Source: Tsukamurella sp. M9C
GTDB lineage: Bacteria; Actinomycetota; Actinomycetes; Mycobacteriales; Mycobacteriaceae
Length of the DNA: 40,703 nt
Direction: 5' to 3'
Assembly (NCBI RefSeq): GCF_020169415.1
Contig: NZ_JAIULG010000043.1
Coordinates: 1-40,703, forward strand
The position numbers and the translations under genes were made by a program. This document shows, piece after piece, positions 1 through 40,703 of the stretch; position 1 is the stretch's first letter; each line of letters begins with the position of its first letter. A model generated the notes under the pieces. It did no database searches and was not told where the DNA came from. It saw only the letters and a list, made by a program, of their open reading frames with translations.

Positions 1-160
1 GGTCCGTCCCCCGCGCTCCGGGGGCACCCGCCCCCGCCGGGCACACGGCGCCCGGCGCTCCTGCCGCACCGACCGCTCCTGCTTCACCGTCGCTCGCCTG
101 ACCGCGCCTCCGCGCGGCGGCGCGCACGCGCCCGTTCACCCGCGATTCATCGTGTGCGAT

Positions 161-172
161 TACGTTGCCGCC
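161..172 (+). promoter_or_regulatory. -10 hexamer for leaderless phosphodiesterase mRNA
   Basis: TACGTT at 161-166 fits the actinobacterial TANNNT -10 consensus and is followed by exactly six bases before the ATG at 173. This places the predicted transcription start on the start codon. No Shine-Dalgarno sequence is visible. The preceding 160 bases are very GC-rich and hold no other gene that I can recognise. Confidence 0.5.
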
Positions 173-1177
173 ATGACCACCCGTTCCCGCATCCTGTCCC
201 GCGCCGCCGCGCTCGCGGCGGCCGTCACCGTCGCCCTCGGCGGCGGGGCGGTCGCCGCCCCCGTGTGGGCGGCCCCGTCGGGCTCCTTCGACCTGCAGTC
301 GCACCGCGGCGGGCGGGGCGAGCACACCGAGGAGTCGCTGTACGGCTTCGCGCGCTCGCTCGAACTCGGGGTGACCACGCTCGAGCTCGACGTCGTGCTC
401 ACCAAGGACGACGTGCCGCTGATCTGGCACGACCCGACGGTGCAGGCCGACAAGTGCACCGACACCGCGCCCGCGACGCCCGGGGACAAGCAGTTCCCGT
501 ACGTCGGCAAGACCATCCACGACCTCACCTACGCCCAGGTGCAGACGCTGGTGTGCGCCAAGAAGCTGGCGAAGTTCCCGACCGCGAAGGTGGTCGAGGG
601 CAACCGCATCGCGACGCTGCCGCAGCTCTTCGACCTGACGGCGCAGTACCAGGGCAACCGCGTGCGGTTCAACATCGAGACCAAGATCGAGGCCGAGGAA
701 CGATCGAAGTCCGCGGAGCCCGCCGCCTTCGTCGCGCAGATCCTCGGTGCCGCGCGCCGGGCGGGCGTGCTCGACCGGATCGCGGTCCAGAGCTTCGACT
801 GGCGTTCCCTGCCGCTGGTGCGGGCGCAGGCCCCGTCCGTGCCGCTCGTCGCGCTCTACGACGCGACGACCTGGAAGAAGGGCTCGGCGTGGCTCGGCCC
901 CGTCGACTACGAGCGGTCCGGCGGCGACGTGGTCCGGGCCGTGAAGGCGGCGGGCTTCGACGTCCTCTCCCCCGACTTCGAGCTGTCCGACGCGAAGACC
1001 GTGGCCGCCGCCCACGCCGCCGGCCTGACGGTCATCCCGTGGACCGTCAACGAGGAGAAGGACATGCGCGCGCAGGTCGCGCTCGGTGTCGACGGCATCA
1101 TCACCGACTACCCCACGCGCCTGCGCGGCGTGCTCGCTGCGGCCGGCAAGCCGCTCCCCCGGGCGTACGCGAAGTAG
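173..1177 (+). CDS. Secreted glycerophosphodiester phosphodiesterase
   Basis: Hydrolyses glycerophosphodiesters to glycerol-3-phosphate plus an alcohol, outside the cytoplasmic membrane. The protein of about 334 residues opens with an arginine-containing N-terminus, a hydrophobic run rich in Ala/Val and a likely cleavage near VWAA/PSG, i.e. a signal peptide. The GDPD domain fills the rest: SHRGG supplies the first catalytic His, ELDV the metal-binding Glu/Asp, and IWHDP the second catalytic His. Near the C-terminus PWTVNEE and GVDGIITDYP are typical of the family. An upstream in-frame GTG at 152 is possible, but the TACGTT hexamer six bases before the ATG at 173 and the signal peptide favour 173. 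It is convergent with the next gene, with only 13 bases between them. Confidence 0.9.
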   Translation: MTTRSRILSRAAALAAAVTVALGGGAVAAPVWAAPSGSFDLQSHRGGRGEHTEESLYGFARSLELGVTTLELDVVLTKDDVPLIWHDPTVQADKCTDTAPATPGDKQFPYVGKTIHDLTYAQVQTLVCAKKLAKFPTAKVVEGNRIATLPQLFDLTAQYQGNRVRFNIETKIEAEERSKSAEPAAFVAQILGAARRAGVLDRIAVQSFDWRSLPLVRAQAPSVPLVALYDATTWKKGSAWLGPVDYERSGGDVVRAVKAAGFDVLSPDFELSDAKTVAAAHAAGLTVIPWTVNEEKDMRAQVALGVDGIITDYPTRLRGVLAAAGKPLPRAYAK

Positions 1178-1190
1178 ACGCGGCCGAGGG

Positions 1191-2036
1191 TCACGCCTGC
1201 GGCGACGTGGTCGGCGCGCCGAGGAAGACGGCGAGTTCGGCGGCGACGGCGTCCGGGCGGTCCATCATCGCGAGTACGTAGGAGTCCGGCAGCTCGACGA
1301 GCCGACCGCGCGGGAGCAGGTCGGCCAGCCGGCGGCCGTGCTCGCGCGGCATGACGATGCCGTCGGCGATCCAGAGGACGAGGGCGTCCCCGGTGAATCC
1401 GTGCAGCGCCTCGGTCTGCCGCGTCAGGACGGCGCGATCGAACGGCGCGCGGGCGTGTTTGAGCAGGTCGCGGCGGATCAGCGGGTCCTCGATCGCGGGC
1501 CGGGTCCAGGCCCGCATGGTCGCGTCCGGGATGTCGTGCGCCATGCGCCCGAACAGGATCGGCAGGCGCCGCACGGCGCCGATCCGCATGGCGCGCAACC
1601 CGAGAGTGAGGCCGGGGAGTCGGGCGGCGACGGTGGCCGCCTTGCCGGGGAGGCCGGGCGGGAAGTTGTCGAAGGTGGTGCTCGGCAGGATCACGAGGCG
1701 CCCGATCCGCTCGTCGCGGTCGAGCGCCGTCAGGAGCAATCCGCCGCCCCAATCGCTGTGCACGAGGGTGACCCCGCGCAGGTCGAGCGCCTCGAGGAAG
1801 TCCGCGATGAGGTGTGCGATCCCCTCGTTCGACAGGTCCGCGTCGGTATTCAGCGGGATCGGATGGGCGCCGAGCGGCAGGTCGGGCAGCAGGTAGCGGT
1901 GTCCCTCGGGAAGGAGCGGCAGCACGGCGTCCCACACCGTGTGGTCCATGAGCAGGCCGTGCAGCAGGACGACCGGCGGGCCGTCGCCGAACTCCTCGTA
2001 GTGGACCCGGCCCGCGGGGACGGAGACCTCCGGCAT
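1191..2036 (-). CDS. Alpha/beta hydrolase with Asp-Trp nucleophile elbow
   Basis: Alpha/beta-fold hydrolase of about 281 residues. The oxyanion-hole segment VVLLHGLLMD lies near residue 30. The nucleophile elbow reads LVHSDWGGG, so the nucleophile position holds Asp followed by Trp, as in haloalkane dehalogenases and epoxide hydrolases, rather than the Ser of esterases. The C-terminal segment where the catalytic His is expected reads ELPDSYVLAMMDRPDAV and has no His. Substrate is unknown. In-frame starts exist at 2051, 2042 and 2036; I chose 2036 because GGAGG sits eight bases upstream. It is divergently transcribed from the TetR gene across a palindromic operator, so TetR control is likely. 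Confidence 0.8.
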   Translation of the reverse strand: MPEVSVPAGRVHYEEFGDGPPVVLLHGLLMDHTVWDAVLPLLPEGHRYLLPDLPLGAHPIPLNTDADLSNEGIAHLIADFLEALDLRGVTLVHSDWGGGLLLTALDRDERIGRLVILPSTTFDNFPPGLPGKAATVAARLPGLTLGLRAMRIGAVRRLPILFGRMAHDIPDATMRAWTRPAIEDPLIRRDLLKHARAPFDRAVLTRQTEALHGFTGDALVLWIADGIVMPREHGRRLADLLPRGRLVELPDSYVLAMMDRPDAVAAELAVFLGAPTTSPQA

Positions 2037-2059
2037 TCCCATCACCTCCATTGGAGCGA

Positions 2060-2094
2060 ACGCTCTAGAGTGGATACTCTAGAATCTAGAGCGT
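2060..2094. promoter_or_regulatory. Palindromic operator between hydrolase and TetR genes
   Basis: A perfect 10-base inverted repeat, ACGCTCTAGA at 2060-2069 and TCTAGAGCGT at 2085-2094, flanks a third CTCTAGA half-site near 2077-2083. The plus-strand hexamer TAGAAT at 2080-2085 lies inside it, seven bases before the GTG at 2093. Repressor binding here would therefore cover the TetR gene's own -10 and the divergent hydrolase promoter. That TetR is the binder is inference. Confidence 0.6.
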
Positions 2095-2692
2095 GATGGT
2101 CGACCGGTCAATGCCCACCCGCGAGCGCCTCGTCGTCGCGATGGGCGAACTCCTGCGCCGCCAGGGCTACGGCGCGACCACCGTCAAGCAGCTGACCGAG
2201 GCCGCCGGCGCCACGATGGGCTCCCTCTACCATCACTTCCCGGGCGGAAAGCCCGAGGTCGCCGCGGCTGCGCTGCGCTCCTCCGGCGCGGCGTACATGG
2301 CCCTCCTACCCGCCCTGCTCGACGGTGCGCCCGACCTCGAGGACGCGATCCCGGGCGCGTTCGCGCTGGCCGCCGAGCACATCGCGGAGGCGGGCTGGAT
2401 CACGATGTGCCCCGTGGGCACCGTCGCGGGCGAGGTCGCCGACTCCGAGCCCGAGGTCGCCGCCGCGGCGGCGGAGGTCTTCGCCGACTGGATCAGTGGC
2501 GGTACCGCGTACTTCGTGGCGCGCGGGCTCGACGACGTGGCGGCGCGCGAGTTGACGCTGGCGGTGCTGAGCTCGCTGGAGGGCGGGTTCATCCTCGCCC
2601 GGTCGCTGCGCAGTGCAGCTCCCCTGCTGGCGGCGGGTTCCGCACTGCGCGAGCACGTTCGGCGCATCGTCGTCGCCCCCGGAGCAGGCTAG
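2093..2692 (+). CDS. TetR/AcrR-family regulator, LmrA/YxaF-like
   Basis: Transcriptional repressor of 199 residues. The N-terminal helix-turn-helix (about residues 8-55) includes GYGATTVKQLTEAAG and the recognition helix GSLYHHFPGGK. That last motif, followed by a run resembling EVAAAAL, is typical of the LmrA/YxaF branch, which often controls efflux or detoxification genes. The C-terminal ligand-binding region is alpha-helical and Ala-rich. In-frame starts are GTG 2093, ATG 2096 and ATG 2111; the TAGAAT hexamer seven bases before 2093 and absence of a ribosome-binding site suggest a leaderless GTG start. It likely represses itself and the divergent hydrolase gene. Confidence 0.85.
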   Translation: MMVDRSMPTRERLVVAMGELLRRQGYGATTVKQLTEAAGATMGSLYHHFPGGKPEVAAAALRSSGAAYMALLPALLDGAPDLEDAIPGAFALAAEHIAEAGWITMCPVGTVAGEVADSEPEVAAAAAEVFADWISGGTAYFVARGLDDVAARELTLAVLSSLEGGFILARSLRSAAPLLAAGSALREHVRRIVVAPGAG

Positions 2693-2736
2693 CCGGCCCG
2701 AATCGGGTGCGGATGCCGCCGCGCACCCCGTGCGCC

Positions 2737-2766
2737 CGAGCGCACCCGGCGTAACGGGTGCGCTCG
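2737..2766. terminator. Bidirectional hairpin terminator
   Basis: A perfect 12-base-pair stem, CGAGCGCACCCG at 2737-2748 and CGGGTGCGCTCG at 2755-2766, with loop GCGTAA. It lies between the converging TetR and protease genes. There is no T-run, as is usual in high-GC actinobacteria. Confidence 0.7.
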
Positions 2767-2809
2767 CGCATGTCGGGTGCGGACGGGTTCCCGCCCCCGT
2801 GCGCCCGGG

Positions 2810-4141
2810 TCAGCCCAGCCAGTTCCGGACCGGCGCGGGCACGCCCCGTCGGCCGCGGTGCGGACCGAGGACCGCGCCGCCGAAGGGCTGCGAGAGCAGA
2901 TCCCGCGCGACGCGGTTCACGTCCGCTGCCGAGACCTTGTCGATCGTCGCGAGCGTGCGGGTGATGGTGCGCTGGTTCTGGTAGTTGATCTCGCTGCGGC
3001 CGATGCGGTGCATGCGGGACTGCGCGTCCTCCAGGCCCAGCACCAGCCCGCCGCGGAGCGAGCCCTTGGCGCGAGCCAGTTCCTCGTCGGTGAGGCCGTC
3101 GTCGCGGACGTCCTCGAGGACCTTCCGCGCGACCGTCGTCACCTCACCCAGACGGTCCGGGGAGCACCCGGCGTACACCGAGAACAGCCCCGTGTCGGCG
3201 TAGGTGTCGACGGCCGAATAGACCGTGTACGCGAGGCCGCGCTGCTCCCGGATCTCCTGGAACAGGCGCGAACTCAGACCCCCGCCGATCGCGGTGTTGA
3301 GCACGGACAGCGCCCATCGGTCCGGGTGGAACCGGCCGTACGCGCGGGTGCCCGCGACGAGGTGCGACTGCTCCCCGTCCCGGTTCACGACCTCGAGCGT
3401 CGGTGCACCCGGTCGGCGCCGGGCGCCTGTGCGGATCGGCGCGGAATCGGCGGCACCGTCGAGCCGGCCCGCGAAGGCCTTGCGCGCCAGCTTGACCACC
3501 TGCGCGTGCGTGACATTGCCGGCGACGGCCAGGACCATCTTCTCCGGCGTATAGCGACGGCGATGGAAGCCCCGCAAGCGAGCGGCGGTCATCGCGGACA
3601 CCGATTCCTCGGTCCCCAGCACGGGCCGCGCCAGCGGGTGATCGCCCAACAGGGCCGCGGTGGCGGCCTCGTTGACCAGGTCCTCCGGATCGTCGTCGCG
3701 CATGGCGAGTTCCTCGAGCACGACCTCGCGCTCCACGTCCACGTCGGCGGGGCGGCACAGGCCGCCGAGGACCACGTCGGTCACCACGTCGACCGCGAGC
3801 TCGAGGTCGACGTCGAGCACGTGCGCGTAGTAGCAGGTGTGCTCCTTGCTGGTGAAGGCGTTGATCTCGCCGCCGACGGCGTCCACCTCGGCGGCGAGGG
3901 ACGCCGCGTCGCGATGCGGCGTCGCCTTGAACAGCAGGTGCTCCAGGAAGTGCGCGGACCCGGCCGAAGTCGGGTGCTCGTCGCGCGATCCGACCGCGAC
4001 CCACAGGCCCACGGCGGCGGACCGGGAACCGGGCACCGTCTCCGTGACCACCCGCAGGCCGCCGGGCAGGACGCTACGACGAACGGGGGCACCCGATCCG
4101 GATACCCCCGTCCGCGCAGCCCGTGATGTCAGGCTGCTCAG
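2810..4141 (-). CDS. pepR: M16-family zinc metalloprotease, PepR-like
   Basis: M16 (pitrilysin/processing-protease) peptidase. The inverted zinc motif HFLEH lies near residue 68 of the long form, with the third-ligand region around REVVLEELAMRDDDPED. GGGLSSRLFQEIREQRGLAY in the second half is the M16 C-terminal signature. It matches mycobacterial PepR, which also follows PNPase. The first ATG/GTG/TTG in frame is GTG at 4051, but that would cut through the conserved LPGGLRVVTE strand. The frame stays open to the PNPase stop, and the only NTG codons there are CTG at 4141 and 4132. CTG 4141 has GAGGAG six bases upstream, so I placed the start there, giving about 443 residues. This start is inferred; the short form ends at 4051. 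Confidence 0.85.
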   Translation of the reverse strand: MSSLTSRAARTGVSGSGAPVRRSVLPGGLRVVTETVPGSRSAAVGLWVAVGSRDEHPTSAGSAHFLEHLLFKATPHRDAASLAAEVDAVGGEINAFTSKEHTCYYAHVLDVDLELAVDVVTDVVLGGLCRPADVDVEREVVLEELAMRDDDPEDLVNEAATAALLGDHPLARPVLGTEESVSAMTAARLRGFHRRRYTPEKMVLAVAGNVTHAQVVKLARKAFAGRLDGAADSAPIRTGARRRPGAPTLEVVNRDGEQSHLVAGTRAYGRFHPDRWALSVLNTAIGGGLSSRLFQEIREQRGLAYTVYSAVDTYADTGLFSVYAGCSPDRLGEVTTVARKVLEDVRDDGLTDEELARAKGSLRGGLVLGLEDAQSRMHRIGRSEINYQNQRTITRTLATIDKVSAADVNRVARDLLSQPFGGAVLGPHRGRRGVPAPVRNWLG

Positions 4142-4144
4142 TTC

Positions 4145-6385
4145 CTACTCCTCGCCCGCAGGAGCGGCCTCGGCGGCCTTCTCCTCCACGACGGGGATCA
4201 GGCTGATCTTGCCGCGCTCGTCGATGTCGGCGATCTCGACCTGCAGCTTGCTGCCGACGTTGACCACGTCCTCGACCTTGTTCACGCGCTTGCCGCTGCC
4301 CAGCTTGCTGATGTGCACCAGGCCGTCGCGGCCGGGGACCAGCGAGACGAAGGCGCCGAACGCCGTGGTCTTGACCACGGTGCCCAGGAAGCGCTCGCCC
4401 ACCTTCGGCAGCTGCGGGTTGGCGATGGCGTTGATCCGGTCGATCGCCGCCTGGGCCGACGGGCCGTCGGCCGCACCGACGAACACGGTGCCGTCGTCCT
4501 CGATCGAGATGTTGGCGCCGGTCTCCTCGGTGATGGAGTTGATCGTCTTGCCCTTGGGTCCGATGACCTCGCCGATCTTGTCGATCGGCACCTTGATCGT
4601 GGTGATCCGCGGGGCGTACACGCTCATCTCGTCGGGCGCGTCGATCGCCTCGGCCATGACCTCGAGGATCGTGGTGCGGGCGTCCTTCGCCTGGGCCAGC
4701 GCGCCGGCCAGGACCTGCGACGGGATGCCGTCCAGCTTGGTGTCCAGCTGCAGGGCGGTGACGAAGTCGGACGTACCGGCGACCTTGAAGTCCATGTCGC
4801 CGAAGGCGTCCTCGGCACCGAGGATGTCGGTCAGGGCCACGTAGCGGGCCTGACCGTCGACCTCGTCGGACACCAGGCCCATGGCGATGCCCGCGACGGG
4901 CGCCTTGAGCGGCACGCCGGCGTTGAGCAGCGACATCGTCGAGGCGCAGACCGAGCCCATCGACGTGGAACCGTTGGAGCTGAGGGCCTCCGAGACCTGA
5001 CGGATGGCGTAGGGGAACTCCTCCACCGAGGGCAGCACCGGCACGAGGGCACGCTCGGCGAGCGCGCCGTGGCCGATTTCGCGGCGCTTCGGCGAGCCGA
5101 CACGGCCGGTCTCACCGGTCGAGTACGGCGGGAAGTTGTAGTGGTGCATGTAGCGCTTCGACTTCTCGGGTCCGAGCGAGTCGATCTGCTGCGCCATCTT
5201 CACCATGTCCAGCGTGGTGACGCCCAGGATCTGGGTCTCGCCGCGCTCGAACAGGGCGCTGCCGTGGGCGCGCGGGATCACGGCGATCTCGGCGCTCAGC
5301 GAACGGATGTCGGTGATGCCACGACCGTCGATGCGGAAGTGGTCGGTGAGGATGCGCTGGCGCACCAGCTTCTTGGTCAGCGAGCGGAACGCCGCGCCGA
5401 TCTCACCCTCCCGGCCCTCGAACTGCGGGCCGACGGCCTCAAGCACCTCGGCCTTGACGACGTCGGTGGCGTTGTCACGCTCCTGCTTGCCGGCGATCGA
5501 CAGCGCGTCGTTGAGCTTCGCGGCGCCCGCGGCCTCGACGGCGGCGAAGACGTCGTCCTGGTACGGCGGGAACAGCGGGAACTCGCCGGTGGGCTTCGAC
5601 GCCCCGGCGGCCAGCTGCTTCTGCGCCTCGCAGAGCACGGCGATGAAGGGCTTGGCGGCCTCGAGGCCCTCGGCCACGACGGTCTCGGTGGGCGCGGTGG
5701 CGCCGCCCGCGATGAGGTCGATGACGTTCTCGGTGGCCTCGGCCTCGACCATCATGATCGCGACGTCGGCATCCTTACCGGAGCCCGAGACGATGCGGCC
5801 CGCGACGACCATGTCGAAGACGGCGCCCTCGAGCTGCTCGACGGTCGGGAAGGCGACCCACTGGCCGTCGATGAGCGCGACGCGCACGCCGCCGACGGGG
5901 CCGGAGAAGGGCAGGCCCGCGATCTGGGTCGACGCCGAAGCGGCGTTGATCGCGACCACGTCGTACAGATCCTTGGGATCGAGCGACATGACGGTCACGA
6001 CGACCTGGATCTCGTTGCGGAGGCCGGCGACGAAGGACGGGCGCAGCGGCCGGTCGATCAGGCGGCAGGCCAGGATCGCGTCGGTCGACGGGCGACCCTC
6101 GCGACGGAAGAACGAGCCGGGGATGCGACCCGCGGCGTACATGCGCTCCTCGACGTCGATCGTCAGCGGGAAGAAGTCGAAGTGCTCCTTCGGCTGCTTG
6201 CTGTGCGACGTGGCCGAGAGCAGCATCGTCTCGTCGTCGAGGTACGCGGCCACGGAGCCCGCGGCCTGCTGGGCGAACCGGCCGGTCTCGAACCGGATGG
6301 TGCGCGTGCCGAAGGAACCGTTGTCGATGACGGCGACCGCTTCGGTGATGTCGTCGTCGTACTCGACCTGAGTGTTGTCTGTCAT
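4145..6385 (-). CDS. pnp: Polyribonucleotide nucleotidyltransferase (PNPase)
   Basis: Phosphorolytic 3'-5' exoribonuclease of RNA turnover, also called GpsI in mycobacteria; about 746 residues. Order: first RNase PH domain with RRPLRPSF-like segments ([16 protein letters not shown]), an alpha-helical linker, second RNase PH domain ([13 protein letters not shown], then [23 protein letters not shown]), KH domain with the GPKGKTIN loop, and an S1 domain ([26 protein letters not shown]). The acidic tail ends AAPAGEE. I chose the ATG at 6385 (MTDNTQVEY) because homologues begin near here; the open frame runs further upstream to 6544 without family similarity. The stop codon is three bases from the proposed CTG of the protease, indicating an operon. 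Confidence 0.95.
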
Positions 6386-6392
6386 GAAGAGT

Positions 6393-6408
6393 GAAGAAAC
6401 CTTTCTTC
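6393..6408. repeat. Small palindrome in the PNPase 5' leader
   Basis: GAAGAAA at 6393-6399 and TTTCTTC at 6402-6408 form a seven-base inverted repeat around CC, eight bases upstream of the PNPase ATG on the minus strand. In RNA it would fold right over the ribosome-binding region. PNPase expression is leader-controlled in other bacteria, so this could be regulatory, but that is inference. Confidence 0.35.
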
Positions 6409-6606
6409 GCGCGGACCGTCCCCACCTGGCGGCGCGCATGCTGCGCGCGGCCGGAGTCGTTCGACATGGCGGCGGGGCGCCGAGGGCGCGGTCATCGATC
6501 GAAGCCGCCGGACCCGCTCGTCGAGACGACGAGGTTTCCGGCAACCACTACCGAGGACCACCCCGCGGGGAGTGACACCGTGACGGCGCACCGCAGAAGT
6601 CGGGGA

Positions 6607-6655
6607 CCGGTTCTACCGGCACCGACGTCGGACGGACCTGCACCAAGGCTATCAT
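6607..6655. promoter_or_regulatory. PNPase-lysX divergent region with palindromes
   Basis: The 328-base gap between PNPase and lysX contains CCGGT-TCT-ACCGG at 6607-6619, the palindrome CCGACGTCGG at 6622-6631, and TATCAT at 6650-6655. The hexamer fits a -10 for lysX with a leader of about 50 bases. No clear -35 is seen. I see no convincing gene in the gap. Confidence 0.3.
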
Positions 6656-6713
6656 CGGGAGTCTTTTCCACGTGAGTCGCACACGCCGTGCACACCCCCC
6701 GAGGAGGATGTCC

Positions 6714-9700
6714 GTGTCGCAGAGCAGCCGGGAACGCGTGCAGGAGGCGACGGCGACGTGGCTGGCGCACATGATCACGGCCGCGGGAATCGTCTCCCTG
6801 CTCAGCGTGGTCATCCGCAGCGACCGGATCCTGCCCCTGGTGGCGGACCTCCTCGGCATCGTCGGCATCCCCTCGCACCCGAGCCTGCTGCTCGTCGCGG
6901 CGCTCACCGTGCTCCTGGGCGCGCTCCGCCGGCGCCTGCGCGCCGCGCACACGGTCGCCGTCATCATGATGTCGCTGCAGGTGCTGGTGAACATCGCGAC
7001 GCTGGTGATCGTCGCGACCGACCAGCTCGACCCCGACGAGACGCGGCACCTCCCGCCCTTCATCGAGGCGTACGTGTCCGTGCGCTTCTCCCTGCCGGGC
7101 GCCGCGCTCACCGCGGCCATCAGCGCCGTCTGCCTCGCGCTGGTCATCGCCGCCCGCCCGCAGTACCCCGCGAAGCTCGCACGGGGTTCGCGCCGCGCCG
7201 CGTTCGGCGTCCTGGTCGGCGGCTTCGTCGGCGTCTACCTCGTGGTCGTCGCGCTCGCGTTCACTTTCCCGGGCCGAGGGTCGAATCGCCTCAACGGCAC
7301 CGTCGAGATCCTCGTGTGGTCGCTCCGGTCCACGTTCGGCGTGGCGGTTCCGCGACGGATCGACGTCGCGCTCAACGGGCACTCCGGTCCGATGTGGCTC
7401 TACTCGCTGGCCGGCGTCCTGTCCGCGTCGGTGCTGATCCTCGCCCTCATGGCCTTCTGGCGGGCCGGGCGCGGCGACGAGCTGATGACCGAGCCCGAGG
7501 AACTCGAGGTGCGGCGGCTCCTGCTCGAGTACGGCGAGGACGACTCCCTGGGCTACTTCGCCACCCGGCGCGACAAGGCGGTGATCGCCTCCCCCGACCG
7601 GCGGGCCGTGGTGACCTGCCGCGCCGTCGGGCCCGTGTCGATGGCGAGCGCCGATCCGATCGGCCACCGCGACTCGTGGCCCGCCGCGGTCGCGGCGTGG
7701 ATCGAGGACTGCCGCTCGCACAGCCTCTACCCCGCCGTGCTGGCGGCGAGCGCCGACGGCGCCACCGTCTACGAGGACGCCGGGCTGCGCACCCTGACCA
7801 TCGGCGACGAGGCGATCATCCACGTCGACGCCTTCACCCTTAAGGGCCGGGACATGCGCGCGGTCCGCCAGGCCGTGACCCGCGTCGCCGGCGCGGGCTA
7901 CACCCTCAAGGTCCGTCGGCACGGCGACCTGTCCGCCGCGGAGCTGGCCGAGGTGGCCGCGCTCGCCGAGCAGTGGCGCGGCGAGGAGACCGAGCGCGGA
8001 TTCTCGATGGCCCTCAACCGGATCGGCGACCCCGTCGACGGCCGCTGCGTGCTCGTCTCCGCCCACAGCGCCGACGGGGTGGTGCGGGGCCTGCTCAGCT
8101 TCGTGCCGTGGGGCACGCGCGGCCTCTCCCTGGACCTGATGCGGCGCGACCGCGACGCCGAGAACGGCCTCAACGAGTTCATGGTCGCCAAGCTCATCGA
8201 GCACTGCGGCGAGATCGGGATCCGGCGGATCTCCCTGAACTTCGCGGTCTTCCGGTCCGTCTTCTCCGAGGCGGACCGCGTCGGAGCGGGGCCCGTCACC
8301 CGGATGGTCGACTCCGTGCTGAGCTTCGCGTCGAAGTTCTACCAGCTCGAATCCCTGTACCGCTCCAACGACAAGTACCGCCCGGACTGGGTGCCGCGGA
8401 TCCTCTGCTACGACCCCTCGCTCAGCGCGGTTCGCGCCGGTATCGCCGTCGGCACCGCCGAGGGCTTCCTGCCGCAGATCGGCCCGAAGTTCCTGGCGGG
8501 ACCGTCGATCCCGGACGAGTTCCCGCGCGACACCGAGTTCGTCGACCGGCTGCTCGCCGAGGAGGAGCGCCTCCTTCGTCGGGAGGCTCCGCCCGTCCGG
8601 CTCTCCGAGCAGCAGCGGGTGCGCCGGCGCAAGCTCCGCGCCCTGGAGGACGCCGGGATGCCCGGCTATCCCCCGTCGGTGCCCCGCACCACCTCGCTCG
8701 CGGCGGTCCGGGAGCAGGCGTCCGGCCTCGCGCCCGACGGTGCCGCCGGCACCGTCGTCTCGGTGACCGGGCGGGTGCGGGCGGTACGCGACTACGGCGG
8801 CGTCACCTTCGTCGACCTGCACGAGGACGGCGCCCACCTGCAGGTGATCGCCGAGCGCACCCGAACCCCGGACGACGCTCGGGCGCTGTGGCGCACGGCG
8901 ATCGACATGGGCGACCTGGTGTCGGTGACCGGCGAGGTGATCCGCTCCCGCACCGGCGAGCCGTCCGTCCTGCTGGCGTCGTGGGCGATGGCCGGCAAGT
9001 GCCTCTCCCCCGTCCCCAAGACGCGCGCACGGCTCGGCGACGAGACCCGGGCGCGGAACCGCCCGCTGGAGCTCATCACCGACGACGGCGCCGTCGACCT
9101 GCTGTACCGGCGCTCGCGCGCGGTCGCCGCGATGCGCGCCGTGTTCATGGGCCGCGATTTCACCGAGGTCGAGACGCCGATGCTGCAGTCGGTGCACGGC
9201 GGCGCCGCGGCCCGCCCCTTCACCACGCACATCAACGCCTACGACATGGGGCTCTACCTGCGGATCGCGCCGGAGCTCTACCTCAAGCGCCTGGCCGTGG
9301 GCGGCATGGGCCGGATCTTCGAGCTGAACCGGAACTTCCGCAACGAGGGCGCCGACGCCACGCACAACCCGGAGTTCACCGCGCTCGAGGCCTACGAGGC
9401 GTATGGCGACTACACGACGATGCGGACGCTCACGCGCGAGGTGATCCTGGCCGCTGCCGTGGCGGTCAACGGGCGACCGGTCGCCGTGCGGCCCGACGGT
9501 GCCGGGGGCACGCGCGAGGTGGACCTCACGGCGGAATGGCCCGTCATCACGGTGCATTCCGCGGTCTCGACGGCCGCGGGCGTCGACCTGACGTCGGCGT
9601 CGACGCTCGAGGAGGTGTCCGCGGTGTGCGCGCGGCACCACGTGGCGGTGCCGCGCGGCGCGACCGCAGGCAAACTCGTGATGGAGCTGTACGAGGCGCT

Positions 9701-10082
9701 GGTCGAGAAGCAGACTGAGTTCCCGACATTCTACTGCGACTTCCCGGTCGAGGTCTCTCCGCTGGCGCGCAGGCACCGCGACGATCCGCGGCTCACGGAG
9801 CAGTGGGATCTGGTGGGCTTCGGCGCCGAGCTCGGCACCGCGTACACGGAGCTCACGGACCCGATCGATCAGCGCGAGCGGCTCACCAAACAGTCGATGG
9901 CCGCGGCCGCCGGCGATCCCGAGGCGATGGAGCTCGACGAGTCCTTCCTCGACGCCCTCTCCTACGCGATGCCGCCCACCGGCGGCCTGGGCATCGGCGT
10001 GGACCGCATCGTCATGCTGCTGGCGGGCGTGAACATCCGTGCGACACTGGCCTTCCCGTTCGTCAAACCGCAGGACCGCTGA
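6714..10082 (+). CDS. lysX: Bifunctional lysylphosphatidylglycerol synthetase/lysyl-tRNA synthetase
   Basis: Charges tRNA with lysine and transfers it to phosphatidylglycerol, reducing membrane negative charge and giving resistance to cationic peptides. About 1122 residues. Six membrane spans occupy roughly residues 10-255, followed by the cytosolic DUF2156 lysyl-transferase domain (about 260-560, e.g. LSLDLMRRDRDAENGLNEFM). An OB-fold anticodon-binding domain comes next (about 680-780), then a class II synthetase core with motif 2 (FELNRNFRNEGADATHNPEF) and motif 3 (GGLGIGVDRIVMLL). In-frame GTG 6672 and ATG 6708 also exist; GTG 6714 has GGAGG six bases upstream, so it is preferred. In mycobacteria lysX is a separate locus, so its place between pnp and rpsO is unusual. 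Confidence 0.93.
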   Translation: MSQSSRERVQEATATWLAHMITAAGIVSLLSVVIRSDRILPLVADLLGIVGIPSHPSLLLVAALTVLLGALRRRLRAAHTVAVIMMSLQVLVNIATLVIVATDQLDPDETRHLPPFIEAYVSVRFSLPGAALTAAISAVCLALVIAARPQYPAKLARGSRRAAFGVLVGGFVGVYLVVVALAFTFPGRGSNRLNGTVEILVWSLRSTFGVAVPRRIDVALNGHSGPMWLYSLAGVLSASVLILALMAFWRAGRGDELMTEPEELEVRRLLLEYGEDDSLGYFATRRDKAVIASPDRRAVVTCRAVGPVSMASADPIGHRDSWPAAVAAWIEDCRSHSLYPAVLAASADGATVYEDAGLRTLTIGDEAIIHVDAFTLKGRDMRAVRQAVTRVAGAGYTLKVRRHGDLSAAELAEVAALAEQWRGEETERGFSMALNRIGDPVDGRCVLVSAHSADGVVRGLLSFVPWGTRGLSLDLMRRDRDAENGLNEFMVAKLIEHCGEIGIRRISLNFAVFRSVFSEADRVGAGPVTRMVDSVLSFASKFYQLESLYRSNDKYRPDWVPRILCYDPSLSAVRAGIAVGTAEGFLPQIGPKFLAGPSIPDEFPRDTEFVDRLLAEEERLLRREAPPVRLSEQQRVRRRKLRALEDAGMPGYPPSVPRTTSLAAVREQASGLAPDGAAGTVVSVTGRVRAVRDYGGVTFVDLHEDGAHLQVIAERTRTPDDARALWRTAIDMGDLVSVTGEVIRSRTGEPSVLLASWAMAGKCLSPVPKTRARLGDETRARNRPLELITDDGAVDLLYRRSRAVAAMRAVFMGRDFTEVETPMLQSVHGGAAARPFTTHINAYDMGLYLRIAPELYLKRLAVGGMGRIFELNRNFRNEGADATHNPEFTALEAYEAYGDYTTMRTLTREVILAAAVAVNGRPVAVRPDGAGGTREVDLTAEWPVITVHSAVSTAAGVDLTSASTLEEVSAVCARHHVAVPRGATAGKLVMELYEALVEKQTEFPTFYCDFPVEVSPLARRHRDDPRLTEQWDLVGFGAELGTAYTELTDPIDQRERLTKQSMAAAAGDPEAMELDESFLDALSYAMPPTGGLGIGVDRIVMLLAGVNIRATLAFPFVKPQDR

Positions 10083-10137
10083 GCGCTCAGACGGATTGGC
10101 CCTTGTCGCGGGCTGCTAGTGCGAGTTCGATGGACCC

Positions 10138-10509
10138 ATGCAGCTGCCGCAGTCCCTCGCCAGGTTCAATCGCCGCGTCACGAACCCCGTCCAGCGCCTG
10201 TGGGCGGGCTGGGCACCGAGCTTCGCCATCATCGAGCACACCGGCCGCACGTCGGGGACGCCGTACCGGACGCCGGTCACCGCGTTCGCGACCGACGACG
10301 GGGTGGCGATCCTGCTGACCTACGGGCCCGATCGCGACTGGCTCAAGAACCTGCGCGCCGCCGGCGGGGGCCGAGTGATGCGCGGCGGCAAGACCCGCGC
10401 CGTCACCGCTCCGCGCGTGGTCTCGCGGGACGACGCGGCGAAGCTTGTGCGGAGCCGGACCTTCTCCCGCCTGCCCTTCGACGAGGCCGTCCTCCTGACC
10501 TACGCGTAG
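10138..10509 (+). CDS. Nitroreductase-family deazaflavin-dependent oxidoreductase
   Basis: Small split-barrel protein of 123 residues resembling the Ddn/DUF385 group, which bind F420 or related flavins and reduce quinones or nitro compounds. Supporting motifs are the LWAGWAP segment, IEHTGRTSGTPYRTPVTAF near residue 35, and DRDWLKNLRAAGGGRV near residue 66, the usual family signature. The C-terminus is short (ends LLTYA), so it is at the lower end of the family's length. It sits 55 bases after lysX in the same direction. A partner or substrate cannot be told from the sequence. Confidence 0.85.
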   Translation: MQLPQSLARFNRRVTNPVQRLWAGWAPSFAIIEHTGRTSGTPYRTPVTAFATDDGVAILLTYGPDRDWLKNLRAAGGGRVMRGGKTRAVTAPRVVSRDDAAKLVRSRTFSRLPFDEAVLLTYA

Positions 10510-10539
10510 CGCGCCGCCCGCTCCCGCTACCGGTCTTCG

Positions 10540-10569
10540 CTCTTCATGCCGTTGCAACGTAATGAAGAG
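10540..10569. repeat. 30-base imperfect palindrome after the nitroreductase gene
   Basis: Arms CTCTTCAT (10540-10547) and ATGAAGAG (10562-10569) enclose a second perfect palindrome CGTTGCAACG (10550-10559). The two 15-base halves differ at only two positions. It lies between converging genes and could end transcription from either side, though its lower GC content and lack of a loop look more like a protein-binding site. The rest of the gap to 10690 shows nothing I can name. Confidence 0.45.
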
Positions 10570-10690
10570 GAGGAACCGTTAGCGGAAGAGGGACTTGGTT
10601 GATCCGAGGATCGCACTGGACGTCAGCCGCGGGTTGCCGTGGCGCCGGCTGGCAGGCGTGAACGTCCGCGCATCGACGTCTTCCCGTCCG

Positions 10691-12076
10691 TCACACCGCA
10701 CGCGAGCTGCGCCTCGGGGCCCACCGGACAGCGACCAGCAGGACCGCGAGGACTGCGGATTCGATCGCGACCACGGCGAGGAGGACTCCGACATCCGGCG
10801 CCCAGCGGGTGAGGACCGGCCGGGGATAGCCCAGTGCCGCGGGCCCGAACCACGCTGCAGCGCCGGCGAGCCCACAGATGCCGGCCCCGGCCGCTGTCAT
10901 CATGCGAAAACGGCCCGCTGGAGCCGATCGCCGCCGCACGAGGCGCACCGCCGTCCATCCGACCGCAAGACCCCCGAGCCCGGCTCCAGCAGCGGCGCCG
11001 ACGAGGACGAGGGACGGCCACGGCGCCGCGTGTGGCGGATCGCCCGCATCGCCGACGACGCCCTGCATGGCGTACCGCGCTACGTCCGCGAGTCGCTCCG
11101 CGTCGAGCTCCCCGTACCGGTTCGCGAGGAGGACCAGAGTGCGGCCCGATTCCGGGTACGCGGCGATGTGGGTGAAGTAGCCCGGTACGGCGCCGGAGTG
11201 CCACCACACCGTGCGGCCGGCGATCGTCTCGCGATAGAGGCCCGGTCCGTACTCGGCAGCGTGGCCGGTGGGCACCGTCGGGAAGCTCTGCCAGTTCGCG
11301 TCGCGTGCCAGCCACTGCGCGAACCGGGACAGGGCCTCGAGCGAGCCAGCGAGGTAGCCGTAGCCGAGGCCGGCGCCGTCGAAGACGGGATCGGTACGCC
11401 GCGGTCGAGTCAGGAAGGGGACGTGGCCGGGAGGGACCTCGGCGACGAAGGACTCCGCGCCTGACACGATGCGGGCACCCGAGGGCACACCGACCTCGCT
11501 TCCCACCGTGGCACCGTACGGCGATGCCGTCACTGCCTCGATGACAGCCTGGAGCAGGAGGTAGTTGAGGCTCGAGTATCGGAACGAGCCCCTCGGCCCG
11601 CGCGCGGGCGGCTCCGTGGCGCGCACCGCCTCCATCGCCGGCTCGGGGCGGGCGAGATCAGTAAGGGCGACGTCGTGCGGGAGTCCGCTGGTGTGCCGGA
11701 TCAGGTCGCTGACGGTCACGTCGCCGCCGACCCAAGGCGCTGCAGCGGCGACCGCCGCAGCGACGGGGGCGTCCAGGTCGAGGAGGCCACGTCCGGCTAG
11801 GGCGAGCGCGGAGCGAGCGGCCAGGGACTTCGATACGGAGCCCCACACGAACGGCGTCGCGGCGGAGATGGACCGCCCGGCTCCGTCTGTTCCCCCGATC
11901 TGCTCGTCCTCGACGCCGCCCGGGCCGACGAGCCGCACCGCATAGCCTGGAACGCCGGCCTCCTTCAGGAGGTCCGCGACGCTCGCGACGTCGCCGGTGC
12001 CCGCGCCCGCCGGTCCCCCTGCGATTCCCCAGATCAGTGCGACGATCAGGCCGGTCACGGCCGCACGAGTTCGCAT
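10691..12076 (-). CDS. Membrane-anchored serine hydrolase (class C beta-lactamase fold)
   Basis: Serine hydrolase of the beta-lactamase/penicillin-binding-protein family, 461 residues. A signal peptide spans about residues 1-26 (cleavage near AGA/GTG). The nucleophile motif SVSK (S-x-x-K) is near residue 80, YSSLN (Y-x-x-x-N) near 166, and HSGAVPG replaces the usual K/H-T-G near 295. After the catalytic domain come three hydrophobic spans (roughly 347-372, 392-418 and 428-450), which would anchor the enzyme domain outside the membrane. Substrate is unknown; candidates are peptidoglycan, esters or D-amino-acid peptides. ATG 12076 is preceded by AGGGGG with suitable spacing. Confidence 0.85.
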   Translation of the reverse strand: MRTRAAVTGLIVALIWGIAGGPAGAGTGDVASVADLLKEAGVPGYAVRLVGPGGVEDEQIGGTDGAGRSISAATPFVWGSVSKSLAARSALALAGRGLLDLDAPVAAAVAAAAPWVGGDVTVSDLIRHTSGLPHDVALTDLARPEPAMEAVRATEPPARGPRGSFRYSSLNYLLLQAVIEAVTASPYGATVGSEVGVPSGARIVSGAESFVAEVPPGHVPFLTRPRRTDPVFDGAGLGYGYLAGSLEALSRFAQWLARDANWQSFPTVPTGHAAEYGPGLYRETIAGRTVWWHSGAVPGYFTHIAAYPESGRTLVLLANRYGELDAERLADVARYAMQGVVGDAGDPPHAAPWPSLVLVGAAAGAGLGGLAVGWTAVRLVRRRSAPAGRFRMMTAAGAGICGLAGAAAWFGPAALGYPRPVLTRWAPDVGVLLAVVAIESAVLAVLLVAVRWAPRRSSRAV

Positions 12077-12132
12077 TCGTCCCCCTTTCGCCGGGTCGGG
12101 GTGGACACTATCGACGCTCTGCCCGGGGCCGC

Positions 12133-12150
12133 CTCACCCGTAGGGGTGAG
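12133..12150. promoter_or_regulatory. Hairpin/operator candidate upstream of SDR gene
   Basis: CTCACCC (12133-12139) and GGGTGAG (12144-12150) form a perfect seven-base inverted repeat around GTAG, in the 144-base divergent gap between the serine hydrolase and the SDR gene. It could be an operator for either gene. Confidence 0.35.
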
Positions 12151-12220
12151 ATCGCGGGTCGCGCCGGCGGCCGTCGAGCTCGCCGCTGCGGGCTCGCCGA
12201 AATCGTGAGACATTCGAACG

Positions 12221-12970
12221 ATGACGAGGCGTGCAGTGGTGACGGGCGGCGGAACGGGGATCGGGCGGGCGATCGCGCACCGTCTGGCCTCCGACGGGAA
12301 CGACGTGGTGATCGTGGGCAGGCGCGCGGACGTGCTCGCGGAGACCGCGGCCACGATCAACGCCGCGCTCGGTGCGCAGCGGGTGTCCGCCGAGGTCGCG
12401 GACGTGTCCGATCCGTCCGCCGTCGACGCTCTCGCCGACCGGATCGGCGCCGGCGGCACCGTCGACGTGCTGGTGAACAACGTGGGTGGCAACCCGGCCC
12501 GCGACGGCGCGCCGGGCGGCCTCGCAGGGACGGCGGAGGCGTACGCCACGACGTTCCGGCTCAACGTGATCACGGCCGTCCTCGCGACCGAGGCGCTGCG
12601 GCCGCACCTCGCCCGCCCCGGCGGCCGGATCGTCTCGATCAGCTCGATCGCGGGGCTCCGCGGCCCCGGCGCGTACGGCGCGGCGAAGGGCGCGCTGCAC
12701 GCCTGGTCGGCGGGGCTCGCCCTGCAATTGGCGTCCGAGGGCGTCACCGTCAACGTGGTCGCGCCCGGGTTCGTGCCGGCGACGGAGTTCTGGGCCGACC
12801 GACTCACGACCGAGCTCCACGACAGCCGCGTCGCGCAGATCCCGGCGGGCCGCCCCGGCACCCCCGAGGAGGTCGCCGCGGCGGTGGCCTACCTCGCCGC
12901 GCCCGACGCGGGCTGGACCACCGGCCAGATCCTGCAGGTCAACGGCGGCACCCTGCTGGGCCGCGGCTGA
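12221..12970 (+). CDS. Short-chain dehydrogenase/reductase
   Basis: NAD(P)-dependent oxidoreductase of the classical SDR family, 249 residues. The nucleotide-binding glycine motif TGGGTGIG is at about residues 8-15, followed by GRRAD, which suggests NADP preference from its two arginines. NNVGG replaces the common NNAG near residue 86. The catalytic Ser lies in SISSIAG and the Tyr/Lys pair in YGAAK near 150. The C-terminus TTGQILQVNGG is typical. No neighbour indicates the substrate. No obvious ribosome-binding site precedes the ATG. Confidence 0.88.
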   Translation: MTRRAVVTGGGTGIGRAIAHRLASDGNDVVIVGRRADVLAETAATINAALGAQRVSAEVADVSDPSAVDALADRIGAGGTVDVLVNNVGGNPARDGAPGGLAGTAEAYATTFRLNVITAVLATEALRPHLARPGGRIVSISSIAGLRGPGAYGAAKGALHAWSAGLALQLASEGVTVNVVAPGFVPATEFWADRLTTELHDSRVAQIPAGRPGTPEEVAAAVAYLAAPDAGWTTGQILQVNGGTLLGRG

Positions 12971-13090
12971 CGCGCGCCTCGTGCTCGCTCACGATGTCGA
13001 GTTCTGCACGGACACAGGTGCGTGAGAACACGCGTACCCGCCGGAACCTCCACATCGTGAGGCGCCCGGGATCGGCGGACCCGGAAACGC

Positions 13091-13130
13091 CGAACGGCCC
13101 GCCCCCGGGGATCCGGGAACGGGCCGTTCG
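13091..13130 (-). terminator. rpsO terminator hairpin
   Basis: CGAACGGCCCG (13091-13101) and CGGGCCGTTCG (13120-13130) form a perfect 11-base-pair stem whose loop itself contains CCCCGGGG. It starts ten bases beyond the rpsO stop on the minus strand. The 120 bases between it and the SDR gene contain nothing else I recognise. Confidence 0.8.
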
Positions 13131-13140
13131 ATGAAGGCTC

Positions 13141-13410
13141 TTAGCGACGCAGGCCGAGGCGCTCGATGAGCGCGCGGTAGCGGTTGATGTCGACCGAGGC
13201 GACGTACTTCAGCAGACGGCGACGACGGCCGACCAGCAGCAGCAGGCCGCGGCGGCTGTGGTGATCGTGCTTGTGCTGCTTGAGGTGCTCGGTCAGGTCG
13301 GTGATGCGCTTGGTCAGCATCGCGACCTGCGCCTCGGGGGAACCGGTGTCGGTCTCGTGGAGGCCGTACTCGGCCAGGATCGACTTCTTCTGCTCGGTGG
13401 TGAGCGACAT
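13141..13410 (-). CDS. rpsO: 30S ribosomal protein S15
   Basis: Ribosomal small-subunit protein of 89 residues that binds 16S rRNA early in assembly. The full length and motifs are standard: [37 protein letters not shown] and [22 protein letters not shown] seven bases upstream supports the ATG at 13410. In mycobacteria rpsO lies just before lppU and PNPase; here it is separated from PNPase by about 6.7 kb of other genes. It lies downstream of ribF with a 90-base gap that could hold its own promoter or an autoregulatory leader. Confidence 0.97.
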
Positions 13411-13500
13411 GGAGGAACTCCTTGTTTCAGTATCGCGTCGTCATGGATCCGTGCCGCCACCGCGAACCGCAGCAGGCACGATCGACCACGTTACCAGGAG

Positions 13501-14463
13501 TCAGGGGATTCCCAGAATCGCGCGGGTCTTATCGACGTCCCCGCCCATCGCGATGAGCAGCGCATCGATGGAGTCGAACCGCTCCATGCCGCGCACCCTG
13601 TCCACGAAGTCGACGGCGACGTGCTGGCCGTAGAGATCGGCGGACGTGTCCAGTACGAAGGCCTCGACGGTGCGCGTACGCCCCGAGAAGGTCGGGTTGC
13701 TGCCCACTGACACCGCGGCCGGATAGCGCTCGCCGGGCGTCACCTGCCCCACCACGGGGCCCGCGCCGAGCACGGTGAACCACGCGGCGTACACGCCGTC
13801 GGCGGGGATCGCGGCGAACATGGGCGGGGCGACGTTCGCCGTCGGGAAGCCCAGCTCGCGGCCGCGGCCGTCGCCGCGCACGACGACACCCTCCACCCGG
13901 TGCGGGCGCCCCAGCGCCTCGGCGGCGGCCTTGACGTCGCCCGCGTCCACGCAGGAGCGGATGTACGTCGAGGAGTAGGTCACCGAGTGCTCGGTCAGCA
14001 GCGGCACCGCGTCCACGGAGAAGCCGAACTTGTGCCCCAGGCGGGCCAGCATCTCGACGTTGCCGAGGGCCCGGTAGCCGAAGGTGAAGTTGTCCCCCAC
14101 CACGACCGCGGCGGCGTGCAGCCGCTCGACCAACACGGAGTGCACGAAGTCCTCGGCCGGTTGCGCCATGACGGTGGCGGTGAAGGGCATCACGCAGAAG
14201 ACGTCGATGCCGAGCTCCTCGGCGAGCTCGGCCCGCCTGGTCAGCGTCGTCAGTTGCGGCGGATGCGATCCGGGCCGCACCACCTCCGCGGGATGCGGAT
14301 CGAACGTCATGAGGACCGCGGGGAGGCCACGTTCGTGGGCCTCCGCGGTCGCTCGTGCGATCAGTTGGGCGTGTCCACGGTGAACACCGTCGAACACGCC
14401 GATCGTTACGACACACCGTCCCCAGTCCGCGGGAACGTCATCGAGCCCTCGCCAGCGAAGCAC
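13501..14463 (-). CDS. ribF: Bifunctional riboflavin kinase/FAD synthetase
   Basis: Converts riboflavin to FMN and FMN to FAD in the cytosol; 320 residues. The N-terminal FAD synthetase domain has the nucleotidyltransferase motif GVFDGVHRGH (about 22-31), MTFDPHPAEVVRPG, and SSTYIRSCVDAGDV. The C-terminal flavokinase domain shows GRGRELGFPTANV and NPTFSGRTRTVEAFVLD. The start is GTG 14463: the minus-strand hexamer TAGGGT (14470-14475) is exactly six bases upstream, indicating a leaderless transcript. It is divergent from the DtxR-family gene with 34 bases between start codons. Confidence 0.96.
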   Translation of the reverse strand: MLRWRGLDDVPADWGRCVVTIGVFDGVHRGHAQLIARATAEAHERGLPAVLMTFDPHPAEVVRPGSHPPQLTTLTRRAELAEELGIDVFCVMPFTATVMAQPAEDFVHSVLVERLHAAAVVVGDNFTFGYRALGNVEMLARLGHKFGFSVDAVPLLTEHSVTYSSTYIRSCVDAGDVKAAAEALGRPHRVEGVVVRGDGRGRELGFPTANVAPPMFAAIPADGVYAAWFTVLGAGPVVGQVTPGERYPAAVSVGSNPTFSGRTRTVEAFVLDTSADLYGQHVAVDFVDRVRGMERFDSIDALLIAMGGDVDKTRAILGIP

Positions 14464-14497
14464 GCACTCACCCTATCGGACGGCCTATGGTGGGTGC
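14464..14497. promoter_or_regulatory. Back-to-back leaderless promoters of ribF and the DtxR-family gene
   Basis: On the minus strand TAGGGT (14470-14475) is six bases from the ribF GTG. On the plus strand TATGGT (14486-14491) is six bases from the GTG at 14498. The two -10 hexamers are ten bases apart, so each polymerase footprint would cover the other promoter. Confidence 0.55.
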
Positions 14498-15196
14498 GTG
14501 CCCAAGCCTCCCCTGCCCGATTCGCCGCGCCCCGTCGGCGAGCTGTCCGCGGTCACGCAGGACTACCTCAAGCAGATCTGGACCGCCCAGGAGTGGTCCG
14601 ATGTGAAGGTCACGACGAAGTCGCTCGCCGATGCGCTCGGCGTCTCCGCATCCACCGCCTCCGAGGCCATTCGCAAGCTCGCCGACCAGGGCCTGGTCGA
14701 CCACGAGAAGTACGGGGCGGTCACCCTCACCGACGACGGGCGCGCCGCGGCCACGGCGATGGTGCGCCGGCACCGGCTCCTCGAGACCTTCCTGGTCTCG
14801 GAGCTGGGCTACGGCTGGGACGAGGTGCACGACGAGGCCGAGGTCCTCGAACACGCCGTCTCCGAGCGCTTCCTCGCACGCCTCGACGAGCGGCTCGGCT
14901 ACCCCGACCGCGACCCGCACGGCGACCCGATCCCCCAGCCCGACGGCACCGTCCCCACCCCCGACGCCTGCCTGCTGTCCGAGCTCGCGGCGGGCCAGTC
15001 CGGCACCGTCGCCCGGATCTCCGACTCCGACCCCGAGATGCTGCGCTACTTCCAGGAGGTCGGGATCGCGCCCGACGCGCGGATCGAGGTCGTGGAGCTG
15101 CGCAAGTTCCTCGGGACCGTCGCCGTCACCGTCGACGACGGTGCGCCGCTGGACCTGGGCGACGTGGCGGCGCAGGCCATCTGGGTCAGGAGCTGA
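14498..15196 (+). CDS. DtxR/MntR-family metal-dependent regulator
   Basis: Metal-responsive transcription factor of 232 residues. The winged helix-turn-helix occupies about residues 14-75 (VTTKSLADALGVSASTASEAIRKLADQGLV). The metal-binding and dimerisation domain follows (RRHRLLETFLVSELGYGWDEVHDEAEVLEHAVSE), with the His and Glu ligands in VHDEAEVLEH, and a C-terminal SH3-like FeoA domain. It matches mycobacterial Rv2788 (SirR/MntR), next to ribF there too. Manganese is the likely co-repressor, but that is inference. The start is a leaderless GTG. It overlaps the following convergent TetR gene by 11 bases. Confidence 0.9.
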   Translation: MPKPPLPDSPRPVGELSAVTQDYLKQIWTAQEWSDVKVTTKSLADALGVSASTASEAIRKLADQGLVDHEKYGAVTLTDDGRAAATAMVRRHRLLETFLVSELGYGWDEVHDEAEVLEHAVSERFLARLDERLGYPDRDPHGDPIPQPDGTVPTPDACLLSELAAGQSGTVARISDSDPEMLRYFQEVGIAPDARIEVVELRKFLGTVAVTVDDGAPLDLGDVAAQAIWVRS

Positions 15197-15785
15197 CGGG
15201 CCAGGCGCCCGCGGCGATCGCGGCCACCGCCTCCAGCTCCTCCAGCGGCACCCCCTCGCGCGCCGCCGCGGCGAGCCCGTTCAGGGTCGCGAAGACGAAC
15301 CGCGCGAGCGCGAGCGCGTCGACGGTGGCGGGCAGCGCACCGCTGTCGACGTCGCGGGCGATGCGCTCGGCCAGCCGCGCGACGTTGGCGGACCGCATCG
15401 CGATCATGTAGCCCGTGACCTCGGCGTCCGCCGTCCCGGCGTCGCCGCTGACGACGAGGCAGCCGCGGGGCAGGCCGGCGCGCGTGTACCTCCGGGGCCC
15501 CTCGGCGAGGAGGCGGAGAACCACCGCCTGTGCGGTGGACTCCTCCGCGAACGCGAGGTCGATGAAACCCCCGTAGGTGCGGTCGTATTCGGCGACCGCC
15601 TCCTCGAAGAGGCGCCGCTTGTCGCCGAAAGCGCGGTAGAGGCTCGGCGCCTCGACACCGAGCCGCTCCGTCAGATCGCGGATCGAGGTGGCTTCGAAGC
15701 CCTTCTCCCAGAACAGCAGAGCGGCGGCGCCGAGCGCGGCGCCCCGGTCGAAGGAGCGCGGCCTGCCTCGGGTCGTCGTCGCCAT
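15186..15785 (-). CDS. TetR/AcrR-family regulator of the SDR-MFS pair
   Basis: Repressor of 199 residues. The DNA-binding domain (about 10-58) contains GRPRSFDRGAALGAA, KGFEATSIRDLTERLGVEAPSLYRAFGDKR, the recognition helix being APSLYRAFG. The C-terminal half resembles the TetR_C_16/YdeS-like sensing domains with a RGCLVVSG segment. ATG 15785 has TAGAAT exactly six bases upstream on the minus strand, so the mRNA is probably leaderless. It is divergent from the SDR and transporter genes, which it likely represses through the two operators between them. Confidence 0.88.
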   Translation of the reverse strand: MATTTRGRPRSFDRGAALGAAALLFWEKGFEATSIRDLTERLGVEAPSLYRAFGDKRRLFEEAVAEYDRTYGGFIDLAFAEESTAQAVVLRLLAEGPRRYTRAGLPRGCLVVSGDAGTADAEVTGYMIAMRSANVARLAERIARDVDSGALPATVDALALARFVFATLNGLAAAAREGVPLEELEAVAAIAAGAWPVSS

Positions 15786-15797
15786 GACCCCATTCTA

Positions 15798-15855
15798 TAG
15801 CGATCGCTACGCATTGCTGCTAGATTCCTTTTCGTAGCATTCACTACGAAAAGGA
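15798..15855. promoter_or_regulatory. Two matching TetR operators
   Basis: Site 1 at 15798-15811 (TAGCGATCGCTACG) contains the palindrome TAGCGATCGCTA and abuts the regulator's -10 hexamer (15792-15797). Site 2 at 15835-15848 (TAGCATTCACTACG) matches it at 11 of 14 positions. It sits inside a perfect 12-base inverted repeat TCCTTTTCGTAG / CTACGAAAAGGA (15826-15837, 15844-15855), whose right arm contains the AAGGAG ribosome-binding site of the SDR gene. One site would block each direction. Confidence 0.65.
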
Positions 15856-15864
15856 GCGGAACAC

Positions 15865-16620
15865 GTGAGCGACGATCTGGCAGGCAGGTACGCCCTGGTC
15901 ACGGGAGCGAGTCGCGGGATCGGGCGCGCGATCGCGGACGACCTCGCGGACCGCGGAGCGACGGTGGCGGTCCACTACGGCGCCGACCGCGAGGCGGCGG
16001 AGGGCGTCGTGCATGCGATCGAGGAGCGCGGCGGCCGGGCGTTCCCGATCCGCGTCGACCTCGCCGACGAGGAAGCGCCGGCGCAGCTGTGGGAGCAGTA
16101 CGACCGGGAGGCCCCGCGCGCCGACATCGTGATCAACAACGCCGGAATCCTGGGCGGGCGAATCCCGTTCGCCGACGTCGAGCCGGACGTCTTCGACCGG
16201 GTCATGGCGATCAACACCCGCGCGCCGTTCTTCGTCCTCCAGCACGCGCTCCCGCGGCTGACGGACGGCGGCCGGGTGGTGAACATCTCCACGCGCTTCA
16301 CCCACGGCTCGTACAACCCCGCGCTGCTCCCCTACGCGATGTCCAAGGCGGCGGTGGACGCGCTGACCCACGCCCTGGCCAAGGAGCTGGCACCCCGGGC
16401 CATCACCGTGAACGCGGTCGGACCGGGCGGGACGGCGACCGACATGAACGCTGCCCGGCTCGCGACGCCGGAGGGGCGCGCGGCCATGGCGGCGGACTCG
16501 CCGCTCGGACGAGTCGGACAGCCTGCCGACGTGGCGGGGATCGTCGGCTTCCTGGTCTCCGACGCGGCCGGTTGGGTCACCGGGCAGTGGATCGACGCGA
16601 GCGGCGGGTCGCTGCTGTGA
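15865..16620 (+). CDS. Short-chain dehydrogenase/reductase, TetR-controlled
   Basis: Classical SDR of 251 residues. TGASRGIGRAIADDL carries the glycine motif (about 13-20), VINNAGILGG the NNAG motif (about 90), NISTRF the catalytic-Ser region and YAMSK the Tyr/Lys pair (about 156-160). WVTGQWIDASGG closes the domain. AAGGAG eight bases upstream supports GTG 15865. It overlaps the downstream transporter gene by one base (TGATG), so the two are co-translated. The cassette resembles an inducible detoxification unit: an enzyme modifies a compound, the pump exports it and TetR senses it. The compound is unknown. Confidence 0.9.
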   Translation: MSDDLAGRYALVTGASRGIGRAIADDLADRGATVAVHYGADREAAEGVVHAIEERGGRAFPIRVDLADEEAPAQLWEQYDREAPRADIVINNAGILGGRIPFADVEPDVFDRVMAINTRAPFFVLQHALPRLTDGGRVVNISTRFTHGSYNPALLPYAMSKAAVDALTHALAKELAPRAITVNAVGPGGTATDMNAARLATPEGRAAMAADSPLGRVGQPADVAGIVGFLVSDAAGWVTGQWIDASGGSLL

Positions 16621-17810
16621 TGCCACCGGCCGTCGTCGTCCTCGGATTCGGCATCTTCGCGCAGGGGACATCGGAGCTGATGCTCGCCGGGATCCTGCCC
16701 GACGTCGCCGCGGACCTGCAGATCTCGATCCCCCGGGCGGGCCTGCTCATCTCGGTCTTCGCGCTGGGCATGATGATCGGCGCCCCGATCCTCGCCCTCG
16801 CCACGCTGCGCTGGCCGAAACGGCGGGCGCTGCTGGTGTTCACCGGGATCTTCGCCGCCACCCATCTGGTCGCCGCGACCACCGACTCCTTCGCGGTCCT
16901 CCTCGCGACCCGGTTCGCCGGTGCCTTCGTCTACGCCGGCTTCTGGGCCGTCGCCGCGACGACGGCGATCGCCCTCGTACCCGCGGACCGTCGGGGGCGC
17001 GCGATGAGCGTCGTCGCCGGCGGGCTCACGCTCGCGACGGTGATCGGCCTGCCCGCCGGGACCGTGCTCGGCCAACACCTCGGCTGGCGCGCGACCTTCC
17101 TCGCGGTCGCGATCGCGACCGTCGTGGCGGGGGTGGCGATCGCGACCACGGTCCCGGCGGGGATCACGGCGAGCGGACCGGCGCGCCCCCGGGAGGAGGT
17201 GCGCGCGCTGCGGACCGGCCGGCTGTGGACGTCGTACGCCATCACCGCGTTCTCCATCGCCGCGCTGCTGATCAGCTTCGGCTACCTCGGCGCGATGCTC
17301 GTGGAGAGCTCGCACGCCGCCCCGGGCACGGTGCCGGTCGTGCTCGCGCTCTACGGCGTGGGCGCCGTGGCCGGGATCGCCGCCGGCGGGCGGCTGGCGG
17401 ACCGTCGACCCGGCTCGGTCCTGGTGGGCGGCACGGCGGCGCTGGCGGTGTCCTCCGTGGCGCTCGCGGTGGCCCTGCCCCATCCGGCCGCCGCCGCGGT
17501 CGCGGCGGCGCTCCTCGGGGCGGCGGGATTCGTGACGAACCCGGCCCTGAACTCGCGGGTCTTCGCCCTCGCCCCGGGTGCGCCGACGCTCGCCCCGGCG
17601 TTCACCGTGGCGGCCTTCAACGTCGGGATCGCGGTGGGGCCGTGGCTGGGCGGAACCCTGCTCGACCTGGGGGCGTCGTACCGCGCTCTACCCCTCGCGG
17701 GCGCGGTCCTCGCCGTCGTCGCCGCCGCGCTCGCGGCGCTGGACGGCGCCGCCGCACGGCGGCCCCGGCCGCCCTCGGAGCGAGCGGCCGTGTGTCTCAC
17801 AGGTTCTTGA
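16620..17810 (+). CDS. MFS drug exporter, Cmx/DHA1-like
   Basis: Proton-coupled efflux protein of 396 residues with about 12 membrane spans. The start resembles chloramphenicol exporters of the Cmx/CmlR type: GFGIFAQGTSELMLAGILPDVAADL in the first span region, followed by LISVFALGMMIGAPILALATLRWPKRRALL with the motif-A loop between spans 2 and 3. GLPAGTVLGQHLGWRATF matches motif C of drug/H+ antiporters. ATG 16620 overlaps the SDR stop. The last 14 bases overlap the convergent AlkD gene. Substrate cannot be assigned from sequence alone. Confidence 0.88.
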   Translation: MPPAVVVLGFGIFAQGTSELMLAGILPDVAADLQISIPRAGLLISVFALGMMIGAPILALATLRWPKRRALLVFTGIFAATHLVAATTDSFAVLLATRFAGAFVYAGFWAVAATTAIALVPADRRGRAMSVVAGGLTLATVIGLPAGTVLGQHLGWRATFLAVAIATVVAGVAIATTVPAGITASGPARPREEVRALRTGRLWTSYAITAFSIAALLISFGYLGAMLVESSHAAPGTVPVVLALYGVGAVAGIAAGGRLADRRPGSVLVGGTAALAVSSVALAVALPHPAAAAVAAALLGAAGFVTNPALNSRVFALAPGAPTLAPAFTVAAFNVGIAVGPWLGGTLLDLGASYRALPLAGAVLAVVAAALAALDGAAARRPRPPSERAAVCLTGS

Positions 17811-18465
17811 GCGCCTCGCGGCGGGAGAGGCCGCTGAGCTCGGCCTCGTGAGCGGCCACGTAGGCGCGGACCCAGTCCGGGTCGGTCTTGGCGTGCTCGC
17901 GCAGCGCCCAGCCGATCGCCTTGCGCAGGAAGAACTCCGACTCGGGCAGGGCGGGTTCGATCACATCGGTGAGCAGCGCGGTGTCGAGTCTGTCCTTCCG
18001 GCCGAGCTGGGAGATGACGGCGAGCCGCCGCAGCCACAGGTCGTCGCCGCGGCTCCACGCGCGGACCACCGCCGCCGTGTCCTCGGGGTGTGCGTCGTGC
18101 AGGGCGGCGATGTGCCGGGCGGTCTCGTCGACGTGGTCCCACCAGGCCCCGGTGACGGCTATGTGCTCGTGCAGCTGGAGCAGCGCGGGGTCGCCCGTGC
18201 CGAGGCGGTAACGCAGGAGATTCTGCGCGGCGTAGCGCTCCTCGCGGTACTCCGCGTCGTCCCACAGCGCGAGGACGACGGCGCGCAACTCGTCGAGGTC
18301 GGCGGGCGGGTGCCGACGTCGCACGGCGGCGGTGATCGTGCGCACCTGTGGCGAGGGCACGCCGAGGAAGGGCATCGCGGACTTCATGTACGCCTGCATC
18401 TTCGGCGCCCGCGCGGGGTCCGCGGCGGCGCGCAGCTCCGTCCGGATCCCGTCGACCAGCTTCAC
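17797..18465 (-). CDS. AlkD-like DNA alkylation-repair glycosylase
   Basis: HEAT-repeat DNA glycosylase of 222 residues that removes alkylated bases without base flipping, as known for the AlkD family. AWWDHVDETARH near residue 108 matches the active-site Trp...Asp region, and ESEFFLRKAIGWALREHAKTDP near 178 is the second family signature. It starts at GTG 18465 in a GTGA overlap with the stop of the upstream siderophore-binding gene, so it should be translated from the same iron-regulated mRNA. That coupling is odd for a repair gene. Confidence 0.9.
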   Translation of the reverse strand: MKLVDGIRTELRAAADPARAPKMQAYMKSAMPFLGVPSPQVRTITAAVRRRHPPADLDELRAVVLALWDDAEYREERYAAQNLLRYRLGTGDPALLQLHEHIAVTGAWWDHVDETARHIAALHDAHPEDTAAVVRAWSRGDDLWLRRLAVISQLGRKDRLDTALLTDVIEPALPESEFFLRKAIGWALREHAKTDPDWVRAYVAAHEAELSGLSRREALKNL

Positions 18466-19487
18466 CTCGTCATCACGCGCGCGATGCTACTCGCGAGGGT
18501 GTCGACGACGGTGGGAATACTGAGCACCGTGCCCCACGTCCACGCACCCGACACCACGGGGTCGTCGATGAACACGGAGCGGCCGGAGCGGACCGCGGGC
18601 ACCGTGCCGTAGATCGGCAGTCCCTCGATCTCGTTCCGGATCGCGGGGGTGCTGCCGATGTTCCACACCAGCACGTCCTGGTTCAGCTCGGCCATGCGCT
18701 CATCGGGCAGGTTCGTGCCGTCGTTGCCGCCGGATCCGCTGCCCGCGACGTCCGGGACGGTGAAACCGAGCTCCGTGAGCAGCCGTGACCGCGGGTCACC
18801 GGGGGAACGCACGAAGGTGGATCCCGGCTGAAAGCGCTCGACGACCACGGCCGTCCGCCCGGCGAACTCGGGATGCGCGCCGCGCACCTGCGCGACCTTC
18901 GCGTTCACGGCGTCGACGGCACGGTCGGCGCCGTCGCGCCGACCGAGAGCGTCGCCCGCGAGGCGCGTCGCGACGTCCCACGGAGCGGTGAACTCCTTGT
19001 ACCCCACAGGCGGGCCGACGGTCGGCGCGATGCGCGAGAGCCGTTCGTACTGTTCGGCGTTCATCTCCGTGTACAGGCCGAGGATGAGGTCGGGGCGGAG
19101 CGCGGCGATCTCCTCGTACCTGTAGTCCGGGGTGCCGGTGAACTTCCCCTTGTTCAGCACGGCGGGGCGCTGCGCGCCGAGCGCCTCCTGCGCCCACGGC
19201 CACGTCGCGAACTCGTAGTCCCCGTACCAGTCCGTGACGCCGGCGAGGGACCCGCCGAGCGCGAGGACGGGGTCCTGGTCGCTGAAGCCGACGGTGACGA
19301 TCCGGCGCGGATCGTCCGGCACGACGGTGCTCCCCCGCAGGTGTTCGACGGTCCGCTTCCCGGGCGCGGCCGGGTCCGGCTCCCCCGCGCCGCAGGCCAC
19401 GGCCAGGGTCGCCGCCCCGAGGAGTCCCGCGCCGCGGAGCAGATCGCGGCGGGTGGCGGGGCGGGCGAGCGGCGCGGCGACGGGCAT
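18462..19487 (-). CDS. Iron-siderophore ABC transporter substrate-binding lipoprotein
   Basis: FepB/FhuD-type periplasmic-binding protein of 341 residues, lipid-anchored outside the membrane. The N-terminus TRRDLLRGAGLLGAATLAVAC combines a twin-arginine motif with a lipobox ending at Cys. The body has the type III binding-protein pattern: DDPRRIVTVGFSDQDPVLALGG, YEEIAALRPDLILGLYTEMN, and YERLSRIAPTVGPP. No permease or ATPase gene is adjacent, so it must serve a transporter encoded elsewhere. AGGAG lies six bases before the ATG. An iron box overlaps that site. Confidence 0.92.
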   Translation of the reverse strand: MPVAAPLARPATRRDLLRGAGLLGAATLAVACGAGEPDPAAPGKRTVEHLRGSTVVPDDPRRIVTVGFSDQDPVLALGGSLAGVTDWYGDYEFATWPWAQEALGAQRPAVLNKGKFTGTPDYRYEEIAALRPDLILGLYTEMNAEQYERLSRIAPTVGPPVGYKEFTAPWDVATRLAGDALGRRDGADRAVDAVNAKVAQVRGAHPEFAGRTAVVVERFQPGSTFVRSPGDPRSRLLTELGFTVPDVAGSGSGGNDGTNLPDERMAELNQDVLVWNIGSTPAIRNEIEGLPIYGTVPAVRSGRSVFIDDPVVSGAWTWGTVLSIPTVVDTLASSIARVMTR

Positions 19488-19497
19488 GCGATTCTCC

Positions 19498-19516
19498 TAA
19501 GGTTTGGCTAACCTAG
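19498..19516 (-). promoter_or_regulatory. IdeR/DtxR iron box
   Basis: TAAGGTTTGGCTAACCTAG matches the IdeR consensus TTAGGTTAGSCTAACCTAA at 16 of 19 positions by hand count. It starts 11 bases upstream of the lipoprotein ATG and overlaps its Shine-Dalgarno sequence, so iron-loaded IdeR would repress the operon. Confidence 0.75.
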
Positions 19517-19529
19517 TGAACCACAGGCG

Positions 19530-20603
19530 TCAGCGCACGCCCCCGCTGTTCGTGCCCCGCCAGCGCAGCGGCGCCTCCTCGTACTCCTCGGCGATGTGCG
19601 CCGCCATCCCGACGGTCCGGCCGTACTGGAACAGCACCTCGGTGGCGCGCGCGGGGAGCCCGAGCGTGTGCGCGACCGCCGCTCCCGCGAGGTCGATGTT
19701 GACGGACCGGCCGGTCCGGGCGGCGAGGTCCGCGACCGCCCGCAGCGCCGGTGCGTCGGGGCGGTCCGCCCTCATCAGGCCCAGCACGACGGTGGCCCGC
19801 GGGTCCTCGCCGGTGTAGACGATGTGGCCGAAGCCCGCGAGGTGCCCGCCCCACGCCGCGTCCGCGATCGCCGCGTCGATGTCGCCGCCGTCCAGCACCC
19901 GCCCGAGCATCGCGTGGGCGGCTGCCGGCGCGCCGCCGTGCAGCACGCCCGCCATCGCCCCGTACCCGGCCAGCAGCGCGTCGTAGAAGCCCGCGCGCGC
20001 CGACGCCGCGACCCGCGCGGCCGTCGTCGACGCGGCCAGGCCGTTGTCGATCAGGCACGTGGCGAGCGCGTCGACCCAGTGGTGATCGAGGCGGGCCTCC
20101 GGTACCAGCCCCGCGAGCACCGGCAGCAGGCCGAGCGTGCGCTCGGCGACGTGGGACCGGTCCGCCCGCACTGGATCCCGCGCCGCGAGCAGCGCGACGG
20201 CCAGCGGGATCCTGCGCTCGAGCGCTACCGTCCGCGCGACGTCCAGGTCGACGGCCGGCGGGGCGGCGACCTGGTCCGCCTCCAACGCGAAGCGCGCGGC
20301 CGCCGCGAAATCCATCGTCGCGCAGACCTCCGCGATGGGACGGCCGCGCAGATACAGCGCGTCGCCGCGGAGCGCCGAGACCCGCGTGGTCACGGCCCGG
20401 AACCGGAGCAGGCGGTCGGCCTCCCGCCGGCCGTCGTGCTTGACCGCGGCGAGGGAGTCGACCTCGGTGCGGTCGAACAGCGACTCCGCTTGCCCCGGCA
20501 TGCGCCGCGAGTGCAGCACGCCGCGACTGACGTAGGAGTACAGGGTGCCGCGTTTGACCCCGAGCCGCTCCGCGGCCTCCGAGGTCGTGATCCACCGGTC
20601 CAC
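19530..20603 (-). CDS. Citrate synthase-like protein with N-terminal helix-turn-helix
   Basis: A 357-residue fusion. Residues 1-50 form a MerR/excisionase-type helix-turn-helix (TTSEAAERLGVKRGTLYSYVSRGVL). The rest is a citrate synthase fold with VLHGGAP (first active-site His), GFGHIVYTGEDPR (second His and Arg) and NIDLAG (the catalytic Asp position). All three key residues therefore look intact. The domain is shorter than full citrate synthases. It is divergent from a second citrate synthase over 54 bases of palindromes, suggesting a metabolite-sensing autoregulator or a DNA-tethered enzyme; paired genes of this kind occur in other actinobacteria. GTG 20603 lacks a ribosome-binding site. 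Confidence 0.85.
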   Translation of the reverse strand: MDRWITTSEAAERLGVKRGTLYSYVSRGVLHSRRMPGQAESLFDRTEVDSLAAVKHDGRREADRLLRFRAVTTRVSALRGDALYLRGRPIAEVCATMDFAAAARFALEADQVAAPPAVDLDVARTVALERRIPLAVALLAARDPVRADRSHVAERTLGLLPVLAGLVPEARLDHHWVDALATCLIDNGLAASTTAARVAASARAGFYDALLAGYGAMAGVLHGGAPAAAHAMLGRVLDGGDIDAAIADAAWGGHLAGFGHIVYTGEDPRATVVLGLMRADRPDAPALRAVADLAARTGRSVNIDLAGAAVAHTLGLPARATEVLFQYGRTVGMAAHIAEEYEEAPLRWRGTNSGGVR

Positions 20604-20605
20604 GA

Positions 20606-20638
20606 GTTGATTGAATCAACATTGCGGGTATTGATCAA
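20606..20638. promoter_or_regulatory. Operator palindromes between the citrate synthase genes
   Basis: GTTGATTGAATCAAC at 20606-20620 is a perfect 15-base palindrome, and TTGATCAA at 20631-20638 a perfect eight-base one sharing the TTGAT half-site. Their centres are about two helical turns apart (roughly 22 bases). The first is three bases upstream of the HTH-citrate synthase GTG and would cover its promoter. Binding by that gene's HTH domain is the natural guess. Confidence 0.6.
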
Positions 20639-20657
20639 CATCGCCCACACTCGGGGC

Positions 20658-21773
20658 ATGACCACACCGCTCATCGCCCCGGCCGGGCTCAAGAACGTCA
20701 TCGTGACCGACACCGAGATCGGCGACGTCCGCGGCGAGGAGGGCTACTTCCACTACCGCGGCCACGACGCCACGCGCCTCGCGGCGGAGGTCACCTTCGA
20801 GGACGCCTGGCACCTCGTGCTGTTCGGCCGCCTGCCCGGGCCGTCCGACGGTGCCGCCTTCGCCCGTCGCGCCGGCGCCCTGCGGGTCCTGCCGGGCGGC
20901 GTGCTCGACCTGCTGCGGGCCACCGTCGGGCCGAATACCGAGCCGATGCACGCACTGCGCCTGGCGCTCGCCGGCCTCGGCCTCGGCGACCGGCCGCTCA
21001 TGGACGTGCCGGAGGCCGAACGGGCCGAGGCCGCGCTGCGGTACGCCGCGGCGACTCCGGCCATCCTGGCCGCGGCGCACCGTCTGGCCCGGGGCGAGGT
21101 GCCCCTCGATGCCGACCCGGACGCCGACCACGCCGCCGACTACCTGCGGATGGCGACCGGGACCACGGACGCGGCCGCCGCGGCCGCGCTGCAGACCTAC
21201 CTGGTCGCGACGATCGACCACGGCTTCAACGCCTCGACCTTCGCCGGCCGGGTGATCGCCTCCACGGGCTCCGACATGTCCTCGTGCCTGCTGGGTGCGC
21301 TCGGGGCCTTCCTCGGGCCGCTGCACGGCGGAGCACCGAGCCGAGCGCTGGCGGCGCTCGACGAGATCGGCGATCCCGCGAACACCCGCGCCTGGGTGCG
21401 CGGGAAGATCGCCCGCGACGAGAAGATCATGGGCTTCGGGCACGCCGTCTACCGCACGCACGACCCGCGGTCGGAGCTGCTCAAGGAGGTGGTGACCCGG
21501 TTCGACTCCCCGCTGGTGCGCCGGGCGCGCGCGGTCGAGGCCGAGATCGAGACGGGGATCAACGAACTCAAGCCGGGCAGGCGGCTGTACGCGAACGTCG
21601 AGTTCTACGCGGGCGTGCTGATGACCGAGGTGGGCCTGCCGCCGTCCATGTTCACGCCGACGTTCGGCGTCGCCCGCGTGGTCGGTTGGACCGCGAACAT
21701 CCTCGAGCAGGTCCGCCAGGGCAAGATCATCCGGCCCTCCGCGCAGTACGTCGGGCCGGAGAATTTGCAGTAA
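20658..21773 (+). CDS. Citrate synthase (citrate/2-methylcitrate synthase family)
   Basis: Condenses acetyl-CoA (or propionyl-CoA) with oxaloacetate; 371 residues. Family motifs in order: FHYRGHDATRLA near residue 33, DHGFNASTFAGRV, GPLHGGAPSRAL (first catalytic His), MGFGHAVYRTHDPR (second His and the Arg) and ANVEFYAGVLM. In the last motif Glu stands where most citrate synthases carry the catalytic Asp; the same NVEFYAG is, from memory, usual in the actinobacterial 'citrate synthase 2' group. The ATG at 20658 has only a weak GGGG upstream. Its stop codon region doubles as the promoter of the next gene. Confidence 0.9.
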   Translation: MTTPLIAPAGLKNVIVTDTEIGDVRGEEGYFHYRGHDATRLAAEVTFEDAWHLVLFGRLPGPSDGAAFARRAGALRVLPGGVLDLLRATVGPNTEPMHALRLALAGLGLGDRPLMDVPEAERAEAALRYAAATPAILAAAHRLARGEVPLDADPDADHAADYLRMATGTTDAAAAAALQTYLVATIDHGFNASTFAGRVIASTGSDMSSCLLGALGAFLGPLHGGAPSRALAALDEIGDPANTRAWVRGKIARDEKIMGFGHAVYRTHDPRSELLKEVVTRFDSPLVRRARAVEAEIETGINELKPGRRLYANVEFYAGVLMTEVGLPPSMFTPTFGVARVVGWTANILEQVRQGKIIRPSAQYVGPENLQ

Positions 21774-21782
21774 CACCGTCTG
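21764..21782 (+). promoter_or_regulatory. Promoter of GNAT-like gene A, overlapping the citrate synthase stop
   Basis: TTTGCAG followed by TAACAC (21771-21776) lies six bases before GTG 21783. The TAA of the hexamer is also the stop codon of the citrate synthase gene. The same TTTGCAGTARCA string precedes two of the downstream paralogs. Confidence 0.45.
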
Positions 21783-22898
21783 GTGGGCATCGATCCCGCA
21801 TCCGGTCGCTACCGGATCGGCGACCACGTCCTCGAGCTCCGCGCTCCGCGGCTCGGGGACGCGGACTCCTGGCGCACCACCAACCTCCTGTACGAGAAGC
21901 GCCTGCGCCCCGCGTTCGGCACCGCGACGACGGACTGGAGCACGGAGCACTCCGCCGCCGCCTGGGCGGACCGGTGGTGGCGGGCGCGCACCGACCCGTT
22001 CGTCGTACACGCCCGGGTGCTCGTCGCCGAGGACGGTCCCGTAGCCCATGTGGTGGGACAGGTCGACCACGTGGGGCCGGACCGGCGCACCGGTCACGTC
22101 GAGAGCTCCATCTGGCTCGCCGGCGTCCCGCATTCCACCCCGGTGTCCCGGTGGGCGCTCGCGACGACAGTGCTCGACGTCCTCCGGACGCACCCGGAGG
22201 TGCCGCGGGTCGTCGCCCCGGTGTACGTGCACAACCGCCCCGCGATCGCCCTCCTCGGATCGGTCGGCTTCCACCACGTGCAGACCCTGTTCCAGCTCCG
22301 CGAGTACGCCGGGGAGCCCGTCGACCACGACGTCTTCGCCGTCGAGAACTCCGCGGCGAGCCGGGTGGAGCTGGAACGGATCCTGGACGCGCTCGCCGCG
22401 CAACCCCTGCCCGCACGGCGGGCCGAGAAGCCGTCCGTGTCCGCGGCGTTCGGCGCGGCCCACCTCGCCGTTCGCCGCCTACGTGCGCGCACGACACCCT
22501 CGCGGCCCGCGGACCCGCTCCTGCCGGCCGTCACCCACACCGCCGACCGGCACACCGTCGCGTTCGATGCCGGTCGCGATGCGAGGTATCGGGTGCACAT
22601 GGACGGCGCCCCCATGGGCGACCTGGAGGTGACCGTCGACCTGGGGACCTCGACCACCGAGATCGTCGACCGGCTCGCCCCGAGCGCGGTTCCCGAGGCC
22701 GGCGGCGTCGTCGCCGCCGCGTGTCGCGCGGCCGCGGCACGCCAGAGGACGCGGCGCCCCACGATCGCGCTGGCCGATCGGCATGCCACCGCCTCCCAGG
22801 AGCTCGTCGCCCTCGGCTTCCTCTCCGAAGGGCCCGCGCTCCCGTCCCGCGGCGACGAGCGCACCCCACGAGAGTCGTGGACCCGGCTCCGGGAGTGA
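21783..22898 (+). CDS. GNAT-like two-domain protein, paralog A
   Basis: First of four tandem paralogs, 371 residues. Residues about 7-190 resemble RimJ/RimL-type N-acetyltransferases: LELRAPRLGDADSWR, KRLRPAFG, DWSTEHSAAAW, HVESSIWLAG, then NRPAIALLGSVGFHHV. The Q/R-x-x-G-x-G/A loop that binds acetyl-CoA is not there; the equivalent stretch reads GVPHSTPVSRWAL. After a basic linker, residues about 255-371 form a second, shorter GNAT-like unit (MDGAPMGDLEVTVDLGTSTT, then IALADRHATASQELVALGF). Function is unknown; acyl transfer is uncertain. Start chosen from the TAACAC hexamer six bases upstream. Confidence 0.75.
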   Translation: MGIDPASGRYRIGDHVLELRAPRLGDADSWRTTNLLYEKRLRPAFGTATTDWSTEHSAAAWADRWWRARTDPFVVHARVLVAEDGPVAHVVGQVDHVGPDRRTGHVESSIWLAGVPHSTPVSRWALATTVLDVLRTHPEVPRVVAPVYVHNRPAIALLGSVGFHHVQTLFQLREYAGEPVDHDVFAVENSAASRVELERILDALAAQPLPARRAEKPSVSAAFGAAHLAVRRLRARTTPSRPADPLLPAVTHTADRHTVAFDAGRDARYRVHMDGAPMGDLEVTVDLGTSTTEIVDRLAPSAVPEAGGVVAAACRAAAARQRTRRPTIALADRHATASQELVALGFLSEGPALPSRGDERTPRESWTRLRE

Positions 22899-22943
22899 GT
22901 CGTCGATCACTCGATGCAGCCGCCGCAGCGCATCACAACACTG

Positions 22944-22964
22944 TTTGCAGTAGCATCGCCGGGC
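22944..22964 (+). promoter_or_regulatory. Promoter of GNAT-like gene B
   Basis: TTTGCAGTAGCAT with -10 TAGCAT at 22951-22956, eight bases before GTG 22965. No ribosome-binding site is present. The remaining 45 bases back to gene A show no terminator. Confidence 0.45.
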
Positions 22965-24089
22965 GTGACGATGCCCTCGCACGCCGGCCGCTACAGGATC
23001 GGCGACCACACCATCGAACTCCGCGCTCCACGCCTGTCCGACGCCCGATCCTGGCGGAGCACGGTGCTCGAGCACGAGGAGCGACTCCGCCCCGCGTTCG
23101 CCACCCCGGACACGGACTGGGCGACGGAGCACTCCACCGCCGCGTGGGCGGAGCAGTGGTGGAGCTCCCGAAACGCCGAGACCACCGTGCTCTCACGCGT
23201 GCTCACCGTCGACGATGGCGCGGGCCAGCGGGTCGTCGGCCAACAGGCGATGCTCGGACCCGACCCGCGCGCCGGACACGTCGAATCCCTCACGTGGGTC
23301 GTCGGCCTGCCCGAGTCGAAGGCGGTCACGCTCTGGATGTCGGCTGTGAACGTCCTGGACACGTTCGCGCAGTCCCCCCATGTCTCGGCGGTCCTGGCCG
23401 TGCAGCCCGTGGAGAATCGTGGCTCGCTCGCGCTGGCCAAGGCGCTCGGCTTCACCTATCTCCAGACCGCGCGCTCACTGCGCATCTACGAAGGCGAACC
23501 CGTCGATCACACCATCTACGTCATGCACAACACCGCCGAATCCCGGCGTGACCTGCAGCGGATCATCGACTCGGTCGACCCACAACCCTTGCCGGCGAGC
23601 CGCGCGCCGCTGCCACCCGCCCACGCGGCGGTCGACCTGGCCCGGATCGGCGTCCGACGCCTGCGTGCCGGTCGCGCGGCGGGACGGGCCGTCCCCACCC
23701 GCGCGTTCCCGTCGCTCGCGCGCACCGACGACGGACTCGACATCGCTTTCGGGGCTCCGCGCGACGGACGCCATCCCGTGACCGTCGACGGTGCGCCGCT
23801 CGGTGCACTCGAGATCGACGTCGACGGCGGGAGCTCGACGACCACGATCATCGACCGGCTGCGCGCCGACGCGCCGTCCGCCCTCGCGGCCGCGGTCATC
23901 GTCGCCGCCTGCCGCGCCGCGACGGAACGCCAGCACACCCGGCGCCTCACCGTGGCGCTGGCCGATCGGCACTCCCCCGCTCGCGACGCGCTCGCCGCGA
24001 TCGGCTTCGCCTCCGAGGGAAAGACCCTACCGACGCTCGGGGACGAGGGCACGCCGCGCGAATCGTGGACCCGCCTCCGGGCGGAGTGA
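22965..24089 (+). CDS. GNAT-like two-domain protein, paralog B
   Basis: 374 residues, collinear with paralogs A and C: GRYRIGDHTIELRAPRLSDARSW, RLRPAFATPDTDWATEHSTAAWAEQWW, GHVESLTWVVGLPESKAVTLW, SLALAKALGFTYLQTARSL, then a linker and the C-terminal unit ending GDEGTPRESWTRLRAE. As in A, no canonical acetyl-CoA loop is visible. GTG 22965 and ATG 22971 are both possible; the TAGCAT hexamer favours 22965 on a leaderless or nearly leaderless mRNA. The stop at 24087 is followed six bases later by a second in-frame TGA, which aligns with the stop of paralog D and leads into a truB remnant. Confidence 0.75.
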   Translation: MTMPSHAGRYRIGDHTIELRAPRLSDARSWRSTVLEHEERLRPAFATPDTDWATEHSTAAWAEQWWSSRNAETTVLSRVLTVDDGAGQRVVGQQAMLGPDPRAGHVESLTWVVGLPESKAVTLWMSAVNVLDTFAQSPHVSAVLAVQPVENRGSLALAKALGFTYLQTARSLRIYEGEPVDHTIYVMHNTAESRRDLQRIIDSVDPQPLPASRAPLPPAHAAVDLARIGVRRLRAGRAAGRAVPTRAFPSLARTDDGLDIAFGAPRDGRHPVTVDGAPLGALEIDVDGGSSTTTIIDRLRADAPSALAAAVIVAACRAATERQHTRRLTVALADRHSPARDALAAIGFASEGKTLPTLGDEGTPRESWTRLRAE

Positions 24090-24092
24090 CCT

Positions 24093-24155
24093 TGACCGCT
24101 CGGGCGGCGGGCCGGACCACGAGGACGGAGTTCACGCACTTCCCCTACTTCTTCG
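24093..24155 (-). pseudogene. Relic of the truB 3' end
   Basis: Bases 24093-24145 match 25852-25904 (end of paralog D plus the truB tail) at 45 of 53 positions by hand alignment. Read on the minus strand the relic encodes GKCVNSVLVVRPAA, against [14 protein letters not shown] in TruB. The truB stop has become CGA, and TAG interrupts the frame upstream. Weaker similarity continues to about 24155. It shows that the array grew by duplication of a segment spanning a paralog's 3' end and the adjoining truB tail. Confidence 0.75.
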
Positions 24156-24173
24156 CGCGTCACTGCAGAGAGT

Positions 24174-24193
24174 ATTTGCAGTAGCATTGTCGG
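24174..24193 (+). promoter_or_regulatory. Promoter of GNAT-like gene C
   Basis: TATTTGCAGTAGCAT, with -10 TAGCAT at 24182-24187 exactly six bases before GTG 24194. No ribosome-binding site is seen. Confidence 0.5.
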
Positions 24194-25321
24194 GTGAGAA
24201 CTCAGTCGGCCTCCGGCCGCTTCCGCATCGGCGAACACGTCGTCGAGCTCCGTGCGCCCCGGCTCTCGGATGCCGACTCGTGGCGCCGCACCTGCTTGGA
24301 GCACGAGGAGCGGCTACGCCCCGCTTTCGGCCAGGCGAATGCCGATTGGCGCAAGGAACACTCGTCGACCGCGTGGGCCGACAAGTGGTGGTCCGCCCGT
24401 ACCGACCCGTTCGTCGTCCACTCCCGGGTCCTGATCGCCGGGGACGGAGCCGGCGCACGCGTGGTGGGGCAGGTCGAGCACGTCGGACCGGACCCACGGA
24501 CGGGCCACCTCGAGTCCTCGATCTGGATCGCAGGAATGCCGCGCAGTTCCCCTTCCATCGCGCAATGGGCACTCGCGATATGCGTGTTGGACATCTTCCT
24601 CGCGCTCCCGGATGTCCCGCGCATCATCGCACCGGCGTGCGTGCAGAACCGCGCCGCGGCCACCCTCGCAGAATCGGTCGGTTTCCAGCACGTCCAGACT
24701 CTGCGCCGGCTGCGCGAGTACGCCGGAGAGCCCGCCGATCACGCGATCTACGCGATCGAGAACACCTCCGAGGCCCGCGCTCGACTGGCCGCGACACTCG
24801 ACGCGATCGGGGCGGTGCCCCTGCCTCGACGGAGGGCGGCCGCACCATCACCGGCGGCGACGTTCGGAGCCGCCCGCCTCGGCGCACGCAAGGTGCGTGT
24901 TCGCATGCGCCCGTCGAGGCCGGAGGAGGCACTCCACGCCCTCCCGCGAGTCACGGGCACCGGCGATGCAACCACCGTCGAATTCGAGCCAGGGCGTGAC
25001 GGGCTGTACGAGGCACACGTCGACGGCCGTCCAGCCGGCGCGGCCCAGATCTCCGTCGACCTGGGGACCTCGACGACCGAGATCATCGACCGCACGGCAC
25101 ACGAGGTGCCCGACGGAACGGCCGACGCCGTGATCATCGCCGCATGCCGGGCCGCTGCGGAGCGCCAGGACACCCGGCGGTTGACGATAGCCGCGGCCGA
25201 CCCCAGCCCACATCTCACGGACGCGCTCGCAACCATCGGCTTCCGCCGCGAAGGCACCACCTGGCCCACCCGCGGCGACGAATCCACGCCGCGGGTGACA
25301 TGGACCCGCCTGCGCGAGTAA
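24194..25321 (+). CDS. GNAT-like two-domain protein, paralog C
   Basis: 375 residues, closest to A in its first domain (LELRAPRLSDADSWR-like start, DPFVVHSRVLIAGDG, GHLESSIWIAGMPRSS, VGFQHVQTLRRLREYAGEP). The stretch after IAGM reads PRSSPSIAQWAL and lacks the acetyl-CoA loop. The C-terminal unit (about 260-375) contains HVDGRPAGAAQISVDLGTST and DALATIGFRREG, ending TPRVTWTRLRE. The -10 hexamer spacing makes GTG 24194 a clean leaderless start. The 122 bases after it are comparatively AT-rich and hold no gene. Confidence 0.75.
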   Translation: MRTQSASGRFRIGEHVVELRAPRLSDADSWRRTCLEHEERLRPAFGQANADWRKEHSSTAWADKWWSARTDPFVVHSRVLIAGDGAGARVVGQVEHVGPDPRTGHLESSIWIAGMPRSSPSIAQWALAICVLDIFLALPDVPRIIAPACVQNRAAATLAESVGFQHVQTLRRLREYAGEPADHAIYAIENTSEARARLAATLDAIGAVPLPRRRAAAPSPAATFGAARLGARKVRVRMRPSRPEEALHALPRVTGTGDATTVEFEPGRDGLYEAHVDGRPAGAAQISVDLGTSTTEIIDRTAHEVPDGTADAVIIAACRAAAERQDTRRLTIAAADPSPHLTDALATIGFRREGTTWPTRGDESTPRVTWTRLRE

Positions 25322-25406
25322 TCGATCCGGCGTTGCCGTAGGACGATGCGCACGGCCCGGGCCTGCCACTCACCGGGGCTAGTTCGCCTAGAAAATCACC
25401 CCAAAT

Positions 25407-25443
25407 GAGTGATTAGTCACATTTTTGCGGTACCATCGCGGTC
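25407..25443 (+). promoter_or_regulatory. Promoter of GNAT-like gene D
   Basis: TTTTTGCGGTACCAT with -10 TACCAT at 25431-25436, seven bases before ATG 25444. Just upstream, GTGATTAGTCAC (25409-25420) forms an inverted repeat with arms GTGA and TCAC, which could be an operator. The rest of the gap from 25322 shows no recognisable element. Confidence 0.4.
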
Positions 25444-25854
25444 ATGACCATGACGCCGACCGCCGGTCGATTCCGCATCGGCGAGCACGAGAACAGCACT
25501 TGCGCAGTGACGTTCGAGGCGGTGAGCGACGGGCTGTATCAGGCGTTCACGGATGGCCGGCGAGTCGGCGACGTACAGGTGTCCGTCGACCTGAGGACCT
25601 CCACGACGGAGATCATCGACAGGATCCCACCCGACGCGGCGACGGACGCGGCGGTCATCGTGATCATCGCCGCCTGCCGCGCGGTCGCGGAGCACCAAGC
25701 AACCCGACGGCTGACGATCGCTGTGGCCGACCGGCACGTGTCAGCTGCGCCCGCGCTCGAAACTCTCGGATTCGCCTCGGAGGGCCCTACGTGGCCCACG
25801 CTCGGCGACGAGTCCACGCCCCGCGCATCGTGGACTCGATTCCTGGACGGCTGA
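25444..25854 (+). CDS. GNAT-like paralog D, C-terminal domain only
   Basis: 136 residues. The first 15 or so (TPTAGRFRIGEHE) match the N-termini of paralogs A-C, then the sequence jumps in frame to their C-terminal unit: VTFEAVSDGLYQAFTDGRRVGD, VSVDLRTSTTEIIDRI, LTIAVADRHVSAAPALETLGFASEG, GDESTPRASWTRFLDG. About 225 residues, the whole first GNAT-like domain and linker, are missing. The frame is intact and the gene has its own promoter-like sequence, so the product may be a functional stand-alone domain rather than a dead remnant. It ends four bases from the convergent truB. Confidence 0.7.
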   Translation: MTMTPTAGRFRIGEHENSTCAVTFEAVSDGLYQAFTDGRRVGDVQVSVDLRTSTTEIIDRIPPDAATDAAVIVIIAACRAVAEHQATRRLTIAVADRHVSAAPALETLGFASEGPTWPTLGDESTPRASWTRFLDG

Positions 25855-25858
25855 CCGC

Positions 25859-26764
25859 TCAGGCGGCGGGGCGGACCACGAAGACCGAACTCGCGCGCTT
25901 CCCCGACTCCTGGAGCAGCGCGAAGACGCGGCCATCGGCGGTCGCCGCGGCGTAGACGCCGGGCAGGCCGACCGGCTCGAGCCATCGACCCAGCGCGAGG
26001 TCGACGGACTGCTCCTCGGTGATCTCGCGGATGGCGAAGCCCGCGGCGATCGCCTCGTCGATGCCGTAGGACAACCGCGGGGTCTCGAAGAGGTCGTCGA
26101 GGGTGATCGCGTGATCGAGCCCGTACGGCCCGACCCTGGTGCGACGCAACGCGGTCAGGTGCCCACCCACGCCGAGGCTCGCGCCCAGGTCGCGGGCGAG
26201 CGCCCGGACGTACGTGCCGGAGGAGCATTCGACCGTCACGTCGACGTCGAGGAAGCCGCCCTCGCGCCGGAAGGCGTGCGCCGCGAACTCGTCGACGGTG
26301 ACCGGGCGGGCCTTGAGCTGCACGTCCGCCCCCTCGCGCACCAGCTGGTGGGCCCGCTTGCCGTCGACCTTGATGGCGCTCACCGAGCTCGGGACCTGCT
26401 CGATGTCACCCGTCAGCGGCGCCATCGCGGCGCGCACGGCGTCCTCGTCGAGGCCCGCGGCGGGGGCGCCGCCGGTGACCTCGCCCTCGGCGTCGTCGGT
26501 GGACGTCGACGCGCCGAGCCGGACGGTGGCCGTGTACGCCTTGCTCGTGAGAGCGAGGTGGCCCAGCAGCTTCGTCGCCCGCTCGATGCCGATCACCAGC
26601 ACGCCCGTCGCCATCGGGTCGAGGGTGCCGGCGTGACCGACCTTGCGCGTGCCCATCGCGCGCCGGCACCGCGCGACGACGTCGTGGCTGGTGAGGCCCG
26701 CAGGCTTGTCGACGATGACGAGTCCGGCGCCGTCGGGCTCGAGAAAGGTCCTGGCGGTGGTCAT
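25859..26764 (-). CDS. truB: tRNA pseudouridine(55) synthase
   Basis: Isomerises U55 in the T-arm of tRNAs; 301 residues. The catalytic Asp lies in [16 protein letters not shown] (about residues 41-56), preceded by [32 protein letters not shown] and [14 protein letters not shown] are further TruB signatures, and a small C-terminal domain follows. One base separates its ATG from the stop of pptT, so it is the last gene of the pptH-pptT-truB operon. Its last codons are also present as a relic at 24093-24155. Confidence 0.96.
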
Positions 26765-26765
26765 C

Positions 26766-27437
26766 TCACACCACCGCGATCGAGGTCACGATGAGGCCGT
26801 CGGTGATCCGCCACCGGCCGTCGAACGCAGCGACCGGCGCGCCGCCGTCGACGGTCCTGCCGTCGATGAGGATCCGCGAGTGGAAGGTGCCCTCCGCCGC
26901 GTCGTCGGCGCGCTCGGCGAGGTCGAAGGTGATCTCCGCATCCTCGAAGCCCAGCCAACGCCCGGTGATCGGGTTCCACGCCTTGTACGTGGCCTCCTTG
27001 GCGCAGAACAGCAGGCGGTCCCAGTGCAGCCCGTCGTCGGGGCGCGCGGCGAGCACCTCCCGCTCGGACTCCACGGAGACCGTGGGCAGCACCTTGTCGG
27101 GCAGGGCGAGATGCGGCTCGGCGTCGATGCCGATCGTGCGCACCCCCATCCGGTAACCGACGACCGCGCCGCGAAAGCCGTCGCAGTGCGTGAGGGCGCC
27201 CACCACGTTGCGCGGCCAGTCCACCCCGCCGCCCTCGCCCTTGACGAGGACGGCGTCGCCGATGCCCAACTCGCCCAGGGCCTCCCGGGCCAGGTGGCGC
27301 ACCGTCGCGTACTCGGCCTGCCGCTTGGGCACGGCCTTGGCGATCTGCGCCGCCTCGCGCGGATGCAGGGGCGCGTCCAGATCGGCGTGCGCCTCCCGGG
27401 CGACCACGCCGCGCGGCAGCATCGACTGCAGGATCAC
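26766..27437 (-). CDS. pptT: 4'-phosphopantetheinyl transferase PptT
   Basis: Transfers the phosphopantetheine arm of CoA to carrier domains of fatty-acid, mycolic-acid and siderophore synthases; 223 residues. [19 protein letters not shown] holds the first magnesium-binding acid, and [29 protein letters not shown] holds the K-E-A-x-Y-K motif. SLTHC-like [17 protein letters not shown] precedes them. It is Sfp-type and closely resembles mycobacterial PptT. It starts at GTG 27437 in a GTGA overlap with pptH. Confidence 0.94.
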
Positions 27438-28447
27438 TTCTCCCCCTCTTTCGCCCGCGCCGCCCGGCGCTCGGCGATCCGTTCCCGTGCCGCCACCCGG
27501 CGGTCGCCGAGGCGGGCCTGGGCCTTCGCGCGCTCGGCGGCGAACTTCTCCGGGTCGTCCCGGTACTTCGGGTCCACCTGGAAGTGGACGCCGTAGTGCC
27601 CGAGCGACTCCTCGGTGTAATCCGGCGCCGGCAGGATCCGGCGCAGCAGCGGCTCGGGCAGGCCCCGCTCCTGCCATTCCCGCGGGTAGCCCACCGAGAC
27701 CTCCTCGAACCGCACCCCGTCGTACCAGGTGGTGCGCGGGATGTGCAGGTGGCCGTACACGACGGCCTCGGCGTTGTAGTCGACGTGCCAGTCCGCCGTC
27801 GCGGTGGTGCCGCACCACAGCGAGAAGTCCGGGTAGAAGAGCACCTCGGTGGGTTCGCGGCGCAGGGGCCAGTGGTTCACGAGCACAGTGCGGGTGCCGG
27901 CGGGCAGGGCGGCGAGCCGACGGCGGGTGTACTCGAGCCGGGCGCGGCACCAGGCGTCGCGGGTGGCGTAGGGCTCGGGCGAGAGCAGGAACTCGTCGGT
28001 CGCGACGACGCTCTTCTCCTTCGCTCGGGCCAGCGCCTGCAGCACGGTCAGCCCCTCGTCGCGGAAGCTGTAGTCGTAGAGCAGGAACATCGGGACGATC
28101 GTGACGGGCCCGGCGTCGGCGTCCTCGAACACCGGGAACGGGTCCTCCGGCGTGAGGACGCCGTGGTGCCGGCAGATCTCCACCAGGTGGTCGTACCGGG
28201 CCTCGCCGAAGACCTGCATCGGGTCCTTCGAGGTGGTGTAGAGCTCGTGATTCCCCGGGACCCAGATCACCGTTGCGAACCGCGGAGCGATGGCGGCGAG
28301 CACCTCGTCGAGCTGGTCGGTGCGTTCGCAGAGGTCGCCCGCGAGGATCAGCCAGTCGTCGGGCGACTCGGGCCACACCTTGTCGACGACGCCCTCGTTC
28401 CCTCGGTGCCCGACGTGCAGGTCACTGATCGCCCAGAGCTTCGCCAC
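27434..28447 (-). CDS. pptH: Metallophosphoesterase, PptH-like
   Basis: Calcineurin-like phosphoesterase of 337 residues. Metal-binding motifs: SDLHVGH (D-x-H) near residue 8, LAGDLCERTD (G-D) near 36, VPGNHELY (G-N-H-E) near 65, VNHWPL near 191 and YGHLHIPRT (G-H-x-H) near 230. In mycobacteria the gene at this position encodes PptH, which removes phosphopantetheine from carrier proteins and opposes PptT. The C-terminus is a long basic and acidic helix rich in Ala, Arg and Glu. GTGA overlap with pptT implies coupled translation of the two opposing enzymes. Assignment rests on similarity and synteny. Confidence 0.85.
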   Translation of the reverse strand: MAKLWAISDLHVGHRGNEGVVDKVWPESPDDWLILAGDLCERTDQLDEVLAAIAPRFATVIWVPGNHELYTTSKDPMQVFGEARYDHLVEICRHHGVLTPEDPFPVFEDADAGPVTIVPMFLLYDYSFRDEGLTVLQALARAKEKSVVATDEFLLSPEPYATRDAWCRARLEYTRRRLAALPAGTRTVLVNHWPLRREPTEVLFYPDFSLWCGTTATADWHVDYNAEAVVYGHLHIPRTTWYDGVRFEEVSVGYPREWQERGLPEPLLRRILPAPDYTEESLGHYGVHFQVDPKYRDDPEKFAAERAKAQARLGDRRVAARERIAERRAARAKEGEK

Positions 28448-28499
28448 CCCTCCACGCTACCGGGCGGCGCCGGGGAGATCGCACACCCCGACCGAACAC

Positions 28500-28533
28500 C
28501 AAGGCAAGCCTAACCGAATGCTATCTTTCCGGC
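28500..28533 (+). promoter_or_regulatory. Iron box and leaderless -10
   Basis: CAAGGCAAGCCTAACCGAA (28500-28518) matches the IdeR consensus at 14 of 19 positions. TATCTT (28522-28527) follows, exactly six bases before ATG 28534. A repressor on the box would directly cover the promoter. Confidence 0.65.
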
Positions 28534-29475
28534 ATGACGATCGCATCAGGACCGAACCGCCGCCGATTCCTCGCCGCCACCCTCTCGGTGGCGACCGCCG
28601 TGACGCTCACCGCGTGCGGATCCGGCGGCGGCGACGCCGCACCCGCCCAGACGCGCACCGTCGCCCACGCCATGGGCGAGACCCAGGTACCGGCGAACCC
28701 GCAGCGCATCGTCGTCATCGACTCGCCGCACACGGACGCCCTGGTCGCGCTGGGCATCAAGCCGGTCGGCGCCGCCGTCGCGGCCGCGAACGAGGGCTTC
28801 CCCGGATACCTGCGCGACAAGCTCGACGGCACGGAGAACGTGGGCCTGATCGCCGGTCCCGACATCGAGGCGATCGCGAAGCTCCGGCCCGATCTCATCA
28901 TCGGCTCGAAGGTCCGGCACGAGAAGCTCTACCAGCAGCTCTCCGCCATCGCCCCCACCGTGTACTCGGTGGACACCGGCACCAACTGGAAGGAGCAGGC
29001 GAACATCACCGCACTGGCGGTGAACCGCACGGATCAGATGGCCGCACAGCTCGCCGCGCTCGACGCGCGCGCCGCCGAGGTGGGCCGCAAGGTCGGGGCC
29101 CCCGGCAAGTCGGTCTCGATCGTGCGGTGGCGGGCGAACGGCACGTTCCGGATCTACGGCCCCGGCACCTTCTCCGGGAGCGTGATCACCGCGATGGGCT
29201 TCAGCATCCCGCCGAAGCCGTGGGGCGAGTACTCGATGATCGAGCCGTCGCTGGAGAACTTCGCGGAGATCAACGGCGACTACGTCTTCCACACCCCCGG
29301 CGCGAACTCGTCCGCCACCCAGCGGACCGTGACCGACCGCTGGGGCGCGCTGCCCGCCGTGGCCGCGAACCGCGCGTTCGCGGTCGACGACGAGACCTGG
29401 ATGGTGGGGATCGGCGTGCTCGGCGCGGGCCGCATCATCGACGACGTGCAGCGGCACCTGCCTCCCGCGGCGTGA
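28534..29475 (+). CDS. Second iron-siderophore substrate-binding lipoprotein
   Basis: Type III ABC substrate-binding protein of 313 residues. The N-terminus PNRRRFLAATLSVATAVTLTAC carries a twin-arginine motif and a lipobox Cys near residue 28. The body has ANPQRIVVIDSPHTDALVALG, IEAIAKLRPDLIIGSKVRHEKLY and LSAIAPTVYSVD, the usual siderophore-binding pattern. It is a distant paralog of the lipoprotein at 18462-19487, and also stands alone without permease or ATPase. The iron box and a leaderless promoter precede it. A strong hairpin terminator follows. Confidence 0.92.
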   Translation: MTIASGPNRRRFLAATLSVATAVTLTACGSGGGDAAPAQTRTVAHAMGETQVPANPQRIVVIDSPHTDALVALGIKPVGAAVAAANEGFPGYLRDKLDGTENVGLIAGPDIEAIAKLRPDLIIGSKVRHEKLYQQLSAIAPTVYSVDTGTNWKEQANITALAVNRTDQMAAQLAALDARAAEVGRKVGAPGKSVSIVRWRANGTFRIYGPGTFSGSVITAMGFSIPPKPWGEYSMIEPSLENFAEINGDYVFHTPGANSSATQRTVTDRWGALPAVAANRAFAVDDETWMVGIGVLGAGRIIDDVQRHLPPAA

Positions 29476-29482
29476 TCGCGTC

Positions 29483-29516
29483 CCCGGGGGCCGGTCCGTG
29501 CGGACCGGCCCCCGGG
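29483..29516 (+). terminator. Strong hairpin terminator
   Basis: A perfect 16-base-pair stem, CCCGGGGGCCGGTCCG (29483-29498) and its complement (29501-29516), with a two-base loop, eight bases after the lipoprotein stop. No T-run follows. Confidence 0.8.
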
Positions 29517-29545
29517 CGCGCGGCCGCTCAGTAGTGTCGGACGCG

Positions 29546-30358
29546 ATGAACGCCACGACCGACGCCCGACTCGCTCCGTACCCGCGGAAGCCGCCCGTCC
29601 TGTGGACCGACTGGGCCATGGTCGCGCTGGCCTTCGTCTCCGTGGGGCTGATCGTGTGGATCACGTTCTTCGACGTCTCCCCGACCACTCTCCGGACGGT
29701 CCTCATCGTCGACGCCGTGATCTGTGCGGTCTTCGCCGCCGAGTTCCTGTGGCGGTGGCGCCAGGTGGGCTGGCATCGCCGGTTCCTCCTCGTCAACTGG
29801 TACGAGATCCTCGGCATGATCCCCGCGCTGATCGTGCCGAGCCCCGCGCCGCGACTGTTCCGACTGATCCGCATCGCGGTGGCCCTGGCCCGGCTCGCGC
29901 GGGCGATCGACCGGCTCTACGGCGACCGGATCACCGCGGCCGTCGTCAACCGCGCCACCGACACCGTCGTCGACGCCGTCAAGCGCCCGATCACCGTCGC
30001 CGTCCTCGACGAGGTCGCCGAGGTGCTCAAGTCCGGGCACTACACCAAGAACATCGCGGCCGCGCTCGAGGAGAACAAGCCCGAGATGACGGGCATGATC
30101 CTGGAGACGATCAAGAACGACCCGCAGACCAGGCGGGTCAAGTACATCCCGTTCCACGACGAGATCATCCAGCTGATCGTCGACACCACCTTCCGGATGG
30201 TGCTGCAGGTGCTCGCCGACGAGCGGACGGACGAGCTGGTCGCCGACATGCTGCGCGAGAACATCGACCAGATCCGGGACTCGGTCAAGCGCAAGGAGGA
30301 CGCGGTGGCGAAGGCGAACGCGGGCAACACCGCCGTCACACGCCGCCCGGCGCCGTAA
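29546..30358 (+). CDS. Voltage-sensor-like membrane protein ('ion transporter')
   Basis: 270 residues, not assigned with certainty. Two hydrophobic spans lie near residues 21-44 and 49-66, a third weak one near 80-93, and then PRLFRLIRIAVALARLARAID (about 96-116), where Arg recurs every three or more residues as in the S4 helix of voltage-gated channels. No pore loop or selectivity filter (such as T-x-G-Y-G) follows. The remaining 150 residues are soluble, helical and charged (VLDEVAEVLKSG, HDEIIQLIVDTTFRMVLQVL). It could be a voltage sensor domain, a proton channel or a regulatory subunit. TAGTGT eight bases before ATG 29546 is the likely -10. Confidence 0.6.
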   Translation: MNATTDARLAPYPRKPPVLWTDWAMVALAFVSVGLIVWITFFDVSPTTLRTVLIVDAVICAVFAAEFLWRWRQVGWHRRFLLVNWYEILGMIPALIVPSPAPRLFRLIRIAVALARLARAIDRLYGDRITAAVVNRATDTVVDAVKRPITVAVLDEVAEVLKSGHYTKNIAAALEENKPEMTGMILETIKNDPQTRRVKYIPFHDEIIQLIVDTTFRMVLQVLADERTDELVADMLRENIDQIRDSVKRKEDAVAKANAGNTAVTRRPAP

Positions 30359-30381
30359 CCGACCCGTTACGACGCAGTCAC
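30355..30381 (+). promoter_or_regulatory. GlnR-like nitrogen-control site
   Basis: GTAAC-n6-GTTAC (30355-30370) is a perfect inverted repeat and also fits the mycobacterial GlnR pattern AC-n9-AC. A third AC follows at the same 11-base interval (AC at 30358, 30369 and 30380). It lies upstream of the permease gene and overlaps the preceding stop codon. GlnR binding is inferred. Confidence 0.5.
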
Positions 30382-30417
30382 CCCCGCTGAACGCCGCGGC
30401 AGCACGATTTCCCCAAC

Positions 30418-30437
30418 CCCGCACCGGGTGGTGCGGG
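30418..30437 (+). promoter_or_regulatory. Stem-loop before the permease ribosome-binding site
   Basis: CCCGCACC and GGTGCGGG form an eight-base-pair stem with loop GGGT, ending four bases before the GAAGGG ribosome-binding sequence of the permease gene. It could end read-through transcription from upstream or affect translation. I could not fit it to a known riboswitch. Confidence 0.4.
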
Positions 30438-30453
30438 CCGGAAGGGAACAACC

Positions 30454-32151
30454 GTGACCGCACTGCAACCCGCGGAAGCCGACGGCGCACCGTCGACCGC
30501 GCTCCGCGACGCCGCCGCGCGCGAGACGCTCGAGGACTACACCCTGCGGTTCGCGCCGCGCAGCTATCGCAAGTGGGGGCCCGCCGTCGTCGCCACCTCG
30601 GCGCTGGGCGGCATCGCCTACCTGGCCGACTTCGCCATCGGCGCGAACATCGGCATCGCCAACGGCACCGGCAACGCACTGTGGGGCATCGGCTTCTTCG
30701 CGCTGGTCATCGTGCTGACCGGTTATCCACTGGCGTACTACGCGGCGCGGTACAACATCGATCTCGACCTGATCACCCGCGGCAGCGGCTTCGGCTACTA
30801 CGGTTCGGTACTCACGAACGTGATCTTCGCGTCGTTCACGTTCATCTTCTTCGCCCTCGAGGGCTCGATCATGGCGCAGGGCCTCGAACTCGGCCTGGGC
30901 ATTCCGCTCTGGCTCGGATACCTCCTGTCGTCCGTGCTGATCATCCCGCTGGTGATCTACGGCATGAACACGCTCGCGAAGCTGCAGGTGTGGACCACCC
31001 CGCTGTGGCTCGTGATGATGGTGCTGCCGTTCGGCTACCTGCTGTTCAAGCATCCCGAGGCCATCGGCGACTTCTTCGCCTTCGGCGGCATCGACACCGC
31101 CACCGGCGAGCCCCTGCACAAGGGCGTCAGCTTCGCGGGCACCATGCTCGCCGCGGGCGTCTGCCTCTCCCTCATCGCGCAGATCGCCGAGCAGATCGAC
31201 TACCTGCGCTTCATGCCGCCCAAGACCCCCGAGAACTCGCGGCGCTGGTGGACCGCCGTGATCACCGCGGGCCCCGGCTGGGTCTTCTTCGGCGCCATCA
31301 AGCAGATCGTCGGCCTGTTCCTGGCCGTCTACCTGATCGGGATCACCATCGACAACGCCGGCATCGCCAACCAGCCGGTGCACCAGTTCGTGGAGATCTA
31401 CCAGGACTTCCTGCCGCACTGGCTCGCGCTCACCCTCGCCGTGATCCTCGTGGTGATCAGCCAGATCAAGATCAACGTGACCAACGCCTACTCGGGCTCG
31501 CTGGCGTGGACCAACAGCTTCACCCGCGTCACCAAGACCTACCCCGGCCGCCTGGTCTTCCTCGTGTTCAACGTGGTCATCGCGATCGTGCTCATGGAGG
31601 CCGACATGTTCAGCTTCCTCAACAACCTGCTGAACTTCTACGCCAACTGCGGCATCGCCTGGATCGTCGCCGTCGCCAGCGACATCGCGATCAACAAGTA
31701 CCTGCTGAAGATCTCGCCGAAGGTCCCGGAGTTCCGACGCGGCATGCTCTACGACATCAACCCGGTCGGCTTCGTCTCGGTGATCGTCGCTGCCGGGCTC
31801 TCCATCGCCGCGTTCTTCGGGCTCCTCGGCTCGGGCCTGCAGCCCTACTCGCCGCTGGTCGCCCTGGTCCTCGCCCTCGTGCTGCCGCCGGTCCTCGCCG
31901 TCGCCACGCGGGGCAAGTACTACCTGCGTCGCGGCGACGACGGCATCGACCTGCCGATGTTCGACGAGTACGGCAACCCGTCGGGCGAGAAGCTCCTGTG
32001 CTGCGTGACCGGCGTCGAGTTCGAACGGCCCGACATGGCGGCCTCCGCGGTGCCCGGCCCCGACGGCGAGAAGCAGTACATCAGCTCGCTGGCCCTCTCG
32101 ACCGACAAGTCGGGCGCGCACGTCCTGCCCGCGGATCCGCCGGTGAAGTAG
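30454..32151 (+). CDS. NCS1-family cytosine/purine/allantoin-type permease
   Basis: Sodium- or proton-coupled nucleobase-cation symporter of 565 residues with about 12 membrane spans. The cytosolic N-terminus (to residue 45) ends in DYTLRFAPRSYRKWGP; the first span begins AVVATSALGGIAYLADFAIGANIG. FALEGSIMAQGLEL, AEQIDYLRFMPP and QIKINVTNAYSGSLAWTNSF are conserved NCS1-type segments. The C-terminal 90 residues are soluble and contain paired Cys (LLCCVTG). Given formamidase downstream and a GlnR-like site upstream, it probably imports a nitrogen compound such as an amide, urea or nucleobase; the exact substrate is unknown. GAAGGG precedes GTG 30454. Confidence 0.85.
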   Translation: MTALQPAEADGAPSTALRDAAARETLEDYTLRFAPRSYRKWGPAVVATSALGGIAYLADFAIGANIGIANGTGNALWGIGFFALVIVLTGYPLAYYAARYNIDLDLITRGSGFGYYGSVLTNVIFASFTFIFFALEGSIMAQGLELGLGIPLWLGYLLSSVLIIPLVIYGMNTLAKLQVWTTPLWLVMMVLPFGYLLFKHPEAIGDFFAFGGIDTATGEPLHKGVSFAGTMLAAGVCLSLIAQIAEQIDYLRFMPPKTPENSRRWWTAVITAGPGWVFFGAIKQIVGLFLAVYLIGITIDNAGIANQPVHQFVEIYQDFLPHWLALTLAVILVVISQIKINVTNAYSGSLAWTNSFTRVTKTYPGRLVFLVFNVVIAIVLMEADMFSFLNNLLNFYANCGIAWIVAVASDIAINKYLLKISPKVPEFRRGMLYDINPVGFVSVIVAAGLSIAAFFGLLGSGLQPYSPLVALVLALVLPPVLAVATRGKYYLRRGDDGIDLPMFDEYGNPSGEKLLCCVTGVEFERPDMAASAVPGPDGEKQYISSLALSTDKSGAHVLPADPPVK

Positions 32152-32166
32152 GGACGCGTCTCCCGC

Positions 32167-32601
32167 TCAGGCGTCCGACGGTGCGCCGACCTCCCCGGTC
32201 GGCGCGCCGTCGTCGGCGTTCCGCTCGCGCAGGTGCATCAGGATCTCGGCGTGCCCCTGCAGGAAGGCCCGCTCGTCGAGCTTCTTGCGCCGCATCCACC
32301 CCGTGACCTCGGAGTTGCACTTGCTCGCATTGCACGAACGGCACGCGGGTACCACGTTCTGCTGGGTGTAGCGACCCCCGCGCGAGATCGGGAGCACGCA
32401 GTCCTTCTGGTAGGGCCCTGCTCCCCCGCAGTAAGCGCACACGCCCCACAGGCCGACGAGCTCGTCCCACTGCGCGCCGGTCAGGTCGTTGTCGGCGGCG
32501 GCGACGCGCTTCGCGCGACGGCGGGCGATCCGCGCCTTGCGGGTCCGCGACACGGGCGGCCTCGCGCGTTTCGGCGGCGGCGTGGACGACTGGGCTGGCA
32601 C
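32167..32601 (-). CDS. HNH endonuclease-domain protein
   Basis: About 144 residues. After a basic N-terminus (SRTRKARIARRRAKRV), a zinc-type HNH domain spans about residues 62-115: CAYCG, then QKDCVLPISRGGRYTQQNVVPACRSCNASK. Two C-x-x-C pairs would hold structural zinc. Where most HNH enzymes have D-H at the start of the catalytic hairpin this has D-C, so nuclease activity is uncertain. A longer frame begins at GTG 32679, but GTG 32601 has TATCGT exactly six bases upstream and avoids overlapping the divergent fmdB promoter. It sits against the direction of the permease and formamidase genes. Confidence 0.75.
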   Translation of the reverse strand: MPAQSSTPPPKRARPPVSRTRKARIARRRAKRVAAADNDLTGAQWDELVGLWGVCAYCGGAGPYQKDCVLPISRGGRYTQQNVVPACRSCNASKCNSEVTGWMRRKKLDERAFLQGHAEILMHLRERNADDGAPTGEVGAPSDA

Positions 32602-32607
32602 GGACTC

Positions 32608-32681
32608 ACGATACCCACCAGATTCACTACCGATTCGGTAATTACCCTCCGGCGGCCCCGCGAAAGGAATACCGTCCACTC
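32608..32681. promoter_or_regulatory. Divergent leaderless promoters and palindromes, HNH/fmdB
   Basis: TATCGT on the minus strand (32608-32613) is six bases from the HNH GTG, and TACCGT (32670-32675) is six bases from the fmdB ATG. Between them lie two overlapping palindromes, TACCGATTCGGTA (32628-32640) and GGTAATTACC (32637-32646), a likely operator. Confidence 0.5.
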
Positions 32682-32966
32682 ATGCCTACGTATGAATTCC
32701 GCTGCGCCCGTTGCGGACCGTTCGACGCGACCTTCAGCATGCGCGACGTCCCCGACGCGACGGCGTGTCGCTGTGGCGATCCGGCCCCGCGCGGGGTCAC
32801 CGCGCCGCAGATCGGCCGCGCCGACCGCGGCGCCATGCGGCTCCTCGACGCCACGAAGGCCACCGCCGAACGACCGGCCGTCGTCGGCTCCCCCGCCGGC
32901 GCGCCGCGTCCGGGCCGGGGGCCGGCACCGTCGGACCCGCGGCACGCGCGCCTGCCCCGCCCCTGA
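32682..32966 (+). CDS. fmdB: FmdB-family zinc-ribbon protein
   Basis: Small regulatory protein of 94 residues. The N-terminus PTYEFRCARCGPFDATFSM holds the first Cys pair (C-x-x-C, residues 8 and 11), and ACRCG near 30 holds the second as C-x-C rather than the usual C-x-x-C. The C-terminal half is Pro/Ala/Arg-rich and disordered. FmdB-type proteins are encoded beside formamidase (fmdA) in several bacteria, and are thought to regulate it. Formamidase begins 43 bases downstream, probably in one operon. Confidence 0.9.
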   Translation: MPTYEFRCARCGPFDATFSMRDVPDATACRCGDPAPRGVTAPQIGRADRGAMRLLDATKATAERPAVVGSPAGAPRPGRGPAPSDPRHARLPRP

Positions 32967-33009
32967 GTTCCCACCCGAGAAGGTCCACCGAAGAAGAGAG
33001 GTCCGTCCC

Positions 33010-34266
33010 ATGCCAGAGGTCGTATTCCCGCTCGACTCCTCGAAGAAGTTCACCGATCAGGAGAAGATCGGGCACAACCGGTGGCACTACGCCATCCCGC
33101 CGGCGGTCACCGTCAAGCCCGGCGACACCTTCCGGGTGCACTGCCGCGAGTGGTTCGACGGTGCCATTCACAACGACGACTCCGCCGAGGACATCCTCAA
33201 CGCGCCGCTGACGACGGTGCACACGCTGTCCGGGCCGATCGCCGTCGAAGGCGCGAAGCCGGGCGACCTGCTCATCGTGGACATCGTGGACGTGGGCCCG
33301 ATCCCGCAGGAGGACAGCGGCCCGCTCGCCGGGCAGGGCTGGGGCTACACCGGCATCTTCGCCAAGGAGAACGGCGGCGGATTCCTGACCGACCAGTTCC
33401 CCGACGCCTACAAGGCCGTCTGGGACTTCACCGGCCACACCGCCACCTCGCGGCACGTGCCGCACGTCAGCTTCACCGGCATCATCCACCCGGGCCTGAT
33501 GGGCACGGCACCGTCGAAGGACCTGCTGGCCCGCTGGAACGCCCGCGAGGCCGCGCTGATCGCGACCGATCCGGACCGCGTGCCGCCCCTGGCGCTGCCG
33601 CCCGAGCCGAACGACGCCATCCTCGGCACCCTCACCGGCGACGCCTTCGCCGCGGCCGCCGCGGAGGGCGCGCGCACCGCGCCGCCGCGCGAGAACGGCG
33701 GCAACCAGGACATCAAGAACCTCACCCGCGGCACCCGCGTCTTCTACCCGGTGTTCGTGGACGGCGCGAACCTGTCGGTCGGCGACCTGCACTTCAGCCA
33801 GGGCGACGGCGAGATCACCTTCTGCGGCGCCATCGAGATGGGCGGCTTCATCGACCTGCACGTCGACATCATCTCCGGCGGCATGGAGACCTACGGCGTC
33901 AGCGAGAACGCGATCTTCCTGCCCGGCGGCGACGTGGGCCCCCGGTACGAGCAGTTCCTCGCCTTCTCCGGGACGTCGGTGACGCTCGACGGCGAGCAGC
34001 GGTACCTGGACTCGCACCTGTCGTACCAGCGCGCCTGCCTGCACGCGATCGACTACCTCACCAAGTTCGGCTACAGCCCGGAGCAGGCCTACCTGCTGCT
34101 CGGTGCGGCGCCGATCGAGGGCCGACTGTCCGGCGTCGTCGACATCCCGAACTCCTGTGCCACGGTGTACATCCCGACGTCGATCTTCGACTTCGACGTG
34201 ACCCCGGGCAAGGACGGCCCGGTGCAGATCGATCCCGGTCAGGGGGCGCCGCGCGCCTCGCGCTGA
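33010..34266 (+). CDS. fmdA: Formamidase (FmdA/AmdA family)
   Basis: Hydrolyses formamide, and possibly other short amides, to ammonia and the acid; 418 residues. It shows the acetamidase/formamidase fold: HNRWHYAIPPAVTVKPGDTFRVHCREWFDGAI, AVEGAKPGDLLIVDIVDVGPI, then FTGIIHPGLMGTAPS, GGNQDIKNLTRGTRVFYPVF, GDLHFSQGDGEITFCGAIEM, and the C-terminal PNSCATVYIP. Length is normal for the family. GAGAGG eight bases upstream supports ATG 33010. With fmdB and the NCS1 permease it forms an amide-nitrogen acquisition cluster. Confidence 0.93.
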   Translation: MPEVVFPLDSSKKFTDQEKIGHNRWHYAIPPAVTVKPGDTFRVHCREWFDGAIHNDDSAEDILNAPLTTVHTLSGPIAVEGAKPGDLLIVDIVDVGPIPQEDSGPLAGQGWGYTGIFAKENGGGFLTDQFPDAYKAVWDFTGHTATSRHVPHVSFTGIIHPGLMGTAPSKDLLARWNAREAALIATDPDRVPPLALPPEPNDAILGTLTGDAFAAAAAEGARTAPPRENGGNQDIKNLTRGTRVFYPVFVDGANLSVGDLHFSQGDGEITFCGAIEMGGFIDLHVDIISGGMETYGVSENAIFLPGGDVGPRYEQFLAFSGTSVTLDGEQRYLDSHLSYQRACLHAIDYLTKFGYSPEQAYLLLGAAPIEGRLSGVVDIPNSCATVYIPTSIFDFDVTPGKDGPVQIDPGQGAPRASR

Positions 34267-34290
34267 TCCGCCCCTCCCCCGGCCCCGAGT

Positions 34291-34359
34291 GCACGGCCAC
34301 GGCGAACCGCCGCCCGCGCCCCGGGGCCGAGGCGTGCCCGGGCGGCGCGAGGGCCGTGC
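34291..34359. terminator. Nested hairpin terminator between fmdA and the lipoprotein gene
   Basis: Outer arms GCACGGCC (34291-34298) and GGCCGTGC (34352-34359), and inner arms CGCCGCCCG (34308-34316) and CGGGCGGCG (34339-34347), lie between two converging genes. Confidence 0.55.
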
Positions 34360-34369
34360 CGAGGCGCGG

Positions 34370-34795
34370 TCAGCGCGGGAAGGGCAGGCCCGGGGGGATG
34401 GTGATGGTGCGCGGCGCGCCCGGCGGCAGGTCGATGCCGGGCGGGATGACCACGGTCGTCGGGTACGGCTGGGTGGTCGTCGGGGCGGCCGTCGTCGTCT
34501 CCGCCGTCGGATAGGTCGTGGTGGGCGCGACGTACGGCGTGCCGCCCGCCGGCTGCTCCTGGGTGGCCGTCGGGGCGGGCGCCGTGGTGGTGGCCGCCGC
34601 CGAGGCGGAGGACGACGCGCGGGACGACGGGCTCGCGGGCGCGCTCTGCGCCGCCGAGGGATTCACGGTGAAGGAGGGCACCGACTCGGGGTCCGACGGG
34701 GTGCAGGCGACCGCCGCGCCGCACGCCGCGAGGACCGCCGCACCGGCGAGGGTCTTGCGGAACGCGGCCGTGCTCGTGATCACAGTGAATGCCAT
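34370..34795 (-). CDS. Putative lipoprotein with Pro/Thr/Ser-rich tail
   Basis: 141 residues, function unknown. The N-terminus has a basic start and a hydrophobic run (FRKTLAGAAVLAACGAAVAC) with two possible lipobox Cys; the second, followed by TPSDP, fits best. The rest is low complexity: Ser/Ala stretches, then TTTYPTAETTTAAPTTTQPYP and a Pro-rich end (PPGIDLPPGAPRTITIPPG). This looks like a cell-wall-spanning, disordered surface protein. It follows the MATE gene by 41 bases in the same direction. The start, MAFTVITST, is the only sensible one near the signal peptide. Confidence 0.7.
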   Translation of the reverse strand: MAFTVITSTAAFRKTLAGAAVLAACGAAVACTPSDPESVPSFTVNPSAAQSAPASPSSRASSSASAAATTTAPAPTATQEQPAGGTPYVAPTTTYPTAETTTAAPTTTQPYPTTVVIPPGIDLPPGAPRTITIPPGLPFPR

Positions 34796-34836
34796 ATGCG
34801 CTATCCGATCGTATTCGGGGCCGCATTGCAAGCCGG

Positions 34837-36192
34837 TCACGCCGGCGCGGTGCCCACCCGTTCCCACCGGTGCCCCTGGAAGCGGACGACCACGGCGGCG
34901 CAGCGGAGCACCATGAACGCCGCCAGGCCCGACCAGATCCCGGCCAGTCCCCAGCCGAAGGCGTACGACAGCCAGATCAGCGGCAGGAAGCCGACGAGCG
35001 CCGCGGCCATCGTCGCGGACCGGAGGTAGGCGGCGTCGGCGGCCCCGAGGAGCACCCCGTCGAGCGCGAAGACCACCCCCGCCACGGGGATCATCCCGAC
35101 GAGGAACCACCACGGCACGGTGAGGGCGTCGAGGACGGCGGCGTCGGTGGTGAACAGCCGCGGCAGCACGCCCTGCAGCGCGGCGAGCGCCGCGGCGATC
35201 CCCACCGCGAAGACCGTCGACCACGCGGTGACCCGGCGGCCAAGGGACCGCGCCGCGCCGGTGTTGCCCGCCCCGAGGGCGGCGCCGACGAGCGTCTGCG
35301 CGGCGATGGCCAGGGAGTCCAGCACGAGTGCCACGAAGTTCCACAGCTGCATCGCGATCTGGTGTGCGCCCACGTACTGCGCGCCCGCCCGCGCGGCCAC
35401 CGCGCCCGCCGAGATGAAGCAGATCTGGAAGGAGAGGCTGCGCACGATCAGGTCGCGGCCCAGCACGAGTTGCGCCCGCACCAGATCCGGGCGCGGCTGC
35501 AGCGCCGCGACCGAGCCGCCCCCGCCCGCCCGGGCCGCTCGCACGACGGCGCCGAGGAAGAGCAGCCCGCTCACGATCTGCCCGGCGAGGTTCGCCCACG
35601 CGGAGCCGACCAGGCCGAGCTCGGGCGCACCGCCCCAGCCGAAGACGAGGGCGGGGCACAGCACCGTCGACAGGCCCAGCCCGACCAGTACGAAGACCAG
35701 GGGCGCGCGGGGCCGCTGCACGCCGCGGAGCCAGCCGTTCCCGGCCATCGTGATCAGGATCAGCGGGATCCCGAAGGAGGCCACGCGAAGCCACGACTCG
35801 GCGGCCTCGGCGATCTCCGCGCGGCCGGCGATCACCCGTGTGATCGGGCCGGCGAAGCCCTGCACGAGGGCCAGTAGGACGGTGCCCACGGCGAGCGCGA
35901 TCCACGTCGCCTGCACGCCCTCGACGACGGCGCCGCCGGGGTCGCCCGCGCCGTAGCGGCGGGCCGAGCGCGAGGTGGTGCCGTAGGAGAGGAAGGTCAG
36001 CTGCGTGGAGACGGTGGCGAGGATGAGGCCGCCGACCGCGAGGCCGGCCAGCGGCAACGCGCCCAGGCGACCGATGACGGCCGTGTCCCACAGCAGGTAC
36101 AGGGGTTCCGCGGCGAGTACCCCGAGGGCGGGCAGTGCCTGGCCGACGATGCGCCGGCCGAGCCCGGTGGGCACGGCTGCGGTCTCGGTCAC
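34837..36192 (-). CDS. dinF: MATE-family efflux protein, DinF-like
   Basis: Multidrug/toxin exporter of 451 residues with about 12 membrane spans in two related halves. Motifs include AAEPLYLLWDTAVIGRLGALPLAGLAVG in the first span region and SLAIAAQTLVGAALGAGNTGAAR in the second half, both MATE signatures. In mycobacteria dinF likewise follows nrnA downstream of rbfA, supporting the name. GTG 36192 lies 22 bases after nrnA, in the same transcription unit. Confidence 0.92.
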   Translation of the reverse strand: MTETAAVPTGLGRRIVGQALPALGVLAAEPLYLLWDTAVIGRLGALPLAGLAVGGLILATVSTQLTFLSYGTTSRSARRYGAGDPGGAVVEGVQATWIALAVGTVLLALVQGFAGPITRVIAGRAEIAEAAESWLRVASFGIPLILITMAGNGWLRGVQRPRAPLVFVLVGLGLSTVLCPALVFGWGGAPELGLVGSAWANLAGQIVSGLLFLGAVVRAARAGGGGSVAALQPRPDLVRAQLVLGRDLIVRSLSFQICFISAGAVAARAGAQYVGAHQIAMQLWNFVALVLDSLAIAAQTLVGAALGAGNTGAARSLGRRVTAWSTVFAVGIAAALAALQGVLPRLFTTDAAVLDALTVPWWFLVGMIPVAGVVFALDGVLLGAADAAYLRSATMAAALVGFLPLIWLSYAFGWGLAGIWSGLAAFMVLRCAAVVVRFQGHRWERVGTAPA

Positions 36193-36214
36193 GCGGTTCC
36201 CGTCATACGGGAGA

Positions 36215-37156
36215 TCAGACCCGGGCGAGGAAGGCGACGACCACGTCGTCGCTCGTCCCGGTGGCGGAGTAGCCCGCGGCGAGCCGGTGGCCGCCGCCGC
36301 CGAAGCCGCGCGCCACTTCCGAGACGTCGAGATCGGTGCGCGCCCGCAGCGAGGCGGACCATTCGCCGCTGTCGCTCTCCTTGAAAAGGGCGGCGACCTC
36401 GCAGTCCTCGGCGGTGCGCAGCAGGTCGATGAGCGATTCCGCGGCGTCCCAGCCGAGCGGCCCGCGATCGGCCGCGCGGCACACGGCGTACACCGCGCCC
36501 CGTCCGCCGAAGGCCTCGGGAACCGCGGTCGCGGAACCCAGCACCGCGGCGACCATCGAGAACCATGCGCGGGGGTGGCTGTCGAGCAGGTCGCGCGAGA
36601 GCTCGCGCCCGCGCGCGCCCGCGGCGAGCAGGCGGCCCGCCACGACGTGCCCGGCGGGCGTCGCCCAGCGGAACGAGCCCGTGTCGGTGATCAGCCCGGC
36701 GTACAGGCAGTCGGCCGTCCCCGCGTCCAGCTCCGCGCCGAGCGCGTCGATGACCGCGAGCACGAGCTCGGTGGTGCAGTTGGCAGCCGGGTCGATCAGG
36801 TCGACGGTGCCGAATCCGGTGTTCGTCGCGTGGTGGTCGATGACCACCCGCACGGGGTGGCCGTGGAAGGACTCCTCGAGTCCCGCGAGCCGCTCCGAAC
36901 TGGCGCAATCGACCGCGACGGCGACCTCCGCATCCGCGTTCGGCGCGGTGAAGCCGTCGACGCCGGGGAGCAGGCCGATCCCGGACGGCAGGTCCGGGCC
37001 CGGATGGCTGACGGTGACGTGGGCGCCGCGGGCGCGCAGCACCCGCGCCAGGCCCAGTCCCGAGCCGAGGGTGTCCGCGTCGGGGCGCACGTGGCAGTAC
37101 ACCGCCACGCTCCGCGCACCGTCCAGCGCCGCCGCAGCGGCGGCGGCGTCTGTCAC
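36215..37156 (-). CDS. nrnA: Bifunctional oligoribonuclease and PAP phosphatase
   Basis: DHH-family phosphoesterase of 313 residues that degrades short oligonucleotides and dephosphorylates 3'-phosphoadenosine 5'-phosphate. [20 protein letters not shown] (about 21-40) supplies early metal ligands, [11 protein letters not shown] the next Asp, and [12 protein letters not shown] the D-H-H motif. The C-terminal DHHA1 domain ends in [13 protein letters not shown]. Its GTG start is in a GTGA overlap with the rbfA stop, indicating coupling. Confidence 0.94.
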
Positions 37157-37620
37157 CGCTCGGCCCCGTCCGGTTCGTCGTCGGCGTCCTCGTCGTCGTG
37201 CTTGTAGGGGTCCGCCTCGCCCGCGGGCTTCGCGGTGGCGGCGACGGCGGCGACCCGCTCGTCCTGCTCACGGGCCTTGGCGAGCAGCGCCTCCATGTTC
37301 GCGACGGCGGCGGGCACCCCGTCGAGCTCGAACCGCAGGGTGGGCGTGAACCGCACACCCGTGCCCGCGCCGACCTTGCTGCGGAGCTGGCCGCGGGCCT
37401 TCTCCAGGCCGGCGGCGGCCGCCTCGTAGTCGGGCTCGACGTCGAGCGTCGGGCCCATGACGGTGTAGAAGACCGTCGCGTCGTGCAGGTCGTTGGTCAC
37501 GCGGGTATCGGTGACGGTGACGTAGTCGAGCCGCGGATCCTTGATGTCGTGCTCGATCGCGGTCGCGACGATGGTCCCGATCCGCTTGGCGAGCCGAGCG
37601 GCCCGTGCCGGGTCAGCCAT
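37153..37620 (-). CDS. rbfA: 30S ribosome-binding factor A
   Basis: Late 30S assembly factor of 155 residues with a KH-type fold. [24 protein letters not shown] and [21 protein letters not shown] are conserved, followed by [22 protein letters not shown]. The tail is acidic ([11 protein letters not shown]). GGGAGG about eight bases upstream supports ATG 37620. The 137-base gap to ylxP contains TATGCT (37689-37694 on the minus strand), a possible internal -10. Confidence 0.95.
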
Positions 37621-37757
37621 GGCCAGTCCCTCCCTTACGCGTCGAACGGTCGATCAGTGGAACGGTGTGATCAACCGATGGAACAGCGAGCATATCCCGG
37701 TGTGGGACTGCAGCGTCGGCACCTGCGTCCACCACACTCAATCCCGTGTCGGGCGCT

Positions 37758-38048
37758 TCAGTCCTCCGGCCCCCAGAGGCGCCGCCGCACCGACAACAAT
37801 TCCACCTCGGGGTGCCCCGCGGCGGTGCGTTCGCACCGATCGAGGACCTCCCCGACGTGGCCCGCATCCGGCCCGACGAGCCCGACGCCGATCAGGGCGC
37901 GTCGATGCAGGTCCTGGTAGCCCACCTCGGCGGCGCTGACGGAGAACCGGCGCAGCTCCGCGAGGATCGGCCGGAGCACGGAACGCTTGTGCTTGAGCGA
38001 GTGCACGTCGCCCAGCAGCAGATCTATCTCAATGACACCTGTGAACAT
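37758..38048 (-). CDS. ylxP: DUF503/YlxP-family protein
   Basis: Small protein of about 96 residues, encoded between infB and rbfA in many Gram-positive genomes and probably linked to ribosome assembly. EIDLLLGDVHSLKHKRSVLRPILAELRR and SAAEVGYQDLHRRALIGV are the family signature, ending in ELLSVRRRLWGPED. GTG 38060 is also in frame, but ATG 38048 (MFTGVIEIDLLLG) matches where homologues begin. It lies 27 bases after infB. Confidence 0.88.
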   Translation of the reverse strand: MFTGVIEIDLLLGDVHSLKHKRSVLRPILAELRRFSVSAAEVGYQDLHRRALIGVGLVGPDAGHVGEVLDRCERTAAGHPEVELLSVRRRLWGPED

Positions 38049-38075
38049 CTGTCGGGCCACCCGGCCGAAGGAACA

Positions 38076-40703
38076 TCAGTCGCGCGGCTTCTCGACCAGC
38101 TCGTAGGTCTCGATCACGTCGCCGACCTTGATGTCGGAGTACGAGAGCGTCAGACCGCATTCGTAGCCCTCGCGGACCTCGGTCGCGTCGTCCTTCTCGC
38201 GCTTGAGCGAGGTGACCGTGAGGTTCTCGGCCACGACCTTCGAATCGCGGAGCAGGCGCGCCTTCGCGTTGCGGCGCATGATCCCGGACTGGACCATGCA
38301 ACCCGCGATGTTGCCCACCTTGGACGACTTGAAGATCGCGCGGATCTCGGCCTGGCCGAGCTCCTTCTCCTCGTAGACCGGCTTGAGCATGCCCTTGAGC
38401 GCGGCCTCGACCTCGTCGATCGCCTGGTAGATCACCGAGTAGTACCGGATCTCCACGCCCTCGCGGTTGGCGAGCTCGGTGGCCTTGCCCTCGGCCCGCA
38501 CGTTGAAGGCGATGATGATCGCGTTCGACGCGGACGCCAGGTTGATGTTGGTCTCCGTGACGCCACCGACACCGCGATCGATGACCCGCAGCTGCACCTC
38601 GTCGTCGATCTCGATCCCCAGCAGGGCCTCCTCGAGCGCCTCCACGGTGCCCGAGTTGTCGCCCTTGAGGATGAGGTTGAGCTGGCTGGTCTCCTTCAGC
38701 GCGGCATCCAGATCCTCCAGCGAGACGCGCTTGCGCGACTTGGCCGCCAGGGCGTTGCGCTTGCGCGCCGCGCGCCGGTCGGCGATCTGCCGGGCGATCC
38801 GGTCCTCGTCGACCACGAGCAGGTTGTCGCCTGCGCCGGGCACCGAGGTGAAGCCGATGACCTGGGCGGGACGCGAAGGCAGTGCCTCCGTGATGTCGTC
38901 GCCGTTCTCGTCGACCATGCGCCGGACGCGACCGTAGGCGTCGCCCGCCACGATCGAGTCGCCGACCCGCAGGGTGCCGCGCTGGATGAGCACGGTGGCC
39001 ACGGGGCCGCGGCCGCGGTCGAGGTGCGCCTCGATCGCGACGCCCTGCGCGTCCATGTCGGGGTTGGCCCGCAGGTCCAGCGAGGCGTCGGCCGTCAGCA
39101 GCACCGCTTCGAGCAGCGCCTCGACGTTCGTGCCCTGCTTCGCGGAGATGTCGACGAACATCGTGTCGCCGCCGTACTCCTCGGGGATCAGGCCGTACTC
39201 GGTGAGCTGGCCGCGGATCTTCTCCGGCTGCGCGCCCTCCTTGTCGATCTTGTTCACCGCGACGACGATCGGCACGTCGGCCGCCTGCGCGTGGTTGATG
39301 GCCTCCACCGTCTGCGGCATGACGCCGTCGTCGGCCGCGACCACGAGGATCGCGAGGTCGGTGGCCTTCGCACCACGGGCACGCATGGCGGTGAACGCCT
39401 CGTGACCCGGGGTGTCGATGAACGTGATCAGACGCTCGTTGCCGTCGAGCTCGGTGAGCACCTGGTAGGCACCGATGTGCTGCGTGATGCCACCGGCCTC
39501 GCCCTCGCGGACGTTCGCCTTACGGATCGTGTCCAGCAGTCGGGTCTTACCGTGATCGACGTGACCCATGACGGTGACCACCGGCGGGCGCTGCTCGAGG
39601 TCGTCCTCGTCGCCCTCGTCCTCGCCGTAGGTGAGGTCGAAGCTGTCGAGCAGCTCGCGGTCCTCGTCCTCGGGGCTGACGACCTGGACGACGTAGTTCA
39701 TCTCCTCGCCCAGCAGCACGAGGGTCTCCTCGTTCACCGACTGGGTGGCGGTGACCATCTCGCCCAGGTTGAACAGCGCCTGGACCAGCGATGCCGGGTT
39801 CGCGTCGATCTTCTCGGCGAAGTCGCTCAGCGACGCGCCGCGGGCGAGACGGATCGTCTCGCCACCGCCACGGGGCAAACGGACGCCACCGGCGATCGGC
39901 GCCTGCATGCTTTCGTACTCGGCGCGTTTCGCCCGCTTCGACTTACGGCCACGACGCGGGGCGCCACCGGGACGACCGAAGGCACCCGCGGTGCCGCCGG
40001 GACGGCCACGACCGCCGCCGCCACCGGGACGACCGCGGAAACCGCCCGCGGGAGCACCCGTGCCTGCACCGGCACCGCCGCCGGGACCACCGCGGTAGCC
40101 ACCGCCACCGCCGCCGGGACGACCACCGGGCCCACCACGGCCACCGGGGCCGGGACGGCCCTGTGCCGCCGGACGCGCAGCGCGCGAGGGCATGGCACCG
40201 GGGTTCGGGCGGGGAGGCATGCTGCCCGGGGTCGGACGCGGGCCGCCGGGGCCGGCCGCCGGGCGACCGCCCTGGGGACGGGGACCGCCCTGGCCGGGAG
40301 CCGGACGGGCGCCGCCCTGCGGACGGGGACCGCCCTGGCCGGGAGCCGGACGGGCGCCGCCCTGCGGACGCGGGCCACCGGGGCCCGGCTGCGGACGCGG
40401 CGCACGCTCGACGGGAGCCTGCGAGGAGAACGGGTTGTTGCCCACCTTCGGGGTGCGCGGACCGGGCTTGGGGCCGGCCGGGCGCGGGCCCGGACGTGCC
40501 GCCGGAGCGGCGGGCGCCGCCGCCTCGGGCGCCGACGGTGCCGCGCTCGCGGTGGGAGCCGCGGGTGCGGTGGGCGCCGCCGGTGCGGCGGGCTCCGGGG
40601 TCGGCTCCGGCGCGGCCGGCGCCGCGGGACGCGGGCCGGGTCGAGCCGAAGTGGGACGGGGTGCATCCGCGGCGGGTGCCGAGGGCGCGGGGGTGCTCGC
40701 GGC
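38076..40703 (-). CDS. infB: Translation initiation factor IF-2, start outside window
   Basis: GTPase that places initiator tRNA on the 30S subunit. 875 residues are visible, open to the window edge, so the N-terminus is missing. The visible start is low complexity (Ala/Pro, then Gly/Pro/Arg repeats) up to about residue 270, with a [11 protein letters not shown] basic patch. The G domain has [19 protein letters not shown] (G1), [16 protein letters not shown] (G3) and [11 protein letters not shown] (G4). Domains II, III and IV follow, with C-terminal [22 protein letters not shown]. An internal GTG at 40445 is not the true start. Confidence 0.96.
40276..40365 (-). repeat. Perfect tandem 45-base repeat inside infB
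   Basis: Bases 40276-40320 and 40321-40365 are identical. Each encodes 15 residues of the IF-2 Gly/Pro/Arg-rich region ([15 protein letters not shown] in one register), and a decayed third copy flanks them. Such an exact copy suggests recent slippage and a region that varies in length between strains. Confidence 0.85.

Follow-up and report, generated by a model that had tools for sequence, protein, structure and literature searches.

The window, a stretch of 40,703 nucleotides from Tsukamurella sp. M9C, carries four same-strand open reading frames, P1–P4 (Table 1), flanked by a citrate synthase gene on the left and by truB on the right, at the place where the initial annotation had located them. 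The long genes P1–P3 encode proteins of 371–375 amino acids and the short gene P4 a protein of 136 amino acids; the start of P2 was set to the GTG after its box, its longer frame opening at 22914. P1–P3 are 51–60% identical to each other over at least 370 aligned residues, far beyond chance, and P4 is 52–57% identical to them. The GRYRIGEH-type start and the TPRESWTRL end previously ascribed to all four proteins are present as related motifs (GRYRIGDH in P1 and P2, GRFRIGEH in P3 and P4; TPRVTWTRL in P3 and TPRASWTRF in P4), but the exact TPRESWTRL is found in P1 and P2 only. Similarly, the description of four GNAT-like genes holds for P1–P3, which match the Pfam GNAT family, but not for P4, which consists of the second domain alone. 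The GC content is 69–74% in the array and 69–77% in the examined flanks, and a recent foreign origin by base composition was therefore set aside.

Table 1. Position of genes, domains, promoter-like boxes and gene relic in the window.
Feature	Positions	Strand	Remarks
Citrate synthase gene	20658..21773	+	left flank
P1	21783..22898	+	371 aa; RimJ-type GNAT domain and compact GNAT domain (D)
P2	22965..24089	+	374 aa; architecture as P1
P3	24194..25321	+	375 aa; architecture as P1
P4	25444..25854	+	136 aa; 15-residue long-form start fused to D domain
truB	25859..26764	-	right flank, convergent
D domain of P1	22545..22895	+	
D domain of P2	23739..24086	+	
D domain of P3	24971..25318	+	
P1 box	21765..21776	+	TTGCAGTAACAC; promoter-like; overlaps citrate synthase stop codon (TAA)
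P2 box	22945..22956	+	TTGCAGTAGCAT; promoter-like
P3 box	24176..24187	+	TTGCAGTAGCAT; promoter-like
P4 box	25425..25436	+	TTGCGGTACCAT; promoter-like
Relic of truB 3' end	24093..24152	+	between P2 and P3; 50/60 bases identical to 25852–25911

Domains and cofactor loop of the array proteins

The N-terminal half of P1–P3 is a GNAT domain by its Pfam match, of RimJ type, while the C-terminal half, D, has no name in the libraries searched. A GNAT fold was assigned to D by hhalign with shuffle controls, and the AlphaFold model of D (pLDDT 88.6), analysed by Foldseek/VIA, agrees with this assignment; by profile and predicted structure D is a second, compact GNAT domain without helices after strand 1, and P1–P3 contain two GNAT domains per chain. 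The same three analyses (hhalign, AlphaFold model, Foldseek) ruled out that D is a domain of new fold. The 50 matches listed in the structure search with D include three whose titles do not name an acetyltransferase (3eo4, 3fxt, 6x2d), and the D-profile search gave five weak matches (E 0.0026–0.0089). The model of the full-length protein is only moderate (pLDDT 63, pTM 0.52) and does not fix the arrangement of the domains. A recent origin of D as an internal copy of the N domain is not favoured, because outside GNATs gave D a higher score (46.3) than did a mixed set in which the N domains of the array were included (39.6), and the direct comparison with nine N-domain rows, the first profile comparison made, was weak (Prob 0.5).

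No family spanning the full protein was found in Pfam, NCBIfam or PADLOC and, insofar as no library family covers it, the earlier statement that no named system of this form is known was borne out. A literature search, which covered few subscription-journal papers, likewise showed no described system of this form among the papers listed. For P1, NCBIfam gave a weak match (E 0.048) with a tRNA-deaminase-associated protein, which did not reach the cut-off and was taken as chance; moreover, the PADLOC models gave 0 families at E ≤ 1 for the four proteins, which gives no sign of membership in anti-phage defence systems. In its details the family is new, but the fold from which it is made is well known.

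The canonical Q/R-x-x-G-x-G/A loop was found at the expected place in none of the N domains (0/14, long copies) and in none of the D domains (0/16), which makes the use of acetyl-CoA doubtful. The absence of the loop is weakly diagnostic, since even the loose form of the pattern occurs in just 9/36 comparison GNAT rows, and among the 57 GNAT rows of the profile and loop comparison some loci occur more than once and some rows are overlapping parts of a single gene. As to characterised ordinary acetyltransferases, which the initial annotation had named as a refuting outcome, the evidence points both ways: the fold is GNAT, but none of the copies has a typical cofactor loop. We tentatively propose, at somewhat less than an even chance and on the basis of sequence, models and analogy, that the array proteins are an atypical tandem-GNAT acyltransferase, diversified as promoter-ORF cassettes. 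One domain would transfer an acyl group to an amino group and the degenerate domain would help to form the substrate pocket, by analogy with MshD/PamZ.

The main rival to the acyltransferase reading is that these are non-catalytic GNAT-fold proteins binding a ligand or a partner, with P4 as a minimal version of the long forms or as a partner for them. This appears rather unlikely to us: the missing loop in both domains of all the long copies, and the conservation of the D-only gene in two species, are in line with it, but the N domain has retained the glutamate of strand 4 and, as judged by eye, the W and DH positions of the RimJ type, and GNATs with atypical loops can be active; AAC(2')-Ic and PseH bind acetyl-CoA despite such loops (PMC4964394).

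Promoter-like boxes of the array genes

A TTGC-R-R-TANNNT-like box lies 6–8 nt before the start codon in 16/16 copies, with TTGC fixed in all of them; the starts of the G030, G070, G178 and G188 copies were set to the in-frame start adjoining the box, which in G178 reads TTGCAATGACAT. The hexamers in the window are TAACAC (P1), TAGCAT (P2 and P3) and TACCAT (P4), at a distance of 6, 8, 6 and 7 bases from the start codons of P1, P2, P3 and P4, respectively. Thus, of the TANNNT hexamer claimed 6–8 bases before each start, the distances are correct and the sequence is matched by P2–P4, but not by P1. The placement of the hexamer is common here, TANNNT-N6-RTG having 10 occurrences in the window vs 2.8 expected from shuffles, and it is the longer conserved 12-mer that is special. 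Leaderless-type starts look common in the Tsukamurella sp. M9C genome, judging from this count, and they are described as common in M. tuberculosis (PMC3898074). A role of the box as regulon element was rejected, since it showed no excess over the control beyond the array family and is not genome-wide.

Leaderless transcription of the copies is plausible, because the box precedes the start by 6–8 nt in all 16 of them; each gene would form, together with its box, a cassette complete in itself, which would most likely give a leaderless mRNA. On the other hand, the previous conclusion that the genes are transcribed separately, and not as one operon, is unsupported as stated: the intergenic gaps within the array are 66, 104 and 122 bp, and a scan of 21500–26800 revealed no terminator-like site and no sigma-70-type site.

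Distribution of the copies and selection on P4

Among 16 genomes of the genus Tsukamurella, one per species, 11 have 1–4 copies at the citrate synthase–truB site and five have none, G201 among the latter being 83% complete; copies of the P2 type are common to G070, G148, G158 and G178. Outside the genus two full-length homologues were found, both in another actinobacterial family. In a search with P0007, 19/149 genomes matched, most of them over only the first ~110 residues, before the GNAT part, and such matches were set aside.

The copies are old, because P2 and P3 are separated by the relic of the 3' end of truB and the long copies P1–P3 do not form a clade, for which reason a recent tandem duplication was rejected. 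Ahead of P3, a candidate relic of the citrate synthase tail had no significance apart from the promoter box, since 113 and 123 of 500 shuffles scored as well. Considering the relic and the tree, the cassettes at this site are old and have been joined: the P1–P2 unit, ending in the truB relic, precedes the P3–P4 unit, which resembles that of T. ocularis. The order of these events is our inference, and either exchange between lineages or old paralogy with losses may lie behind it. A tree in which the G178 copy branches outside the four others of its type was not rejected (p 0.108), the flank grouping used has 89/96 support, and the six-species flank test with G178 gave p 0.017; the conflict of the copy tree with the flanking genes, as a possible sign of exchange, is not decisive.

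P4 keeps the first 15 residues of the long form and lacks the counterpart of P3 residues 16–255. An equal deletion is found in T. ocularis, whose counterpart, intact at 136 aa as P4, is 74% identical to it, with dN/dS about 0.30; the same ratio was obtained for P3, whose identity to its T. ocularis equivalent is 81%. The P4 frame remained free of stops in 29% of the neutral simulation runs, so that the open frame alone proves little; its codon-position bias was instead reached by 2/20000 neutral simulations. At the sequence level this shows P4 to be under purifying selection, and P4 may act alone or together with the long forms. It is improbable, then, that the genes are ordinary lineage-specific duplicates drifting toward loss, with P4 as a decaying fragment: the 240 residues missing from P4 and the five genomes without copies could be read in this way, but both P4 and its counterpart are intact and carry the marks of selection just described. 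The maintenance of diverged tandem paralogues, as proposed earlier, is borne out by the dN/dS values of P3 and P4 and by the codon-position test; overall, the original observation is partly confirmed and its interpretation partly supported.

Stacked acetyltransferases for self-protection or detoxification, which would act on the amino groups of toxic compounds that differ from copy to copy and block them in the way PamZ does with paenilamicin, seem to us quite unlikely. A tandem-GNAT self-resistance enzyme is a precedent (PMC9054821), the copies vary between species and evolve fast (see the identities of P3 and P4 above, vs 95% for TruB and 91% for citrate synthase of T. ocularis), and on the far side of truB there is a gene for a phosphopantetheinyl transferase; however, no biosynthetic cluster was found among the other neighbours scanned, namely the citrate synthases, TruB and a phosphoesterase, the four proteins had no PADLOC match and the loop is atypical.

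With regard to its meaning, the array belongs to a tandem-GNAT family without a name in the libraries searched, in which the compact second domain is also a selected stand-alone gene, and it provides an example from nature in which promoter-ORF cassettes have been stacked at one constant site. There is a small chance that the citrate synthase–truB gap of Tsukamurella is a diversification site, in which diverged haplotypes, made of promoter-ORF cassettes for a GNAT-fold protein of recognition or modification, are exchanged between species and stacked in tandem, with the D-only member selected, serving strain-specific recognition or protection and not housekeeping acetylation. If a substrate were found, the array would provide several diverged versions of the protein with which to map specificity; should acyl-CoA not be used by these proteins, the GNAT fold would be serving something else.

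Comparison with known systems

As in the mycobacterial leaderless promoters (SRN-TANNNT), the TANNNT of the array lies 6–8 nt before the start in most copies, and the C-R-R ahead of it fits the SRN extension (PMC3898074); the array box differs in the TTGC fixed in 16/16 copies and shows no excess over the control outside the family.

GNATs of actinobacterial glycan-type gene clusters belong to the outside proteins most closely related to the N domain, and they are likewise without the canonical loop. Of the four examined, L105 is beside a Wzy_C ligase gene, L106 is fused to a WecG/TagA transferase and L139 adjoins genes for a WecG/TagA and for a group-1 transferase, while no glycan gene was recognised in the scanned neighbourhood of L107. 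Unlike the array proteins, these relatives have a single GNAT domain, of 216–217 aa (or are a fusion without D), and are not arrayed.

RimJ acetylates ribosomal protein S5. The N domain of the array proteins is homologous to Mycobacterium smegmatis RimJ (PDB 6c30, 6c32, 6c37), which is a single-domain protein with the glycine-rich loop SRTGGGIATAAL, whereas the array proteins have at that place, for example, PRSSPSIAQWAL, and carry the second GNAT domain.

The array proteins resemble MshD/PamZ in that a single chain holds two GNAT domains, of which one is inactive in MshD/PamZ (PMC9054821 and PMC4964394). In MshD/PamZ one domain is active with acetyl-CoA; by contrast, in the array proteins neither domain has a canonical loop that would hold an active cofactor. 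A further difference is the absence from D of the helices that follow strand 1; the comparison with both enzymes is based on their published descriptions.

Site of the array and its neighbours

As the initial annotation had placed it, the array lies between the citrate synthase gene and truB (see the table below). P1, P2 and P3 are long proteins, in which a RimJ-type N-terminal GNAT domain is followed by a compact GNAT domain (D), and in the short gene P4 a 15-residue long-form start is joined to D. Counted from the final base of the citrate synthase stop, P1 starts 10 bases on, and the truB end lies 4 bases beyond that of P4.

Coordinates of the array genes and their flanks in the window
Feature	Position	Strand	Remark
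citrate synthase gene	20658-21773	plus	left flank of array
P1	21783-22898		
P2	22965-24089		
P3	24194-25321		
P4	25444-25854		
truB	25859-26764	minus	right flank of array

Citrate synthase adjoins truB in 15 of the 16 genus genomes, and in the remaining one (G198) the two are found on different contigs. The window holds four copies between them, two genomes hold two (G086, one long and one short, and G158) and eight hold one each. The site was inspected in four of the five genomes with no copy: the two flanking genes abut or overlap in G113, G100 and G201, and are separated in G168 by a few hundred bases containing another short frame. The citrate synthase gene stands back to back with a minus-strand gene of the same family (19530-20603), which encodes an N-terminal excisionase-type DNA-binding domain (TIGR01764, E 4.7e-8) and a divergent citrate synthase body. 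Beyond truB there is a phosphopantetheinyl transferase gene (4PPT_N, ACPS), in a long minus-strand frame (26766-28376) that also extends over the neighbouring phosphoesterase gene.

A promoter-like box at each copy

The initial annotation had also given each gene its own hexamer 6-8 bases ahead of the start codon, and such a box was found at all 16 copies of the genus: TTGC and two purines, followed by TA-n-C-A-T or a variant that differs from it by one or two bases. The distance from the box end to the start codon was 6 bases in nine copies, 7 in six and 8 in one, after four of the 16 starts had been moved to the in-frame start codon next to the box. Conservation drops upstream of the box, where 11 of the 16 copies have T at position -1. 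In the 16 genomes the 12-mer TTGCRRTARCAT was counted 13 times: 11 instances lie at copies, two have no start codon at box spacing, and the reversed control gave none. Of 23 matches to a looser box with a start codon, 15 lie at copies (control 27), and the four in the window's own genome are all the array; a still looser pattern gave six (three at the array; control 7).

The main promoter motif of M. tuberculosis is described as TANNNT, lying 7-12 bases ahead of the start site and often preceded by S-R-N, and 26% of the genes having a primary start site are reported there as leaderless (PMC3898074). Given this precedent and the box at each copy, a separate leaderless start is most likely for every copy. 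In the whole window TANNNT-N6-RTG was counted 10 times vs 2.8 expected, which makes starts of leaderless type look frequent in this genome. Since no terminator-like site was found in the array region, read-through from gene to gene is possible.

The citrate synthase stop coincides with the first three bases of the box hexamer in 7 of the 11 loci with copies; the G188 stop overlaps the hexamer end, which makes an eighth locus. Because the box (21765-21776 in the window) supplies or overlaps the stop in these 8 of 11 loci, it also encodes the last citrate synthase residues (LQ in 7 of 11).

Origin, distribution and selection

Between P2 and P3, 50 of the 60 bases at 24093-24152 are identical to the truB 3' end, which indicates that P2 was formerly directly beside truB; all that this relic shows is the joining of a P1-P2 unit in front of a P3-P4 unit. 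Copies within one genome are old: both P1-P3 as a clade (p-AU 2e-55) and the two G158 copies as a clade (p 2e-84) were rejected. In the gene tree P1, P3, the long G086 copy and the second G158 copy fall on one side, and P2 forms a clade with copies of G070, G148, G158 and G178 (support 100/100). These types fit the flanking genes poorly: forcing the G178 or the G137 copy together with those of G188, G053 and G125 was rejected (p 2e-4 and 1e-4, respectively). Because the flank grouping used for comparison has a support of only 89/96, the placement of the G178 copy outside the other four of P2 type was not rejected (p 0.108) and a p of 0.017 came from the flank test that included G086 and G178, the history may have been either lineage-to-lineage exchange or the differential loss of old paralogues. 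It seems rather improbable that the gap is a diversification site in which cassettes are exchanged between species and stacked, with a D-only product selected, for strain-specific recognition or protection.

The long protein was found in 11 of the 16 genus genomes; counting the short forms, the genus has 14 long and 2 short copies, 16 in all. A P4 search of 201 family genomes matched 11, every one Tsukamurella (1 of 31 genera). The D profile matched 7 of 394 class genomes at E <= 0.01, namely the window's own, G310 as the single convincing match elsewhere (E 7.8e-9), and five with weak matches. The G310 protein has two domains and 31% identity to P3 across 379 columns; searched against 149 genomes of its own family it matched 19, most only over the stretch ahead of the GNAT part. 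G989 gave the single further match along the full length (85%), and G1007, G1003 and another locus of G989 matched in the N domain alone. The family thus extends outside Tsukamurella, yet was rare in the genomes sampled.

The nearest named relative found is Tsukamurella ocularis S00175, with 81% identity for P3 and 74% for P4. TruB is 95% and citrate synthase 91% identical, and P3 and P4 evolve faster than these neighbours. In this comparison dN/dS (Nei-Gojobori, own script) was 0.30 for P3, 0.30 for P4 and 0.25 for the D domain of P4, averaged values with no sign of positive selection. P4 is as long as its counterpart, with 23 differences at codon position 1, 17 at position 2 and 38 at position 3; in 2 of 20000 neutral simulations the first two positions changed as little, and P4 stayed stop-free in 29%. 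One copy (G053:C67:163873-164935) is without about 20 residues at the linker/D-domain junction and is still in frame.

Cofactor loop and possible function

The canonical GNAT cofactor loop, given as Q/R-x-x-G-x-G/A (PMC4964394), was found at the expected place in none of the 14 long copies and none of the 16 D domains, four of which hold the pattern elsewhere. At the loop position an array example reads RSSPSIAQ vs TGRGVATT in RimJ relatives, and, compared by eye, D of P3 reads EVPDGTAD vs EVAGRGVAT in the G575 protein. Even a loose form (K or A allowed) is seen in just 9 of the 36 rows compared, several of them with the glycines and not the first residue, and AAC(2')-Ic and PseH are described as binding acetyl-CoA despite atypical loops (PMC4964394); the loop loss thus makes acetyl-CoA use by the array proteins doubtful, yet possible. 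Every array row keeps the strand-4 glutamate, as do the relatives shown that lack the loop.

Of the closest outside relatives of the N domain, four were inspected (L105, L106, L107 and L139), and they are likewise GNAT proteins with no canonical loop. One such gene, in the window's own genome, adjoins a Wzy_C ligase gene (L105:1870-2520), another is fused to a WecG/TagA transferase (L106:1988-3418) and a third stands beside WecG/TagA and group-1 transferase genes (L139:2447-3097); at L107 no recognised glycan gene was found in the two neighbours scanned. These neighbourhoods give a lead to amino-sugar or envelope compounds as candidate substrates. We tentatively regard the array proteins as putative, atypical tandem-GNAT acyltransferases; the main alternative, non-catalytic binding proteins, which the loop loss favours, is somewhat unlikely. 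In MshD and PamZ one GNAT domain is inactive and is described as contributing to the substrate site of the other (PMC9054821, PMC4964394).

A literature search on Tsukamurella GNATs, on tandem, degenerate or inactive GNATs and on leaderless tandem acetyltransferase duplicates found no account of the locus. The GNAT fold and the promoter type are already known; the novelty lies in the two-domain architecture, in a gene that encodes D alone and in the stacking of cassettes.
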